Shown: positions 1 to 64,000 of the stretch, one piece after another | Layout of the letters: each line of letters starts with the position of its first letter | Numbering within the stretch: the first letter of the stretch is position 1 | NCBI RefSeq assembly: GCF_000380985.1 | Contig: NZ_KB905695.1 | Location: forward strand, 310,001 to 374,000 | DNA: 64,000 nucleotides | Source: Proteiniphilum acetatigenes DSM 18083 | GTDB taxonomy: Bacteria > Bacteroidota > Bacteroidia > Bacteroidales > Dysgonomonadaceae | Reading direction: 5' to 3' | Made by a program: the position numbers and the translations under genes | Notes under the pieces: model-generated | The model's database searches: none | What the model was told of the DNA's origin: nothing | The model's input: the letters and a program-made list of their open reading frames with translations, nothing else

Positions 1-698
1 TAAGAAGTTCTTTGTGTAAATAGAGTATTTAAATGGGAGCAGGAATAACCCACCGCAACTGCAATATCGTTCAGTGTTATTTTTTCCTCCAGATGCTCTT
101 TCATGAATACAATACTTTTTTGGATTACATCGGTCTCCCTTACATTTTTAATCTCCCTGTATTGGGGAAGATATTTCAGCGAAGCAAAAAAATACATTAA
201 ACAGAAGCTGATATACTCGAGATTATCGGGATTGTATCCCATTTCCAGATTCTGATAAATTTCTTCGAATAATTGTATCCTGTCGTGATGACGGCTATTA
301 TGGGTATCTCCCACATCGATATGTTTCCTTATTATAGAATTGAACATGGCCATATTCTCTCCTTTGAAATGTATCCAGTAGATACTCCAGGGATGATGAA
401 TATCCGAACCATATTTATGATGTCCTTCCGGGGGTAGGATAAAAAACTGATTTTCGGATAATATATACCTTTCATCTTCATATTCAATCCAGCCCTTTCC
501 TTTGTCGCAATAGATGAAAATATACTGCCCCGCACCTTTTTCCCGTTCCCTGTAGTGGTATTTTGCATTGGGATAGTAACCGATATGAGTCACATAGAGT
601 TGCCGGGTGATAGGATTATTTTCCTGATAGGTCCTTATATTATAAGGTGTCACAATCGCTTTTTCACCCTTGAATCCGTCGGCAATAGTTGTTTGCAT
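1..698 (-). CDS. AraC-family transcriptional regulator (partial, 3' end outside window)
   Basis: A continuous reading frame runs from an ATG at 698 to the window edge, about 232 codons, starting MQTTIADGFKGEK. The N-terminal part looks like an AraC-type cupin sensor, with stretches such as GAGQYIFIYCDKGKGWIEY and FILPPEGHHKYGSD. Near the edge the first helix-turn-helix of the AraC DNA-binding domain begins (ITLNDIAVAVGYSCSHLN). The second helix-turn-helix and the stop codon lie outside. The gene is divergent from the sugar transporter at 1031, which suggests it controls the polysaccharide utilization locus in response to a sugar bound by the cupin domain. That role is inferred from position. 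The family call is firm; the ligand is unknown. Confidence 0.88.
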   Translation of the reverse strand, partial: MQTTIADGFKGEKAIVTPYNIRTYQENNPITRQLYVTHIGYYPNAKYHYREREKGAGQYIFIYCDKGKGWIEYEDERYILSENQFFILPPEGHHKYGSDIHHPWSIYWIHFKGENMAMFNSIIRKHIDVGDTHNSRHHDRIQLFEEIYQNLEMGYNPDNLEYISFCLMYFFASLKYLPQYREIKNVRETDVIQKSIVFMKEHLEEKITLNDIAVAVGYSCSHLNTLFTQRTS

Positions 699-713
699 AC
701 GATTTTACATTAG

Positions 714-805
714 AATTGAGAACTTAGAACTGAGAATCAGCAAGTGAAGAAGTCCAAGAATTTTCACTTTCACCATTCCACCTTACCACCTTTCCACCTT
801 ATATG
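714..805 (-). repeat. Word-like degenerate repeats upstream of the araC-type gene
   Basis: Read on the minus strand, toward the regulator start at 698, this tract has G-rich words (GGTGGAAAGGTGGTAAGGTGG, then GTGAAAGTGAAAATT) followed by AT-rich words of the type TTCTCAGTTCTAAGTTCTC. The same order, G-rich then AT-rich then start codon, recurs at 54001-54180 and 63415-63650. It lies in the 332-base gap between the regulator and the transporter (699-1030). Besides this tract I see there only the promoter box at 907. Confidence 0.55.
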
Positions 806-906
806 ATAATACCGGAAATAAAGTGAAACGGGTTTGAATGTGCTAAAATAATTGTTTTTTACATGTTTTGCAAAATTTCTTACATTTTTAGATAGAATAT
901 ACGCCC

Positions 907-914
907 TACTTTTG
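907..914 (+). promoter_or_regulatory. Bacteroidetes -7 promoter box (TACTTTTG) for the PUL transporter
   Basis: TACTTTTG fits the TAnnTTTG consensus of the major Bacteroidetes sigma factor. It lies about 115 bases before the transporter ATG. No clear TTTG -33 element is present at the expected distance, which would fit a promoter needing an activator such as the divergent AraC protein. Assignment is by motif only. Confidence 0.45.
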
Positions 915-1030
915 TAATATTAAAATATCAGAGAAAGGACTTTTTACTTATCATTCGGAAAAACGAGCATATATACTGCCAAAAACGGCCTGTATTGATT
1001 GGACGGTTGTATGTGCAATTATTTACATAT

Positions 1031-2413
1031 ATGAAGAATTACAATACCTCTTATTTATTGTTCCTTGCACTGGTTTCCGCATTGGGCGGCTTTCTTTTCG
1101 GTTATGACTGGGTGGTTATCGGTGGAGCGAAACCTTTTTATGAAGTTTTTTTCACTATATCGTCCATTCCAACCATGCAGGGATGGGTAATGAGTTGTGC
1201 TATACTTGGCTGTATTGCGGGGGTGATGGTTTCCGGAAGTCTGGCCGATCGTTACGGAAGAAAACCGCTGATGATTATTGCTGCGATTATATTTCTGACA
1301 TCTTCCATAGGAGCAGGATGGGTTGATTCATTGAACTGGTTCATTTTTTACAGGCTGTTCGGAGGTATCGGGATTGGAATTGCTTCCAACGTGGCTCCTA
1401 TGTATATTGCCGAAGTGTCCCCTTCCGGCATACGCGGACGCTTTGTTTCCATTAATCAGCTGATGATCGTACTGGGTATTCTGTCAGCCCAGCTTGTGAA
1501 CTGGCTGATTGCCGAACCCATTGTGCAGGGGGAAAGTATTCTGGCTTCATGGAACGGGCAAATGGGATGGCGCTGGATGTTCTGGGCCGAAGCATTTCCT
1601 GCCACATTCTATTTATTGATGGTATTCTTTATTCCTGAAAGCCCCCGATGGTTATCAACCCGTAATCAGTTTGAAAAGGCGAAAAATGTCTTCCAACGCA
1701 TAGGCGGAGAATTATTAGCTGTCCAACAGATGAACGATCTCAAAAAGAACCTGTCCACGGAGGCTGCTTCAAAAGTTAATTATACATCGCTGTTCCGGGG
1801 CAGGATGCCCAAAATACTCCTTATCGGCATTGTTATAGCTGTTTTCCAGCAATGGTCGGGTACCAATGTAATATTCAACTATGCCCAGGAAATATTTTCT
1901 TCTGCGGGATACAACGTTTCCGATATCCTGTTCAATATTGTTATCACAGGTGTCACTAATGTGGTATTTACATTTGTGGGTATGTATGCGGTAGATAAGT
2001 TGGGGCGCCGAGCGCTGCTGTTAATGGGCGCTATAGGATTATCTGCCATATACCTTATATTGGGTACCTGTTATTATTTCGAAGTAACGGGAATTTCCGT
2101 ATTGTTGTTGGTAGTACTTGCCATTGCCTGCTATGCCATGACACTGGGGCCGATCACCTGGGTGGTGATTTCAGAAATATTCCCGAATAAAATCAGGGGA
2201 TTGGCGATGGCCATATCTACGTTTGCCCTTTGGAGTGCCTGCTTTGTATTGACCTACACATTCCCGCTACTGAATAGCTGGCTCGGAGCTTACGGTACTT
2301 TCTGGCTATATGGCTTTATCTGCCTGTCCGGTTTTCTGTTTATATACCGGAATCTACCGGAAACAAAAGGTAAGTCGCTGGAAACGATTGAAAAAGAACT
2401 TACAGGAAGATAA
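1031..2413 (+). CDS. MFS sugar:H+ symporter (sugar porter family)
   Basis: This 460-residue inner-membrane transporter has all the sugar-porter signatures: GFLFGYDWVVIGGA in helix 1, DRYGRKP between helices 2 and 3, PESPRWL after helix 6, QQWSGTNVIFNYA in helix 7, DKLGRR, and PETKGKSLE at the C-terminus. The family includes XylE, GalP and AraE, which import monosaccharides with protons. The frame is open from a TTG at 995, but the ATG at 1031 (MKNYNTSYLLFLALV) gives the normal length and N-terminus. As first gene of the cluster it probably brings galactose or another released monosaccharide into the cytoplasm. Substrate cannot be read from sequence. Confidence 0.9.
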   Translation: MKNYNTSYLLFLALVSALGGFLFGYDWVVIGGAKPFYEVFFTISSIPTMQGWVMSCAILGCIAGVMVSGSLADRYGRKPLMIIAAIIFLTSSIGAGWVDSLNWFIFYRLFGGIGIGIASNVAPMYIAEVSPSGIRGRFVSINQLMIVLGILSAQLVNWLIAEPIVQGESILASWNGQMGWRWMFWAEAFPATFYLLMVFFIPESPRWLSTRNQFEKAKNVFQRIGGELLAVQQMNDLKKNLSTEAASKVNYTSLFRGRMPKILLIGIVIAVFQQWSGTNVIFNYAQEIFSSAGYNVSDILFNIVITGVTNVVFTFVGMYAVDKLGRRALLLMGAIGLSAIYLILGTCYYFEVTGISVLLLVVLAIACYAMTLGPITWVVISEIFPNKIRGLAMAISTFALWSACFVLTYTFPLLNSWLGAYGTFWLYGFICLSGFLFIYRNLPETKGKSLETIEKELTGR

Positions 2414-2513
2414 AATTAATACAATTATAAAATCGACGATTTCAAAATTTCGGTTCGCGACGGAATAGAGAAGTTCAAATTGAATGTAAATATTAAAAAG
2501 ATAGCTTGCAAAA

Positions 2514-5500
2514 ATGGAGGAAATAACAAAATATTTAATCGGGTCTACCTTGCATGAGAAAGGTATAGCAAAAGCTTGGGAAGAAACCGTATTCCTTCCG
2601 ACGTATGAAACAGGAAAAGAGGAAAAGAACCCGATCTTTCTGGAAAAAAGGGTCTATCAGGGAAGTTCAGGATCTGTATATCCCTATCCTGTAATTGAAA
2701 AGATTTCCGATGAGAAAAAAGATAAACCCTATAAGGCTTTATTTCTTGAAAATGAATACCTGAAGATAATGATACTTCCCGAACTGGGGGGACGTGTGCA
2801 GATGGCATACGATAAAGTGAAACAACGGCATTTCGTGTATTACAACCAGGTAATAAAACCGGCTCTGGTCGGACTGACCGGTCCCTGGATTTCAGGAGGG
2901 ATCGAATTCAACTGGCCTCAGCACCACCGTCCGAGTACATTTATGCCGACCGATTATCTTATCGAAGAAAATAAAGACGGGAGCATTACGGTTTGGTGTA
3001 ACGAGGTTGAACGTATGTTCCGTATGAAAGGTATGCAGGGTTTTACATTATATCCCGACAAAGCCTATCTTGAGATCAAAGTAAAAGTGTATAACAGGAC
3101 AGCCTTCCCGCAAACATTCCTTTGGTGGGCAAACCCTGCCGTAGCAGTGAACGAGGGGTATCATTCCGTTTTCCCGCCCGATGTGCATGCGGTATTCGAC
3201 CACGGCAAGCGTGAAGTATCGGATTTTCCGATAGCTACGGGAGTTTATTACAAACAGGATTATTCTCCGGGAGTCGATATCTCGAAGTATAAAAATATTC
3301 CTGTTCCTACCTCCTATATGGCTATTCAATCGAAATTCGACTTTGTAGGAGGTTACGAAAAAGATGTAGAAGCGGGATTACTTCATGTGGCTAATCATCA
3401 TATATCGCCCGGAAAAAAACAGTGGACATGGGGCTGTGGAGATTTCGGCATTGCATGGGATCGGAACCTGACCGATGAAGACGGCCCCTATATTGAACTG
3501 ATGACCGGTGTTTATACCGACAATCAACCCGATTTTGCCTGGTTGCAACCGAATGAGGAGAAGTCGTGGGTACAGTATTTTATGCCCTATTCGGAAGTTG
3601 GCTATGTAAAAAACGCCAATAAGGATGCCATGGTGAATGTCGAGGTAAAGAATGGTAAGACTACCGTTATTGTATACACAACTGCCGATTATAAGAACCT
3701 TCATATTTCATTAAAAGATGCATCGGATAAGCTGTATCTGGATGAGATTACGGATATATCACCGGCACAGCCTTATAAAAAAGTGATCGGGACCGGCGAT
3801 ATATTACCGGAAGATCTGCTGTTTACCCTGTGTCGGGATGGTGGATTGTTGTTGGAATACAAGGCCGATAAACCTGAAACGAAACCGATTCCCGCCCCGG
3901 CAAAGGCGGCGAAAGAACCGCAAGAGATTGTATCCATCGAGCAGCTTTTTTTAACCGGATTGCATCTGGAGCAATACCGCCATGCAACGTATAATCCGAC
4001 CGATTACTATACCGAAGCTTTACGGCGTGAACCGGGGGATGTCCGTTGCAATAACGCTCTGGGACTTTGGTGGATGCGAAAAGGGCAATTCAGAAAGGCA
4101 GAATCCCATTTCCGGAAGGCAATAGAAACATTGACCGAACGGAACCCGAATCCGTATGACGGAGAACCCTACTACAATCTGGGATGGAGCCTGAAGATGC
4201 AGGGACGCAACGAGGAAGCGTATGACGCATTTTATAAAGCAACGTGGAATGCCGCATGGCAAGGGTCTTCCTATTACGCTTTGACTCAGATCGATGCGTT
4301 CAGTCAGAAATGGGAAGAAGCGTTGGAGCATGTTGAATTATCCCTGATCTGTAACTGGCATAATCATAAAGCCCGTCAATTAAAAGCTTCGATCCTCAGA
4401 AAACTGGGAATGAAAGAGGATGCTTTGCAGTTAATTGAAGATTCCCTGGCGATCGACAGGTTCAATATGGGATGCCGTTTTGAACGTTACCTTTTGAGCG
4501 GTAATGATGCCGATTTAAAAGAACTGCAAGAATTGACGCGCGATTCCGCATATTCATACACAGAGTATGCTTTGGATTTTGCCGGAAGCGGACTATATGA
4601 AGAAGCTATCCGGTTATTGTCGTGTGCTATTGTCAACGAAAATGATGTATATCCGATGGTGTATTACACGTTGGGTTATTTTAGCCTCTTGTCTGGAAAT
4701 ACCGAACAAGCGAAAGAATATATTGTGAAAGCTTCGAAGATGAATCCTGCACTATGCTTTCCCAATAAGATCGAGGATGTGAATATCCTGCAAACAGCTA
4801 TGCGGTTGAATCCTGACGATTCATTCGCTCCTTTCTATCTCGGAAATTTCTGGTATGGTGTACGGCAGCATGATGAAGCAATTGCCTGCTGGGAACGATC
4901 CAAAGAATTGAATGACCGGTTCCCGACTGTTTTACGTAATCTGGCTTTGGCATACTACAATAAAAAGGACAGGAAAGCCGAAGCAAGGGAGTTGCTTGAA
5001 AGAGCTTTTGCCCTGGATCCGGCAGATTCCCGTATTCTAATGGAACTGGATCAATTGTATAAGAAAACAGGAGTACCCGCTCGGGAACGGCTCGATCTGC
5101 TGGAAAAGCACTGGGACATTGCACAGGAACGGGATGATCTGGCTATTGAACGCATTACACTTTACAACCAGTTGGGTGAATATGAAAAGGTAAAAGAGCT
5201 GATCGACTCACGAAAATTCCATCCATGGGAAGGGGGGGAAGGTAAAATTACCAGACAATATACGTTATGTCGTCTGGAGTTGGCAAAACAGGCTATTGTC
5301 AGGGAAGAATTTGAAAAAGCAATTGCGCTCTTACACGAAACGGATGCATACCCGCATAATTTAGGAGAAGGAAAATTGAGTACGGTGAATGAAAATGATG
5401 TGGAATATTACAAGGGCGTTTGTTACAGAGGATTGAAAGATGAAGAGAAGGCAATTGAATGGTTTACAAAGGCCACCAAAGGGCCTGATGAGCCTAAACA

Positions 5501-5831
5501 GGCGTTCTATTACAATGATGAAAATCCTGATAAGATCTACTTCCAGGGGCTGGCCTGGAGGGCATTGGGTAATGAGGAAAAAGCCCGGGAACGTTTTAGA
5601 AAACTGATTGCCCATGGAGAGAAACATATGAATGACGATTGTAAAATCGAATATTTTGCAGTCTCCCTTCCCGATCTGGCAATCTGGGAAGACGACCTGA
5701 ACATACGGAACAAAATACATTGCTATAATGTGATGGCACTGGGATGGTTAGGTTTAGGAAAAAAGGATAAAGCTGATCTGTATATGGAAAAGGTTTTAGA
5801 ACTGGATGTAAACCATCAGGTCATAATGTAA
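2514..5831 (+). CDS. DUF5107 domain protein with about ten TPR repeats
   Basis: The 1105-residue protein has no signal peptide (starts MEEITKYLIGSTLHEKGIAK), so it should be cytosolic. Residues roughly 20-350 form the DUF5107 region, a galactose-mutarotase-like beta-sandwich family, with conserved aromatic and His stretches such as GGIEFNWPQHHRPSTF and WTWGCGDFGIAWDRNL. From about residue 480 to the end it is built of TPR motifs, for example YYNLGWSLKMQGRNEEAYDA, FAPFYLGNFWYGVRQHDEAI and GWLGLGKKDKADLYMEKVL. It sits 100 bases after the transporter and 29 before GH97. The family occurs with sugar catabolic genes, but its reaction is not known to me. A sugar-binding or carbohydrate-modifying scaffold is a guess. 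Confidence 0.85.
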   Translation: MEEITKYLIGSTLHEKGIAKAWEETVFLPTYETGKEEKNPIFLEKRVYQGSSGSVYPYPVIEKISDEKKDKPYKALFLENEYLKIMILPELGGRVQMAYDKVKQRHFVYYNQVIKPALVGLTGPWISGGIEFNWPQHHRPSTFMPTDYLIEENKDGSITVWCNEVERMFRMKGMQGFTLYPDKAYLEIKVKVYNRTAFPQTFLWWANPAVAVNEGYHSVFPPDVHAVFDHGKREVSDFPIATGVYYKQDYSPGVDISKYKNIPVPTSYMAIQSKFDFVGGYEKDVEAGLLHVANHHISPGKKQWTWGCGDFGIAWDRNLTDEDGPYIELMTGVYTDNQPDFAWLQPNEEKSWVQYFMPYSEVGYVKNANKDAMVNVEVKNGKTTVIVYTTADYKNLHISLKDASDKLYLDEITDISPAQPYKKVIGTGDILPEDLLFTLCRDGGLLLEYKADKPETKPIPAPAKAAKEPQEIVSIEQLFLTGLHLEQYRHATYNPTDYYTEALRREPGDVRCNNALGLWWMRKGQFRKAESHFRKAIETLTERNPNPYDGEPYYNLGWSLKMQGRNEEAYDAFYKATWNAAWQGSSYYALTQIDAFSQKWEEALEHVELSLICNWHNHKARQLKASILRKLGMKEDALQLIEDSLAIDRFNMGCRFERYLLSGNDADLKELQELTRDSAYSYTEYALDFAGSGLYEEAIRLLSCAIVNENDVYPMVYYTLGYFSLLSGNTEQAKEYIVKASKMNPALCFPNKIEDVNILQTAMRLNPDDSFAPFYLGNFWYGVRQHDEAIACWERSKELNDRFPTVLRNLALAYYNKKDRKAEARELLERAFALDPADSRILMELDQLYKKTGVPARERLDLLEKHWDIAQERDDLAIERITLYNQLGEYEKVKELIDSRKFHPWEGGEGKITRQYTLCRLELAKQAIVREEFEKAIALLHETDAYPHNLGEGKLSTVNENDVEYYKGVCYRGLKDEEKAIEWFTKATKGPDEPKQAFYYNDENPDKIYFQGLAWRALGNEEKARERFRKLIAHGEKHMNDDCKIEYFAVSLPDLAIWEDDLNIRNKIHCYNVMALGWLGLGKKDKADLYMEKVLELDVNHQVIM

Positions 5832-5860
5832 TACGGAGATATAATGGGCAACTTGATACA

Positions 5861-7840
5861 ATGTATGATATGAGATCAATTATTTTTTGTTTTACATTCC
5901 TGTTTTTTATTTGTGCAGGGTACGCGAAAGGTGACCCAATAACACTTCATTCTCCCGATTCAGTATTCCGGATACGGATAAACTGTGACGACTCCATCTA
6001 CTATAATTTGTTTTACAGGGATAAGGAAATTATCAAACCTTCCCACATTGGATTGGAGATCCAAAAAGGAGAAATGCGAAAGGAATTATTTTCTGATATA
6101 GAGAAAGTCAGTTATGATCACTATCGGGGAAAAATTCATCCTCTATACGGTAAGTTTAAAGAACTGGATGACTCCTATAATGAAGTTACCATTGATTTTG
6201 ATCTTTTTTCTGTAATTTTTAGAGCATATAATGAAGGTGTTGCATACAGATTCATTACGAAAATGGATGGTGAAATAATGGTTGTCAATGAAATTGCCAA
6301 TTTTAATCTCCCTGATAATCCTTCGGTAATTTTACCGGAAACAGAGAATTATACATCGTGGGAATTAATGTATGTTGACTATGCTTCGCACACTTCCATC
6401 CATGATAATAAACGAAGTATTACTCCTGTTCTGCTGAACAGAAAGGCTGGAGTAAAAGTAGTTATCAACGAATCGGATGTAAGAAACTATCCCGGGATGT
6501 ATCTGGTGAAAAACAGGCAGGGGTTTACCGGCGATTTTGCTTTATACCCGGATAGTGTGTCTCTTGGCAGCTGGGGTAATTTTGTGTCGGTAGTTAGGAG
6601 CAGGAAAGATTATATTGCAGAAGTAGATGGGTGTAATACTTTTCCGTGGCGTATCGTATCTGCTACTGATGATGACAGGCAGTTATTGACAAATGAATTG
6701 GTGTATAAACTGGCTACACCGTTGCAAATTGAGGGAGATGTCTCATGGATAAAACCAGGTAAAGCGGCCTGGGAGTGGTGGCACGATGCTATGTTGCCCG
6801 ATGCTCCTATCCCTTCAGGGATGGAGAACAGGAATACTGCATTGTATAAGTATTATATAGATTTTGCAGCAGAGTATGGGCTCGAGTATTTATTGATAGA
6901 TGCCGGATGGTCTAATATTTTCGAACTTTCAAGGACAAATAAAAATATCGATATTCCGGGGTTGATCGAATACGGCAAAAGCAAGAATGTAGGAATTTTT
7001 TTGTGGTGTACTTCTACCTCGCTGAAAAATAATGCGGATACCTATTTGAAAATGATAAGTAATTGGGGAGCCGTTGGTATAAAAGTGGATTTTTTCGACA
7101 GAGACGATCAGCTGGAAATGGAATGGTACGAAACGCTTGCAGCAAAAGCTGCTACCTATAAACTGATGGTCAATTATCACGGTTGCAGTAAACCGACCGG
7201 ACTCCAGCGCACATATCCCAATATCATTACTTTTGAAGCGGTAAGAGGTGCTGAATGTGCGAAATGGGATCTAACGGCCAGTCCTAAACACCATGTTACT
7301 TTCCCTTTTATAAGAATGTTGAATGGAAGCCTCGATTATACACCCGGGTCTATGAGAAATGCTTCTCCGCAACTATTTAAGCCTATAGCCGAGGGAATGC
7401 CTTATTCACAGGGAACAAGATGTCACCAATTGGCAATGTATGTAGTGTACGATCAATATTTGGCAATGTTATGTGACGCTCCGACCGAATACCGTAAATT
7501 TCCGGACATCATGGAGTTTTTGGCGACTGTTCCTGTTACGTTCGATCACACCCGGGTTTTAGATGCTGAAATTGGAGAATATATTGTGACTGCAAAACAA
7601 AACGGCAATAACTGGTTTATCGGAGGTATGACAAACTGGAAAGCACGGGATGCTGTGATTGACTTCTCCTTTTTGTCGGAGAATGGTAGTTATATTGCCA
7701 CTATTTACAGAGACGGAAAAAATGCAAATCTGTATGCGGAACAATATACTTGTGAGAAGATAGAAGTGAATTCTACTGATAAAATGAGTATCAGAATGGC
7801 ACAGGGTGGAGGATTTGCAATAATGGTAACACCCCTGTAA
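5861..7840 (+). CDS. Glycoside hydrolase family 97, probable retaining alpha-galactosidase
   Basis: A 659-residue enzyme with an N-terminal signal peptide (an ATG at 5870 is an alternative start), so probably periplasmic. It has the GH97 layout: N-terminal beta-sandwich, then a barrel with KAAWEWWHD, YLLIDAGWSN and GIKVDFFDRDDQ, and a C-terminal sandwich. GH97 splits into inverting alpha-glucosidases (SusB type), which lack the nucleophile Asp, and retaining alpha-galactosidases, which have an Asp in the VDF motif. Here that Asp is present at about residue 410, with Glu465 in the EAVRGAE motif a likely acid/base. This points to alpha-galactosidase, in line with the GH36, clan D and GalM neighbours. 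Confidence 0.88.
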   Translation: MYDMRSIIFCFTFLFFICAGYAKGDPITLHSPDSVFRIRINCDDSIYYNLFYRDKEIIKPSHIGLEIQKGEMRKELFSDIEKVSYDHYRGKIHPLYGKFKELDDSYNEVTIDFDLFSVIFRAYNEGVAYRFITKMDGEIMVVNEIANFNLPDNPSVILPETENYTSWELMYVDYASHTSIHDNKRSITPVLLNRKAGVKVVINESDVRNYPGMYLVKNRQGFTGDFALYPDSVSLGSWGNFVSVVRSRKDYIAEVDGCNTFPWRIVSATDDDRQLLTNELVYKLATPLQIEGDVSWIKPGKAAWEWWHDAMLPDAPIPSGMENRNTALYKYYIDFAAEYGLEYLLIDAGWSNIFELSRTNKNIDIPGLIEYGKSKNVGIFLWCTSTSLKNNADTYLKMISNWGAVGIKVDFFDRDDQLEMEWYETLAAKAATYKLMVNYHGCSKPTGLQRTYPNIITFEAVRGAECAKWDLTASPKHHVTFPFIRMLNGSLDYTPGSMRNASPQLFKPIAEGMPYSQGTRCHQLAMYVVYDQYLAMLCDAPTEYRKFPDIMEFLATVPVTFDHTRVLDAEIGEYIVTAKQNGNNWFIGGMTNWKARDAVIDFSFLSENGSYIATIYRDGKNANLYAEQYTCEKIEVNSTDKMSIRMAQGGGFAIMVTPL

Positions 7841-7977
7841 AGAGTATGGCAATCTGAGTTGAGCCTGATATAATTTAGTGATTATACATTATTTAAGACC
7901 AGACTGTTAGATATGTTAATGCGACGAAATTGACGTTTTTCGCTACCAATGTATCCGTCATTAAGATGAGATGTACA

Positions 7978-7985
7978 TACTTTTG
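7978..7985 (+). promoter_or_regulatory. Candidate -7 promoter box (TACTTTTG) before the SusCD operon
   Basis: TACTTTTG matches TAnnTTTG and lies in the 273-base gap between the GH97 gene and the clan D lipoprotein gene at 8114. A promoter here would allow the enzyme, SusC, SusD and GH95 genes (8114-17281) to be transcribed separately from the upstream transporter genes. No good -33 TTTG is seen. Confidence 0.4.
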
Positions 7986-8113
7986 TTTTGTTAATTTGAT
8001 GTAAGAATGAGCTTTTACCTTGTTTCGATATAGCAGTGCATAGAGTTGGGTAATAAATATCAAGATCATGGATCGCTTTTAACAGACTAATCCTTTTTAA
8101 TAACCTAAAATAA

Positions 8114-10126
8114 ATGAAACAGAAATTATTATTCATTACTTTCCTTGCATCCTGGATAATGTTCATGGGTTGCTCGGGAAACGAAGAACTTACCGTAAAT
8201 CGCTGGACTATAAAATACGATGCAGCGACGAACGCCATTGACATTCTTAAAGATGACAGACTGATTTATGCTGATCTGCATGCTACGTATAAACTCTCGG
8301 ATACTCTTCTTTCAAGTAAGGTATATGCTTATGCCAAGGTAAATACAAAGAGTATTTCTGATCGTTTCGGCCAGGGATTTTTGTATCAGGTGACCTATTC
8401 GTCAAAAGAAGAACTTCCCGGGTTGGTACACTCTTTCTATTTATATCCCGATAAGGATTTTATCCTTACGGATTTCGAGTTGAAGGACGAAGCCGGGGTA
8501 AGTACAAACTATATGGCTCCGGTCAATCTTCAAAGTATGGCAGGAGCGATTGAAGGTGGAGAAAATAACCGGGCTCTCTTTATTCCTTTCGATAATGATA
8601 AATGGATCCGTTATCAGTCACATCCTATGAATTTTCAACAGTTAACAAGTTATGAGGTGACTGCCATTTTTGATAATGAGAAACGGAATGGAATAGTGGT
8701 TGGTTCAGTGGAACATGATCATTGGAAGACAGGAATCGACTTGTCATCGGAAGAAAATCAGTTGTCTTCATTGACCTGCTACGGAGGCGTTGCCAACGAA
8801 ACTACGAGGGATGTAAAACCTCATGGATTCCTGAGTGGAAAGTCTGTTAAATCGCCTACGATTTTCCTCGGATATTTTGAGGACTGGCGGACAGGACTTG
8901 AAACTTACGCCGATGCAAATGCGGTAGTCACCCCTCCCCGCAAATGGAAACATTCTGTGCCGTTTGGGTGGAATAGTTGGGGGGTATTGCAGTTCGATTT
9001 AACTTATCAAAAAGCATTACAGGTTTCAGATTTTTTTAAGGATAATCTGCAGAATAATAATTTCAGGAATGCCGATGGGCTTGTGTATGTAGGGCTCGAT
9101 TCCGGTTGGAATCGTTTCTCGGAAGAGGAATTGCGGGAATATGCCAGTCGATGTGCCGAGAATGGACAGGTTGCGGGTATTTACTGGACTCCTTTTACCG
9201 ATTGGGCCAAAAATCCTGACCGGGTATTCAGTGCCGCATCTGAATATACCTATAAAGATGTATATCTGTATGCCAATGGTAAACCGCAGGAGCTTGACGG
9301 CGCTTATGCATTGGATCCTACTCATCCCGCAGTGGAGGCTGCCATGAAAGAGATATCAGCTCTGTTTCGGCGTACCGGATTTAAGTATGTAAAGATGGAC
9401 TTTATGACACACGGAGCCATGGAAGCGGATAAATGGTATAATGAAAGTATCACGACAGGAATACAGGGATATAACTACGGCATGGAGCTCCTGGATAAAT
9501 ACTTCTTTGATATGTATATTAATTTATCTATTTCACCCATTTTCCCGGCCCAGTATGCACAATCGCGACGTATAGCATGCGATGCATGGAACAAGATAAA
9601 AGATACCGAATACACAATGAATGCCTTGTCTTACGGCTGGTGGCAGGATCGGATCTACAGTTTCAATGATCCGGATCATGTCGTATTGAAAGATGCCACT
9701 GAAGGGGAGAACAGGGCGCGGATCACCTCTGCCGTCATAACCGGAATGTTCATTCTCGGAGACGATTACAGTAAACAAGGGGATAAGGAGGCCAAAGAAA
9801 GAACTTTAAGATATACAACAAATCAACAAGTCAACTCTCTGGCAGACGGGCGTGCATTCAGGCCTGTTGAAGGGAACGGGGAAAAATCCGAAAGTATTTT
9901 TTATAGGATAAACGAAGAGGGAACATCTGATTTTGCATTCTTCAATTATTCAGAGGAAGACACGCTGTTACATATTCCGGTAGAGCGGTTAGGATTGTCA
10001 GATGATAATAAGTATATAGCGAAGGAGTTATGGAGAGGTACGGAAATGCCAGTGCAAAAACAGTTAGAAATTACAATACCAGCAAGAGATGTATTACTAT
10101 TTAAATTTAATTTATCAAATTATTAA
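8114..10126 (+). CDS. Clan GH-D (GH27/GH36-like) alpha-galactosidase lipoprotein
   Basis: The 670-residue protein starts with a lipoprotein signal peptide ending MFMGC, so it is probably anchored to the outer membrane. An N-terminal beta-sandwich of about 270 residues is followed by a TIM barrel starting VPFGWNSWG, with AGIYWTPFTDW, YALDPTHP, KYVKMDFM and SRRIACDAW. In clan D enzymes the Asp of the K-x-D motif is the nucleophile and a later Asp is the acid/base; here these would be about Asp429 and Asp490. It is paralogous to the gene at 17369 and sits 16 bases before SusC. The clan is clear. The exact CAZy family is not, because the barrel is divergent from classical GH27 and GH36. Confidence 0.8.
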   Translation: MKQKLLFITFLASWIMFMGCSGNEELTVNRWTIKYDAATNAIDILKDDRLIYADLHATYKLSDTLLSSKVYAYAKVNTKSISDRFGQGFLYQVTYSSKEELPGLVHSFYLYPDKDFILTDFELKDEAGVSTNYMAPVNLQSMAGAIEGGENNRALFIPFDNDKWIRYQSHPMNFQQLTSYEVTAIFDNEKRNGIVVGSVEHDHWKTGIDLSSEENQLSSLTCYGGVANETTRDVKPHGFLSGKSVKSPTIFLGYFEDWRTGLETYADANAVVTPPRKWKHSVPFGWNSWGVLQFDLTYQKALQVSDFFKDNLQNNNFRNADGLVYVGLDSGWNRFSEEELREYASRCAENGQVAGIYWTPFTDWAKNPDRVFSAASEYTYKDVYLYANGKPQELDGAYALDPTHPAVEAAMKEISALFRRTGFKYVKMDFMTHGAMEADKWYNESITTGIQGYNYGMELLDKYFFDMYINLSISPIFPAQYAQSRRIACDAWNKIKDTEYTMNALSYGWWQDRIYSFNDPDHVVLKDATEGENRARITSAVITGMFILGDDYSKQGDKEAKERTLRYTTNQQVNSLADGRAFRPVEGNGEKSESIFYRINEEGTSDFAFFNYSEEDTLLHIPVERLGLSDDNKYIAKELWRGTEMPVQKQLEITIPARDVLLFKFNLSNY

Positions 10127-10142
10127 ACCTAAGAAGAGAATT

Positions 10143-13100
10143 ATGAAAAGTGGAAAATTAATTTATTTGATTTTCGCGTTACTTTGCAGCATTAATTTGG
10201 TGGCTCAGAAAATGGAGGTCACAGGCAAAGTGATAGACGAGATATCTAATCCGATTATTGGAGCCAGTGTCCTGGAAAAGGGAACGACCAATGGTACGGT
10301 GAGCGATATAAACGGAAATTTCACATTGAGTGTGGAGAAGAACAGTATCCTTAGTATTTCCTATATCGGATATCTGACCAGGGAAATAGAGATTACGGAA
10401 GGAGGGTCTTTGGAAGTAATCTTACAGGAAGATACTGAAGTATTGGATGAGGTTATTATAGTGGGGACCTCAATCAGGAAAAGCGATCTTACCGGAGCCG
10501 TTTCGAGCGTGAGTGCGGAAGTTTTAGCCGAAAAACCTGTTACTAACATAAATCAGGCCCTGCAGGGACGCGTAGCAGGTGTTTTTATATCAAGCGGAGC
10601 CAGACCGAGTGACGATTCACAGATCAAAATTCGGGGTATTAATACAATTAATGGCTCAACAGACCCTATTTACGTGGTTGACGGGATGGTAATGGATAAT
10701 GCATATGCCGGGTTTAATGCTGTAAATCTAAATGATGTAGCTTCCATTGAAGTACTGAAAGATGCTTCGGCTACTGCATTGTATGGATCCCGTGGTTCCA
10801 ATGGAGTTGTACTCATTACTACCAAAAAAGGAAGAAGAGGCGAAGGAAAGGTTACCTATGACGGCTGGGTAGGTATCCAGAACTATGCAAAGGTACCAAA
10901 AACAATGGATACACGACAATTATTCGAGCTAAGAAAAGAAGCCTATGTCAACGGTTATATGCAAACAAATCCGAACGGAAATGTGGAGGAGTTTATTGAA
11001 AATGAGGTCATGGGTTCCAATCGGGTTTTCGCCGATTACGAGTTCGAATCCTATCAGAATAACCGCAATTATAACTGGTTGGATGAAGTAAGTCGTACGG
11101 GAGTTCAGCAGAATCATCTCTTAAGTTTCTCAAATGCTTCGGATCGTGGCGCTTTTTATCTCAGCTTCGGATATTCGGACAACAAGGGATTAATAAAGAA
11201 AACAGGTCAGGAAAAGTATTCCGGCCGCATCAATGCCGATCAGAATATAAAACCCTGGTTAAAAGTAGGGACAAACTCTTCATTTACCCGTACGATGAAC
11301 TCGATTGTCAGCGACGGAGTCATGAATCGTGCCCGGAATGCCAATCCCATGCTGCCTATCTCGGACGAGATTCAGACATTAAACTGGCAGGGAATATTCG
11401 ATCAGAATAATTTTAATCCGTTACGCTCATTACGCATAGACAATGATTTGGTATACAATAGATTTATGAGTTCCAACTTTATTGATATAAGCTTCCTGGA
11501 AAACTTTAATTTTCGTACTACCTTTTCACTTGACTATGCGCAGAGACAACAAAATGAGTATATTCCGAACGACATCTACGAAGCCGAACGCTATGGGACA
11601 CAGGGGCAGGCTACAGATAACCGGGATGAACGAACCGTCTGGCAATGGGATAATACCTTATCTTACGATAAAGTTATTGATGAACATCGTATAAATGCAC
11701 TGATAGGAACCAGTGCCACACAAACGAATGGTAGCTGGATTAACGCTTCTGCACAAGGTTTTGGATCGAATCTGTTTTCCTATCATAGTCTGAATTCAGG
11801 TTATAAAAGAGACCAACGAGGATTATCATCCAGCTGGTGGAAAGCAACGTTACTCTCCTATATCCTGCGTGCTAATTACGGTTACGATGGCAGATATTTA
11901 CTGACAGCAACCGCACGATACGACGGCTCTTCAAAATTTGCCAAAGGGCATCAGTGGGGGATTTTTCCTTCACTGTCTGCTGCATGGAATATAACTGAAG
12001 AGGAATTTATGGAGTCACAGGATCTTTTTGATCAATTAAAGTTCCGTGCAGGATTCGGTGTGGTAGGTAATCAGAATATCTCCGATTTTGCATATTTGTC
12101 ACTTTACCATACCAGTTATACCGGCACTTCTGATACGGGGTACACCTATTCATTTGTATCCGATGGACGGAGAGGTACGGAAAACATAAGCTGGGAAAAA
12201 CAACGTCAATGGAATATCGGTCTTGATATGACAGCATTGAACAATCGTATCAATTTCAGTGTGGATGCTTTTATGATCAAGAACAAAGACTTGTTGATGA
12301 GTCACTCATTACCCACCACATCAGGTTATACCTATACGATCGAAAATATCGGGGCTATAGAAAACAAGGGGATCGAATTTTCTTTAGGAGCTACCCTGAT
12401 ACAAACCAGGGATTTTGAATGGAATCTTTCCGGGACATTATCCCTCGATAAAAATAAAGTCACGCAACTGTACGGTAATGCAGATGTGGTCTATAATGTA
12501 GATGGTGATCGCAATATCCAGAAAGAAGGAAACCTGTTTCTCGGGGAATCGAGAAATACGATCTATATCTGGCGTACAGGCGGTATTGCTCAGGAAGTGG
12601 ATATGGAACGTCTAAGCAAGATCAACTGGCAGGGTTACAATGTAAATCCGGGAGATTTGTATCCGTTGGATGCCAATGATGACGGTCAGATCGATCAGAA
12701 TGACCGCGTGGTAATAGGTTCAACCGATCCTAAATTCTATGGAGGTTTTGCCACTGATCTTACCTGGAAGGGGCTCTCCTTAAACGCTGTATTCAACTAT
12801 TCATATGGTGCAAGACGGTTAAGCCCGTATTATGAATCATTGATTGGAAGTAAAGGCAGCAGCAATGCCTCTATCGATTTACTGGATCGTTGGACACCGG
12901 ACAATACAACGGCTGAATTTCCCCGTGTTTTAGCCGGTTTCGACTATAATCATTACGGAGCGCATCAGATGGATTTCAGTGTACAGGATGCTTCTTACCT
13001 GAGGCTATCGGCACTTACCCTTTCGTATAACCTTCCTCAATCGGTTTTAAGCAAATTGAACGTAAGCAATCTTCGCGTATACACTACCGGATCGAATCTT

Positions 13101-13196
13101 TTCTGTTTGACCAATTACAAAGGTTATGATCCGGAGACAGGCGATTGGTATCCTCCAACTAAAATGTATGTGGTGGGAGTGAATTTTAGTTTTTAA
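10143..13196 (+). CDS. susC-like: SusC/RagA family TonB-dependent outer membrane receptor
   Basis: This 1017-residue outer-membrane transporter imports oligosaccharides with TonB energy. After the signal peptide (KLIYLIFALLCSINLVAQ) comes a carboxypeptidase-regulatory-like domain (VTGKVIDEISNPIIGASV), the SusC motif region, then a plug (LQGRVAGVFISSGARPSDDS; DATALYGSRGSNGVV is seen with one substitution as DASATALYGSRGSNG) and a 22-strand barrel ending in VVGVNFSF. I chose the ATG at 10143; an ATG further upstream at 10089 lies inside the previous gene and would displace the signal peptide. The SusD partner starts 21 bases downstream. Substrate is likely an alpha-galactose-containing glycan, inferred from neighbours. 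Confidence 0.95.
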   Translation: MKSGKLIYLIFALLCSINLVAQKMEVTGKVIDEISNPIIGASVLEKGTTNGTVSDINGNFTLSVEKNSILSISYIGYLTREIEITEGGSLEVILQEDTEVLDEVIIVGTSIRKSDLTGAVSSVSAEVLAEKPVTNINQALQGRVAGVFISSGARPSDDSQIKIRGINTINGSTDPIYVVDGMVMDNAYAGFNAVNLNDVASIEVLKDASATALYGSRGSNGVVLITTKKGRRGEGKVTYDGWVGIQNYAKVPKTMDTRQLFELRKEAYVNGYMQTNPNGNVEEFIENEVMGSNRVFADYEFESYQNNRNYNWLDEVSRTGVQQNHLLSFSNASDRGAFYLSFGYSDNKGLIKKTGQEKYSGRINADQNIKPWLKVGTNSSFTRTMNSIVSDGVMNRARNANPMLPISDEIQTLNWQGIFDQNNFNPLRSLRIDNDLVYNRFMSSNFIDISFLENFNFRTTFSLDYAQRQQNEYIPNDIYEAERYGTQGQATDNRDERTVWQWDNTLSYDKVIDEHRINALIGTSATQTNGSWINASAQGFGSNLFSYHSLNSGYKRDQRGLSSSWWKATLLSYILRANYGYDGRYLLTATARYDGSSKFAKGHQWGIFPSLSAAWNITEEEFMESQDLFDQLKFRAGFGVVGNQNISDFAYLSLYHTSYTGTSDTGYTYSFVSDGRRGTENISWEKQRQWNIGLDMTALNNRINFSVDAFMIKNKDLLMSHSLPTTSGYTYTIENIGAIENKGIEFSLGATLIQTRDFEWNLSGTLSLDKNKVTQLYGNADVVYNVDGDRNIQKEGNLFLGESRNTIYIWRTGGIAQEVDMERLSKINWQGYNVNPGDLYPLDANDDGQIDQNDRVVIGSTDPKFYGGFATDLTWKGLSLNAVFNYSYGARRLSPYYESLIGSKGSSNASIDLLDRWTPDNTTAEFPRVLAGFDYNHYGAHQMDFSVQDASYLRLSALTLSYNLPQSVLSKLNVSNLRVYTTGSNLFCLTNYKGYDPETGDWYPPTKMYVVGVNFSF

Positions 13197-13217
13197 AATC
13201 TCAAAATAAATAATCAT

Positions 13218-14828
13218 ATGAAAACATTAAGATACAAAATATTGGCTTATACAATAATCTCTTTTATTATTATAGGAGGTTCTTGCGCCGACTTTTTAGA
13301 TGTCCAGCCTACGGGCTCTTTAACAGAAGAGCAGGTTTTTGAGAAAATTGAGAATGTAGAACCTTTGGTTTTGGGACTTTACAATAGCTTTAGAGGTGTC
13401 AGGCAAGGCCGGAACGGTTTGATGCCAAACCTGGGTCTGGATGAATCGCAACAAGGTAATTATCAGCTCTTGTCTTCAGGAGATCAGGCCGGTCTCGATA
13501 AATTCAATGGCCAGTTGAACCCCACTTCAACCCAGGTTGCAGCAATCTGGAATAACAGATGGCCTGCAGTCACTGCAGCAGCGAAAGCAGTTTATGCATT
13601 AGGCTTGACCAAAGAGGATCCTGAGTATGCCCAACAATTGTTAGGAGAGGCTTCATTTATCAGGGGAATGTTGATGTATGAGTTGAGTATGTATTGGGGC
13701 GAAATTCCTATCATAGATATTGCCCGTACTCAGGAACTGGGATTAGGCAGACAACCTCTTAAAGATGTTTGGGAATTTATTATCAATGATTTTCAGGTGG
13801 CAGCCAATAATTTACCGGGACAATATTCTAATGAGCCTCATCGTGCTACTTCAGGAGCTGCGTGGGCAATGCTCGGACGAGCATATATGTCGGCACCGGA
13901 AGAGACCGGTTTACGGGATTTTGTTAAGGCAGAAGAAGCTTTCCGGCAAATTATGGACAAATACCAGTTACTTTCCAATTATGAAGATCTTTTTAAATAT
14001 GATAATCCGAATACTGTAGAATCTATTTTTGAACTGCAATTCAATAATGTATGGCCGGATTGTAATTATTGGCAGTTTGATACGGGATCACGGGCTGTAG
14101 ACTCATGGTTTAGCCAGGGTTGCTCTTTCTCCGGTTATGATTTCCTTGTTCCCACGCCTTTTACTTATAAAACTGTAGAAGAAGGAGGAATATGGGAAGA
14201 TGGAGACGCACGTAAAGAAACTTCTTTGCGGTATGATTTTACCTATTATACAAACCGGTATTCCGCGGACGGTTCATTTGAATATGTTACTCCCGATTTA
14301 TCAAAGACACAGTGGACGGGTACGACGGATGAATTGGATCCGCATATCAAAAAATTTGAAGATTTCCGTACGGATATTTTGTCAGGCCTGGGTATCAATA
14401 ATATGTGGAATTCAGGAAAGAACTTTGCTGTTATCCGGTATGCAGATGTTATTTTACTCCATGCGGAATGTCTCAATGAATTAGGGCAAACAGCACAGGC
14501 CGTAGCAATTGTCAATGATAAGATCCGTACACGGGCCTGGGGCGGTACTCTCCCTGCTGATAAACAATGGTCGACAGGAATGTCACAGCAGGAATTTCGT
14601 GCCAACATTATGGACGAGCGGTTACGAGAATTATGTTTTGAAGGGTGGCGCCGTTCCGACTTAATTCGTACAGGTAATTTTGTGAAGTTGGTAAAGGAAA
14701 GGAATCGTTGGGCACATGAATCAGCTACCATTCAGGAGTTCCATACACGCTATCCTATTCCTGATACAGAGATAAAGACAAATGACTTTTTTAGTCCGGA
14801 AGATCAAAATCCGGGATATCCTCAATAA
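13218..14828 (+). CDS. susD-like: SusD/RagB family glycan-binding lipoprotein
   Basis: A 536-residue surface lipoprotein that forms the lid of the SusC transporter. It has a lipobox (IIGGSC), the SusD N-terminal signature DFLDVQPTGSLTEEQVF, TPR-like helices with FIRGMLMYELSMYWGEIPII, and the C-terminal hallmark RELCFEGWRRSDLIRTG. ADVILLHAECLNELG is also typical. It follows SusC with a 21-base gap, and a strong hairpin lies 13 bases after its stop, before the GH95 gene. Confidence 0.95.
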   Translation: MKTLRYKILAYTIISFIIIGGSCADFLDVQPTGSLTEEQVFEKIENVEPLVLGLYNSFRGVRQGRNGLMPNLGLDESQQGNYQLLSSGDQAGLDKFNGQLNPTSTQVAAIWNNRWPAVTAAAKAVYALGLTKEDPEYAQQLLGEASFIRGMLMYELSMYWGEIPIIDIARTQELGLGRQPLKDVWEFIINDFQVAANNLPGQYSNEPHRATSGAAWAMLGRAYMSAPEETGLRDFVKAEEAFRQIMDKYQLLSNYEDLFKYDNPNTVESIFELQFNNVWPDCNYWQFDTGSRAVDSWFSQGCSFSGYDFLVPTPFTYKTVEEGGIWEDGDARKETSLRYDFTYYTNRYSADGSFEYVTPDLSKTQWTGTTDELDPHIKKFEDFRTDILSGLGINNMWNSGKNFAVIRYADVILLHAECLNELGQTAQAVAIVNDKIRTRAWGGTLPADKQWSTGMSQQEFRANIMDERLRELCFEGWRRSDLIRTGNFVKLVKERNRWAHESATIQEFHTRYPIPDTEIKTNDFFSPEDQNPGYPQ

Positions 14829-14841
14829 AATAACTATTTTT

Positions 14842-14871
14842 GGCAACGCCAGAGAAATTTCTGGTGTTGCC
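14842..14871 (+). promoter_or_regulatory. Strong intercistronic hairpin between susD and GH95
   Basis: A 12-base-pair stem with one G-U pair closes a six-base loop: the left arm is GGCAACGCCAGA (14842-14853) and the right arm TCTGGTGTTGCC (14860-14871). It begins 13 bases after the SusD stop and ends 13 bases before the GH95 ATG. The following bases (TATTTCC) are only weakly U-rich, so it may be a partial terminator or an RNA-stability element that sets SusCD levels above downstream enzymes. The structure is seen; the role is inferred. Confidence 0.6.
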
Positions 14872-14884
14872 TATTTCCTATATT

Positions 14885-17281
14885 ATGAGATTTTATAAAA
14901 CTTTCGGTATTGCCTGTATTGTTATTTCTTCATTTGTTAGTTGTACCTCCTCTCAAACCTTAGAGCTATGGTACGCACAGCCTGCAGAAAAATGGCTGGA
15001 ATCTTTACCCATAGGGAATGGACGGCTGGGTGCTATGATTTATGGAGGAGTGGAGAGAGAAGTAATTGCCCTGAATGAATCGAGTATTTGGTCGGGAGAG
15101 TATAAACCGGATCAGGAAATGCCGTTTGGTAAAGAGAAATTATCTGGCTTACGGAAACTTTTTTTTGAAGGAAAACTTGAAGAAGGAAATCAGATTGCCG
15201 GAGAATACCTGAAAGGAAATCAAGGCTCCTTTGGAACACATCTCCCTATTGGGGATATGATTATCGAATCGTACCACCCTCAGGCGGAGATCACGAATTA
15301 CCGGCGTAGTCTGAATTTGGAGGAAGCTGTTGGAAGAGTCGATTACAAGATCGGACGGGTATCTTATTCCCGCGAATATCTGGCTTCCAATCCCGACGAT
15401 GTATTGGCGTTCCGTTTGACCTCTGATAAACCGGCCAGTATATCTTTCGAATTAAAACTCGATTTGTTCCGGAATGCCGAAATCAGGGCCGAAAACAATA
15501 AACTATTCATTGAAGGAGATGCACTTTTCCCGAGACAGGGTAGGGGTGGTGTCTTGTTCAATGGATGCATATCTTTACAGACAACCAGCGGTGAAATTAC
15601 AACTACAGAGAACTCACTGATTATTGAAAATGCTGACGATGCTACAATTATCGTCGATTTCCGTACGAATTATAAAGATGAAGAGTACAAGCAGCGTTGT
15701 GAGTTGACCATTACAAAAGCAGAAGGCAAAGATTTCAGCTTGATTAAAGAAAATCATCTGGCTGATTACAAGCCTCTTTTTGATAGAGTATCCTTGTCGC
15801 TCGGGAAAAGTAACAACAACCATTTGCCTACCGATAAACGTCTTGAAAGCATCAGGGCAGGATTTCCCGATACCGGTTTCGATGCGTTATTGTTTCAATA
15901 TGGACGCTATCTGACTATCGCATCATCACGGGAAAATTCTCCATTGCCGATTGCATTACAGGGATTCTTCAATGATAACCTGGCATGTAATATGGGGTGG
16001 ACGAACGACTATCATCTCGATATAAACACCCAGCAGAATTATTGGCTGGCCAATATCGGAAATCTGGCCGAATCCAATTATCCGTTGTTCTCCTATATCG
16101 AAGATTTGTCGGTTCACGGGACAAAGACGGCAGAAAAAATATATGGATGCGAGGGATGGACTGCACATACTACAGCAAATATCTGGGGGTATACTGCTCC
16201 GTCGGGAAGTATTCTGTGGGGGCTTTTTCCTACAGCCGGGACGTGGCTGGCTACCCATCTCTGGAGTCATTACGAATATACTCGGGACAAGGAATTTCTC
16301 AGGAACAGGGCTTATCCTCTGATGAAAGGAAGTGCCAAGTTTCTACTTGATTTTTTGGTAGAAGATCCAAATACAGGGTATCTGGTTACCGGTCCGGGCA
16401 TTTCTCCTGAAAACTCGTTCCTGTATAATGGTACTGAATTGTGTGCGTCGATGATGCCGACCTGCGACCGGGTATTGACCTACGAGATTTTTAGTAACTG
16501 TATAAAAATCTCTGAGATATTGGGTATGGATAATCTCTTTGCCGACTCACTCAGAGAAGCTTTGACCCTGCTACCCCCTATCCGGTTGCGTGAAAACGGA
16601 GGTGTCCGTGAATGGATGGAAGATTATGAAGAGGCACATCCCAATCACAGGCATACTACCCATCTGTTGGCTCTTTATCCGTATTCACAGATATCATTGG
16701 ATAAAACTCCGGATCTGGCGGCAGGAGCCCGGAAAACTATTGAAGACAGGTTGGCTGCCGATGGATGGGAGGATACGGAATGGAGCCGTGCGAATATGAT
16801 CTGTTTCTATGCCCGTTTAAAAGATGCACAAATGGCGTATGAGAGTGTCCGAATGTTTGAGCAGAATTTTCTGGCAGATAACTTATTGAGTATTTCTCCG
16901 GCAGGTATAGCCGGGGCGGAATCGGATATCTATGCATTTGATGGAAACACTGCCACTGCAGCCGGTATTGCAGAAATGCTGATACAAGATCATGAAGGTT
17001 ATATAGAATTTCTTCCCTGTTTGCCCGATCAATGGAAAAGCGGTAGTTTCAGGGGCCTATGTGTCAGGGGTGGACTTGAAGTGGACTTGGATTGGAAAGA
17101 CGGCATGTTACGTGCAGCTGCGCTAAAATCTACTATGGAATACACTTTTCGTATAAAAATGGATGATTTAAACGGAGTTAAGTTTTTAATTAACGGAAAA
17201 AACGAACAACCTGAAAAGGAAAAAGAAGGTCTGCTCAGTTTTTCTTTAAATAAAGATGATAAATTAATAATATCCTATTGA
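14885..17281 (+). CDS. Glycoside hydrolase family 95 (alpha-L-fucosidase / alpha-L-galactosidase) lipoprotein
   Basis: The 798-residue enzyme starts at the ATG at 14885 (an upstream TTG at 14840 would precede the signal) and has a lipobox ending FVSC. The GH95 N-terminal domain begins LWYAQPAEKWLESLPIGNG with RLGAMIYGG. The (alpha/alpha)6 barrel shows HLDINTQQNYW, GPGISPENSF with the likely acid Glu, HRHTTHLLALYPYSQI, and FDGNTATAAGIAEML with the likely general-base Asp. In characterised fucosidases the first motif reads N-I-N; here it is D-I-N, a form I recall from a Bacteroidota subgroup. Family members cleave alpha-1,2-L-fucose or alpha-L-galactose from D-galactose. Which sugar is used here is open. 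Confidence 0.88.
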   Translation: MRFYKTFGIACIVISSFVSCTSSQTLELWYAQPAEKWLESLPIGNGRLGAMIYGGVEREVIALNESSIWSGEYKPDQEMPFGKEKLSGLRKLFFEGKLEEGNQIAGEYLKGNQGSFGTHLPIGDMIIESYHPQAEITNYRRSLNLEEAVGRVDYKIGRVSYSREYLASNPDDVLAFRLTSDKPASISFELKLDLFRNAEIRAENNKLFIEGDALFPRQGRGGVLFNGCISLQTTSGEITTTENSLIIENADDATIIVDFRTNYKDEEYKQRCELTITKAEGKDFSLIKENHLADYKPLFDRVSLSLGKSNNNHLPTDKRLESIRAGFPDTGFDALLFQYGRYLTIASSRENSPLPIALQGFFNDNLACNMGWTNDYHLDINTQQNYWLANIGNLAESNYPLFSYIEDLSVHGTKTAEKIYGCEGWTAHTTANIWGYTAPSGSILWGLFPTAGTWLATHLWSHYEYTRDKEFLRNRAYPLMKGSAKFLLDFLVEDPNTGYLVTGPGISPENSFLYNGTELCASMMPTCDRVLTYEIFSNCIKISEILGMDNLFADSLREALTLLPPIRLRENGGVREWMEDYEEAHPNHRHTTHLLALYPYSQISLDKTPDLAAGARKTIEDRLAADGWEDTEWSRANMICFYARLKDAQMAYESVRMFEQNFLADNLLSISPAGIAGAESDIYAFDGNTATAAGIAEMLIQDHEGYIEFLPCLPDQWKSGSFRGLCVRGGLEVDLDWKDGMLRAAALKSTMEYTFRIKMDDLNGVKFLINGKNEQPEKEKEGLLSFSLNKDDKLIISY

Positions 17282-17368
17282 ATTTCTTATACTAATCTGA
17301 TTGGTATGCTGATATGGTTATACTTAGAAGGATAAGACCCGGTAATAAATCATATAAAATCTTACATT

Positions 17369-20300
17369 ATGTCCCTATCAACTAAAAAATATACAATAAT
17401 AAAAAGTCTGGTTCTTTTCATAATAGTCTTATTCGGACAAAATAGTTTTCCTGTTTTCTCTGCACCAGCTGATATTGAAATAAGTTATGGTAATTGGAAT
17501 ATTGTGTATGATGAAAATACAGGAACCCTTACTTATCGGAAGGATGGGAAATCGATCCTAAACGGTGTTTTTATACAAGCTAAAAGCAACAATGATATCC
17601 TGGAAAGTTCAGATTATAAGTCTCTCACATTGTCAGATGAAGATATAAATGATGATTTCGGTAGTGGCAAAAAATATACGATCTCTTTTTCCGGTGTATC
17701 AGGTCAGCCGGATCTGGAACAGATTTTCTATTTTTACGATTCAAAAGATTATTTCTTAACCGAAGCTTATATTCAATCAACTGCAACTATCTCGAGTAAT
17801 TATATTGCCCCGGTAGTTACCCGAACCCGCAGTTCTTTTTTGCCGAGTAGCTCCAGTAACAGGGTATTGACCATTCCCTTCGATAATGACGATTTTATCA
17901 GGTATGGATCGTATCCTTTGACAACAGATTCAGTGTCATTTGAAGTTACAGCCATCTTTAACGGAGAACAACGTAACGGAATGGTTATTGGCTCGATAGA
18001 ACATACGACCTGGAAGACAGGGATTCGTTTTTCGACTTCAGATAATCAAAATATCGATTATCTGGCATGTTTTGGGGGTATTACTCATCGATTAACGCGG
18101 GATATCAATAATTCAACACAAAAGCAACATGGGAGCATTTCCGGCACCTCTTTGAAATCACCTAAAATATTGGTAGGTTATTTTGATGATTGGCGTAAAG
18201 GGTTGGAGCAGTTTGGAAATGTCAACGCAATTATAGCTCCTCCCCGTAGTTGGGATAAAGGAACACCATTCGGTTGGAACAGTTGGAGTGGAATGGAGAC
18301 CCATGTAAATTATGAAGGAGTGATAGATGTCTCCAATTTCATAAAAAATGAATTGAAAACCAGAGGATTCGATAACGATGTTGTGGTTATAGGTTTAGAT
18401 TCGTGGTGGGATATGAATTTTACCGACCAGCAGTTGATCAATTTTGTCAAACATTGTAATAATAATGGTCAGGAAGCGGGTATTTATTTTACACCTTTTT
18501 CCGAATGGGCGTTTGATGGTGAACGTATTGTGCCCGGAACAAACGGACGATATAGGTTTAAGGATATTTATCTGTATTCCAATGGGACACCTATTGAAAT
18601 AGAGTCAAGGGCATTGGATCCCACTCATCCCGGTACGATTACTTATATAGAATACCAAATCAATCGGTTTAAGTCATGGGGATATAAATATATTAAATTG
18701 GACTTTATCAATAATGGTACTCTTGAAGCAGACTCTTTTTATGAATCCGGCATAACGACCGGAGTACAGGCATATAACTTTGGAATGCAGAAGTTGGTGG
18801 ATGCATGTGGTGACGATATTTTCCTGGCATTGTCTATTGCTCCCACTTTCCCTGCTCAATATGGCCATTCCAAACGGATCAGCTGTGATACATGGGGGCA
18901 GATGTCCGAGCATGCATCGCATACGGGATATATGTTGAATAGCCTCAGTTTTGGATGGTGGTTGGATAGGGTATATGCGTTCAATGATCCTGACCACCTG
19001 GTATTACATGACCGTGAATCAAGAAACCTTTACAAGGAAGAAGAGAATCGCTCCAGAATAACCTCGGGTGTTATCACGGGATTATATATGCTGGGAGATA
19101 ACATGAGCTTAAAAGGCACCTATCAGGGTACACAGGAGATTAGGAATCGTATTCTTCAGGTAGCCTCCAATGAAGATATTAATTCCATCGCAAAAATCGG
19201 AAAATCTTTTTACCCCGTTGAAGGGTATACGGCAGATGAATATGACAGGTCGGAGAAATTTTTTATACTGCATCATGAAAATCAAGTATACCTGGCTATT
19301 TTTAATTTTAGTAATAATACGACACTCACCGGTGATATACCATTGAATCGATTGGGCGCATCTGCTGATGCAGTATTGGGAGTTAAGGAGCTTTGGACAG
19401 GAGCCTCTTTGACACTCCAAAATAATAGGATTGAATATTCAGTTCCACCCCAGGATGTCAGGGTTTACAGGATGGATACGAATATTGAATTTGAAACAGA
19501 GCCGAAAATTGTAGAACAACCGGAATCATCAGAAGTATTTGTGGGCAATTCAGTAACGTTCTCAGTTGAAGCTACCGGTGGCAGTCTGTCGTATCAATGG
19601 TATAAAGATGATAATTTGATCGCAAATTCAAACTTAAATAGCTTGACAATCAGTAATTTGTCATTATCGGATGCCGGTAGTTACCACTGTGTCGTGTCAA
19701 ACTCTGCCGGTTCGGTAAAAAGTAATGAGGCTGTACTAAAGGTGCTTACTGATGAGATAAAAATCAGGGATGTGAAAATCAATAATGTGTTTTGGGATAT
19801 TGCAGAACCATTTATTTTATGCGGTACCAATAGTATAGATATTGAAATAACAACAGAACATCCGGATGCTACAATAATTTTTAATGATGAGATTGTTGAA
19901 AACAAGATTATTAGGCAGAACATTGACCGGATGGGAAGGACAAAAATAAAATTTGATATACAGTCTGCAGATAATGCGGAAATGAAGAGGTCCTACGAAA
20001 TCACAATTGATAGGTTATTTGAGTTTGACGATCTGATTGCTGTTAAATGGAACAATACCCTGATTGCCAATAATAATCATACAACGAATGGGGGATATAA
20101 ATTTAAAAGTTATAAGTGGTTCAAAAATAATATTTTGATTGGAACCAATCCGAGTTATTCAGCCGGTCCACGGAGAGATATGCTACTGGATGAAAATGCA
20201 CTCTATTATTTGGAAGTGACGACGACCAGTGATGAAGTATTGCGCACATGTGAATCGACAATTACATTTTCACCGCAAGAACAGATCAGGATATATCCAA

Positions 20301-20524
20301 ATCCGCTACCTACAAATGGAAGTGTTACAGTCGATATACCTCAGGATGACCCTCAGATGAAAAATGCAGTAATTGAAGTATATACCAGCAGTGGTATGTA
20401 TATAGGCCGGCAAAGAGTAAAAGGGCAATATACTACTGTCTCTTTGTTTCGAAGTCCGGGGATGTATATTATTAATGTGACAGCAACAGATTTTTTGGAA
20501 AGTAAGAAAATAATCGTCAGATAA
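17369..20524 (+). CDS. Clan GH-D enzyme with Ig-like domain and type IX secretion C-terminal signal
   Basis: A 1051-residue secreted enzyme, paralogous to the lipoprotein at 8114. It has a signal peptide, a beta-sandwich to about residue 300, and a barrel with TPFGWNSWSGME, YKYIKLDFINNG (nucleophile about Asp445) and RISCDTWGQ (acid/base about Asp507). An Ig-like domain follows at about residues 708-795 (SYQWYKDDN, DAGSYHCVVSNSAG), then a further beta-rich region, and a C-terminal T9SS sorting domain from about residue 970 (IRIYPNPLPTNGSV, ending ESKKIIVR). T9SS carries cargo across the outer membrane and usually removes this tail, so the enzyme should be on the surface or released. It is probably an alpha-galactosidase, inferred from the family and the locus. 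Confidence 0.85.
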   Translation: MSLSTKKYTIIKSLVLFIIVLFGQNSFPVFSAPADIEISYGNWNIVYDENTGTLTYRKDGKSILNGVFIQAKSNNDILESSDYKSLTLSDEDINDDFGSGKKYTISFSGVSGQPDLEQIFYFYDSKDYFLTEAYIQSTATISSNYIAPVVTRTRSSFLPSSSSNRVLTIPFDNDDFIRYGSYPLTTDSVSFEVTAIFNGEQRNGMVIGSIEHTTWKTGIRFSTSDNQNIDYLACFGGITHRLTRDINNSTQKQHGSISGTSLKSPKILVGYFDDWRKGLEQFGNVNAIIAPPRSWDKGTPFGWNSWSGMETHVNYEGVIDVSNFIKNELKTRGFDNDVVVIGLDSWWDMNFTDQQLINFVKHCNNNGQEAGIYFTPFSEWAFDGERIVPGTNGRYRFKDIYLYSNGTPIEIESRALDPTHPGTITYIEYQINRFKSWGYKYIKLDFINNGTLEADSFYESGITTGVQAYNFGMQKLVDACGDDIFLALSIAPTFPAQYGHSKRISCDTWGQMSEHASHTGYMLNSLSFGWWLDRVYAFNDPDHLVLHDRESRNLYKEEENRSRITSGVITGLYMLGDNMSLKGTYQGTQEIRNRILQVASNEDINSIAKIGKSFYPVEGYTADEYDRSEKFFILHHENQVYLAIFNFSNNTTLTGDIPLNRLGASADAVLGVKELWTGASLTLQNNRIEYSVPPQDVRVYRMDTNIEFETEPKIVEQPESSEVFVGNSVTFSVEATGGSLSYQWYKDDNLIANSNLNSLTISNLSLSDAGSYHCVVSNSAGSVKSNEAVLKVLTDEIKIRDVKINNVFWDIAEPFILCGTNSIDIEITTEHPDATIIFNDEIVENKIIRQNIDRMGRTKIKFDIQSADNAEMKRSYEITIDRLFEFDDLIAVKWNNTLIANNNHTTNGGYKFKSYKWFKNNILIGTNPSYSAGPRRDMLLDENALYYLEVTTTSDEVLRTCESTITFSPQEQIRIYPNPLPTNGSVTVDIPQDDPQMKNAVIEVYTSSGMYIGRQRVKGQYTTVSLFRSPGMYIINVTATDFLESKKIIVR

Positions 20525-20539
20525 AACTTGAATAATAAT

Positions 20540-21403
20540 ATGATGTTAAAGAAAACAACAATAATAGTTTTTTGCTTATTATCTGTGATGATAGTCTATT
20601 CGCAGGAAAGACATGAAATATCTGTGTCGGTAGCCGGCGGACTATCGACAATAAATTATAGTCCCAATGTCGGACAATCCAAAGATAAAATTGGTAGTAC
20701 GATCGGGTTTGGGTATAATTATAAAATAACAAATTATTGGAGTATCGGCTCAGGGGTTGAAATGTTGATTTCCAGATCAGAATATAGCATGGAAAATTTC
20801 TCGGATTCTTATGCTGCATATGACGGTGAGGATGATTTCATATTTCATACAACAGTAAAAGAGTATAGTGAAAGTCAAAACATATCCTATTTGAATATTC
20901 CTTTTGTTGTGATGTTTCAGCGACCGATAGCCGGTAAAAATAGTTTTTTTGCCTCTGCCGGATTTAAATTCGGTGTTCCTGTTGTGCAACGGGTAGATGT
21001 TAGCGCGTTATTCAATAATTACGGGTATTATCCTAAATGGGAAAATCCCATTAAAGATAATCCATATTTCATGGGATTTGGGGATTTCGGGAGTGAAAAT
21101 GTAAAAGGTAATCTGGAAGTCAAAACATTGTATTTATTGTCTGTAGAGAGTGGAATGAAATGGATTTTAGGTAATAAACTGAATTTATATAGTGGAATCT
21201 ATTGTGACTATGGATTGAATAATATCCAAAAAGCTTCTGATAAACGAATGATTCAATATAATAATATGGAACCTTCTGAGTATATACATAATAGTGTGAT
21301 TAATTCTTCTTATTCAACTGATGATAATATTACTCAAGCTTTAGTGGATGTTACCCGCATTATTTCTGTCGGGGTAAAGCTTAGATTGGCATTGGATTTA
21401 TAA
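20540..21403 (+). CDS. Outer membrane beta-barrel protein (PorT/OMP_b-brl-like)
   Basis: A protein of 287 residues from the ATG at 20540; the frame is open from a TTG at 20528, immediately after the previous stop. A signal peptide (TTIIVFCLLSVMIVYSQ) is followed by alternating beta-strands typical of PorT-like barrels (ISVSVAGGLSTINY, IGFGYNYKITNYWSIGSGVEML, FFASAGFKFGVPVV, ISVGVKLRLALDL). It lies 15 bases after the T9SS-tagged enzyme and is likely co-transcribed with it. I do not know its function. An accessory or receptor for the surface enzyme is possible but not shown by the sequence. Confidence 0.7.
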   Translation: MMLKKTTIIVFCLLSVMIVYSQERHEISVSVAGGLSTINYSPNVGQSKDKIGSTIGFGYNYKITNYWSIGSGVEMLISRSEYSMENFSDSYAAYDGEDDFIFHTTVKEYSESQNISYLNIPFVVMFQRPIAGKNSFFASAGFKFGVPVVQRVDVSALFNNYGYYPKWENPIKDNPYFMGFGDFGSENVKGNLEVKTLYLLSVESGMKWILGNKLNLYSGIYCDYGLNNIQKASDKRMIQYNNMEPSEYIHNSVINSSYSTDDNITQALVDVTRIISVGVKLRLALDL

Positions 21404-21532
21404 TAACTGCGCTAACAAAGTTTTAAAAGTAATTAGAAAATGTAGTGTACACATTTCAGTTTGGTCAGTATCTAATAAATATAAATAGTTCAATTCAAAA
21501 TAACGTTTGTCAAAAATATAAATCAATCAACA

Positions 21533-23743
21533 ATGAAATCTATTAATTTACTTACTAACATTCTATTTGTCTTATTACCATTCTCTTTTTCTTTTGGTCA
21601 AAGTGTTACAATCCCGATAGAGACAGAGAATGTAGCCATAGTTTTGAAAACCGATGGGAACAATCGTTTAAAGATTATTTATTTCGGAAAGTCTTTGTCG
21701 AACATAAATGAATATGAACAGACGGGAGAAGTCTTTAATTTTCGATCTGAAGGCGCAAGCTCCAATAATAACGCTTATGCAGTTGCCGGGATCGACAATA
21801 ACTTTACAGAGCCTGCCATCGCAGTGGTACATGTGGATGGTAACAACTCGCTGGATCTGCTGTATGAGAGTCATTCGACTTCGAAAACATCTGACGGGGC
21901 TACGCTTACTGTTGTTACGCTCAAAGATCCTGTCTATCCTTTCTTTGTCGATCTGTATTATAAAGCATGGAAAGATAAGGATGTGATTGAGCAATGGAGC
22001 GTGATCAGGCATACTGAAAAAGGGAATGTAGTGCTTAACAAGTATGCATCGGCAAATCTGTACCTGAATAATAGAGATTATTACCTGACCAGCTATAATG
22101 GCTCCTGGATTAAGGAGATGCAACCTGTAGAAACACATCTGCGCCAGGGAATGCATACCATTGAAAGCCGGTTGGGAACAAGAGAAAATTTGCTTACCTC
22201 TCCGAACTTTATGTTATCGTTGGATGGAAAGGCAACCGAAACATCCGGTACCGTAATGATGGGTCAAATTGCATGGAATGGTAATTTTGCGTTGCAATTC
22301 GAAACCGATGTATATAAAAATTTACATATAGTTGCCGGAATAAATCCCTATCAGTCTGCTTATCATCTGAAACCGAACACCTCTTTTGAGACACCGCGTT
22401 TTGTTTATACGCTTTCCTTTGAAGGAAAAGGTAAAGGAAGCCGTAATTTGCAGGGTTGGCTGAGGGATCATGCATTGCTGGACGGCCGGGGTGAACGCCT
22501 GACATTACTCAATAACTGGGAGGCTACCTATTTCGACTTTAACCAGGATAAACTGGTCAGCCTGTTTGGTGGTGCAAAAAAGTTAGGTGTAGATATGTTT
22601 TTGTTGGATGACGGATGGTTTGCCAATAAGTATCCCCGGAACGATGATACAACCGGATTGGGTGACTGGGAAGTGAACAGGAGGAAACTTCCTGACGGTA
22701 TCCCTTTTCTGGTACGTGAGGCAGAGAAAGAAGGCGTTAAGTTCGGTATATGGATCGAACCCGAGATGGTCAGCCCGAAAAGTGAATTGTATGAAAAGCA
22801 TCCCGATTGGGTGATCAAACAGGAAAAGAGACCCGAAATTTATTTCAGGAATCAACTGGTACTCGATTTGGCTAATCCGGAGGTGCAGGATTTTGTTTTT
22901 AAAGTAGTGGACGATCTGTTTACTGAGAATCCTACTTTAGCATTCATAAAATGGGATTGCAACGCTCCTGTTTTCAATGGACATTCGAAATACTTGGAAC
23001 GAAAAAAGATCCCTCAGTCACACTTATATATAAAATATTCAAAAGGTTTACAGAACGTATTGGAAAGGATACGGGCAAAATATCCTACCGTACCGATGAT
23101 GCTCTGTTCCGGCGGAGGAGGCAGATCGGATTATAATTTGCTGAAATATTTTACTGAATTCTGGTTGAGTGACAATACTGATCCACTGGAACGGGTTTTT
23201 ATGCAATGGAATTATTCTTACTATTATCCTGCCATTGCAATGTGTAACCATGTTACCGACTGGAGTAAAGACAAATCGCTAAAATATCGTATAGATGTAG
23301 CATCAATGGGTAAACTCGGATTCGATATCCGTGCGAATGAATTGAGTGAACGGGATATGAAGTTTGCTCAACAGACGGTTCGTAATTATAACGACTTTAA
23401 GGATATCCTGTGGCACGGAGAGATGTACCGTCTTGCAAGTCCTTATGAAGATGATATGGCGTCTCTTATGTATGTGAACGAACAAAAAACAGAAGGAGTT
23501 ATGTTTAATTACCTTACCAATTGGCGGGATGTGGCGGATACATCTCTTCGCCCCATAAAACTACAGGGATTGGACAAAGATAAAACTTATAAGTTAACGG
23601 AAATCAACCTCTATGAAGGAACAAATACTCCTGTCGACCATCAGAAAGTATATTCCGGGGAATTTCTGATGAAGGTAGGTTTTAATCCTTCGGTTAGTAA
23701 ATACAGAGCCAGTGTAGTGATAAAGATTAAATCAGTGAAATGA
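21533..23743 (+). CDS. Glycoside hydrolase family 36 alpha-galactosidase
   Basis: A 736-residue enzyme with a signal peptide (LTNILFVLLPFSFSFGQ), so probably periplasmic. It has the full GH36 architecture and length: an N-terminal beta-supersandwich, then a barrel with NNWEATYFDF, FLLDDGWFANKYPR, FGIWIEPEMVSPKSELY, AFIKWDCN (nucleophile about Asp475), LCSGGGGRSDYNLLKYF and FWLSDNTDPLER (acid/base about Asp547). These motifs match melibiase/raffinase-type alpha-galactosidases, which release terminal alpha-1,6-linked galactose. It is followed 29 bases later by galactose mutarotase, which would act on the product. Confidence 0.95.
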   Translation: MKSINLLTNILFVLLPFSFSFGQSVTIPIETENVAIVLKTDGNNRLKIIYFGKSLSNINEYEQTGEVFNFRSEGASSNNNAYAVAGIDNNFTEPAIAVVHVDGNNSLDLLYESHSTSKTSDGATLTVVTLKDPVYPFFVDLYYKAWKDKDVIEQWSVIRHTEKGNVVLNKYASANLYLNNRDYYLTSYNGSWIKEMQPVETHLRQGMHTIESRLGTRENLLTSPNFMLSLDGKATETSGTVMMGQIAWNGNFALQFETDVYKNLHIVAGINPYQSAYHLKPNTSFETPRFVYTLSFEGKGKGSRNLQGWLRDHALLDGRGERLTLLNNWEATYFDFNQDKLVSLFGGAKKLGVDMFLLDDGWFANKYPRNDDTTGLGDWEVNRRKLPDGIPFLVREAEKEGVKFGIWIEPEMVSPKSELYEKHPDWVIKQEKRPEIYFRNQLVLDLANPEVQDFVFKVVDDLFTENPTLAFIKWDCNAPVFNGHSKYLERKKIPQSHLYIKYSKGLQNVLERIRAKYPTVPMMLCSGGGGRSDYNLLKYFTEFWLSDNTDPLERVFMQWNYSYYYPAIAMCNHVTDWSKDKSLKYRIDVASMGKLGFDIRANELSERDMKFAQQTVRNYNDFKDILWHGEMYRLASPYEDDMASLMYVNEQKTEGVMFNYLTNWRDVADTSLRPIKLQGLDKDKTYKLTEINLYEGTNTPVDHQKVYSGEFLMKVGFNPSVSKYRASVVIKIKSVK

Positions 23744-23772
23744 AAGGATAGTAAGGAAGAGGACTCTGGATA

Positions 23773-24810
23773 ATGGTAAAGCTACATACAATCGAGTCGG
23801 AGAAATTCGGTATAATTGACGGGCAGGTCGTTTATCTTTTCAGGTTAGTCAATAACGAGAGAACAAGTGTCGAGATCATCAGTTACGGAGCAACGATAAA
23901 ATCGATCAATATCCCTGATAAAAAAGGAAGAATTAAAAATATCATCCTTGGATATGACAGACTTGAAGATTATTTGTCCGATAAAAATTATCTTGGCGCA
24001 ACAATCGGACGTTGCGCCAACCGGATTTCAAATGCCTCTTTCGTGATGGACGGAAGGTCTTATTCTCTGGATAAAAATGATGGCCCCAATTGTAACCATG
24101 GAGGTTTCTCCGGATTCCACAAAAAATTATTTGATCATAAAATTGAAAACGACAAGCTCATTTTAAGTGCTGAAAGTGAAGATGGAGAAGGAGGATTCCC
24201 CGGAAATATAACGTTGACAGTCAGTTATCAGTTAACGGATAAGAATGATCTATTCATGGGTTATCACGTTTCAACCGATCAAAAAACGCCGGTGAATGTC
24301 ACCAATCATGCATATTTTAATTTATCCGGGAGAGAAACAATATTGGATCATCAACTGAAAATTGAGTCTGATAGGGTTCTTGAATCCGATAACAACTTCC
24401 TGCCTACGGGAGCCTATCTCAATGTTAAAAATAATCCGGGTTTCGATTTTCGGGAATTCAAGGTGATAGGTGAAAATATGAGTTTGAAAAAAGAAAAAAT
24501 AAAGGGGTATAATTCATATTTCATATCGCGACGGAATGAGAATGAGAGAAACTTAAAAAGACTGGCTATTTTGAAAAGCGGAGATTCAGACATACGTGTG
24601 GAGGTGTTTTCAACAATGCCGGGAGTTATGATATACACAGGGGATTATCTTTCGGGCTCTTATCAGTCCTTATCGGGAGTATGCCTGGAGGCCCACTATT
24701 ATCCCGACTCCCCTAACCGGCCTCATTTTTCCCAAGGTATTTATGCAGAGGGCGATACCTGGAGAGAAACCATTATGTATCGTATTGTTTGTCCTTCAGA
24801 ATATCTTTAG
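23773..24810 (+). CDS. galM: Aldose 1-epimerase (galactose mutarotase)
   Basis: A 345-residue protein that converts beta- to alpha-galactose, the form used by galactokinase. It shows the family motifs GATIGRCANRI, NHGGFSGFHK, NVTNHAYFNLSG (catalytic acid about His179), TGDYLSG and GVCLEAHYYPDSPNRPHF (catalytic base about Glu306). There is no signal peptide, so it is cytosolic. It is the last gene of the polysaccharide utilization locus and is followed by a hairpin at 24833. Confidence 0.95.
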   Translation: MVKLHTIESEKFGIIDGQVVYLFRLVNNERTSVEIISYGATIKSINIPDKKGRIKNIILGYDRLEDYLSDKNYLGATIGRCANRISNASFVMDGRSYSLDKNDGPNCNHGGFSGFHKKLFDHKIENDKLILSAESEDGEGGFPGNITLTVSYQLTDKNDLFMGYHVSTDQKTPVNVTNHAYFNLSGRETILDHQLKIESDRVLESDNNFLPTGAYLNVKNNPGFDFREFKVIGENMSLKKEKIKGYNSYFISRRNENERNLKRLAILKSGDSDIRVEVFSTMPGVMIYTGDYLSGSYQSLSGVCLEAHYYPDSPNRPHFSQGIYAEGDTWRETIMYRIVCPSEYL

Positions 24811-24832
24811 GCTGACGCATATACTTAAACAA

Positions 24833-24862
24833 AACACCCCGAGGTTCTTACCCCAGGGTGTT
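24833..24862. terminator. Inverted repeat between galM and a convergent gene
   Basis: AACACCC (24833-24839) pairs with GGGTGTT (24856-24862). Bases after the stem (CGTATTTTG) are moderately T-rich, and on the other strand it is followed by TTTGTTTAAG. It lies between convergent genes and is probably a bidirectional terminator closing the galactoside locus. Confidence 0.6.
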
Positions 24863-24912
24863 CGTATTTTGTCGTAAACTTTGTATCTTGCTGTGAAACA
24901 GATGCCTTTTGG

Positions 24913-25197
24913 TTAGTTGTAAGCAGCTATTTCTTCGTCGGAATAAGCCATTCTCTTTGAGATGAAAAAGATAGCATAGGGGACGATTAATAGTATAATT
25001 GCCCAGAGAATATTACTTATCAAACCGCCTTTTTTCATGTTATTCACATAGATATGTCCCAGTAATCCTTCTATAACCAATACCAGTCCGATGATTAAAT
25101 TGGTGTTATTGGTTGCGCCCGTCAAAAAGGGAATCACCAAAATAGCAACGCCTATGAGCATTACTAATACCCCGATGTTTCTCGCTAATTCTTTCAT
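24913..25197 (-). CDS. Small three-helix membrane protein, function unknown
   Basis: The frame is open further upstream, but the ATG at 25197 (MKELARNIGVLVMLIGVAIL) gives a 94-residue protein that looks real. It has three hydrophobic segments: IGVLVMLIGVAILVIPFL, LIIGLVLVIEGLLGHIYV and ISNILWAIILLIVPYAIFFI, with a short acidic tail ending AYN. It stands alone and converges on galM. Similar small membrane proteins are common in Bacteroidota, but I do not recognise a function. Confidence 0.65.
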   Translation of the reverse strand: MKELARNIGVLVMLIGVAILVIPFLTGATNNTNLIIGLVLVIEGLLGHIYVNNMKKGGLISNILWAIILLIVPYAIFFISKRMAYSDEEIAAYN

Positions 25198-25357
25198 GTG
25201 TGTATAATAATTTATGTTTCTGATTTCGTAACGCAAATAAACACAAAATTCGACAAACAAGGAAATAATTTGAGATAAAAATTTTGTATTCAGCGAAAAA
25301 ATGAACTTCAGAGATAAAAAACTGCCTTTTTTATCTCCTAACAATGCACAAATTGTA

Positions 25358-25365
25358 TATTTTTG
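25358..25365 (+). promoter_or_regulatory. Candidate -7 promoter box (TATTTTTG) for plsC
   Basis: TATTTTTG matches TAnnTTTG and lies 78 bases before the plsC ATG, in the gap between the divergent membrane-protein gene and plsC. No clear -33 element is visible. Confidence 0.4.
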
Positions 25366-25443
25366 TGAAAAAGTTTCCGTTGATGCGGACGAGATGGCCG
25401 GAACGTCGGTATCGTTTTTGAAGACTGATCGCAATAAAACTGA

Positions 25444-26181
25444 ATGGTGGTGAAAAATATACTTGTTTTTTTGTATCAATGGCTCATATTTGTGCCGATC
25501 TTTATTGTGCTTACCCTTATTACGGCATTGACGGTAATGGTTATGGCTCCCCTCTTCGGAAGTAAGTTCTGGGGTTATTATCCGCCCAAATGGTGGTCGA
25601 GGCTGACCTGTTGGTTAGCTCTTTGCCGGATAAAGACAAGCGGACATGAGAATCTGGATCCCGGACAATCGTACGTGTTTGTAGCCAATCACCAGAGTGC
25701 ATTTGATATTTTCCTGGTGTACGGTTTCCTGAATCAGAATATCAAATGGATGCAAAAACAGAGTTTACGGAAGATCCCGTTCGTAGGATTTGCCTCAGAA
25801 AAGGCCGGCCATGTGTTTGTGGACAATACCAATCCTAAAGCGCGGGCAGCCTCTATTAAAAAAGCGAAAGAACAGATAGTGGATGGCGTCTCTATGGTGA
25901 TATTTCCGGAGGGAGCACGCACTCGGAGTGGAAAAATGGGTCGTTTTAAACGGGGTGCCTATTATCTGGCCCACGATATGGACCTGCCTGTGGTGCCTCT
26001 GACTATAAACGGTGCTTATAATGTTCTGAAGAGGGATGGTTTTCGTCTCAGGCCGGGAAAAATGGAACTTGTGATCCATAGCCCAATACCCACCGCATCA
26101 CTTACCGAGGCAGAGACACCTGGATTGATCGATAAAACGAGGGATACCATCTATTCCGCATTATGGGAGCAATACAAATAA
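25444..26181 (+). CDS. plsC: 1-acyl-sn-glycerol-3-phosphate acyltransferase
   Basis: A 245-residue membrane enzyme that adds the second acyl chain to lysophosphatidic acid to make phosphatidic acid. One N-terminal membrane helix (LVFLYQWLIFVPIFIVLTLI) is followed by the acyltransferase motifs: NHQSAFD (the H-x4-D motif, about His83/Asp88), GFASEKAGHVFVD, VIFPEGARTRSGKMGRFKRG and PVVPLTINGAYNV. It stands alone. A small-RNA candidate ends about 45 bases downstream on the opposite strand. Confidence 0.93.
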   Translation: MVVKNILVFLYQWLIFVPIFIVLTLITALTVMVMAPLFGSKFWGYYPPKWWSRLTCWLALCRIKTSGHENLDPGQSYVFVANHQSAFDIFLVYGFLNQNIKWMQKQSLRKIPFVGFASEKAGHVFVDNTNPKARAASIKKAKEQIVDGVSMVIFPEGARTRSGKMGRFKRGAYYLAHDMDLPVVPLTINGAYNVLKRDGFRLRPGKMELVIHSPIPTASLTEAETPGLIDKTRDTIYSALWEQYK

Positions 26182-26225
26182 AAGGAACGGATCTTTAAAA
26201 CTGGCAGAATTGTTTGGGACTATAT

Positions 26226-26297
26226 ATAAAAAGAAATGGTTGTCTCACGACAACCAATCTTCATTGTTAACCTTAAATCTAATACCATGAAAAACAC
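26226..26297 (-). ncRNA. Candidate small RNA with own promoter and intrinsic terminator
   Basis: On the minus strand a consensus promoter at 26302-26333 would start a transcript near 26296. About 40 nt of unpaired-looking AT-rich RNA lead to a perfect 8-base-pair hairpin (UGGUUGUC / GACAACCA, genome 26237-26256) closed by a GUGA tetraloop of the GNRA class. UUUCUUUUU follows directly, so the product is about 70 nt. No coding frame of note is present. I recall this leader and hairpin from many Bacteroidales intergenic regions, but could not search here. It fills most of the 323-base gap 26182-26504. Confidence 0.6.
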
Positions 26298-26301
26298 GTT
26301 G

Positions 26302-26333
26302 CAAAAATAAGGCGCTCCTTTCTTTTTTCCAAA
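26302..26333 (-). promoter_or_regulatory. Consensus promoter (TTTG-N20-TATTTTTG) for the small-RNA candidate
   Basis: Read on the minus strand, TTTG at 26333-26330 and TATTTTTG at 26309-26302 are separated by exactly 20 bases, the expected layout for the Bacteroidetes housekeeping sigma factor. It is one of the two best promoters seen in the window. Confidence 0.6.
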
Positions 26334-26504
26334 CAATAGAGTAGAAAAAATTAGTCTTTTAATTTTATTTAGTACTTTCAACTCACCTCTTCCAGACAAA
26401 GGGATATTGATTGATTTTTGTTTACATATTTTCGGGAATAGTTTGGATTTTAGTCATAGACCGAGAGGTAATGATGTGTACGTATTTGTAACCCTGCCTA
26501 TTCT

Positions 26505-29138
26505 TTATAGTATCTTGAATCTTACCCTTAACAATACTTCTGCCGGGCGTAAGCCGTAGACCGAATAATAGCTGCTGATATCATTGTAGGAATAGGTCAC
26601 GAATTGCCGGGTGTTGAAAATATTTGTCCAGTCGAGCATCCAGTCCGTGTTCTTCATCCTATACCGTGCTCCCAGGTTTCCGAACCAGGATGAACGGTCT
26701 GAAGATTCAATCATGTTATTATAGTAATGGTTGATTGAAACGGTCAGGGTAAACCCTTTTGCGGGGATCAACGATAAGGCGATGTCCTGTGTGAAATAAT
26801 TTACCGGTGCCATTTCGTTGTCCCTGATTTTGGTCCGGCTATGCCGGTAGGAGGCACCGTATTTTATAATCATCCATCGCTCGATATCAGTTGTAATACG
26901 CGGTGAGAGGAAATAGCCGGTTGAACTGTAACCGGAGACTATCCCCTGGTGCAGGGTTGCCGATTGATTGCGGTCATAACCGGTACTGAATCTCACTTCG
27001 GAGTTGATCGCATCGATGCTCTTACCGATGGAGTAACCTGCACCCCAATCATGTGAGGTGTGGGGATGGGGAACGCCTACACTGCTACTCAGGATACCGT
27101 TGTATCCAACATCGTAAAGCATATTACGCCATGTGTTGTTGTAGAACAAACGCAGTGATGTAAAGAGGGTGGTGAACGGGTTCTTATAATTGAAGCTTAC
27201 GTTTGCCGATGTGCGGCTGTTTTTCGACAACAGCCCGTCGCTGCGGTTCATACTGCGGTAGGTATTCAGTATGTATCCCCTGTAATCCTCATTCACCGAA
27301 CCGATATGGTTGGAAAAGGAAATATTGGAAAAGATAGCCAGTCTGGTACTGAATGGATATTGGATCCACAAGTAGGGTGAAACGAGCAGATGTCCTCTCT
27401 TTTGCCTTGTCTGTCTTATCACGTCTTCCCTGTTTAGGAACAGGTAGTCCAGAGGAAAGGAAAAGTTCAATTGGAGACCTGATGGAGGCCTGTACCCGAA
27501 CGACGGAGAGAAATTGAGTTTTGCTTCCGTACGGCTGGTATTGTTTTGCAAGGTATCTGCAGCAACCGGCGTATGGGTAGTGCCCGAAAGCAAACCCGAC
27601 TCCATCCTGTAATGCAGGAAGGAGGCTCCGGTAGTGTACCCGAAGCTAAACCGTTGCAGGTCCTTATGTCCGGATACGCTGGCCGAGGCATTGAACCGGT
27701 CGAAAGAAATATCCTGCCGGATACGCGGGTCGGGATTCTTCAACTCTTCGAACAATACGGGTGAAACATCCAGCGAATGGTGCCGGGTGGTATATGCTAC
27801 GTTTGCCCTTATCCGGTTTCGCCGGGAGTCATTCCGCCGCAGGTAGTCGAAGTCGTTTTCGATATGGAAGGAGGGGAGTTGCAGGAACTGTGCCACCGGT
27901 TCACTACCCGCAATATTGCCTGTATGGGCATTCCATGAAGAGCGGACATTGAGTTTGTTGTTCAGGAAATAGTTGTCGGTATTGCCTTCGAGGGTGACCG
28001 AACCTTCCAGTTCCCGTTTCAACAGGCGGGCATCCATATCCTCCGCTATCTGTAGGGTATCGGAAGGAGTCAGGTAGATATCCTGCCGTGAGAAGCTGCT
28101 GCTTTTCTGTTTGTCGTGCAGGAAGTTTATGTTGGTGGTGAGTATAAGATCTTTCTTGATTCCTCTCAAATCGTTCAGCGATACCAGGTGGGCTTCGTTG
28201 AAAAGATAGTGCTGTTCCCTGATGGAAGGCGGGGCAGGGGCAATTACCGATAAGAGGTTGGAGGGTCTGCTTCCGAAATGGTCGTAATAGGAAGTCAACT
28301 CTTTGCTGATATCCCTTCCGGTATTGTCGCCCTTATATACCAGCATATTCTGTTGCGAGCGGGTGAAGCGCATGCCTACTGCTTCGTTGCTGAGCAGGAT
28401 GGGCGGGAGGCCTGTTCCCAGTTGTGCCGTGGCAAAGAAAGCACCCATGGCCGACTGTTTCAGTTTCAGATTGATGGCGGCATTTTCAGGAATTTCCATC
28501 CCCTTAAGCGCCTTGATGGGCTGGTGGTTCTCGAGTATCTGCACCGAAGCCACTTTGGACGCATCTACGTTTTGGGTAGCCAGGCCGTATTTGCCCTGAA
28601 GCAAGTCGAGTCCCTCGATATAGAATTTGCTGATCTCCTTGTTCTGGTAAAGTATCTGTCCCGAGGAGAGCACCTGCACACCGGGTAGTTTTTCCAACAC
28701 GTCGCCGATACTGCGGTCGGTCTCATCCATGAAACCGGCCACGTCGTAATGGATGGTATCGCCCAACTGGCGTATTTTGGGTGCTTTCACGACCACCTCT
28801 TTCAGTTCCATTGTCTTCTCGGTAACCAGAAATTCAATCATTGCAACATCACTCTTTATGTTCTTTGACTGCTGTTCGATGGTCATGGCCGATACGGTCA
28901 CCGTGACCGAGTCGGGGAAGTTGTTGCGTTTCAGGATGAATGTGCCGTCTTCTGCCGTCATGGTATAGGCCAGGATGGAGGAAGAACCCACAGGGTGTAT
29001 CGTGACCGTGGCCGAAACAACCGGTTTGCGGTTTTGTGAATCGAGCACCCTTCCTTTGATCTCCTGTTGGGCAAACGAAGAGAAACAGCTACAGATAAGC
29101 AGGAAGATCAGTAAATAATGCCTTGTCACATTCATCAT
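26505..29138 (-). CDS. TonB-receptor-like outer membrane barrel with carboxypeptidase-regulatory domain
   Basis: An 877-residue protein with a signal peptide ending SFAQQ, a carboxypeptidase-regulatory-like domain (IKGRVLDSQNRKPVVSATV), a plug-like segment (RSIGDVLEKLPGVQVLSSGQ, YQNKEISKFYIEGLDLLQG) and a long C-terminal barrel ending LLRVRFKIL. It belongs to the receptors paired with GLPGLI proteins. Its ATG overlaps the stop of the upstream GLPGLI gene as ATGA, so the two are translationally coupled. The ligand is unknown. Confidence 0.85.
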   Translation of the reverse strand: MMNVTRHYLLIFLLICSCFSSFAQQEIKGRVLDSQNRKPVVSATVTIHPVGSSSILAYTMTAEDGTFILKRNNFPDSVTVTVSAMTIEQQSKNIKSDVAMIEFLVTEKTMELKEVVVKAPKIRQLGDTIHYDVAGFMDETDRSIGDVLEKLPGVQVLSSGQILYQNKEISKFYIEGLDLLQGKYGLATQNVDASKVASVQILENHQPIKALKGMEIPENAAINLKLKQSAMGAFFATAQLGTGLPPILLSNEAVGMRFTRSQQNMLVYKGDNTGRDISKELTSYYDHFGSRPSNLLSVIAPAPPSIREQHYLFNEAHLVSLNDLRGIKKDLILTTNINFLHDKQKSSSFSRQDIYLTPSDTLQIAEDMDARLLKRELEGSVTLEGNTDNYFLNNKLNVRSSWNAHTGNIAGSEPVAQFLQLPSFHIENDFDYLRRNDSRRNRIRANVAYTTRHHSLDVSPVLFEELKNPDPRIRQDISFDRFNASASVSGHKDLQRFSFGYTTGASFLHYRMESGLLSGTTHTPVAADTLQNNTSRTEAKLNFSPSFGYRPPSGLQLNFSFPLDYLFLNREDVIRQTRQKRGHLLVSPYLWIQYPFSTRLAIFSNISFSNHIGSVNEDYRGYILNTYRSMNRSDGLLSKNSRTSANVSFNYKNPFTTLFTSLRLFYNNTWRNMLYDVGYNGILSSSVGVPHPHTSHDWGAGYSIGKSIDAINSEVRFSTGYDRNQSATLHQGIVSGYSSTGYFLSPRITTDIERWMIIKYGASYRHSRTKIRDNEMAPVNYFTQDIALSLIPAKGFTLTVSINHYYNNMIESSDRSSWFGNLGARYRMKNTDWMLDWTNIFNTRQFVTYSYNDISSYYSVYGLRPAEVLLRVRFKIL

Positions 29139-30061
29139 TCGCTCAATTCCAGATCATTATATTCCACAGGATTCCTTTTCCTCAATATAGTCATCGTTCC
29201 ATTATCCATATAACTGAGCGATATGTCTTTCAGTTTCGACCTTCTGTAATCGTTAACCTGTTTCAGGGTTTTGGCTTCTTCAAAGTCTCTGTCGGACGGA
29301 AACCGGATAGGAACGTCTTTTATCTGCTCTATTCCAATCGCCTGAAAGCGAAATAATCCATCCTCCGTTTTTGCATCCAGGATCGCTCCGGGCAGACCGT
29401 ATAACTTCCATGGTCCCTCGTTGACCGGTATTTCCGGTGAAAACCATGCCGTATAATCACGTCCCCGGAATGGGACTGTGGCTTTGTAACAAAGGTAACC
29501 CATTATGGAAATAGTATCTTCCGATATTTGCCAATCCATTGGAGGTATTTGTTCTTTTAATCGGAGATATATACCTTTACCCGCTCCGGTAAGTGGACCT
29601 TTGTCTATGGTAATAGTTGTGTTGTCAGATCGGTTCTTAAATATCCGTGCATCTTCACCTTTCCGGTCATTCATAATTTCGGGTTTTCGGTTCATGGCTT
29701 CAAAACGTTCAAAAATTTCATTATCGGGATCTTTCAATACATTTACCGATTTAAGTGTTTGTATTAATTTCTGATCTTTTACTTTAGCGACAGAGTCTCT
29801 CCGCTCTTTGTTCCAATCATAGTACACCGACCAGTTTTGTGCAATATCCAATGCCATCGTATCGGTTACTGAAATTTTTTCCTTCTCTTTTGTTGTCTGC
29901 TGATCGAACACATAAATAATACGGAGAAAAGCCTTATCCAATTCTTCCTGCTGCGGAGGATCAACATGATTATTTTTTGCCGGTTGCATAGCGTTAAGAT
30001 TTCCGGTTGTCAAAAGAAAGAAAGATATTATACATCCGGTAACTACTGTTTTGTGTCGCAT
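29135..30061 (-). CDS. GLPGLI family secreted protein
   Basis: A 308-residue exported protein with a signal peptide (CIISFFLLTTGNLNA). It contains the family-defining motif as GLPGAILDAKTEDG, preceded by YTAWFSPEIPVNEGPWKLY, and the conserved YLCYKATVPFRGRDY. GLPGLI proteins are periplasmic or surface proteins of Bacteroidota of unknown biochemical role, regularly encoded beside a TonB-receptor-like barrel, as here with a 4-base overlap. The pair is likely one functional unit. Confidence 0.88.
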   Translation of the reverse strand: MRHKTVVTGCIISFFLLTTGNLNAMQPAKNNHVDPPQQEELDKAFLRIIYVFDQQTTKEKEKISVTDTMALDIAQNWSVYYDWNKERRDSVAKVKDQKLIQTLKSVNVLKDPDNEIFERFEAMNRKPEIMNDRKGEDARIFKNRSDNTTITIDKGPLTGAGKGIYLRLKEQIPPMDWQISEDTISIMGYLCYKATVPFRGRDYTAWFSPEIPVNEGPWKLYGLPGAILDAKTEDGLFRFQAIGIEQIKDVPIRFPSDRDFEEAKTLKQVNDYRRSKLKDISLSYMDNGTMTILRKRNPVEYNDLELSE

Positions 30062-30218
30062 AATTTGGTCTGTTTTGAAGTTTATACCGGCAAATTAACT
30101 AAATATTTTCGTTATAAAACTAATGTTGTTAGTTAAAAGATGGTGCTTTTCTGAATCTCTTGTTTCAATACCGTGTCACGACAAACGAATTTGATCTTAA
30201 TAAATTGAAAGTAAATAC

Positions 30219-30255
30219 AATACAAACTGTTTGTATTTATTCATTATTATTTTTG
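30219..30255 (+). promoter_or_regulatory. 19-base perfect dyad next to a -7 promoter box
   Basis: AATACAAAC (30219-30227), a central T and GTTTGTATT (30229-30237) form a perfect 9+9 dyad, a typical operator size. Ten bases later TATTTTTG (30248-30255) matches TAnnTTTG. A second box, TAGATTTG, lies at 30355-30362. Both face the barrel gene at 30509. The 447-base gap 30062-30508 is otherwise AT-rich, with a small hairpin (TATTTCG 30416-30422 / CGAAATA 30445-30451) in the leader. The divergent GLPGLI gene could share the operator. Confidence 0.45.
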
Positions 30256-30508
30256 TAAAGTAAGATTTATTTATACTGTATAGCAGACAGATAAATTATT
30301 TTTTAAATTCTATTATTTTTCTGAGATATATAATTAAGATTGAAAAAAATATTTTAGATTTGCAGCGCTTCATATGAATTATTTTTATATGATCCGACAT
30401 CATGAGAAATATTCTTATTTCGAAGATACTTTCCCTTGAGGATGCGAAATAGTAACACTTTAGCAAAACGAAAGAAATACACACTTTACTTTAATTATTA
30501 TCATTTTT

Positions 30509-31120
30509 ATGAAACAAAATTTTTTTATTGTATCAGTACTGTTTTGTCTTTTCTCATTTACTATGTCTGCACAAACAGAAAAAGGTAAATTTTCCATTTC
30601 AGGCCGCTCGTCAATGGAAGGAGCTTATTTTTCTAATCGTGTATATGGTGCTAATATCGACATCAGTGATAGGGAGGCAATGGATTTGGACGGATATTCA
30701 ATTACAATTACCCCCAGTATAGGGTATTTTGTGATTGATAATTTATCGGTCGGCGGCCAGGCTTCATTTTCGATTACCGATGGCGATTATCAAAGTAAAA
30801 CATCTCAATTTATTCTGATGCCAACGGTAGCCTATTACATCCCAACAAGAAAACCGGTTCGTCCGTTTGTAGCTCTCGGTGCAGGATATGCAAATGTATC
30901 GTTGGAAATGGCTATGCAGGGAGCACAAGCCGAGAGTATGTCATTCGGTGGTTTTACATGGGCTGGAGGATTAGGAGCGGCATTCTTTGTCAGCAATAAT
31001 ATTTCTATCGATTTGATGGCTGAATATGCAGAAGTGAGTGCACGGTATTCAAAGGATTCTTCCTACAAATATTCAACAAAAGGTTTGGGAGGATCAGTAG
31101 GGCTTTCTGTTTATTTCTGA
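30509..31120 (+). CDS. OmpX-like outer membrane beta-barrel protein
   Basis: A 203-residue protein with a signal peptide (FFIVSVLFCLFSFTMSAQ) and about eight amphipathic strands, for example SITITPSIGYFVIDNLSVGG, FILMPTVAYYIPT, VRPFVALGAGYANVSLEM and the final GGSVGLSVYF, ending in Phe as the barrel-assembly machinery prefers. It matches the general outer-membrane-protein beta-barrel family. A long leader upstream and a good terminator at 31177 make it a monocistronic gene. Confidence 0.8.
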   Translation: MKQNFFIVSVLFCLFSFTMSAQTEKGKFSISGRSSMEGAYFSNRVYGANIDISDREAMDLDGYSITITPSIGYFVIDNLSVGGQASFSITDGDYQSKTSQFILMPTVAYYIPTRKPVRPFVALGAGYANVSLEMAMQGAQAESMSFGGFTWAGGLGAAFFVSNNISIDLMAEYAEVSARYSKDSSYKYSTKGLGGSVGLSVYF

Positions 31121-31176
31121 TCCCTGAAACCTTCATATGATTCCAGCTTTTGCTGAGTTTTGAAAAACTAAATCTT

Positions 31177-31222
31177 AAAAACGGATACTGATGGTAATTT
31201 TTCACAATCTTTATCCGTTTTT
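31177..31222 (+). terminator. Intrinsic terminator after the OmpX-like gene
   Basis: AAAAACGGATA (31177-31187) pairs with TATCCGTTTTT (31212-31222) over 11 base pairs and the right arm runs into further T residues, giving a classical stem plus T-tract 57 bases after the stop. Confidence 0.75.
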
Positions 31223-31316
31223 TTCCATCTAAAACACCTGACTGATAACGTTATCCAACGATGAGATACTGTATTACTTCTAATGAAATTAAATCCATTA
31301 GGAGGATAAGGTAATA

Positions 31317-32345
31317 ATGTATGATAAAATAATGAATATGAGACTATTTTATTTAATATTGACTGCTTTTTTATTATTTGTCAGGGTTAACGCTGACATT
31401 GCTCCCAACCCGATTGTTGTCAAAGGAATTTATACAAATGACAGTTGTAAAATCCAGATGACAGAAGAATATGTTTATGCTGACTTATTTAATAATTCAG
31501 CCAAAGTATCATGTACTTTTGAATTATTAAACCATGGGGATAGCATAACTATTCAGGTTGGATTTCCGGTAATGAATTTTCAATACTGGTCTATGGGTGA
31601 CTATTCTGATGATGATAAATCGCATTTCAGGATTTTTGTTGACAATAAAATGCTAACAGAAGATGATATTGGTGTGCCTTCAGAGTTAGATAGCATTTAC
31701 AATACTTATATGTATATATACTATATTGAGAAAGAATACCAGCGGAAAATGGATAGCATATATTCAGCAAATAATGTGACTATAGAAGAGAATGTATTTT
31801 TTGAATATTCTTCAAATTCATCATATCAAGCAGCCAGAGTAGCTTTGGAGGATTTGTTTAGATGGAGAGAGACAAAACCACACTTCGGATCAGACCTTTG
31901 GCAACCATTTGGAAAACAAATGGAAAAAGGTAATTTTCCGTGGTATGTATGGAATGTTCATTTTGACAAAAATGAAAGGAAACAAATAAAAGTAGAGTAT
32001 TCACTGCCATCCGGACAAGGATATGGTGCTGATTATAGATATTTTAAGTATATTCTGGAGACTGGTTCAGGATGGTATGGCTTGATAGAAAAAGCCGATA
32101 TTGAATTAAAACTACATGATATTAAACTGGAAACCTTAGAAGAAATCTCACCGATTGGGTATCAAATTGCTGAAAATGACAAAATAATTAAATGGAGTTT
32201 TACAAATTTCGAACCTTCACAAGAGGACGATATTTATGTAAAATACTATAACAAAAAAGAGAGGAAAGACTGGGAGAGGTATAAAAGAAAAAGGAAAAGA
32301 GCAATTTTTTTAAGAAAAGTCAATCCTGTTAATTGGTTTAGATAA
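31317..32345 (+). CDS. Secreted protein of unknown function (DUF4424-like)
   Basis: A 342-residue protein with a signal peptide (MRLFYLILTAFLLFVRVNA) and a mature start DIAPNPIVVKGIYTND. The first strand segments (IQMTEEYVYADLFNNSAKVS, FELLNHGDSITIQVGFPV) resemble the DUF4424 pattern of an Ig-like domain with mixed charge, but I am not certain of it. The C-terminus is very basic (KKERKDWERYKRKRKRAI). An AGGAGG at 31300-31305, rare in this phylum, lies 11 bases before the ATG at 31317; a second ATG at 31332 is an alternative. It is not obviously linked to neighbours. Confidence 0.6.
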   Translation: MYDKIMNMRLFYLILTAFLLFVRVNADIAPNPIVVKGIYTNDSCKIQMTEEYVYADLFNNSAKVSCTFELLNHGDSITIQVGFPVMNFQYWSMGDYSDDDKSHFRIFVDNKMLTEDDIGVPSELDSIYNTYMYIYYIEKEYQRKMDSIYSANNVTIEENVFFEYSSNSSYQAARVALEDLFRWRETKPHFGSDLWQPFGKQMEKGNFPWYVWNVHFDKNERKQIKVEYSLPSGQGYGADYRYFKYILETGSGWYGLIEKADIELKLHDIKLETLEEISPIGYQIAENDKIIKWSFTNFEPSQEDDIYVKYYNKKERKDWERYKRKRKRAIFLRKVNPVNWFR

Positions 32346-32507
32346 ATAAAAATTATACACTACAATAGCAATATTGCAAGTGGCGTGGGAAATATAGTGA
32401 TTTTTTAGTATATTAACAATCTTGTATGAGTGATTTTTACTGTCTTCGCATCTTATAAGCATATCACGTAAAAAATCAACATTGAGTATTGCTTGTTATT
32501 TAATTTT

Positions 32508-34955
32508 ATGAAGAAACAAACCACACTTTACCTGATGCTGCTGTATATGATTGCTCATCCGGTATTTGCACAACGTTACACTATCAGCGGATACATTACC
32601 GACAGGGTAAACGGTGAAACCCTTATCTCTGCTACTGTTTTCGACTCAAATTCCGCTAAAGGAACGGCAACCAATAACTTTGGCTACTATTCGCTGACGT
32701 TACCAGTCGGGGATGTAACCCTCGAATATTCTTATATCGGGTACCGGACATTAAAACAGGAATTTTACCTGCAGCGCGACACGGTGTTGAACATCCAACT
32801 GGATCTGGATAACATGCTGGAGGAAGTGACGGTGATTGGAAACCGCTCCGAAACAGGTGTCAGGGGATCGCAGATGAGTACCGTGGAAGTACCCATTGAG
32901 CAGATAAAAAATATCCCGACCCTCCTTGGAGAAAACGACCTGATCAAAGCCTTGCAATTGTTGCCGGGTGTACAATCGGGTACCGAAGGGTCGGCCGGGC
33001 TGTATGTACGGGGAGGCGGGCCGGATGAAAACCTGCTCCTGTTGGACGGTGTGCCGCTGTACAATGTCAATCACATGCTCGGTTTCTTTTCTGTGTTCAA
33101 CAGCGATGCACTGAAAAATGTGACCCTTTACAAAGGCAGTTTTCCCGCACGGTTTGGCGGACGACTTTCGTCTGTCGTAGACGTGCGGATGAAAGACGGA
33201 GACGATAAAAAAATTCGTGGTACGGCAAGCATCGGCCTTATCTCATCCAAATTACAGTTGGAAGGCCCTATCATAAAGGAAAAGACCACATTCAACGTAT
33301 CATTGCGTAGAACCTATATCGATGTGCTGGCCCAGCCGATCATCAAAATGGCACAGGATAATGAAAACGGGGGAGTGAACAGCGCGGGATATTTCTTTTA
33401 TGATATAAACGCCAAGTTCACCCATAAGCTGTCGGATAAAGACAAACTATACCTGAGTACCTATTTCGGAGATGATGCAATTTACCTGAAAGCACAAGAC
33501 AGATATTCCTATGGTGATAATCTGGAATCCAGAGATCATACGAAGCTTGACTGGGATTGGGGCAATGCCATTGCCGCACTCCGCTGGAACCGCATCCTGA
33601 ACAACAAACTGTTTATGAATACTACCGCTTCATTCACCCGTTACCGGTCGGCATTAGGCAGCGGCTACGAAAGCGAAACCCGCTATCCTTCTAATTCTGG
33701 TCAACCCCAAACAAAAGAAGAAACGCGACTCACCTATAATTCCGGGATACAGGATTGGACACTGAAAACCGATTTTGATTTCACGCCGAACGTTAATCAC
33801 GACATCAAATTCGGTGCCTCTTATACTTACCATACATTTGCACCCGATGTTATTTCCCTGAAAGTCATGGATACCGGCCAGACAGAGCAAAACATCGATA
33901 CGGTAGCCGGAAGCCCCAAAGTATATGCCCATGAGACGGCGGCTTATCTTGAAGATAACATCTCACTCGGAAAAATGCTGAAAGTGAATTTGGGGGTGCA
34001 TTTCTCTTCATTTCATGTGCAGAACAGCAACTACTTCTCTTTGCAGCCGCGTGCGGGATTGAGGGTGCTGCTTACCGACAACTTGTCGTTGAAAGCCGGC
34101 TATGCATCCATGAATCAGTACATCCACATGCTTTCCAATAACACCATCAGCATGCCGACGGACTTGTGGGTGCCGGCCACATCAAAAATCAAACCGATGA
34201 AATCCCACCAGTATGCGTTGGGAGCATTCTATTCGCTTCAGCATATCGCTGATTTCTCCGTGGAAGGCTATTACAAGACAATGGACAATCTGCTCGAATA
34301 TAAGGATGGTGCTTCGTTTATGGGAGCATCCACCAATTGGGAAGAGAAGGTGAGCATGGGACGAGGTATAGCTTATGGCGTAGAATTCCTGGCGCAACGT
34401 TCATTCGGGAATACGACCGGATGGATAGGATACACCTGGTCTAAATCCGACAGGATCTTCGACCGCCCCGGAAATACCATTAACAACGGGAAACGGTTTC
34501 CTGCCAAGTACGACAGAAGGCATGACATCAGTATTACCGGTACGCATAAGTTCACGGAAAAGATAGATGTCTCCGCCTCGTGGGTCTTCAGCACGGGAAA
34601 CGCTGCCACCTTTGGCTTCCATGAATATGCGGCAGCCGATTCTCCCACTTACAGGCATCAATTCTATTCACCCGAAACCTATTCTTATATAGAGGCACGG
34701 AACAATTTCAGGTATAACAATTACCACCGGCTGGATCTGGGAGTGAATTTCCACAAAAAAACCAAACGGGGAAACCTTCGCACCTGGAATGTCAGTATTT
34801 ATAACGTGTACAACCGCCTGAATCCTTTCTATGTATATGTATGGGATGAAACCTCCGTGAATCATGAGACGGGTGAACGGAAAACAAAAAATGTTTTGCG
34901 GCAGGCCACGCTCTTTCCCATTATCCCTTCGGTAAGCTATACAATTAAATTCTAA
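32508..34955 (+). CDS. TonB-dependent receptor (DUF4249-associated type)
   Basis: An 815-residue receptor starting at the ATG at 32508, with a signal peptide ending PVFAQR. A carboxypeptidase-regulatory-like domain (ISGYITDRVNGETLISATVF) is followed by a plug with LLGENDLIKALQLLPGVQSG, GLYVRGGGPDENLLLLDGVP and GGRLSSVVDVRMKDGD, then a barrel ending SVSYTIKF. The RGGGPDQN-type plug motif is typical of receptors encoded next to DUF4249 lipoproteins. The partner gene starts 17 bases downstream. The imported ligand is unknown; iron or peptide complexes are possible. Confidence 0.9.
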   Translation: MKKQTTLYLMLLYMIAHPVFAQRYTISGYITDRVNGETLISATVFDSNSAKGTATNNFGYYSLTLPVGDVTLEYSYIGYRTLKQEFYLQRDTVLNIQLDLDNMLEEVTVIGNRSETGVRGSQMSTVEVPIEQIKNIPTLLGENDLIKALQLLPGVQSGTEGSAGLYVRGGGPDENLLLLDGVPLYNVNHMLGFFSVFNSDALKNVTLYKGSFPARFGGRLSSVVDVRMKDGDDKKIRGTASIGLISSKLQLEGPIIKEKTTFNVSLRRTYIDVLAQPIIKMAQDNENGGVNSAGYFFYDINAKFTHKLSDKDKLYLSTYFGDDAIYLKAQDRYSYGDNLESRDHTKLDWDWGNAIAALRWNRILNNKLFMNTTASFTRYRSALGSGYESETRYPSNSGQPQTKEETRLTYNSGIQDWTLKTDFDFTPNVNHDIKFGASYTYHTFAPDVISLKVMDTGQTEQNIDTVAGSPKVYAHETAAYLEDNISLGKMLKVNLGVHFSSFHVQNSNYFSLQPRAGLRVLLTDNLSLKAGYASMNQYIHMLSNNTISMPTDLWVPATSKIKPMKSHQYALGAFYSLQHIADFSVEGYYKTMDNLLEYKDGASFMGASTNWEEKVSMGRGIAYGVEFLAQRSFGNTTGWIGYTWSKSDRIFDRPGNTINNGKRFPAKYDRRHDISITGTHKFTEKIDVSASWVFSTGNAATFGFHEYAAADSPTYRHQFYSPETYSYIEARNNFRYNNYHRLDLGVNFHKKTKRGNLRTWNVSIYNVYNRLNPFYVYVWDETSVNHETGERKTKNVLRQATLFPIIPSVSYTIKF

Positions 34956-34972
34956 GATTAATTTTTAAGACA

Positions 34973-36019
34973 ATGAAACGAGCATATAAATCATTTACCC
35001 TTCTGCTATTCATCTTCACATCTTGTTTTATATCCTGCGAAAAAGACATCGAATTTAAAGGTAAGATCACCGATCCGCTAGTGGTGGTGAATGCATTGCT
35101 TACTCCTGATTCGGTTGTTTCCGTGCATCTGTCCCAAAGCCGTTTCGTCCTTGGGGAAATAGCTCCGTTCAACCATATTTCCAATGCAACGGTATCTGTA
35201 TTTGTAAACGACGATCTGAAAGAGCAGCTTTTGCATAGTGAGAATGGAATATACAGGGGAACCTACTTGCCAAAGGCAGGTGATAATATAAAGATTGAAG
35301 TTATTGCCGAGGGACTCAGCAGGGTCACATCTCAAACCCGAATTCCGAAAAAGCCCGGTGTCGTGGTCAATGATTCGACAGTGACTGTCCAGGAAGAGGA
35401 ATACAGTAATCCCTATCAACCCAATACCGTAACTAAAACTACATCCCGTAATATGCAGGTACAACTGAAATTAACAGATGCAGCCAACGAAGAAAATTAT
35501 TACTTTATAAAAGCCTCACAGTACTTCTCAGATAATGGCATGCTAGTTACGGAAAGGACAGTGGAGCTGAAACTCAGTGAAGTATTGAAGAACAATATTA
35601 CAGATAACGGCAATATCTTTGAGGGTATTTTCGGTGATGAGGGAGAGTCGGACAGGACGGATAACCTTTTTTCGGATCTGTTTGTAGACGGGAAAGATAT
35701 CTTGTTCGATTTTTCATTGTCTGATATTCTGGAGTCTGCAACGTATGTCAATGGAGAGAAAATAAATGATGGGAGCAATTCCCGGGGAGAGTTGACAGTG
35801 GAATATATCATAGAAATAGGTGAGATTTCAAAGGATATGTACCAGTACCTCATTTCAGGCAATAAAGCCTTGAATGCCGAAGATTACGGCCCCTTTACCG
35901 AACCGGTGCAGGTCTATTCCAATATAGAAAATGGTGTGGGTATTCTTGGCGCATACAGTACTTGCCGATTCTCTTCTCGCTTTAAATCAAATTATTTGCC
36001 CTATTATTTCCCGTACTAA
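34973..36019 (+). CDS. DUF4249 family lipoprotein
   Basis: A 348-residue lipoprotein with lipobox region TSCFISC followed by EKDIEF. The DUF4249 pattern is clear: LVVVNALLTPDSVVSVHLSQ, ISNATVSVFVNDD, GIYRGTYLPKAGDNIKIEV and the late LGAYSTCRFSSRF. Such proteins sit on the outer membrane beside a TonB-dependent receptor and may play a SusD-like lid role, although no structure-based function is known to me. It is in one transcription unit with the receptor. Confidence 0.88.
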   Translation: MKRAYKSFTLLLFIFTSCFISCEKDIEFKGKITDPLVVVNALLTPDSVVSVHLSQSRFVLGEIAPFNHISNATVSVFVNDDLKEQLLHSENGIYRGTYLPKAGDNIKIEVIAEGLSRVTSQTRIPKKPGVVVNDSTVTVQEEEYSNPYQPNTVTKTTSRNMQVQLKLTDAANEENYYFIKASQYFSDNGMLVTERTVELKLSEVLKNNITDNGNIFEGIFGDEGESDRTDNLFSDLFVDGKDILFDFSLSDILESATYVNGEKINDGSNSRGELTVEYIIEIGEISKDMYQYLISGNKALNAEDYGPFTEPVQVYSNIENGVGILGAYSTCRFSSRFKSNYLPYYFPY

Positions 36020-36070
36020 CTCCGGTACATCCTCATAAATTTATGAGGATGATATGGTGTTGCACCGGAG
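36020..36070. terminator. Nested palindromes between convergent genes
   Basis: A 24-base perfect palindrome occupies 36028-36051 (left half CATCCTCATAAA). It is flanked by a second pair, CTCCGGT (36020-36026) and ACCGGAG (36064-36070). The structure lies directly after the DUF4249 stop and before the convergent gene at 36119, so it probably terminates transcription. No long T-tract follows. Confidence 0.5.
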
Positions 36071-36118
36071 AAGGTACGGACTTGGTACCGACGATGGCAT
36101 AGTGAAAATTTGTAGTTT

Positions 36119-38041
36119 CTAATTAAATCTTAGCAGGATTCCAAATTGTGCATTGCCTACACCAAAAGAATCCCACGGGGAATATTCATTGCTAAAATTG
36201 AGATTGATATCATTATCTTTCAATTCGATTTTCTTCTTTGAGAACAACCCGCCTTTTTCTTCTTTTACCCGGAATATCTTATCAGAGAGTAAATGGATAT
36301 CATACGACACGTACATTTTCATGGAAAATAGCCTGCTGACTCCTTTTGATAATGATATTTGGGGCGTAACAGACTTATATTTATATCCATAATCGAATGA
36401 TACAACTTTTGAATCTATCTTCTTTCCATTGTAATCGAAAGCCATTGGATTATCATATTTACCAAGATCCGAATAATAGCTATTACTGGAAAACATGAGA
36501 GAAGCTTCAAGGAATAAAGGTAATCCTGTCGGCTTTATATTTTTACTGTATCCAATTCCTACATATCTTTCATTTATCGAGATTGATTTATTGAATAAAT
36601 CGGTATTTTCCTGATAGAATACGTTTATATTTTTATTCAGTTTATATCCGAATGCGGTTTGAACAAGAATATTATCATTTGTAGCTTTTTGATTGTGTTT
36701 GATTGCAAATGAATTGGCATCAGGCTGAAAAGAAATATCATGGTTTACAGCACCTGTCCTTACCTGCCTGTACGATACCCCGATGTCATAATGGAATCTG
36801 GTCAGGACAGAAATCAATTTCATGGCTCGGATTGACTTCGCTTGTGAATTTTCCTTGAATATTTCAGTTGATTCGTCTATTGTAAACTGGAACCTGGATT
36901 TACTTGCGTCCTCTCCGTCAAGGATAGAGTAATCAGTCCATCCTTTTTTATTGTATTCGTCAGCCCTTGTTATCAGGGGATCGAAAAACTGTAATTGTCG
37001 TTCATATGGAATTGGACGTATGGAATCACTTTTAATATCAGTTGTAATAAATTCAATCGAACCAAATATTTTTTTTTCATCAAATCTTTTGATATCCTCA
37101 TTTTTTGAACTGTAGTATTTCAGGTGCCATTTTCCGGCAGTCTCTTCATAAGCCACATTGATCGTATTTATTCGCTGTTTAATAGGTAGTTTTGCTGACT
37201 TTAAGTGTCTGTTCACGTCAAACGATACATAGGCGAGGCTCTCCTTTTCAATCATCATCGTTCCTGAAAGAGTGAGGGAATCTTTAGATATTTTGTGAAA
37301 GCTAATATCATAAAAATCTTTTCCTTCCAGTGACTTTACTCCATTGAATTTAAATTCATAATTTTTAAATTTTTGAGGCCGGATAAACTCTGCGCGGGAT
37401 AATACGAAATCATTCTTAATTGCCAGGTAAGGTCCCCCGTAATATAATATACCGGTATCCCTGATTTTTCTTTTCCTGGATTTAAGCAATTCAACCTGTC
37501 CCGGGCTATTGCTGGGTTTATGATAAGGGTCTTTATAGATGGATAATACAGCCTCTATAAAGTCTGCCTGCAGTTCTTCTTCATTTTGTGCGCTCTCCCT
37601 GTAAAAACTTTCATACAATGTGGGTACATTGGGATAGTTATTTGGAATATTATTATATGCTTTTCGTAATAATGTATGCAGGGTGCTGTCAGGTATTACA
37701 TATATTTCTGAAAGGATGTAGGTTTTAGGCGATAATTTTATTGTTGCCGGAGATTTAATATCCCTGATTAAAAGGCTGTCCCCCTGAAAGGATATTCCTG
37801 TAAAGTGCAGGTATTCATTTGTGTACTTGTCTGAAATATTTAGTGCGAATTTCCCGTTTTGATCTGATACGGTACCAATATGTCTGTTTTTTAAAAAGAT
37901 GTTTATATTGGGGATACCCCTATTGTCGGATTCATTAATAATATTCCCTTTTATAACTTTTGTTTGTGAATGTACTACTAACAAAAAAGCTTGTGAGAAA
38001 AAGATTAGGAATGTAATATTTAGAATCTTTATATTTCTCAT
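36119..38041 (-). CDS. Carboxypeptidase-regulatory-like domain outer membrane protein
   Basis: A 640-residue exported protein with a signal peptide (ILNITFLIFFSQAFLLVVHSQ), a carboxypeptidase-regulatory-like domain at about 28-110 (IKGNIINESDNRGIPNINIF, GTVSDQNGKFALNIS), a central alpha/beta region (YNNIPNNYPNVPTLYESFYR, GTMMIEKESLAYVSFDVNRH) and a C-terminal beta-rich part ending FGILLRF. This layout occurs in Bacteroidota proteins related to TonB-linked receptors that lack a plug. It is transcribed alone. I cannot assign a substrate. Confidence 0.7.
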   Translation of the reverse strand: MRNIKILNITFLIFFSQAFLLVVHSQTKVIKGNIINESDNRGIPNINIFLKNRHIGTVSDQNGKFALNISDKYTNEYLHFTGISFQGDSLLIRDIKSPATIKLSPKTYILSEIYVIPDSTLHTLLRKAYNNIPNNYPNVPTLYESFYRESAQNEEELQADFIEAVLSIYKDPYHKPSNSPGQVELLKSRKRKIRDTGILYYGGPYLAIKNDFVLSRAEFIRPQKFKNYEFKFNGVKSLEGKDFYDISFHKISKDSLTLSGTMMIEKESLAYVSFDVNRHLKSAKLPIKQRINTINVAYEETAGKWHLKYYSSKNEDIKRFDEKKIFGSIEFITTDIKSDSIRPIPYERQLQFFDPLITRADEYNKKGWTDYSILDGEDASKSRFQFTIDESTEIFKENSQAKSIRAMKLISVLTRFHYDIGVSYRQVRTGAVNHDISFQPDANSFAIKHNQKATNDNILVQTAFGYKLNKNINVFYQENTDLFNKSISINERYVGIGYSKNIKPTGLPLFLEASLMFSSNSYYSDLGKYDNPMAFDYNGKKIDSKVVSFDYGYKYKSVTPQISLSKGVSRLFSMKMYVSYDIHLLSDKIFRVKEEKGGLFSKKKIELKDNDINLNFSNEYSPWDSFGVGNAQFGILLRFN

Positions 38042-38201
38042 TACAGTATTTCAATTTAATCTGCTATTATTTCATAATGACAAAAATACTCAATTCTAAT
38101 TTTAGTAAATCATATTTTTTATCATTTTTTGCAGTACAATTATTTTTCTTACTTTTGAGTAAGTATAAAAGGTAATCGGCACCCAGGTGCATCAGAAGAA
38201 A

Positions 38202-38336
38202 ATGAGAAAAAATAAAAATAACGTACCTGCCTTTTCTCCCAATCTGTTTTGGGATGTAAATCCTGATGATCGGGATACAACTTGCCTTTTTCTTACTCAA
38301 CTATATCAATTTTGGAGGACTATTATTCTTCTTTAA
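38202..38336 (+). pseudogene. Short ORF resembling the start of a DUF6922-type protein
   Basis: A 44-codon frame starts MRKNKNNVPAFSPNLFWDV. The FSP-x-LFWDV motif is what I recall from the N-terminus of DUF6922 (small, antitoxin-like) proteins, but after NPDD the similarity stops and the frame ends early. It is probably a truncated remnant. It lies in a 565-base stretch (38042-38606) that contains no intact gene, only this fragment and the WD40 relic. Confidence 0.3.
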
Positions 38337-38367
38337 CTTTTTTGGTGCAGCGTTTTAATACGCCATT

Positions 38368-38519
38368 GCATCTGTTAAAATAGTGAATGTATCGTGAAGC
38401 ATAATGTTGATTGTCTTATTTTTTAATAGTATCATTATGCATAAATTTCTTATATCATTACTGATGTGAAGTTCTCACCGGATGGGAATTTAATAGCTTG
38501 TGGTTTATTGGGGAAATAA
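38368..38519 (+). pseudogene. Relic of a WD40-repeat gene
   Basis: Two short pieces in different frames look like WD40 blades. ASVKIVNVS (from 38368) resembles the strand ending a blade (usually SVKIWDV), and ISYIITDVKFSPDGNLIACG (from 38445) is a near-perfect start of the next blade. Stops and a frame change separate them and no start codon or flanking blades remain. The second piece is too close to the WD40 consensus to be chance; the extent of the relic is uncertain. Confidence 0.4.
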
Positions 38520-38606
38520 GAACTTGGGAAGTAATTTTATAGCCAGAGGAAGAGCAGGCCGGATATGATATTGTTGAATATAATTTATCTTTAAATTAAT
38601 AGCGTT

Positions 38607-39002
38607 ATGAAGAAATGTAAATATTTATTTTATTTGATACTTTGGGCTACACCGTTTATCTCCGTAGCACAGGAAAGTGAAGTGCAGCAAAAAGAAAATA
38701 ATCAAAGCGGAAGCAACAACCTTGAATTATTTAGGGGATGTAAAGAATGTAGGATTAGCAAGGGTAGCTGCGCTGATATTATTAAATCCCTGCAGGTATA
38801 TCAGGATAACGACTCTCTTGCTATCGATATTTTTAAGAAAGAGTACGAAATTACCAATATGCCACTTTCTCAAAAGACAGGGTTATTAAAAAGAAATCAT
38901 GTTGATATAATTCAATATTTCAATTCTGACAAAACCAAAAAATATCACTGCGAATTGAAAAGAATCAAATCGGATGATCCTGTCCTTATAGATATGAGAT
39001 AA
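38607..39002 (+). CDS. Small secreted protein with a Cys cluster, unknown
   Basis: A 131-residue protein with a signal peptide (YLFYLILWATPFISVAQ). The mature part starts with a Gln/Asn/Ser-rich stretch (SEVQQKENNQSGSNN) and then a Cys cluster, GCKECRISKGSC, followed by helical, charged sequence. It is 33 bases upstream of a BF3164-type propeller lipoprotein and appears to head that four-gene set. I do not recognise a family. The cluster could bind metal or form disulfides. Confidence 0.6.
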   Translation: MKKCKYLFYLILWATPFISVAQESEVQQKENNQSGSNNLELFRGCKECRISKGSCADIIKSLQVYQDNDSLAIDIFKKEYEITNMPLSQKTGLLKRNHVDIIQYFNSDKTKKYHCELKRIKSDDPVLIDMR

Positions 39003-39035
39003 AGATATTAACTTGTCATTAATATAATATCTGTT

Positions 39036-40088
39036 ATGACCCCATCCATTTATCTTACACTATTTCTTTGCTTTTTTTGCCTCGTTTCTTCTTGTAAAGA
39101 CAAGAAAGAAACGTCCGGTCATTTCGTCCTGGTTGACGAAAAAGAAACGACATCCAGTGCGGGACAATTGGTTTTCAAAGAAGATATGCAGCAATTTTTT
39201 TATATGCATATTACTGACTCTCTCGTCTTTCTTACATCCCAGAGAAATGAAAATCCAATCACTGCATTATCCTTAAAGAACTTTGAACGTGTTGCAGAAC
39301 TGGGAGAAAGAGGCCAGGGCCCCGAGGGTATACAGTTTCCACTCTTTCTGAAAGATATCTCAAGGAAAAGTGATATAGAACTTTTCGATCTGAATAGGAG
39401 GAACCTTATACATATTGATTATAAGTCCGAAGAGAAAAGGTATGTAATTGAAAAAGAAATGATGCCCGACTCGCTTTGGCCAAGTATCAACCTGAATAAA
39501 ATATCAGACTCACTTTATTTCGCCAATGGAGTTGAGCATTTTAATAAAGGTCTTTATTTTAAATGGGATAAACACTGGTCTACCAAAGCATGGGTGCCTT
39601 ATTATCCTGAAACCAAAAAGAAATATGATGAGGATGTGACTCATCTATACAGAAATAGCATTCTGGCCAATGGAGAGAAAGGCATAGTTGTTTGTGCCTT
39701 GACATATTTCAATAGAATAGTCGCATTTGACTTTAACGGTAATATCCTTAAAGATATACAAATCGGAAAAGAAATTGTGGAACCGGTTATCGAGGATTTC
39801 GAACGACTGAAATTTTCTGATGGCACGGAGATGTTCTTTTTCGACGTGGTGGGAACTGAAAATTATTTCTATTGCTTGTGGAACCGGAGTGAAATTGGTA
39901 TTGATGCAGATCAAAGAAAAAATTCCAAAATATTCGTTTTCGATTGGGATTTGAACCATGTTTCCACAATTCAGGCAGACCAACCACTTGCTTCTTTTGA
40001 CGTTGATCCTTACGACAGATACTTTCTCGGACTTTTTCCAGATGATGAAGAAGATACCAGTATCTATAAATTCGATACAGAATTGTAA
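39036..40088 (+). CDS. BF3164-type six-bladed beta-propeller lipoprotein
   Basis: A 350-residue lipoprotein (lipobox LVSSC) with the family features: AELGERGQGPEGIQFPLF near the first blade, repeated FDLNRR / VAFDFNGNILKDI strand pairs, and IFVFDWDLNHVSTIQ in the last blade. The family forms a TolB-like propeller on the cell surface or periplasm with unknown ligands. It is paralogous to the gene at 40789 and separated from it by one small exported protein. Confidence 0.82.
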   Translation: MTPSIYLTLFLCFFCLVSSCKDKKETSGHFVLVDEKETTSSAGQLVFKEDMQQFFYMHITDSLVFLTSQRNENPITALSLKNFERVAELGERGQGPEGIQFPLFLKDISRKSDIELFDLNRRNLIHIDYKSEEKRYVIEKEMMPDSLWPSINLNKISDSLYFANGVEHFNKGLYFKWDKHWSTKAWVPYYPETKKKYDEDVTHLYRNSILANGEKGIVVCALTYFNRIVAFDFNGNILKDIQIGKEIVEPVIEDFERLKFSDGTEMFFFDVVGTENYFYCLWNRSEIGIDADQRKNSKIFVFDWDLNHVSTIQADQPLASFDVDPYDRYFLGLFPDDEEDTSIYKFDTEL

Positions 40089-40136
40089 TTTACAGTTGAA
40101 AATTTAATAATAATACGAATCAGTATAAAAAAGATT

Positions 40137-40781
40137 ATGAAAGGACCAATGATGAAAATATTTTTTGCTTTTTTATTTCTGGCAGCCTTTTTTGTTGTTA
40201 AAATGCCAGCCCAACAAGTTCCTTTCCCAGATAGGAGCAAGGTAAGGGTAGAAACCAGACCCAGAGGGGATAACAGTTTGAAGCAAAAACCAACCGAAGG
40301 TGCAGAAGGCCTTAAGGTGTTGACTGACGGATTATTGAATGATACATATTTTACTTTATTTGTCAAAGAATATTCCGGGGGGAAAGAAATAGTCAATGAG
40401 TTTGATTTAATTTTAGCCGATCGATATACGAAAGGAAATAAAATAATCCTGGAAATTATACCTGATATAGTAAATGACAAGCATCTCCGTTTGTTCACGT
40501 ATTATCCGGGAGGTGAGAGTTTCCGACAAAAAATATCATCAGAGAATACTCGTTTTAAATATGCTTTGTTTGAAAAGTCAAAAAAAAATGAATATGATAA
40601 AAGAATACCAATATTACTTATTTATGAAGAAAAAGAATTGGATAGTTCTATAGAAAATTTAATCAAAGAGAATCAGAAAGATGAATTTTTACCTGATAAC
40701 CTGAATATGGATAAAAACATATATCCACATCTAAATCGATATTTTATCGTGTATTATGTATTGACAGAAATTAAAAACTGA
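40137..40781 (+). CDS. Secreted protein of unknown function
   Basis: A 214-residue protein with a hydrophobic N-terminus (MMKIFFAFLFLAAFFVVKMPAQQ); the ATG at 40137 or the one at 40152 may be used. The mature part is charged and beta-rich (LFVKEYSGGKEIVNEFDLI, RLFTYYPGGESFRQKI, IPILLIYEEKELD) without Cys. No family is recognised. It lies between the two propeller lipoproteins, 48 bases after the first and 7 before the second, so it belongs to the same transcript. Confidence 0.6.
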   Translation: MKGPMMKIFFAFLFLAAFFVVKMPAQQVPFPDRSKVRVETRPRGDNSLKQKPTEGAEGLKVLTDGLLNDTYFTLFVKEYSGGKEIVNEFDLILADRYTKGNKIILEIIPDIVNDKHLRLFTYYPGGESFRQKISSENTRFKYALFEKSKKNEYDKRIPILLIYEEKELDSSIENLIKENQKDEFLPDNLNMDKNIYPHLNRYFIVYYVLTEIKN

Positions 40782-40788
40782 TTTCACC

Positions 40789-41841
40789 ATGAAAAATAAA
40801 TTTATATTCTTCCATATCATCATTATTTCCTGCCTCTTTTCTTGTAAGGAAAATCAATATAAAAATGCGGAGACAATAATACTTTCAGATTTTAAAGAAA
40901 CGAGGGTACTAAATGGGGATAGAATCGAATTCAATGATTTATTAATGAAACCGGTAAGTATTACTTATAGGGACTCTCTCCTATATATGAAAAATAGGAG
41001 TACTGAAAATTATTTTCATGTTTTCGATCCTTATACATTGCGCAAAATTGGAGAATTTGGAGCATTTGGTAATGGTCCAAAGGATTTTATAGAACCGGTA
41101 ATCGTCCAATCTAATGACCATTGGCTTTGGATATTAAACCAGATGAAAAGAAGCCTTTCCCGTTATATGATTGATTTCGAAGAAGGAAAAATTGAAATAA
41201 TTGAAAATAATAAAATCACTTTCGACGACCATGTAGATCAACTGGCCGTATTGGACAGTAATACAATTATCGCATCCATGATGAAACCGGAAGCTAAAAG
41301 ATTTTACTTTTTTGATGGCCAGGGAGAATTGAAGGAAACAGGGGGGGAATATCCGGAAAGTGGCATAGAGTTTACTGATTTTGAGAAAATAGAGGGTTTT
41401 ATGTCTCAAATAGCAGTAAATTATAAATATAAAAGAATTTTTGTCAGTCATAAACAGACAGATTTAATTGAGATATACGATTTTGACGGAAAGTTGTTAC
41501 ATAGAAAACATGGTCCGGATCACTTTTTTCCTGTAGTAAAACAGACGAATGACGGAGAAATCGTTAAAGTCAGATCAAATCCCGGAAAATCCAGAGACGG
41601 CTATTTTTTTCCAAAATATGCGGGAGAAGAAGTCTTTGTCCTCTATTCGGGAATAGTATATGAACCCGGAAATGCAATGTATCAGATTGATCAAATTTAC
41701 GTTTTTGACTGGGAAGGAAGCCCATTGAAAATATACAAACTGGACCAGACAATTTTCAACTTTGATGTTGATGTAAAAAACCGGGTAATTTATGGATTAA
41801 GTGCAGAACCCGAATTCCATGTTATTGCGTTCAAATACTAA
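40789..41841 (+). CDS. BF3164-type six-bladed beta-propeller lipoprotein (second copy)
   Basis: A 350-residue lipoprotein (lipobox LFSC) with IGEFGAFGNGPKDFIEPV, DLIEIYDFDGKLLHRKHG and IYVFDWEGSPLKIYKLDQ. Length, the G-x-G-x-GP motif and the last blade match the gene at 39036, though the two have diverged widely. It is followed immediately by a decayed receptor gene, which may once have been its partner. Confidence 0.82.
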   Translation: MKNKFIFFHIIIISCLFSCKENQYKNAETIILSDFKETRVLNGDRIEFNDLLMKPVSITYRDSLLYMKNRSTENYFHVFDPYTLRKIGEFGAFGNGPKDFIEPVIVQSNDHWLWILNQMKRSLSRYMIDFEEGKIEIIENNKITFDDHVDQLAVLDSNTIIASMMKPEAKRFYFFDGQGELKETGGEYPESGIEFTDFEKIEGFMSQIAVNYKYKRIFVSHKQTDLIEIYDFDGKLLHRKHGPDHFFPVVKQTNDGEIVKVRSNPGKSRDGYFFPKYAGEEVFVLYSGIVYEPGNAMYQIDQIYVFDWEGSPLKIYKLDQTIFNFDVDVKNRVIYGLSAEPEFHVIAFKY

Positions 41842-41842
41842 A

Positions 41843-43823
41843 GCCAGTGTAAAGTTAAATGCCGATGTGTACCTGGTAACTGAAAAGATGCGATAAAAAG
41901 CGTCCAATACATTGGAAATTTTAAACCAGATACACGGATTGAGGTATGACAGGATGTCGAACCAGATAAGGGTTGGCAATGAGACAAATGTACTTTATCT
42001 TGTCGACGGAGTGGTGCAAGCCAAGGAATATACCCTCAACCTGCCACCGGACAGGATTGCCAGGATAGAGGTCGATAAAGACCCGAAAGGGCGTTTCCAG
42101 TCGATGGGCTACGGAGCCGTCATCTGCATTACGACCGTGAAGAAAGCGGGCGACAGTTTCAGTTTCGATGTGCGCTCGACTTATTGGCAGGGGCTAAATA
42201 CTGATTTGACGGAACAACTGAATGTGAATTGGCGTAAGAACGGTTGGGACGTATTCGGAACGTTTTACTTTAATCACAATGAGTGGATACAGGACCGCAA
42301 AATGGAGCAGAAAACATTTGTCGATACGCTTTTGGGCACAGAGCAACATAATGTACGTGAGCGGAACGAACGAAGCTTTGCGGGGAATTGCGGGTGTGAA
42401 TTACGAAATTTCACCTAAACACTATGCAGGAGTAAAGTATACAGTTTCGGGAGTTCCTCGTTCAGAAAATATGTCAACAATCAACAGTATGGTACATGCC
42501 GACGGTGTTTTGTACGACCAATGGGAAAGTGTGGATAGGGCAAAAACGCATAGTTCGCCGTCACACCGAATGAATGCCTACTACAACGGTAAGTTCGGCG
42601 ATTTGAATGTTGATTTCAATGCCGATTTCTTTACAAGCGAAAACCGTTCCATTTCGTCTGTAACCGAAACAAGCGAAAATTATGACGATCGCACGGTAAC
42701 TTCGGAAAATAACGTACAGAACCGCCTTACCGCTACCAAATTAGTGCTGCCGTATCCCGTATTGGGCGGGAAATTTTCGCTCGGAAACGAAAATACCGCC
42801 ACTTTCCGCGAGGACGATTACCGCAACGCGGAAAATTTCATCCAGACATCGAATACGACCATCAAGGAGCGGAACAACAGCTTTTTCGCGGAATATTCGC
42901 GCGCCATCCCTATCGGGCAGTTAGGCGCGGGACTACGTTATGAAAACTTCCGTTCCGATTACTTCGATAACGGCGTGAAAATAGATGGGCAAAGCCGTAA
43001 GTACGGACAATGGTTTCCGAACGTTTCGTTTTCCACGCAAGTGAGAAACGTCTATCTGCAAGCGAGCTATACCGTCAAAACCAAACGTCCGAGGTATCGT
43101 GAGTTGAGCAGTAATGTTTTTTACGCCAACCGTTTTCTGATGCAAACGGGAAACCCGTTTTTGGAACCGTCGGTTATACACGATGTAACGCTCGTTAGCA
43201 CATGGAAATTCGTGCAGTTAATGGCAAGTTATGCAAATGAAAAGAGCGCGATTATCAATTGGGTGGAACAAATGGAGAAAAATCCGGCTATATCATTGCT
43301 TTCGTATCGAAATCTGGATAAACTGCCTAGTTTTACGGCTTATCTTACCCTTTCGCCCACATTCGGCATTTGGTCGCCCCAATTGAGCGGAGGATTTATC
43401 AAACAGTGGGTTACCATTACAATGAACAACCAACCTGTCCAACTGAATAAACCGCTTCCTACCGCTTCGTTCAAAAACTCGTTTAAACTCCCGAAAGAAT
43501 TTATTCTGACGCTCGATGCCAATTATCAGGGAAAAGGCGATATTTAGAATGTTCATCTGATCGAACACAGATTCGGCGTAAATATCGGTGCTACCAAATC
43601 ATTCTTCGACAACAGTCTGCGCGTGGAACTGAAAGGGCATGATATATTCAACACCCGTAAAGATGGTAATTTGGTGTACAACAGCCAAATGCAATTGTAC
43701 CAATTAAACCGTTTCGACAGTCGTGAAGTGGAATTGACAGTACGTTATAACTTCAATTCGGCAAGGAGTAAGTACAAAGGAACCGGAGCTGGTGATGCGG
43801 AAATCAACCGTTTATCATTCTAA
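41843..43823 (+). pseudogene. Decayed TonB-receptor-like outer membrane barrel gene
   Basis: One coding sequence can be followed through three disruptions. It begins without a start in ASVKLNADVYLVTEKMR, meets an in-frame TAA at 41894-41896, continues as KASNTLEILNQIHGLRYD and VLYLVDGVVQAKEYTLNLPP, changes frame at a G4 run (42382-42385; removing one G restores GIAGVNYEISPKHY), and meets a TAG at 43545-43547, where CAG would be expected, before finishing NRLSF at 43823. The N-terminal signal and regulatory domain are missing. Family resemblance is to plug-barrel proteins of the PF14905 type. Base composition in the second half is more GC-rich than the neighbours. Confidence 0.88.
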
Positions 43824-43960
43824 CCGGTGGCGATTAAAAATAATAATTAGAAACAGTGCAGCGTTTTTCACTTTTTGCGTCTATCTAATATATGTTCTTT
43901 TAATAGGTCTCAATTTTTGCTTTATCAGAACATAGTGATAATTTTACAGAAAATAAATTT

Positions 43961-45043
43961 ATGATAAAAAGTATAGGAATGAAAACTAAATTTTTATTCG
44001 GAATATTGGTGTTGTTTCTTGGTACAATCAGTTTTGTCAGTTGTAATGATGATGAAGACAAAACCGAATATCACCTGAAATTATCCAAGAATTCGTGTGA
44101 AGTGATGCAACTGCGTACTACATCCATTTATCTGATTGCCCATGAAAACACGACACTGGATATAGCTTCTCCCGAACTGATTGATGCCGTTTACAAGTGG
44201 GGCAATCATGAGGGTTTCACGGCTATTATCGAAATTACAGGCAAGCAGAAAGGCGAAACCAGCATTGTCGTTACGGACAATGTGACGGGAGAGTCGGCCA
44301 CGATAAAAGTGAAAGTCACGGAATATCCGATGCCTCGCCTTGCAGTGAAGCAGCCGGGAGGGAACATTTTCGACATTATGAGTTTTTATCTCCGCAATGA
44401 TAGTTCAGAACCGGTATTCAACGAACTATCATCCGTGTGCGACTCAATAGTCTGGAGCGTGAAGGGACAGAGCGGCAGTTATCGTGTGTTTGATTATAAA
44501 GGACATGGTTCGGACCTTGTTATGGAATGGGGACATTGTTTCCTGTTCCCCGGCGAATATGAAACGTATCTGACCGTATGGAAAGACAACAATGAGATTT
44601 TCTGTGACCAACTTGATATATCTGTCACCGATGACAAGGATTTTCTGGCATATGACTGGAAAGATATTACAAAAACGTCACAGGCATGGACTGCGTATGT
44701 CGATGTACTTGGCAGCAATCCTGGTTTGATGACTTCATACAGCTTTAATGGTCCTGTTCCGTCAGTTGAAGTGGTTCTCTCCTCTGACAGGGATCAAAGT
44801 TACGATATACTTTATTCCTATTTCAGCAAGCTCTATGCAGAACCTGCCTATGAGGATCATAAAGAGAAGCAAAAGATGTTCCAATTGTATGACGAGTTGT
44901 TTTCCGAACAGAAAAAATATCCCCATGACTATCCTTGTGCCATTTGGGTGACGGAACATGCCAATATCGTTTTATTGATAATTGATACTTTAGACGTCTT
45001 TAAATATGTGATTTATGCAGAACCCGTGATTTCCCACCTGTAG
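43961..45043 (+). CDS. Lipoprotein with Ig/PKD-like domains, unknown function
   Basis: A 360-residue lipoprotein (lipobox region ISFVSC followed by NDDEDK); the ATG at 43979 is an equally good start. The first 100 residues of the mature part resemble a bacterial Ig-like (Big) domain (KGETSIVVTDNVTGESATIKV), followed by a PKD-like segment (FLFPGEYETYLTVWKDNNEI) and an alpha/beta C-terminal region. These are typical surface lipoproteins of Bacteroidota; the role is unknown. It is transcribed after the pseudogene. Confidence 0.65.
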   Translation: MIKSIGMKTKFLFGILVLFLGTISFVSCNDDEDKTEYHLKLSKNSCEVMQLRTTSIYLIAHENTTLDIASPELIDAVYKWGNHEGFTAIIEITGKQKGETSIVVTDNVTGESATIKVKVTEYPMPRLAVKQPGGNIFDIMSFYLRNDSSEPVFNELSSVCDSIVWSVKGQSGSYRVFDYKGHGSDLVMEWGHCFLFPGEYETYLTVWKDNNEIFCDQLDISVTDDKDFLAYDWKDITKTSQAWTAYVDVLGSNPGLMTSYSFNGPVPSVEVVLSSDRDQSYDILYSYFSKLYAEPAYEDHKEKQKMFQLYDELFSEQKKYPHDYPCAIWVTEHANIVLLIIDTLDVFKYVIYAEPVISHL

Positions 45044-45202
45044 AAATAGCGAAGCGTAACTATTATTCGATACCGAAATAAATCGAAAATTGTAATGGTT
45101 TGGAACGGACACATGGAAGAAGGTGTTAGTGAATATATAGAATTAAATTTATTTGAACAATAAGAGTTCTACTTATCAACTGAGATAATTTTTTAGACGG
45201 AA

Positions 45203-45625
45203 ATGGAACAACTTGTCACGATAAAAACATTTACTTATCCCCATGAGGCATACGTGATCAGGGGAAAACTGGAATCAGAAGGAATACGAACCTTTCTCAA
45301 AGATGAAATGACGGTACAGGTACATAATTTCTACTCCAATGCAATTGGGGGCGTGAAATTACAAGTCCCTTCCGAAGATGTAGAAAGGGCGTTAATTATT
45401 ATAGATAGTGTAAAAGAGATCCCTCACGAGGTAGTTGTCTTTTCAAAGAGAGAACTTGACGGGACAAATACCTGTCCTTTCTGTCATTCTGAAAATATAA
45501 GTCGGACGAGAAAAGCCAATTGGCTTACACTGATACCTTATCTGATCGTGGGGTTTATTTTTCCGGTGTTTAAAAATTCCTATATCTGTTTTGATTGTGG
45601 AAAGGAGTGGAGAGTAAAAAAATAA
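45203..45625 (+). CDS. DUF2007 family protein with C-terminal zinc ribbon
   Basis: A 140-residue cytosolic or membrane-attached protein. The N-terminal DUF2007 domain (VTIKTFTYPHEAYVIRGKLE, VKLQVPSEDVERALIII) resembles a small signalling-type domain of unknown function. Four Cys in two pairs (CPFC at 91-94 and CFDC at 129-132) form a zinc ribbon, and the segment between them (WLTLIPYLIVGFIFPVF) is hydrophobic enough to insert in the membrane. It lies 13 bases upstream of the next lipoprotein gene. Confidence 0.75.
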   Translation: MEQLVTIKTFTYPHEAYVIRGKLESEGIRTFLKDEMTVQVHNFYSNAIGGVKLQVPSEDVERALIIIDSVKEIPHEVVVFSKRELDGTNTCPFCHSENISRTRKANWLTLIPYLIVGFIFPVFKNSYICFDCGKEWRVKK

Positions 45626-45638
45626 TGCCAAACGCTGA

Positions 45639-46646
45639 ATGATGAAACATTTTATTTTATCTATCTCGATAATATTGGTCATATTGCAAAATTGTAATCC
45701 TGCAGTTAACGATGTGACTCCGGACGAGACTGCAAAGAAAATCTTCACCCGGACAGAATTAGAAGGCATCGGGCATATGATCCACTTCGTGGATAGTATC
45801 GTATCGGCAAAGACAGGACATACGGGTATCAATGAAAGTTATCGTGCCTATATTGAAAAATTGAGCACCGATGTTTTTAGTGGAGGGAATTTTACTCCAC
45901 TTTTGAATGACAGTACAAAATTTCAATTTTTGGAAACAATAGATAATGATGCCTTTTCTTCCATCTGGATAGAGAGTCTGGCATATATTCCATGGGAATC
46001 ACAATGCAGAAAATACCTTGACCTGAATCTTGAGGGAAAATATAAGAAATATCTGCAGGAGATAGGTGAGTCTGACGATCGTTATGCCAGCATATATGAG
46101 GACTTGAACAGGGCCGGTAGTTTATCCCCCGTGACTGTTGCATGGTTTCTAAAGAATCACCAGGAACTTGATTTTACACTTTATAAGCACCGTTTGTGGG
46201 GCACCGTTTTCCTTCTTAGAATGCCTGAGCCTCTCGAAATCCCGGACACCTTCCACCGTTCAGTAAAGTTATCTATGGAGACAAGAGTTTTTGAGTTTTC
46301 CGCACTTCCCGATAAAGTAGAGGTGAAAATAACAAATAATACAAATGATACAATTATTACCGGGGAGCATTACCATATTGAATTCTTTGATAACGACCAA
46401 TGTTTATGGAGAGAATTATTTTTGCCCGAGACTGTCGTCATTAATGACAAATCTTATCTTCTAATATTTACTGGTACAGCTTATCCACTGAAACCCGGTG
46501 CGTCCGTAAATTTTAAAAAAGGACACTTCAAACATTGGAAATTCTATTCAAAAGGCAGGCATAGAATTGTCGTGGAGTATACAAAACCTGATTTTAAAAG
46601 AACTAAAGAGGAATACAAAACTTATGCGGAATTCTATATTGAGTAG
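45639..46646 (+). CDS. Lipoprotein with C-terminal Ig-like domain (Big_14-like)
   Basis: A 335-residue lipoprotein (lipobox ILQNC) with a helical middle part (SYRAYIEKLSTDVF, CRKYLDLNLEGKYKKYLQEI) and a C-terminal Ig-like domain whose sequence, VEVKITNNTNDTIITGEHYH followed by IEFFDNDQ and later HRIVVEY, resembles the Big_14 family. The function is unknown. It is probably co-transcribed with the DUF2007 gene. Confidence 0.65.
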   Translation: MMKHFILSISIILVILQNCNPAVNDVTPDETAKKIFTRTELEGIGHMIHFVDSIVSAKTGHTGINESYRAYIEKLSTDVFSGGNFTPLLNDSTKFQFLETIDNDAFSSIWIESLAYIPWESQCRKYLDLNLEGKYKKYLQEIGESDDRYASIYEDLNRAGSLSPVTVAWFLKNHQELDFTLYKHRLWGTVFLLRMPEPLEIPDTFHRSVKLSMETRVFEFSALPDKVEVKITNNTNDTIITGEHYHIEFFDNDQCLWRELFLPETVVINDKSYLLIFTGTAYPLKPGASVNFKKGHFKHWKFYSKGRHRIVVEYTKPDFKRTKEEYKTYAEFYIE

Positions 46647-46732
46647 TCATAATTAAATTGTCAAATTATCAACGCCAGTGAAAAAGGTGAGTTTTCAATT
46701 AATTAATCCAGATGGGAAGAGTTGTAAAGTAA

Positions 46733-47326
46733 TTTGAACTTCAATTATATTCACAATTGCCTTACCAGTCATTCGAAAAGCTTGAGAACAGGTTTCAGAT
46801 GGTCAACCTCGACTACCGGAATATATACGGTATTGTCGGTATGATACCTTTAAGGGTGGGGAACTTCATGGAGAGCCAGTTAACGCTCAACTTTTTCAGG
46901 CAGACCGAAAAAGATAGCGACTTCAATGAACTGGCATTCAAGAATAGTCATAATTCATTCTCTGCCCAGATAAACAACAGTTTTAATATCTCATCCACTC
47001 CCAGCATCCAGGGAGAGTTGTCGGCCTTTTATCTTTCAGGTGCCATACAGGGAATTTATACCATTCAGCATTATTCCAATGTGACGGCAGGAGTCAAATG
47101 GCAATCGAGAGACCGGCGTATGGAGGGAGGTGTTCAAGTACAGGATATTTTCAAGACCTGCAGTGTGACCTTGAAAACGAATTGGCAAAACCAGAATCTG
47201 AGGATGCATGATTATGCCGATACGCCATTCTTCCGGGTTACATTCTCCTATCGTTTCGGAGACTATTCGAAAAAGGAACGAAAAGAGATTGATAAGTCAA
47301 GATTTGATCGATATGAGCGGGATTAG
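46733..47326 (+). pseudogene. C-terminal remnant of an outer membrane receptor barrel
   Basis: The frame is open from 46733, right after a TAA, and encodes about 197 residues made only of the last barrel strands: FQMVNLDYRNIYGIVGMIPL, SQLTLNFFRQTEKD, VTAGVKWQSRDRRMEGGVQV and FFRVTFSYRFGDYSKKERKE. The SYRFG ending is typical of the PF14905-like barrels. No start codon, signal peptide or plug is present, so it is the tail of a deleted gene and unlikely to be functional. Confidence 0.75.
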
Positions 47327-47581
47327 CAGTGATAAGGAAAATTGAAATAACCTGTCACTGGTTGCAAAATGAAGAAAGTTATTCTTTTACTTTTAGGATG
47401 AAAGAAAAAAATAGTAAAAAAGATAAAGAAAGATGTAACCAAACAAGAGTTAATTACGTCTAATAAGAAAGCAAAGGAAATTTTGTGTCGGGAGGAAAAT
47501 GGTTACTCCGTTTTTTTACATGCGTATTTTAAAAGCTAAAAAGCAATCACTATAAAAAATATAAACTAAACACTATTAACA

Positions 47582-48421
47582 ATGAAGACATTATTCACTA
47601 TTATCCTTGCCACTGTGGCATTTGTCAGCGCTCCGGCGCAAAACAGAATCATAAAACAGAACCGTCAGGTAGCGTCATTTTCCGCTATCAATGCTTCGGG
47701 AGGATGGGATGTTATTGTTCGCCAGGGCGACCGCCAGTCGGTTTCCATAGAAGTCAGTGAAGAGGTGTTGGACAGGGCCGTAGTGGAAGTCAAAAACGGC
47801 ACGCTGCATATCTATAATAAGAGAAACAACCGTACATTCTCCCTTCGCAACTTAGGTAACACACGAAACACAATCCAAAAGGCATACGTTACCGTTACGG
47901 ATTTAGGAAAGATAGAAGCATCGGGTGGTGTGGATATCAGTTTTGAAACACCCCTAAAAACCGGCGATTTCGAGCTTGCACTGAGTGGTGGCACCGATCT
48001 GGAAAATTTAAGGCTGGACTGTAGGCAATTTAAAGGACAGTTTTCGGGTGGATGTGATGCGGAGATCAGGTTTATTTCCGCACAGGCTGTAAGAGCCGAT
48101 GTAAGCGGTGGTAGTGATGTGGAACTGTGTGATATATCCGCACAAACGACCCGGATTTCCGCCAGCGGAGGTTGTGACATTGAACTGACGGGGAAGACCG
48201 ACGAGCTTACCCTGACCGCGAGTGGCGGATGTGATGTTTCTGCTTCCAAACTCAACGCACGTAATTGTAATGCCGATTTTTCAGGTGCTGCCGACGGGAG
48301 TATCCGTGTTACAGACCGCCTCGATATCACTGTGTCAGGTTCAGCCGACGTAACTTGTTTCGGTAATCCGGGCGATGTAAACAAAAGAGTAAATAAGAGC
48401 AGTTCATTGAAATTCAGCTGA
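47582..48421 (+). CDS. DUF2807 (GIN domain) beta-helix protein, adhesin-head-like
   Basis: A 279-residue exported protein (signal peptide LFTIILATVAFVSAPAQ). It begins with the DUF2807 pattern (VASFSAINASGGWDVIVRQG, SVSIEVSEEVLDRAVVEVKN) and continues as a right-handed parallel beta-helix with a recurring turn motif SGG-[CS]-D: SGGCDAEI, SGGSDVEL, SGGCDIEL, SGGCDVSA, then SGAADGSI and SGSADVTC. The family is described as auto-transporter-adhesin-head-like. Its binding partner is unknown. A terminator follows at 48500. Confidence 0.88.
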   Translation: MKTLFTIILATVAFVSAPAQNRIIKQNRQVASFSAINASGGWDVIVRQGDRQSVSIEVSEEVLDRAVVEVKNGTLHIYNKRNNRTFSLRNLGNTRNTIQKAYVTVTDLGKIEASGGVDISFETPLKTGDFELALSGGTDLENLRLDCRQFKGQFSGGCDAEIRFISAQAVRADVSGGSDVELCDISAQTTRISASGGCDIELTGKTDELTLTASGGCDVSASKLNARNCNADFSGAADGSIRVTDRLDITVSGSADVTCFGNPGDVNKRVNKSSSLKFS

Positions 48422-48499
48422 TAATAAAATAGCCACTATATAGCCTGACAATCGGTAACACAGGCATACTTGAAAAGGTGAATTTTTACAAAAAATTGA

Positions 48500-48534
48500 A
48501 GCCATTTTCCTATACATTGATAGGAAGTGGCTTT
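48500..48534. terminator. Bidirectional terminator between DUF2807 gene and a convergent lipoprotein gene
   Basis: AAGCCA (48500-48505) pairs with TGGCTT (48529-48534) and, after a small internal bulge, TTCCTAT (48508-48514) with ATAGGAA (48521-48527). TTTAATTTA follows on the plus strand and a T-run on the minus strand, as expected for convergent genes. Confidence 0.7.
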
Positions 48535-48540
48535 AATTTA

Positions 48541-49455
48541 TTACTCTGATATTGTGTGTGTTGCAATAGGTGTAATATGTGTCCATACACCGCTTGTTTC
48601 AAACCGGGTACCGCTGCTGGTATTCTCGATGGTGAAAGTACAATTATAAACCCGTTTACAATAGGTGACTTCTCCTCTTAACTTTAGCGTGGAATAGGGT
48701 TGCACCAGGATTTTACTACCACCGGGGATATCTTTGATATACGGGGTTGTTGTAGGCCCCTCTCTATATAAGCATCTGTCCGTCCAGTATATCTTATTAT
48801 CTATAAGTAATTCCGGCATGCTGATCTCGATATTTTTTCCCTGAGTCCAATCGAATGCCCCGTAAACGTCGCTTTCGAAACTTGATGACTCTACTACATC
48901 CTCAAAAATATATCCGGTAGGTTCCCAAACAGCTTCCGAAGTATTATTGGTGAATGTTATGCTGCTACACCCTTCGTCGCTTACATATATTTCACGTTCC
49001 GTTTCTATTTCTTCGTATTCAGACTTCACTAATTCGTATTCCGCACCTGCCTGCTGAACAATAGAGACGTAGTCGCGATGGCTTCCATCATTTATATATA
49101 TGGCAAATTTACGTTCATTCGATACATCGAAATTCTCTTTTAAGGTAACTATTAATTTATTGTCTTCAGAGCGTTTTAAAGCCAGCCAGCCGTTTGCCGC
49201 TTCAATTGTTCCGTCTCCTAAGGTCAAGGGATTGCCCTCCTTGTCTAACATCACTTCATTTGAGGGCACGTACAGAACAGATTCAATATGCCAGTTATCC
49301 GTCAAAACGGGTATCTCAAGATTACCTCGGCCTGAAAGGTTCAAGTCTTTATATAAGGGAGATATTAACTCGATATTATCATTTTTATTGCATGAAACAA
49401 CTCCAAGAATGCAAACCACTGATAACACTCCGATCCAATTATGTATAACTTTCAT
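48541..49455 (-). CDS. Lipoprotein with BACON-like domain
   Basis: A 304-residue lipoprotein (ILGVVSC). The region around residues 60-140 (WLALKRSEDNKLIVTLKENF, RKFAIYINDGSHRDYVSIVQ) resembles a BACON domain, an Ig-like fold found in Bacteroidota surface proteins and thought to bind carbohydrates or mucin. The C-terminal half is beta-rich and unassigned. It is a single-gene unit facing the DUF2807 gene. Confidence 0.65.
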   Translation of the reverse strand: MKVIHNWIGVLSVVCILGVVSCNKNDNIELISPLYKDLNLSGRGNLEIPVLTDNWHIESVLYVPSNEVMLDKEGNPLTLGDGTIEAANGWLALKRSEDNKLIVTLKENFDVSNERKFAIYINDGSHRDYVSIVQQAGAEYELVKSEYEEIETEREIYVSDEGCSSITFTNNTSEAVWEPTGYIFEDVVESSSFESDVYGAFDWTQGKNIEISMPELLIDNKIYWTDRCLYREGPTTTPYIKDIPGGSKILVQPYSTLKLRGEVTYCKRVYNCTFTIENTSSGTRFETSGVWTHITPIATHTISE

Positions 49456-49588
49456 ACCGCTCCTTATTCCTTAATTCAACATCTGCGTATTGATGCAAAG
49501 TTAATTATTTTGATTGGAATATTGTTCTCTTAAAATCAAATTCGCTTTCAGGTTTTTTGGCTACTTCTTACTTGATATAGCTGAACTT

Positions 49589-50575
49589 TCAATCGTAGAT
49601 CCGGTTGGCAAAGAAGTTGAGTAACCCCCAGTTGAACCGGTACCAGCGCCTCGTGGCCCGCTGTTTACCACCAAACTGAAGCAGGAACCGTGAGCGGCCG
49701 GCATTTTTATTCAGAAAACTTACATCCATAAAATCGAAATAATGGAAACCCTTGTTTTCCGATATCTGCATCGCCTGATAAATAGTGAAAATTGTGGGAT
49801 AGAGTAACTTGTATCGTTTCGATTTGCCCCAATAGTAGAGACAATAGACCGTCTCTTTTTTCTCGAATCCCAGAATGGCGCCTCCGATAATTTTACCCTG
49901 ATAGCGGGCAAGCAATATTTTTCCTTTGCCTTGCCTTATGTAGTGACAGAAGAAATTCTCGAAATATTGGTAGGGTGGGAACCGGCGCGATATCTTTTTG
50001 TTGTTTGTATCACGGATCAGCTTGTACATCTCCGGTAACTTCTCTTCAGAGGTGAATTCCTCCATCACGACCCCCTTTTTTAATGCGTTATTGACCTGGT
50101 TCTTCCTGCTCTTCGAAAGCTGATCCCAGATTCTTCTCTTACGCTGGAGCGAGTTCCGGATATTGATCCATTTTACCGAATAGAATCCGTTTTCCCGAAA
50201 CCCCTTATAACCGAAAATAGCATTTCCTAGATTTTCATAACGGATGAAAAAAACCCGGTTACGTACCTCTTTTACCAGATGGGCAATAAGGGTATCGAAT
50301 ATCTCTATCTGAGGCAGTTTTTTTCTGAAGAAAGCCGGTTGTTGGGAGATGACGCATCTTTTAAATAGTTTACCTCTCAGGAAACGATTGATCCGCACAA
50401 TGACGGCAAACATGGCGGCTACCGGCACCTTATCCTCGAAAATAACAAGCATTAAAGGGGTATAGGCGGGACTGTTGCCGTACCAATCGAACGATGAAGG
50501 GCTGTGAAAAAAATTGATTTCTTCCATCGGAGGAAGATCCTCTTTACGATAATATGCTTTTACACTGTATCCCAT
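49589..50575 (-). CDS. FemAB-like GNAT-fold acyl/aminoacyltransferase
   Basis: A protein of 328 residues from the ATG at 50575 (MGYSVKAYYRKEDLP); the frame extends to a GTG at 50596. It has the FemAB/GNAT layout with RIWDQLSKSRKNQVNNALKK, GKILLARYQGKIIGGAILGF, VYCLYYWGKSKRYKLLYPT and FHYFDFMDVSF. Related proteins transfer amino acids to peptidoglycan precursors or acylate exopolysaccharides. The substrate cannot be told from sequence. It is divergent from the Tricorn-type gene. Confidence 0.75.
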   Translation of the reverse strand: MGYSVKAYYRKEDLPPMEEINFFHSPSSFDWYGNSPAYTPLMLVIFEDKVPVAAMFAVIVRINRFLRGKLFKRCVISQQPAFFRKKLPQIEIFDTLIAHLVKEVRNRVFFIRYENLGNAIFGYKGFRENGFYSVKWINIRNSLQRKRRIWDQLSKSRKNQVNNALKKGVVMEEFTSEEKLPEMYKLIRDTNNKKISRRFPPYQYFENFFCHYIRQGKGKILLARYQGKIIGGAILGFEKKETVYCLYYWGKSKRYKLLYPTIFTIYQAMQISENKGFHYFDFMDVSFLNKNAGRSRFLLQFGGKQRATRRWYRFNWGLLNFFANRIYD

Positions 50576-50711
50576 ATCTGTTTGAGTGCGCAACACGGAT
50601 CAATATTAAACAAAAATACTAAAAAAAACTAATATCACAATGTGATTGTCTCTTTTCGATAATCGCAGCCTGTTTGACACTATTATGGTTTTAGGTTTTA
50701 TAATTTTTATG

Positions 50712-50719
50712 TAATTTTG
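50712..50719 (+). promoter_or_regulatory. -7 promoter box (TAATTTTG) for the Tricorn-type gene
   Basis: TAATTTTG followed by CA matches TAnnTTTG, 64 bases before the ATG at 50783, in the divergent intergenic region. No exact -33 TTTG at 19-21 bases. Confidence 0.45.
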
Positions 50720-50782
50720 CAAATTAACGGTGTGTAAACGGTATGATACCGTCTGACCGCCCATGATCTAATAAATATTTCA

Positions 50783-53700
50783 ATGAGAAAAATCCTGCTT
50801 TCTTCCTTGCTTTTACTGGCTGTTTTTTGGCTGCATGCCCAGGAAGCCCCTCTCTGGCTCCGTAATAGTGTGATCTCCCCGGACGGTGCCACCGTGGCGT
50901 TTACTTACAAAGGGGATATATTTACCGTGCCGGTTTCCGGCGGAAAAGCTACACAAGTGACTTCACATGCATCTTACGATACCCGCCCGGTCTGGTCGTC
51001 AAAGGGTGATAAACTGGCTTTTGCTTCCAACCGTGAAGGGAATTTCGATGTATATGTGGTTACACTCCAAACCGGACAGACCAAACGCATCACTTCCCAT
51101 TCCAATAACGAATATCCCGAAGGGTTTCAAAACGACACAACCGTACTGTTCAGCACCTTTATCCAGCCGGCACAGGAAAGCCAGCAATTCCCGATTGGAT
51201 TGTTTAACCAGATTTATACTGTGTCATTGAATGGGGATCGGCCACAGATGATTTCTCCGACTCATATGGAGGATATTGCCCGGCACGGGGATTTATGGCT
51301 TTATACCGACAGGAAAGGTTATGAGGATGCATGGAGGAAGCACCATACCTCGTCCATCACCCGTGATGTGTGGTTGTATGACAGCAAAAAGAAGATGCAC
51401 CGGAAACTGACCGGTTTTAAAGGTGAAAACCGCAATGGTGTCTGGTCGTCCGACGGGAATAGTTTCTATTACCTGAGCGAGCAGGACGGAACGTTCAACG
51501 TATACCGTGCCGGTCTTGAAGGAGACGTACCGGTTCAGTTGACACACTTCAAGGATCATCCCGTACGTTTTTTATCAGCCGATAAAAGTGACAATCTCTG
51601 CTTTTCTTTTAACGGGGAGTTGTACTATATGAAAAAGGGTGAAAAACCCCGTAAAATAGATGTCCGTATCGTTTCCGACAATTTTGAAAGGGACATGGTT
51701 CCCCAGACCCTTACCACCGGCGCAAGAAGTATCGCCGTCTCACCCAACGGAAAGGAGATCGCCTTTATTGCCCGCGGTGATGTGTTTGTCACTTCCATCG
51801 AGTTCAATACCACGAAACGTATTACCGATACCCCTGAACAGGAGCGTGATGTGGACTTTAGTCCCGATGGACGTTCACTCGTTTACTCAGCCGAACGTGG
51901 CAATACCTGGAATATCTATCGTACCGAATTGGTACGGAAAGAAGACAAATATTTCTGTTATGCCCGCGAACTGAAAGAGACAAAGCTGACCGACACCGAC
52001 GCTCCTTCGTTCCAGCCGCTGTTCTCTCCCGACGGGAAAGAGATCGCTTATCTGGAAGACCGTTCCGCGATTTATGTGCTCAATCTGGAAAGCAAGAAGT
52101 CGCGAAAGGTGATGGATGCCAAATACAATTATTCCTACAGCGATGGTGACCAGTGGTTCCAGTGGTCGCCCGACAGCAAATGGCTTCTCTCGGATTATAT
52201 AGATACCGGTGGTTGGAATAACAAGGATGTGGCATTGATAAAAGCTGATGGAAGCGGAGAGACGACCAACCTCACGCTCAGCGGTTATACCGACGTACGA
52301 GCCAAATGGGTGCTGGAAGGTAAGGCGATCCTGTTCTTCTCCGACCGGGCCGGATATCGCAGCCACGGCAGTTGGGGAGCACATCGCGATGCCTATCTGA
52401 TGTTCCTTACTCCCGACGCTTACGATGATTTCCGGATGGACAAAGAGGAGCGGGCGCTGAAGAAAGAGATGGAAAAAGAGGCGAAGGATAAAGATAAGAA
52501 GTCTGAAAACAAGGAGAAAAAAGGAGATAAGGATGCAAAAGATGAATCGAATGCGGATAAGGATTCAACCAAAACTGTGGAACCGCTCGTTTTCGATCTT
52601 GATAACCGCCGTCACAGGGTGGTACGCCTGACGCGCCACTCTTCCAATTTGTCCGATGCATACCTGAACAAGGATGGATCCAAACTCTACTATCTTGCCA
52701 GTTTTGAGAAAGGAGTCGACTTATGGGAACAGGATTTCCTTGAAAACACGACCAAACTGTTAAGCAAAGATGTAGGCTATGGTTTATTGCTTCCGGACAA
52801 AGAGGAAAAGAACCTGTACCTGGTATCGCAGGGAAAGATAAAGAAGATAGAGAACGGGAAAGTGACCGAAGTATCGTTTTCCGCCCCCTTTAACTACCGC
52901 GGTGCAGCGGAAAGGGCCTATATCTTCGATCATGCGTGGAAGCAGGTAAAGGATAAATTCTACGATAAGGAATTACACGGTGTGGACTGGAAGATGTATG
53001 GAGAAACATACCGCAGATTTTTGCCACATATCGATAATAATTTCGATTTTGCGGAAATGCTGTCGGAGATGCTGGGTGAACTGAATGCATCGCATACGGG
53101 TGCCCGTTATTCGCCTCCCCGGAGTAGCTGGCAGACAGCTACCCTGGGTGTATTCTGGGATGATACCCATAAAGGAGACGGTTTGAAGATCAAAGAGATC
53201 ATGAAAGGAAGCCCTCTTATCAAGGCGAATACGAAATTGAAGGCGGGTGTGGTCATAGAGAAGATCGACGGGGAACCGGTGGAAGCGGGAAAGACCTGGT
53301 GGCATTTGCTCGACGGAAAGGCAGGTAAACATGTCATCATCACTGCTTATACACCCGGCGAAGGAGACCGGTTCGAAGAAATCGTGAAACCTATTACTTA
53401 CGGAGAGGAGAACGAATTGTTATATAACCGCTGGGTGGAACAGCGGGAAGAATTGACTGAAAAATATTCCGGCGGACGCATTGGCTATATCCATATCCGC
53501 GGAATGAACAGCAGCAGTTTCAGGGATGTTTATCAGAATCTGCTCGGGAAATACCGTAATAAAGAGGCCGTAGTGGTAGATACCCGCTTCAATGGAGGAG
53601 GATGGCTACACGATGATCTGGCGACTCTCCTGAGCGGGAAGGAGTACCAACGATTTACACCCCGTGGAGAGTATATCGGCAGTGATCCTTTCAACAAATG

Positions 53701-54049
53701 GAACAAGCCTTCCATTGTGCTGATGGGAGAGAGCAACTACTCCAACGCACACGGATTCCCCTGGGTCTATAAAGAGTTAGGGATCGGAAAACTGGTGGGT
53801 GCCCCCGTGCCGGGAACCATGACTGCCGTATGGTGGGAGACGCAGGTCGATCCATCGCTGGTATTCGGCATCCCGCAGGTGACTGTGGTGGATACGAAAG
53901 GCACCGTGATGGAAAACAATCAACTGGAACCTGATGTGAAGGTATATAATTCTCCGGAATCGCTGCTGAGTGATGATGACCTGCAACTGAAACGGGCAGT
54001 GGAGGAACTATTGAAAAGTGAAGAATTAATAGTTAAAAGTGAAAAATAA
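50783..54049 (+). CDS. Tricorn-type S41 peptidase (exported)
   Basis: A 1088-residue protease with a signal peptide (SSLLLLAVFWLHAQ), unlike archaeal Tricorn, so it acts in the periplasm. Two TolB-like propellers (SVISPDGATVAFTYKGDIFT, KLAFASNREGNFDVYVV) cover about residues 25-540. A Lys/Glu/Asp-rich linker (about 550-595) is followed by the helical C1 part, a PDZ domain (GLKIKEIMKGSPL) and the S41 core. The Tricorn catalytic set is present: Ser770-His771 (NASHTGARY), Ser987 (SNYSNAHGFP) and Glu1049 (NNQLEPDVKVY). The last residues (LLKSEELIVKSEK) are encoded by the word-repeat DNA that continues downstream. Confidence 0.92.
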   Translation: MRKILLSSLLLLAVFWLHAQEAPLWLRNSVISPDGATVAFTYKGDIFTVPVSGGKATQVTSHASYDTRPVWSSKGDKLAFASNREGNFDVYVVTLQTGQTKRITSHSNNEYPEGFQNDTTVLFSTFIQPAQESQQFPIGLFNQIYTVSLNGDRPQMISPTHMEDIARHGDLWLYTDRKGYEDAWRKHHTSSITRDVWLYDSKKKMHRKLTGFKGENRNGVWSSDGNSFYYLSEQDGTFNVYRAGLEGDVPVQLTHFKDHPVRFLSADKSDNLCFSFNGELYYMKKGEKPRKIDVRIVSDNFERDMVPQTLTTGARSIAVSPNGKEIAFIARGDVFVTSIEFNTTKRITDTPEQERDVDFSPDGRSLVYSAERGNTWNIYRTELVRKEDKYFCYARELKETKLTDTDAPSFQPLFSPDGKEIAYLEDRSAIYVLNLESKKSRKVMDAKYNYSYSDGDQWFQWSPDSKWLLSDYIDTGGWNNKDVALIKADGSGETTNLTLSGYTDVRAKWVLEGKAILFFSDRAGYRSHGSWGAHRDAYLMFLTPDAYDDFRMDKEERALKKEMEKEAKDKDKKSENKEKKGDKDAKDESNADKDSTKTVEPLVFDLDNRRHRVVRLTRHSSNLSDAYLNKDGSKLYYLASFEKGVDLWEQDFLENTTKLLSKDVGYGLLLPDKEEKNLYLVSQGKIKKIENGKVTEVSFSAPFNYRGAAERAYIFDHAWKQVKDKFYDKELHGVDWKMYGETYRRFLPHIDNNFDFAEMLSEMLGELNASHTGARYSPPRSSWQTATLGVFWDDTHKGDGLKIKEIMKGSPLIKANTKLKAGVVIEKIDGEPVEAGKTWWHLLDGKAGKHVIITAYTPGEGDRFEEIVKPITYGEENELLYNRWVEQREELTEKYSGGRIGYIHIRGMNSSSFRDVYQNLLGKYRNKEAVVVDTRFNGGGWLHDDLATLLSGKEYQRFTPRGEYIGSDPFNKWNKPSIVLMGESNYSNAHGFPWVYKELGIGKLVGAPVPGTMTAVWWETQVDPSLVFGIPQVTVVDTKGTVMENNQLEPDVKVYNSPESLLSDDDLQLKRAVEELLKSEELIVKSEK

Positions 54050-54180
54050 AAATGCCTGGGAGTCGAGATCGGAAGATTGGGAGATAAGGAGATTGGGAGA
54101 TAAGGAGATTGGGAGAATGAGGAGGTATGGAAGATCGATAATTAGTAATTTGTAATTGATAATTAGTAATTTGATAAAAT
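54001..54180 (+). repeat. Composite word-like repeat tract upstream of galE
   Basis: From the end of the Tricorn-type gene the DNA consists of short degenerate words: AAAAGTGAAGAATTAA and AAAAGTGAAAAAT, then repeated GGAGATTGGGAGATAA units (54078-54115), then AATTAGTAATT copies (54139-54170), ending 4 bases before the galE ATG. The order and words match the tract at 63415-63650 read on its own strand. The first words overlap the coding end of the protease. Confidence 0.75.
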
Positions 54181-54183
54181 ATT

Positions 54184-55215
54184 ATGGCAAAAAAAATTCT
54201 TGTAACAGGAGGAACCGGATATATCGGTTCTCATACCGTGGTCGAACTGCAACAGGCCGGGTACGAAGTGGTGATTATAGATAATCTATCCAATTCCAAT
54301 GCCGATGTATTGGAAGGCATCACCCGCATTACCGGAAAACGCCCTGTTTTCGATAAACTCGATTGTACCGACTTTGAGGCGATGAAGGCATTATTCCGGA
54401 AATATACCTTCGACGGTATCATCCATTTTGCAGCCAGCAAGGCGGTAGGAGAATCGGTGGAAAAACCGTTGATGTATTATCGCAACAACATAGTGTCGTT
54501 GATTAACCTGTTGGAATTGATGCCGCTGCATAATGTGAAAGGGATCGTGTTCTCTTCTTCATGTACCGTTTATGGAGAACCTGATACAAATCCGATCGAT
54601 GAGAATGCCCCTGTCAAACCGGCCACATCACCCTACGGAAATACCAAGCAGATCAACGAAGAGATCATCCGCGACTTTGTACATTCGGGCGCTCCTATCA
54701 AGAGTATCATTCTTCGTTACTTTAATCCTATCGGCGCTCATCCGTCGGCCGAGATCGGGGAATTACCTTTAGGTGTACCGCAGAACTTAGTGCCTTATAT
54801 CACGCAGACAGGGATCGGCATACGCCAGCAACTAAGCGTATTCGGCGACGATTATAATACTCCCGACGGCTCCTGTATCCGTGATTTCATCAACGTGGTG
54901 GATCTGGCTAAAGCACATGTCATCGCTATTGAACGGATGCTCGAAGACAAGTCGGATGAGAAGGTGGAGATATTTAATCTGGGGACCGGAACCGGCCTTT
55001 CCGTACTGGAGCTGATCAAAGTATTCGAAAAAGTGTCGGGGAAGCCTTTGAATTATAAGATTGTCGGACGAAGGGAAGGTGACATCGAGCAGATCTGGGC
55101 TCAACCCGATAAAGCCAATAACGTGCTGGGCTGGAAAGCAGTAGAAACTATTGAGGATACTATGGCTTCGGCCTGGAAATGGCAGCAGCGTCTCCGGGAA
55201 AAAGGGACGATGTAA
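54184..55215 (+). CDS. galE: UDP-glucose 4-epimerase
   Basis: A 343-residue cytosolic enzyme that interconverts UDP-galactose and UDP-glucose. It has the N-terminal NAD-binding motif TGGTGYIGSH, the VVIIDNLSNSN signature, SSSCTVYGEP with the catalytic Ser/Thr, Y-x3-K (PYGNTK, Tyr151/Lys155), RYFNPIGAHPS and GSCIRDFINVVDLAKAH. It can complete galactose use for the locus at 1-24810, and also supplies UDP-galactose for glycan synthesis. A strong terminator follows at 55240. Confidence 0.97.
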   Translation: MAKKILVTGGTGYIGSHTVVELQQAGYEVVIIDNLSNSNADVLEGITRITGKRPVFDKLDCTDFEAMKALFRKYTFDGIIHFAASKAVGESVEKPLMYYRNNIVSLINLLELMPLHNVKGIVFSSSCTVYGEPDTNPIDENAPVKPATSPYGNTKQINEEIIRDFVHSGAPIKSIILRYFNPIGAHPSAEIGELPLGVPQNLVPYITQTGIGIRQQLSVFGDDYNTPDGSCIRDFINVVDLAKAHVIAIERMLEDKSDEKVEIFNLGTGTGLSVLELIKVFEKVSGKPLNYKIVGRREGDIEQIWAQPDKANNVLGWKAVETIEDTMASAWKWQQRLREKGTM

Positions 55216-55239
55216 TAGTTTTCCGGACAAAAGGAATGC

Positions 55240-55284
55240 AAAAGAGGGTGCACTTCACAGATGCAATGTGATTCACCCTCTTTT
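55240..55284 (+). terminator. Intrinsic terminator after galE
   Basis: AAAAGAGGGTG (55240-55250) pairs with CACCCTCTTTT (55274-55284) over 11 base pairs, starting 24 bases after the galE stop. It can also serve the convergent gene at 55307, since the left arm read on the other strand ends in TTTT. Confidence 0.82.
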
Positions 55285-55306
55285 CATTGTTTTGAGTGCT
55301 AAATGC

Positions 55307-55528
55307 TTAGAAATAGTATTCTACTACAAGATAAAACTGCTCGTTGCTATCATCAATTGAAGAATCGATCTCGATCTTATTTTCACGCGCCAGCCAACCG
55401 ATGGCGGTATAGACCTCTTTTTCCGATAACCCGGAGGCCTTAGATAGCTTCGGTATGTCCCACTTTTGGTAGTCATTCAGCAGGTTCCATATAATGCCTG
55501 CATTGATTCCGATCACTTTCTTATTCAT
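55307..55528 (-). CDS. Small winged helix-turn-helix protein (DUF2582-like)
   Basis: A 73-residue protein that is almost entirely one winged-helix domain: GIIWNLLNDYQKWDIPKLSK, ASGLSEKEVYTAIGWLAREN and a C-terminal beta-wing (KIEIDSSIDDSNEQFYLVV). It matches the small winged-helix family DUF2582 (PF10771) common in Bacteroidota. DNA binding is likely but no target is known. Confidence 0.8.
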   Translation of the reverse strand: MNKKVIGINAGIIWNLLNDYQKWDIPKLSKASGLSEKEVYTAIGWLARENKIEIDSSIDDSNEQFYLVVEYYF

Positions 55529-55606
55529 AGTGGTACCTGTTTAAAAGGATTACCTTTCAAACGTTTTTCGAAACAGTTTTGTTCTTATTCGAATAAGTAA
55601 AATTAT

Positions 55607-56443
55607 TTAAAAAGAGAGGAACAGAATCAGGTAGAGAAAAACGGCAGGGACTGCCACTAAAAGACTATCGATCCGGTCGAGTATACCGCCATGCCCGGGA
55701 ATGAGGTCACCGGCATCTTTTACATTGCAAGTCCGCTTGATAAGCGACTCAAACAGATCGCCCAGCGTTCCGAACAGGGAGACCACTACGGCTAATCCCA
55801 TCCAGAAAGCGACGGAAAAGCCGGGATAGAGCCGGGCGAAGATCAGGGAGGCAAGCATAGTGAACAGGATACCTGCAATAAAACCCTCTATCGATTTTTT
55901 TGGTGAGATATGTTCTATCAACTTATGCTTGCCGATCAACGATCCTATGAAATAAGCAGCCGTATCGTTCACCCACAGGAACACAAAGAGAGCCAGTACC
56001 GGAACCCAATCGTACTCATTGCCTGCAACATTGGGAGAATAGGAAATGAACATGAGCAGGCTCAACGGCATGGTAATATAGACCTGTCCGAAAACCGAAT
56101 AGATGATACCATGAAGGATATCATGTCTGCGCAGGAAAATGGCTGAGGCAATCAGTATAAGCAGGTAGATAAGGATGCAGACGGGTAGGAGGTAGGTATA
56201 GATACCTTCGAGATAGAGAAAGACCGATATAAAAATGATAATTCCTAACAAAATATTGAATATCTTGCTGATGGCGTGTGAGGTGTCTTTCTCAACCATG
56301 CGGTAAAACTCAAACAGTCCGGAACCCAGTATGGCTCCGAAAACGGCAAGGAACGAAAACCGGCCTCCCAGCAGACCCAAAAGTATAACCAGGATATAAA
56401 TGATGCCGGCTCCCGCACGGGTAGAGATATCTTTTATGTTCAA
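55607..56443 (-). CDS. cdsA: Phosphatidate cytidylyltransferase
   Basis: A 278-residue membrane enzyme that makes CDP-diacylglycerol from phosphatidic acid and CTP, downstream of PlsC in phospholipid synthesis. It has about eight membrane helices and the C-terminal signature DAGDLIPGHGGILDRIDSL preceded by SLFGTLGDLFESLIKRTCNV. The reading frame is closed upstream by a TAA, and the start is a TTG at 56443 preceded by AGGAAAA, giving the normal length. It follows the DUF5606 gene by 90 bases. Confidence 0.95.
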   Translation of the reverse strand: MNIKDISTRAGAGIIYILVILLGLLGGRFSFLAVFGAILGSGLFEFYRMVEKDTSHAISKIFNILLGIIIFISVFLYLEGIYTYLLPVCILIYLLILIASAIFLRRHDILHGIIYSVFGQVYITMPLSLLMFISYSPNVAGNEYDWVPVLALFVFLWVNDTAAYFIGSLIGKHKLIEHISPKKSIEGFIAGILFTMLASLIFARLYPGFSVAFWMGLAVVVSLFGTLGDLFESLIKRTCNVKDAGDLIPGHGGILDRIDSLLVAVPAVFLYLILFLSF

Positions 56444-56533
56444 TTTTCCTTATGATTTTAAGACTTGCCAAAGATACGGTTTTCTTTCTTTATAGAAACA
56501 AGGAACTTTACTACAAAATCCGGAATAGGAGAA

Positions 56534-56977
56534 TTATTTTTCTCCTTCTTTTGTTTCAGATTCATCAGAAGCACTCTCCTCTGTTTTTTCCGCTTCTTCC
56601 AGGTCGATATTGTGCTCTGTCAAAATATTATACCAGGAAATTATTTTTTTTACATCACCCGCATAGACGCTGTCCCGGCTGTAATCGGGCAGTACCTCAC
56701 CCAGATATGTAAACAACTCTTTGCCGGACGCTTTGGATCCCAGGGATACCTGTTTGCCTCCCTCTTTTTCTTTTATTTTTTTCAATACCTCCCGCAACGG
56801 AGTATCCCCACTTTGGGTATATATGGATACATCACTCAGGGCTACCACCTTTTCCTGTGCATATACAGGAACACGTTTTCCATCGGCAAGCGATTCAACG
56901 ATATTCATATTTTTATTGGTGGAGATGAGTTTATATAAGCCTGGACGGCCGGTGATAGATAATATTTCGGACAACAT
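56534..56977 (-). CDS. DUF5606 family protein
   Basis: A 147-residue cytosolic protein starting MLSEILSITGRPGLYKLIST, with VVALSDVSIYTQSGDTPLRE and GKELFTYLGEVLPDYSRDSV, typical of DUF5606, and an acidic low-complexity tail (EEAEKTEESASDESETKEGE). The family is restricted to Bacteroidota and often lies near phospholipid or cell-envelope genes, as here before cdsA. The function is unknown. A consensus promoter is found upstream at 57020. Confidence 0.85.
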   Translation of the reverse strand: MLSEILSITGRPGLYKLISTNKNMNIVESLADGKRVPVYAQEKVVALSDVSIYTQSGDTPLREVLKKIKEKEGGKQVSLGSKASGKELFTYLGEVLPDYSRDSVYAGDVKKIISWYNILTEHNIDLEEAEKTEESASDESETKEGEK

Positions 56978-57019
56978 AATTAATTTCTGTTTAGCAACCG
57001 GGTTTAATTTTTAACGGTG

Positions 57020-57051
57020 CAAAAATACGGAGTCCGCGCCACATTCGCAAA
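57020..57051 (-). promoter_or_regulatory. Consensus promoter (TTTG-N20-TATTTTTG) for DUF5606-cdsA
   Basis: On the minus strand TTTG (57051-57048) and TATTTTTG (57027-57020) are 20 bases apart, an ideal match to the Bacteroidetes promoter. The start site would be near 57013, giving a leader of about 35 nt before the ATG at 56977. Confidence 0.65.
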
Positions 57052-57102
57052 CTTTTTCCCAAAAAGAGAATTTGTTTCGGAAAAATAAGTTACTTTCGTG
57101 AA

Positions 57103-57203
57103 ATGCGCTTCGCGCGTAGTGTGTTTTACACGATAGTGCCTTCGGCGATAATGTGCTTCGTGTGATAGTGCGCTTTGCGCGATAATATATGCTTTGACCG
57201 ATA
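57103..57203 (+). repeat. Tandem array of 16-17-base mini-hairpins
   Basis: Five clear units and one degenerate unit follow the pattern [AG]TG-stem-TT[CT]-stem-GATA. Stems: GCGC/GCGC (57105), GTGT/ACAC (57121), GCC/GGC (57138), GTGC/GTGT with wobble pairs (57153) and GCGC/GCGC (57170). The loop is TTC or TTT each time. The stem letters change from unit to unit while pairing is mostly kept, so the structure rather than the sequence seems to be conserved. The array ends 13 bases before the ATG at 57216 and lies in the 5' region of the lactonase-type gene. Confidence 0.75.
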
Positions 57204-57215
57204 AATGTAAGAAAG

Positions 57216-58418
57216 ATGATTAAGAAAATAGCGATGGCAGGCATGGCAACGGCTTTGTTAATTTCATGTACAGGAAACCGTTCCGGAAAAGCAGGCGATA
57301 GGAATGCATCGGAGAAGACGCTTCCGGCGATAGAGACTATGAGTGGAGACCTCTTTTTATTGGCAGGAACCTACACTTCCGAAGAGGGCAGCAAAGGGAT
57401 ATATTTATACCGTTTCAATACCGATACCGGGAATTCCGACTCGGTCAGCATGGTGGAAGTCGATAATCCGTCGTATCTGACCTTGAGTCCGGACGAGCAG
57501 TTTATTTACACGGCAAGTGAAAATAACGAGTCAGGGAGTGCTGTACACGCTTTTTCGTTCGATAAACGGAGTGGGAAGATAGAACTGCTGAACTCCCGCC
57601 CTGTGAACAGTAGCGCCCCTTGTTATATCACTATCGACAGTAAAGGGCGGAATGTGCATACTGCAAATTATGGAGGGGGAACCATTACCTCGTTTCAGGT
57701 AAAAGAGGATGGCACACTCACTTCAGCCGTCTCGATGATCGCTTTTAATGGATCCGGCCCGGATTCTGTCCGGCAGGAGAGTGCCCACCTGCACTGCGTG
57801 AGGTATTCTCCCGACGGGCAATATCTGTTTGCTGCCGATCTGGGGAGTGATAAACTTTATCGATTCGATGTGAACGATACCCCGTTTGAGGGACAGCCCG
57901 GGTTGATGGATAACAGTCTGAAAGAATTTATTTTACCTGCAGGCATCGGGCCGCGCCACTTTGATTTCCATCCCGACGGAGGCAGATATTTTTACCTGTT
58001 AGGTGAGTTATCGGGAGAAGTGATTGTTTTTGATTATGCTTTCGGTGAGTTGACCCAAAAACAGATAATTGCAGCTGATTCGACGGGTGCCAGAGGTAGT
58101 GCCGATATCCATGTCTCACCCGACGGGCGTTTTTTATATGCCTCGAACCGGTTGCAGGCCGATGGGATCGCTATCTTTTCCATTGACCCGGACGAGGGAA
58201 TACTCACGAAAACTGGTTATCAATTGACAGCAAAGCATCCACGTAATTTTGTGATCACACCTAATGGGAAGTTCCTTCTGGTAGCCGGTAGGGATGATAA
58301 TAAGATACAGGTGTTCCGCATCGATACTGAGACAGGGTTGCTGACCGATACCCATCAGGATATCCCCGTCAGTAAGCCGGTCTGCCTGAAGTTTGCAGGA
58401 ACAGACCGGAACGACTGA
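57216..58418 (+). CDS. Lactonase-fold (6-phosphogluconolactonase family) lipoprotein
   Basis: A 400-residue lipoprotein (lipobox LLISC) with the seven-bladed propeller of the PF10282 lactonase family: LFLLAGTYTSEEGSKGIYLY, NPSYLTLSPDEQFIYTASEN, RNVHTANYGGGTITSFQV, HLHCVRYSPDGQYLFAADLG, GPRHFDFHPDGGRYFYLLGE and HPRNFVITPNGKFLLVAGRD. Cytosolic members hydrolyse 6-phosphogluconolactone; this one is exported, so its substrate is probably another lactone or it binds a ligand. The last 50 bases overlap the end of the convergent glycosyltransferase gene. Confidence 0.88.
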   Translation: MIKKIAMAGMATALLISCTGNRSGKAGDRNASEKTLPAIETMSGDLFLLAGTYTSEEGSKGIYLYRFNTDTGNSDSVSMVEVDNPSYLTLSPDEQFIYTASENNESGSAVHAFSFDKRSGKIELLNSRPVNSSAPCYITIDSKGRNVHTANYGGGTITSFQVKEDGTLTSAVSMIAFNGSGPDSVRQESAHLHCVRYSPDGQYLFAADLGSDKLYRFDVNDTPFEGQPGLMDNSLKEFILPAGIGPRHFDFHPDGGRYFYLLGELSGEVIVFDYAFGELTQKQIIAADSTGARGSADIHVSPDGRFLYASNRLQADGIAIFSIDPDEGILTKTGYQLTAKHPRNFVITPNGKFLLVAGRDDNKIQVFRIDTETGLLTDTHQDIPVSKPVCLKFAGTDRND

Positions 58419-59589
58419 GTTTTTCACTTTCATATTGAGTGATGATCCTGTCGAAAAGATAATGATACTCATTTACCATAGTATTCCATGAGTAGTTGCG
58501 GCGGGTGAATTCTTTGCCCTGTTCCGAAAGTTGTCTCAGCATTTCCTTATCACCCAATAATTGGTAGATTTTACCAACCCACGCCTTTACATCGCCTGAA
58601 GGCAGAAGGCTGCCGTTTTTGCCGTCGATCACGGCATCGGTAATGCCTTCGATCCCGGAGGCAACCACATAGGTACCTCTCATTGCAGCTTCCAGTGCTA
58701 CCAGACCAAAACCTTCCTCATCGCCTTCCACCACGATATTGGGCATGATAAACAGGTCGGCCAGTGAAAGTAATTGTATCAGATCTCTGTAAGGTACGCT
58801 GCCGAGATGGTATGCGTTTTTTGTTACCTGTAGTAATTCGGTTACCTGCTTCGAATCGCTGGCAGCGCCTAAAAGTAATTGCAGGTTACGGCCACCCGGG
58901 AGTGATTCAATTCCTTTTTCTAAAAAGGAAGGTTTACTCTTCATTGGACCGGTCATCAGGAAGATCACATCTTCACCCAGTAAGGGTAATACATTCTTCA
59001 TAAACCATGAAAATCCTTTTCGTTTTACCGGTCTGCCAACGGCAAGAATAATCTTTTTTCCTGTAGGGTCGATCCCATATTGCTCTTTAAGTTTGTCTAC
59101 AATGGCCGGATCAAAGGGGATGTCGCCCATCGAGGTGTCGACACCGTTTCTTACGGTAAAGGTGGTGTGTCTGTTAAATCCTCTTTTTATACATTCATTA
59201 TGAGTATACTCACTTACGCAGATGGCTCCCTGATATCGGGTAAGTCGTGGTACGAGCCTGTGCTGATAGATATCCAGGGGGAAAGTCACATCTAATCCGT
59301 GGTAGGTAACTGCTACCGGTATATCGGCCTGTTTCTGTAACCAAAGGCATGCTGCACCCATAGAACCGTCATTCAGATGGATGAGTCTGATACCGGGATT
59401 TTCTCTGAGGAGAGCCTGTATCCTTGTACGTAGTTGGATAAACCAAATGGTTTTGTTCCCTTTGTTCTGATATGCGACGACATGGGTTTTATAGTATTGT
59501 TTTAGCCCGTTAATCAGCTCGTAGCTTTGCTTTTCCATTCCTCCTACGGAAGGCGGATATTTATGTGTAACGCAAAGGACCTCGTTCAT
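58369..59589 (-). CDS. Glycosyltransferase family 4
   Basis: A protein of 406 residues from the ATG at 59589 (MNEVLCVTHKYPPSVGGMEK); a longer frame has no better start. It has the GT-B signs: CVTHKYPPSVGGMEKQ in the N-terminal half, ICVSEYTHNECIKRGF, KIILAVGRPVKRKGFSWFMK and the E-x7-E motif in EEGFGLVALEAAMRGTYVVA. It is the last gene of a three-gene set (GT4, flippase-like protein, GT4) and its ATG overlaps the previous stop. Donor and acceptor sugars are unknown. Confidence 0.88.
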   Translation of the reverse strand: MNEVLCVTHKYPPSVGGMEKQSYELINGLKQYYKTHVVAYQNKGNKTIWFIQLRTRIQALLRENPGIRLIHLNDGSMGAACLWLQKQADIPVAVTYHGLDVTFPLDIYQHRLVPRLTRYQGAICVSEYTHNECIKRGFNRHTTFTVRNGVDTSMGDIPFDPAIVDKLKEQYGIDPTGKKIILAVGRPVKRKGFSWFMKNVLPLLGEDVIFLMTGPMKSKPSFLEKGIESLPGGRNLQLLLGAASDSKQVTELLQVTKNAYHLGSVPYRDLIQLLSLADLFIMPNIVVEGDEEGFGLVALEAAMRGTYVVASGIEGITDAVIDGKNGSLLPSGDVKAWVGKIYQLLGDKEMLRQLSEQGKEFTRRNYSWNTMVNEYHYLFDRIITQYESEKLSRSGLFLQTSGRPAY

Positions 59590-60602
59590 TTGTGTAGTTT
59601 TAATTGCAGTTTTTTGGAGATGATCAGCATAAATATTCCTGCGATAAGCAGCCAGAAAAGCTGACGGCCTCTGCGCATGAGAGTGACGACCAGCCACATT
59701 TCATTGCTTACGACGCCGATAGCATTAAGCATTACCTTGTTCCCATACTCTTCTATTCCGATCTGACCCGGTACAATGGCACCGATCGTTTTAAAAAGAA
59801 TTACTCCCATCTCGACTGCCGAAGCCTGGATAACCGAAATGGGCAGTCCCATCATATTCAATACTATATAAAACTCCATTGCTCCAAAGATCCAATGGAT
59901 CAGGCACATCAGGAAGGCAAGCAGGAATCGCTTTTTATTTTCCCGGAAATAGCGGGAGGAGACCTCATTCATTTCGAAGGAAGAGGCAACTAGTTTATCG
60001 GAAAAGAGCTTCCAGCCGGTTTTCTTTTTCAGATTCTCCATTGTCTTTCCAAGAAAGAGTCTGGGATGTACCAGAAAGCGGATCACGAGATAGGCGAGAA
60101 AAGCGATAAATATTGATGTAAGTAATACCACCAACACACTTTCGCCATTGAGCATTTGTCCGGCTGTCAGGTACAGGACGGAGACCGCCATCAGCACTAC
60201 CCCCGATAAGATCACCAACACCCGTTGAAGTAATATGGAGCTCACACTGTCGGTGGCACTGATGCCTCTTTTGTTGAGAATAACGGCTTTCAGGCTTTCA
60301 CCGGCCACGATACCCGTGGGATTGAAAAGGGAAAGCATTTCGCCTACATGCCTGAACATGAACAGCTCTACAAAGGGTACTTTCCTTGCTTCACTTCCCA
60401 TACAGAGCAACCATGCAATAGTGGATGTGATATAAGCACAAAGCGACATTAGTATTACCCCCGCAAACATACCGGGCATACCGCTCAGATAGGTTTTAAG
60501 TAATTCGAGGTCGATGGTGGATATGAAACGGCCGATCAACAGAAAAACAGTGATCAGCAACGCCAATATGATATATTTCCTGTATTTTTTGAAGAATGCC
60601 AT
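59586..60602 (-). CDS. Lysylphosphatidylglycerol-synthase-like transmembrane protein (flippase-like, UPF0104)
   Basis: A 338-residue membrane protein with about eight helices. It carries the family features RHVGEMLSLFNPTGIVAGES, LKAVILNKRGISATDSVSSI, LILRVL-like helix SILLQRVLVILSGVVLMAVS and GAIVPGQIGIEEYG, the last close to the PGG-x-G-x-x-E motif. The family resembles the flippase half of MprF and often sits with glycosyltransferases, where it may move a lipid-linked product. It is coupled to the GT4 gene by a 4-base overlap. Confidence 0.82.
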   Translation of the reverse strand: MAFFKKYRKYIILALLITVFLLIGRFISTIDLELLKTYLSGMPGMFAGVILMSLCAYITSTIAWLLCMGSEARKVPFVELFMFRHVGEMLSLFNPTGIVAGESLKAVILNKRGISATDSVSSILLQRVLVILSGVVLMAVSVLYLTAGQMLNGESVLVVLLTSIFIAFLAYLVIRFLVHPRLFLGKTMENLKKKTGWKLFSDKLVASSFEMNEVSSRYFRENKKRFLLAFLMCLIHWIFGAMEFYIVLNMMGLPISVIQASAVEMGVILFKTIGAIVPGQIGIEEYGNKVMLNAIGVVSNEMWLVVTLMRRGRQLFWLLIAGIFMLIISKKLQLKLHK

Positions 60603-60617
60603 TTTTTCTTTGTCGTA

Positions 60618-61892
60618 TTAAATCGAGAGTTCTTCTATCGGCAAAGCTTTTTTCTCCGGCAAATGCTTTCCGGTTAATCGTTCGATATCAGAAAAATAGA
60701 CCTCTGTGAGATAGTCCCAGCTCAATAGAGAGATATATTGTCTTCCTTCGTTCTGCATCTTTTTTCTGAGAGTTTCGTCACTAAGCAGTAATTTGATCTT
60801 CTCGATATAGTCTTTGGCATCGTTGGGTTCGCAAAGGAAGCCGGTCTTGCCGTCATCTACCAACGCCTGTGAACCTCCACCCCGTGCGATCACCGGAATA
60901 CATCCGCAGGCTGTTGCCTCTACTACCACATTGCCGTAGGTCTCTGATATGGACGGGAAGATGAAAATATCGGTGGATGCGTATAATTTTCCGAGATTGC
61001 TATGGCTAAGGTAACCCATGAAAAAGGCATTTTTCATCCGTACCCTGGCATCAACTTCCGCTACACCGGTACCTGCCACTATAAAGTTGACATCCAGTTG
61101 TTGTGCTTCGGCTTCATCATAAATATCAAACAGGGTCTCGATATTTTTTTCCCATACTATCCGTGAAGCATAAAGAATACAAGGCTTGTCGTTGCCGGTG
61201 ATACTCCTGATATAGGCCTCGTCTTTTCTGCCTGGATTGAACAGATTGGTATCCAATCCTCTATGCCATTGTTTAAGCGATTTTCCGGAGATGCCATAAT
61301 CGATCAACTCATTGATCATGAGATGGGTGGGTACATATACCAGATCGCACCGGTTATAGAATTTTTTGTATGCATAAGCAATAAGCGACTCGGTAGGTTT
61401 GATCAGGAACGGTACTTTTTTGAAATAGTACCGCATATAGGAAATAAAATGGGTATGATAAATAGATAATACGGGGATATGCCGCTCCACTGCGTACTTT
61501 AATCCGAAAGCCCCGAGTAGGGAAGGCGTGGAGATATGAATTACATCCGGTTGAAATTCATCTAATATCCCAAGGAGACGCTTTTTTGCCAATCTGGGTA
61601 AAGCAGCCCTGTATGAAATGTTAAAGGGGATGATGACTGAGGGGACTTTAACAACGCGATGCCCTATCTCATGTTTAGGAGGGACGCCACAAAAAAAGAG
61701 ATACTCAAACCGATCGTCGGGTATCCTGTTGATAAGTTGGTACATTGTCTTGATAGCCCCATCATAGTCCTTTATCAGGATATCGGTAAAAAAAGCAACT
61801 TTTACTTTTCCGGTTGCTTCTTCGCTATCGTTTATAGATGATCTTTCCACAAGTGAAACTGCTGACTTTTTTCTTCTCAATCCCATTATCAT
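60618..61892 (-). CDS. Glycosyltransferase family 4 (MgtA/SqdX-like)
   Basis: A 424-residue GT-B enzyme with VKVAFFTDILIKDYDGAIKT at the N-terminus, VIHISTPSLLGAFGLKYA, PVLSIYHTHFISYMRYY, KSLKQWHRGLDTNLFNPGRK and FPSISETYGNVVVEATACGC. The HTHF and RGLDTNLFNP motifs resemble enzymes that glycosylate diacylglycerol (MgtA, SqdX). With the downstream membrane protein and second GT4 it suggests synthesis of a membrane glycolipid, an inference. It starts an operon after a 116-base gap that holds no clear consensus promoter. Confidence 0.88.
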   Translation of the reverse strand: MIMGLRRKKSAVSLVERSSINDSEEATGKVKVAFFTDILIKDYDGAIKTMYQLINRIPDDRFEYLFFCGVPPKHEIGHRVVKVPSVIIPFNISYRAALPRLAKKRLLGILDEFQPDVIHISTPSLLGAFGLKYAVERHIPVLSIYHTHFISYMRYYFKKVPFLIKPTESLIAYAYKKFYNRCDLVYVPTHLMINELIDYGISGKSLKQWHRGLDTNLFNPGRKDEAYIRSITGNDKPCILYASRIVWEKNIETLFDIYDEAEAQQLDVNFIVAGTGVAEVDARVRMKNAFFMGYLSHSNLGKLYASTDIFIFPSISETYGNVVVEATACGCIPVIARGGGSQALVDDGKTGFLCEPNDAKDYIEKIKLLLSDETLRKKMQNEGRQYISLLSWDYLTEVYFSDIERLTGKHLPEKKALPIEELSI

Positions 61893-62008
61893 CAGATAAC
61901 GATAAAAAAGCTTATTATTTTTATAAGCAGGTCGTTGAACAACAGGATTGGATTTTCCGAGCCGCTAAGTTACAATTTTTAAGCAAACCTGCAAAAAGTA
62001 CGCGCTGT

Positions 62009-62944
62009 TTAGAGGTCCTGTAATTCTGCGATATCGGTAATATTAAAAGGTGTAGCCTGATATACGAAGTAATTCAACCAGTTTATATATAGAAGATTTG
62101 CATGAGATCGCCATTGCACTAACGGGGGGTATTCAGGATCATTATTCCTGTAATAGTTTTCAGGTAGTGCGACAGAGTCCATCCCTTTCTCCTTGTCACG
62201 TATATATTCCTTATGCAGGGTAGAAGGAGAGTATTCGGAGTGGCCGGTTACGTAAAACTCCCTTCCGCCACGCGAAGTGACAATATATACGCCGGCTTCA
62301 TCCGATTCGGAGAGAATGGTCAGAGCGGGATGCCGGTTGATCTCTTCGGCCAGGATAGTGGTATGCCTGCTGTGAGGTGCATAGAATTCGTCATCGAAGC
62401 CGCGGAACAAGGGGAACGAAGGATCGTTTATCCTATGCTTGAAAACGCCGAAGAGTTTTTTCTCCAACGGATATTTATTGATACCGTAAAAATGATGCAA
62501 TGCAGCCTGGCCCCCCCAGCAGATATAGAAAGTGGAGGTGACATGCGTACGTGCCCAATCTAAAATCTGGGTGAACTCTTTCCAATACTTCACCTCATCA
62601 AAAGGCAGCATTTCTACCGGTGCTCCGGTGATAATCATCCCGTCGTAATAGGCATTTTTTATTTTGGAGAAATTGGTGTAAAACGACATGAGATGTTCGA
62701 TAGGTGTATTTTTGGGAGTATGCGTGGAGAGTCCCAGAAATTCAATCTCAACTTGAAGCGGAGAATTGGACAGAAGGCGTATAAGATCGGTCTCGGTCGT
62801 GACTTTGACCGGCATTAGGTTGAGGATCAGGATTCTCAGCGGACGTATATCCTGTGTGGATGCACGCAAATCGTCCATCACAAAAATATGCTCCTTTTTT
62901 AAGATCTCAATCGCGGGTAATTTATCGGGTATATTGACGGGCAT
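62009..62944 (-). CDS. metA: Homoserine O-acetyltransferase, MetA type
   Basis: A protein of 311 residues from the ATG at 62944 (MPVNIPDKLPAIEIL), the standard length; the open frame extends upstream into pyrI. It makes the first committed step of methionine synthesis. The catalytic residues lie at the standard positions: Cys142 in TFYICWGGQAALH, and His235 and Glu237 in VTGHSEYSP. Residue 111 is Glu (TGAPVEMLPF); in E. coli it is Gly. Work on Bacillus MetA showed Glu111 favours acetyl-CoA over succinyl-CoA, so this is called an acetyltransferase although often annotated as a succinyltransferase. It follows pyrI by 17 bases. Confidence 0.93.
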   Translation of the reverse strand: MPVNIPDKLPAIEILKKEHIFVMDDLRASTQDIRPLRILILNLMPVKVTTETDLIRLLSNSPLQVEIEFLGLSTHTPKNTPIEHLMSFYTNFSKIKNAYYDGMIITGAPVEMLPFDEVKYWKEFTQILDWARTHVTSTFYICWGGQAALHHFYGINKYPLEKKLFGVFKHRINDPSFPLFRGFDDEFYAPHSRHTTILAEEINRHPALTILSESDEAGVYIVTSRGGREFYVTGHSEYSPSTLHKEYIRDKEKGMDSVALPENYYRNNDPEYPPLVQWRSHANLLYINWLNYFVYQATPFNITDIAELQDL

Positions 62945-62961
62945 AATTAGTTCAGTTTCAA

Positions 62962-63414
62962 TTATAGAAGGACTACTTCTTCTTTTTTTATTTTTACTTC
63001 GCAGTAGTGGCACTGAAGTTCCACTTTCTCTTTATCTGTCACATGGAACCGGGTTTTCATCGGTTCATTGTTGGTGATACATTTGGGATTGTTGCACTTC
63101 ATGATCTCCACAATCTCATCGGGAAGTACCACCTTCTTTTTCTCTACCACCTCGAAATTACGGATAATATTCAAATTTACATTAGGCGCAACCAAAGCAA
63201 TACGGTTGAGTTCATCTTCACGGAAGAATTTATCCGATACCTTGATGATCCCTTTGGATCCCATCTTGCTGCTTTTCAGATTATTGCCGATGGTGATCCG
63301 GTTGTTCAGTTTCTGCAGTTGAAGCAGTGAGACCACTTTGAAAACGGCATCACTGGGTATATGATCGATGGCTGTGCCATTCTCGAGCGCTGCAACCTGT
63401 AGTTCTTTTCCCAT
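62962..63414 (-). CDS. pyrI: Aspartate carbamoyltransferase regulatory subunit
   Basis: A 150-residue subunit that binds CTP/ATP and controls PyrB. It has the nucleotide-binding N-terminal domain ([40 protein letters not shown]) and the C-terminal zinc site with Cys107, Cys112, Cys135 and Cys138 (KCNNPKC, QCHYC). It follows pyrB across a 236-base gap filled with repeat DNA, and is followed by metA. Confidence 0.96.
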
Positions 63415-63650
63415 AATTATTATTCAATTACCAATTACCAAATTTAATTACCAATTAGTAATTACTAATTACTAATTATCGGTTTCTCCCAATCTCCCCC
63501 GGCCTCCCGGTCTCCCAGTCTGACCTCCCTGCCATTTTTCACTATTCGTTTCGCGCAATCTGCTCCCGCTCGGCAAACCCAAGTAAACTTGTTTTACTCT
63601 CACTTACTCACAGATTTCACTATCAATTGTCAATTGTCAATTGTCAATTA
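63415..63650 (-). repeat. Composite repeat tract between pyrB and pyrI
   Basis: Read on the minus strand from pyrB to pyrI: ACAATTG-type words (63651-63620), a segment with GAGAGTAAAACAAGTTTACT (around 63600) that I recall as a dispersed Bacteroidota sequence, AGTGAAAAATGG, GGGAG-rich words with GGGGGAGATTGGGAG (around 63490-63530), then GATAATTAGTAATTAGTAATT words up to the pyrI ATG. The AGTGAAAAAT, GGGAGATTGGGAG and GATAATTAGTAATT parts occur in the same order at 54001-54180. No gene is seen. Confidence 0.72.
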
Positions 63651-64000
63651 TCAATTATTATCTACGATTCCCATTAAATCACAAATAATTGCCTGGCGTG
63701 TATACATCCCGTTCTTTGCCTGCTCAAAATAGTAAGCTTTCGGGCTCTCATCCACGTCCTGGTCGATTTCTTTCACGCGCGGAAGCGGGTGCAGCACCTT
63801 CAGATTCTCTTTAGACTCATCCAGCATACGGTTATGCAGGATATATACATTCTTTACTTTTTCATATTCCATCAGGTCGGTAAAACGTTCTTTCTGCACG
63901 CGGGTCATATAAAGGATGTCGGCGCTGTTGATCGCTTCGGGGGAGAATTCCGTAAATTCCCTGTAAGGGATCTGTTTGTTGTCGCAGAACGTTTTGTACT
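63651..64000 (-). CDS. pyrB: Aspartate carbamoyltransferase catalytic subunit (partial, 5' end outside window)
   Basis: The frame is open from the window edge to TAA at 63651-63653, about 115 codons, the C-terminal part of PyrB. It contains [35 protein letters not shown] (the HPLPR substrate-binding motif) and [20 protein letters not shown]. It catalyses carbamoyl-aspartate formation in pyrimidine synthesis and pairs with PyrI just downstream. Confidence 0.96.

Follow-up and report, generated by a model that had tools for sequence, protein, structure and literature searches.

Tandem mini-hairpins in a GATAR frame as a dispersed intergenic repeat family of Proteiniphilum

By its sequence matches, a tandem array of mini-hairpins at positions 57103 to 57203 of the window is a member of a dispersed family of tiny intergenic repeats, found in its own genome and in six congeners. 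The window is the whole stretch of DNA that we analyzed, 64,000 nucleotides of Proteiniphilum acetatigenes DSM 18083 (G000:C4:310001-374000; genome, 4.78 Mb). Five properties of the family can be read directly from comparisons of DNA sequence: its dispersal, a palindromic frame, a polarity that follows gene direction, a lineage-specific leader, and turnover between species. On balance, we lean toward the view that it is a REP-like palindromic DNA repeat that lacks the REP tag, and in the richest genomes also a REP-type transposase, and that its units were made or kept as DNA hairpins and then decayed.

An array of six mini-hairpin units

The array has six head-to-tail units, all in the same orientation (plus strand). 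Each is made of a short stem arm and its complement, with a loop of three bases between them. The separators between units are GATAG, GATAA or, once, GTAG, and the units are spaced 16, 17, 15, 17, and 17 bases apart. Unit 1 (GCGC-TTC-GCGC, 57105 to 57115) and unit 2 (GTGT-TTT-ACAC, 57121 to 57131) each have four of four Watson-Crick (WC) pairs, and it is to the right of unit 1 that GTAG replaces GATAR. Unit 3 (GCC-TTC-GGC, 57132 to 57150 with both GATA frames) pairs at three of three positions, and unit 5 (GCGC-TTT-GCGC, 57164 to 57184 with frames) at four of four. Unit 4 (GTGC-TTC-GTGT, 57147 to 57167 with frames) has a single WC pair, the other three being G.T. Unit 6 is degenerate (TATATGC-TTT-GACC and then GATA, 57186 to 57203), and the pairing between its arms, ATGC and GACC, is broken.

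An earlier, sequence-only reading of this DNA had described units of 16 to 17 bases in a frame of TG, stem, loop, stem, and GATA. The frame and the pairing of the arms hold up well. WC pairs make up 17 of the 23 stem pairs, and none of 20,000 base shuffles had as many (mean, 6.2; SD, 2.0; maximum, 15), which excludes a chance origin of the pairing. The stems do co-vary from unit to unit, as that reading had proposed. However, the unit length was right for four of the spacings and wrong for the one of 15 bases, and the description of paired units suits the four perfect ones but had omitted unit 4, with its three G.T pairs, and the broken unit 6. Tandem Repeats Finder picked up from the array 57136 to 57186 alone, with a score of 44, which is low because the units are degenerate.

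A probable leader of a lactonase-type gene

The array lies between two genes that face in opposite directions, as had been stated. Upstream, on the minus strand, is a DUF5606/DUF6852 gene (147 aa, 56534 to 56977), and downstream, on the plus strand, is a lactonase-type gene (PF10282, 400 aa, 57216 to 58418). The lactonase start codon at 57216 is 12 bases past the last GATA of the array. On the plus strand upstream of the array are TACTTTCG (57091 to 57098) and a TTTG box (57071 to 57074), which we take to be the -7-type and -33-type elements of the Bacteroidetes promoter consensus. TACTTTCG stands ahead of the lactonase gene in 7 of 23 orthologues from the genus, and TANNTTCG in 17 of 23. Because the promoter element just upstream is conserved in relatives, the array is probably part of the 5' leader of the lactonase mRNA, with transcription predicted to start upstream of it.

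By eye, an array is visible ahead of the lactonase gene in 4 of the 23 orthologues. The distance from the promoter element to the start codon is 117 bases in the own genome, 140 in G015, 117 in G010, and 77 in G012, all of which have the array, as against 50 in G007 and 31 in G014, which are without it. The counterpart of unit 2 has the arms GTGC/GCAC in G015 and GTGT/GCAC in G010. In an array-less genome (L024), the lactonase orthologue is preceded by an 11-bp inverted repeat of unrelated sequence, AAGAACGATAT...ATATCGTTCTT. On the minus strand of the window, a 77-aa open frame spans the array (57011 to 57244); it is probably meaningless, because the array is missing or altered in relatives.

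Relatives of the array in the genome and the genus

A BLAST search with the array against its own genome gave 14 matches at E ≤ 10. One of these is the array, and the four that follow it lie in three other intergenic arrays or units. A structure model gave 37 matches at E ≤ 10 in the same genome, 17 of them at E < 0.03; this model favors pairing, and some of the own-genome loci came from it. The pattern GATARTG-N8-13-GATA has 81 matches in the own genome, against 32 for the same pattern read backwards. We also searched 39 genomes of the genus with a sequence-only model derived from 18 units. At E ≤ 10, it matched 19 of them; at E < 0.01, it matched 7, the own genome and six congeners. The matches number 41 in the own genome (G000), 23 in G007, 23 in G015, 5 in G012, and 15 in G054, whose sequence is incomplete. 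Thus, the further arrays whose absence would have refuted the earlier reading do exist in the own genome and in its relatives, as found by BLAST, models, and patterns.

A strict 21-base pattern found 16 stretches in the species collection, all in metagenome-assembled records, and records near the own genome were possibly excluded from that search. The titles of the 16 records name Proteiniphilum, Bacteroidales, Bacteroidia, Porphyromonadaceae, or Bacteroidetes. The array had no match in the plasmid collection at an E of 1e-5, and one 21-base pattern had no exact match in the IMG/VR viral contigs. In an order-wide survey of 393 genomes, the own genome was the sole match at E ≤ 0.1; this is a weak negative, because the filters were strict and 20 candidates were scored per genome. 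Five other genomes that bear arrays were probably outside the 393-genome draw.

A GATAR frame with interchangeable stems

We then searched with a frame-only pattern of three GATAR words at the proper spacing, which demands no stem and no loop. Its matches and those of the backwards control numbered 64 and 24 in the own genome, 52 and 18 in G007, 55 and 13 in G015, and 36 and 24 in G010. In five other Bacteroidetes genomes, the numbers were 59 and 14, 18 and 6, 25 and 4, 44 and 17, and 40 and 14. Some of the frame-only matches are different repeats, such as GATAATTGATAATTGA in G015.

The stem test in the five other genomes used 150 of 186 frame matches (4 of 40 from G435). Among the matches listed, 31 of 261 distinct framed segments have stems of at least 4 bp, compared with 7.4 in shuffles (maximum, 16 in 500 runs); 9 have stems of at least 6 bp (0.2 in shuffles; maximum, 3), and 5 have stems of 8 bp (0.0 in shuffles; maximum, 1). 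The stems are of several kinds: GCGC, ACAC, CGCC, ACGC, ATCAC, AACCAC, and an 8-bp type represented by ATTTCGTT together with ATTTCGAT, ATTTTGTT, and GTTCCGAT. Seven units of the 8-bp type, hand-picked at one length with three of other lengths omitted, have two-sided changes at four of the eight pairs, and 96.4% of their cells are standard pairs. In 500 shuffles, neither this percentage nor the covariation score was ever reached, whereas 26 of them reached four pairs and 187 reached the number of pair types.

A hairpin flush with the right-hand frame occurs in 54 of 163 segments of the other genomes (9.8 in shuffles; maximum, 18) and in 44 of 295 segments of Proteiniphilum (17.7 in shuffles; maximum, 27), with seed units included in both counts. 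Among non-seed segments, stems of 4 bp or more are present in 12 of 51 from the other genomes (1.9 in shuffles; maximum, 5), a set that omits the array-less matches L223, L227, and L234. The numbers are not significant for non-seed Proteiniphilum segments (9 of 77; 4.2 in shuffles; maximum, 13), a set that omits the matches judged to be chance (L132, L136, L137, L161, and L179), or for the own-genome pattern matches (5 of 108; 2.7 in shuffles; maximum, 9). The earlier reading would also have been refuted by stems no more paired than by chance. Stems pair above chance in the five other genomes and in the pooled Proteiniphilum set that includes the seeds, but not in the two stricter Proteiniphilum sets.

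Position, gene direction, and turnover

For the polarity of the units, we used 85 loci from six genomes, of which 69 are clean gaps and 16 overlap an open reading frame (ORF) call. The set was drawn without 5 of the 14 G054 places, the single match of G045, and the matches from the remaining genomes hit by the sequence-only model. The flanking genes are co-directional with the unit in 54 of the 69 clean gaps, co-directional against it in 2, convergent in 7, and divergent in 6; the 54 gaps are not independent, because orthologous loci were counted once per genome. When the ORF-overlapping rows are assigned by their neighbors, the ratio is 61:5, or 61:7 with the in-gene matches L137 and L179. 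In the own genome it is 18:1, or 21:3 with the ORF-overlapping rows.

Among the 61 clean gaps with an upstream gene in the same direction, 16 have a match that starts at most 5 bases from the stop codon of that gene, and the GATAR separators carry sense stop codons. A translation relay, with stop-start overlaps at GATAATG or GATAGTG and a 17-base chain of ATG, four codons, and TAR, was considered and rejected, because the chain is broken by the 15- and 16-base units and by those of the ATGC type.

The polarity is weaker in the other five genomes, where seven co-directional gaps agree with the seed unit and four run against it. In five of these 11 gaps, from three of the genomes (L210, L211, L217, L222, and L228), an antisense array comes after a sense array. 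The middle of the L222 gap and, more loosely, that of the L228 gap resembles GTTGTGGCGTTGAAC. Sense and antisense arrays around such a middle suggest a composite inverted element. In the L226 gap (G431:C9), a stretch upstream of the hairpin array appears to resemble a cobalamin riboswitch.

Degenerate tandem repeats also precede start codons elsewhere in the window. They are found at 54050 to 54183, where GGAGATTGGGAGATAAGG is followed by TAATTAGTAATTTG; at 63415 to 63650 on the minus strand (CAATTGACAATTGAC); and at 569 to 1030 (GGTGGAAAGGTGG). In the first two, a purine-rich block is followed by an AT-rich block that adjoins the ATG. Fillers like these flank many of the hairpin arrays.

The arrays change between species while the neighboring genes are conserved. 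In orthologous gaps, the number of units differs between L005 and L148, a two-unit block has seemingly been repeated between L099 and L177, and the arrays of L079 and L139 are largely different. The filler around arrays has also been exchanged (L133 and L155). Such variation in unit number at fixed loci could point to growth in place, with slippage and template switching as the causes and no mobility at all; the similarity between loci would then reflect a convergent mutation process. The very different palindromes within one frame and the other degenerate tandem repeats in neighboring gaps are consistent with that idea. However, the 21-mer GATAGTGTGCTTCGCACGATA is present at six loci of G007 with differing flanks, which is hard to explain unless loci were copied from one another. 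We consider growth in place unlikely.

Pairing within and between species

We found 113 framed units in Proteiniphilum and kept the 93 with a TTC-like core for pair counts. Their 351 pairs comprise 263 WC, 31 G.U, 33 A.C, and 24 other pairs. The shuffle test on these units omits the closing pair, because the criterion of a TTC-like core favors it. The 4-bp units have 143 WC pairs, compared with 123.1 in shuffles (SD, 4.6; maximum, 143 in 2,000 shuffles), and the 3-bp units have 30, compared with 21.5 (maximum, 30). The nine ATGC-type units have 18 WC pairs, where 16.9 are expected, which is no clear excess. Covariation within the family is thus evident for the 4-bp and 3-bp units but not for these nine.

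To follow single units between species, we collected 32 orthologous unit pairs from shift-free alignments picked by eye in 11 of 16 groups, in which G000 is the common member of some species pairs. They contain 123 base pairs, of which 26 differ. Two of the differences are two-sided and keep WC pairing, 19 are one-sided changes between a WC and a non-WC state, 2 are two-sided between WC and mismatch, and 3 are between non-WC states. The 19 one-sided differences comprise 10 G.U, 3 A.C, and 6 others. Stems differ at 30 of 246 sites and loops at 8 of 96. Two double changes are clean. In the aligned stretch, L090 and L141 are identical except for one pair, T-A in one and C-G in the other. The second is in unit 2 of the window array, which has T-A where G015 has C-G and G010 has T.G.

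These counts bear on whether the units are mRNA hairpins under selection that tune the stability, processing, or translation of the following gene, in leaders or between cistrons. Several observations agree with that role. In 54 of the 56 clean co-directional gaps, the units have the orientation of the genes and lie between a stop and a start codon. The window array follows a conserved promoter element and is probably part of a leader. The 10:3 excess of G.U over A.C among one-sided orthologue differences is in the direction that RNA selection predicts (two-sided binomial, about 0.09, calculated by hand on unpolarized differences). With G.U accepted as a pair, standard pairing is kept in 12 of the 26 differences, which leaves the RNA reading weakened rather than excluded. 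However, the 10:3 ratio disagrees with the 31:33 ratio of the collected units, and the latter argues against selection on the transcribed strand, which should spare G.U over A.C. That stem sites differ about as often as loop sites, and that an array was seen before the lactonase gene in 4 of 23 orthologues, also counts against it.

The predicted folding does not favor RNA hairpins either. The leader RNA has a fold z of -0.62, no better than shuffles, and its best predicted structure is not a string of hairpins but pairs the units with each other. The DNA folds of the two strands have z values of -0.48 and -0.54, which are no better than shuffles and count against a DNA-hairpin repeat. In the predicted DNA folds, however, units 1 and 5 form separate hairpins, and we count this difference from the RNA in favor of DNA. 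An Rfam search of 56900 to 57400 gave Gut-1 alone, with 19.1 bits where the gathering score is 50 (E of 0.36). Taking these points together, we regard selected mRNA hairpins as a possible but doubtful explanation.

The sequence-only reading had offered two explanations of the compensatory changes, selection on structure or a copying mechanism that acts through hairpins. The first is not clearly supported, given 19 one-sided against 2 WC-keeping differences and stems that vary like loops, although the 10:3 ratio speaks for it. The second fits somewhat better, with a copying step that we infer. The simplest account is that the founders were palindromic and that their copies have been decaying, with occasional correction; most of the differences would then be losses.

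The loops gave a separate lead. The oligonucleotide d(GCGAAGC) is described as an extraordinarily stable DNA mini-hairpin, and GNA/GNNA loops as the stable class (PMC4686876). The core GCTTCGC of the array reads d(GCGAAGC) on the opposite strand. An antisense DNA mini-hairpin predicts TNC loops in the sense strand. Among distinct stem-loop types one step from TTC, the loop changes number 1 at position 1, 11 at position 2, and 12 at position 3. Because position 3 is no less variable than position 2, the prediction is unsupported, and we rejected this idea. The first loop T alone appears constrained.

A possible copying mechanism

The explanation that we lean toward, a REP-like DNA repeat, would work as follows. 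The units, with stems of 3 to 4 bp (up to 8 bp in other genomes) and loops of 3 to 4 bases, head to tail between GATAR separators, would spread or multiply as hairpin-forming DNA. Founder units would be palindromic, because a spreading unit must fold as a DNA hairpin. One arm may be copied from the other, by hairpin-templated or template-switch synthesis, and this would create new stem types and occasionally correct old ones. The number of units would shift between species, and resident copies would mostly lose their pairing one side at a time. At the lactonase locus, the array would lengthen the probable mRNA leader. Several points count against this explanation. DNA hairpins alone do not explain the 54:2 polarity, and we found neither a mobilizing enzyme nor an insertion with target duplication. 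The 10:3 ratio, the DNA folds, the nine ATGC-type units, the two stricter Proteiniphilum sets, and the failed loop prediction weigh against it as well.

A more speculative proposal, which we put forward tentatively, is that the family represents a class of micro-repeats with a fixed GATAR frame and an interchangeable palindrome. Hairpin-dependent copying by an enzyme other than a Y1 transposase might insert or rewrite mini-hairpins in gene direction at gene ends, and might thereby give compensatory changes without RNA selection. Compensatory changes in stems commonly count as proof that an RNA is functional. In this family, one-sided differences between species are more numerous than double changes that keep WC pairing, so it provides a natural test of whether hairpin copying of DNA can yield such changes. 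It is also a repeat class with a strong gene-direction polarity in which we found no mobilizer.

Comparison with known repeats

The sequence-only reading had stated that no element of this kind was known. We recognized no description of a GATA-framed hairpin array in the literature covered, which was searched by titles and abstract openings, with most subscription journals and all bioRxiv preprints outside its scope. However, REP and REPIN elements share much of the behavior seen here. Like the GATAR family, they are short, many-copy intergenic palindromes that occur in tandem groups. REPs are described as lying mostly between co-directional or convergent genes, near the end of the upstream gene, where they can supply its stop codon (PMC3733652); GATAR units likewise occur mostly in such gaps, lie near the end of the upstream gene, and carry stop codons. 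Compensatory changes have been reported for REPIN hairpins (PMC3116915). The differences concern structure and polarity. REPs carry a GTAG or CGTC tag in place of the GATAR separators; the one GTAG, next to unit 1, is a variant separator. The units here are head to tail, 15 to 17 bases long, with 3- to 4-bp stems and one polarity in Proteiniphilum (54:2). The window array has no inverted pair of palindromes that forms one long hairpin, as REPINs do, whereas the sense-plus-antisense arrays of the other genomes are a point of likeness.

These parallels raise the question of whether the arrays are the remnant of an ordinary REP/REPIN family, driven by a RAYT transposase that has since been lost. 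Such a remnant would account for palindromes outside genes, close to the 3' end of the upstream gene, that can supply a stop codon, as REPs do (PMC3733652), and for sense and antisense arrays within one gap in three other genomes, like REPIN doublets. However, the GTAG or CGTC tag is absent as a rule, and the RAYT domain (Y1_Tnp, PF01797) has no match in the three richest genomes, G000, G007, and G015, though G007 has identical, apparently young copies. PF01797 matches occur in 4 of 12 genomes: G012, G054, G010 (weak), and G048 (interrupted). The two with a clear Y1_Tnp, G012 and the incomplete G054, have 5 and 15 model matches, compared with 41, 23, and 23 in the richest three. We think a RAYT remnant very improbable.

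BrickBuilt of Porphyromonas gingivalis is described as a minisatellite-MITE with 23-base units, a leader, a tail, and inverted-repeat ends, and its authors report that they found no BLASTn matches outside P. gingivalis (PMC4596501). Like the arrays studied here, it is a dispersed, intergenic element of Bacteroidetes made of tandem units with imperfect copies. However, the window array is not a BrickBuilt element: its units are spaced 15 to 17 bases apart, not 23, and within 57040 to 57280 (241 bases) no inverted repeat brackets it. The small dispersed repeats and STRRs of cyanobacteria are likewise tiny dispersed or tandem intergenic repeats; by description, they are set apart by other sequences and another phylum.

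Template switching, which can create and correct hairpin stems, has been described for RNA genes such as those for rRNA and microRNA (PMC8794818). It is a mutation mechanism, not a repeat family, but it accounts for two-sided stem changes made in one step and for new perfect stems. It would give two-sided changes without RNA selection. REP-type repeats, whose defining tag is missing here, are the nearest known kind.
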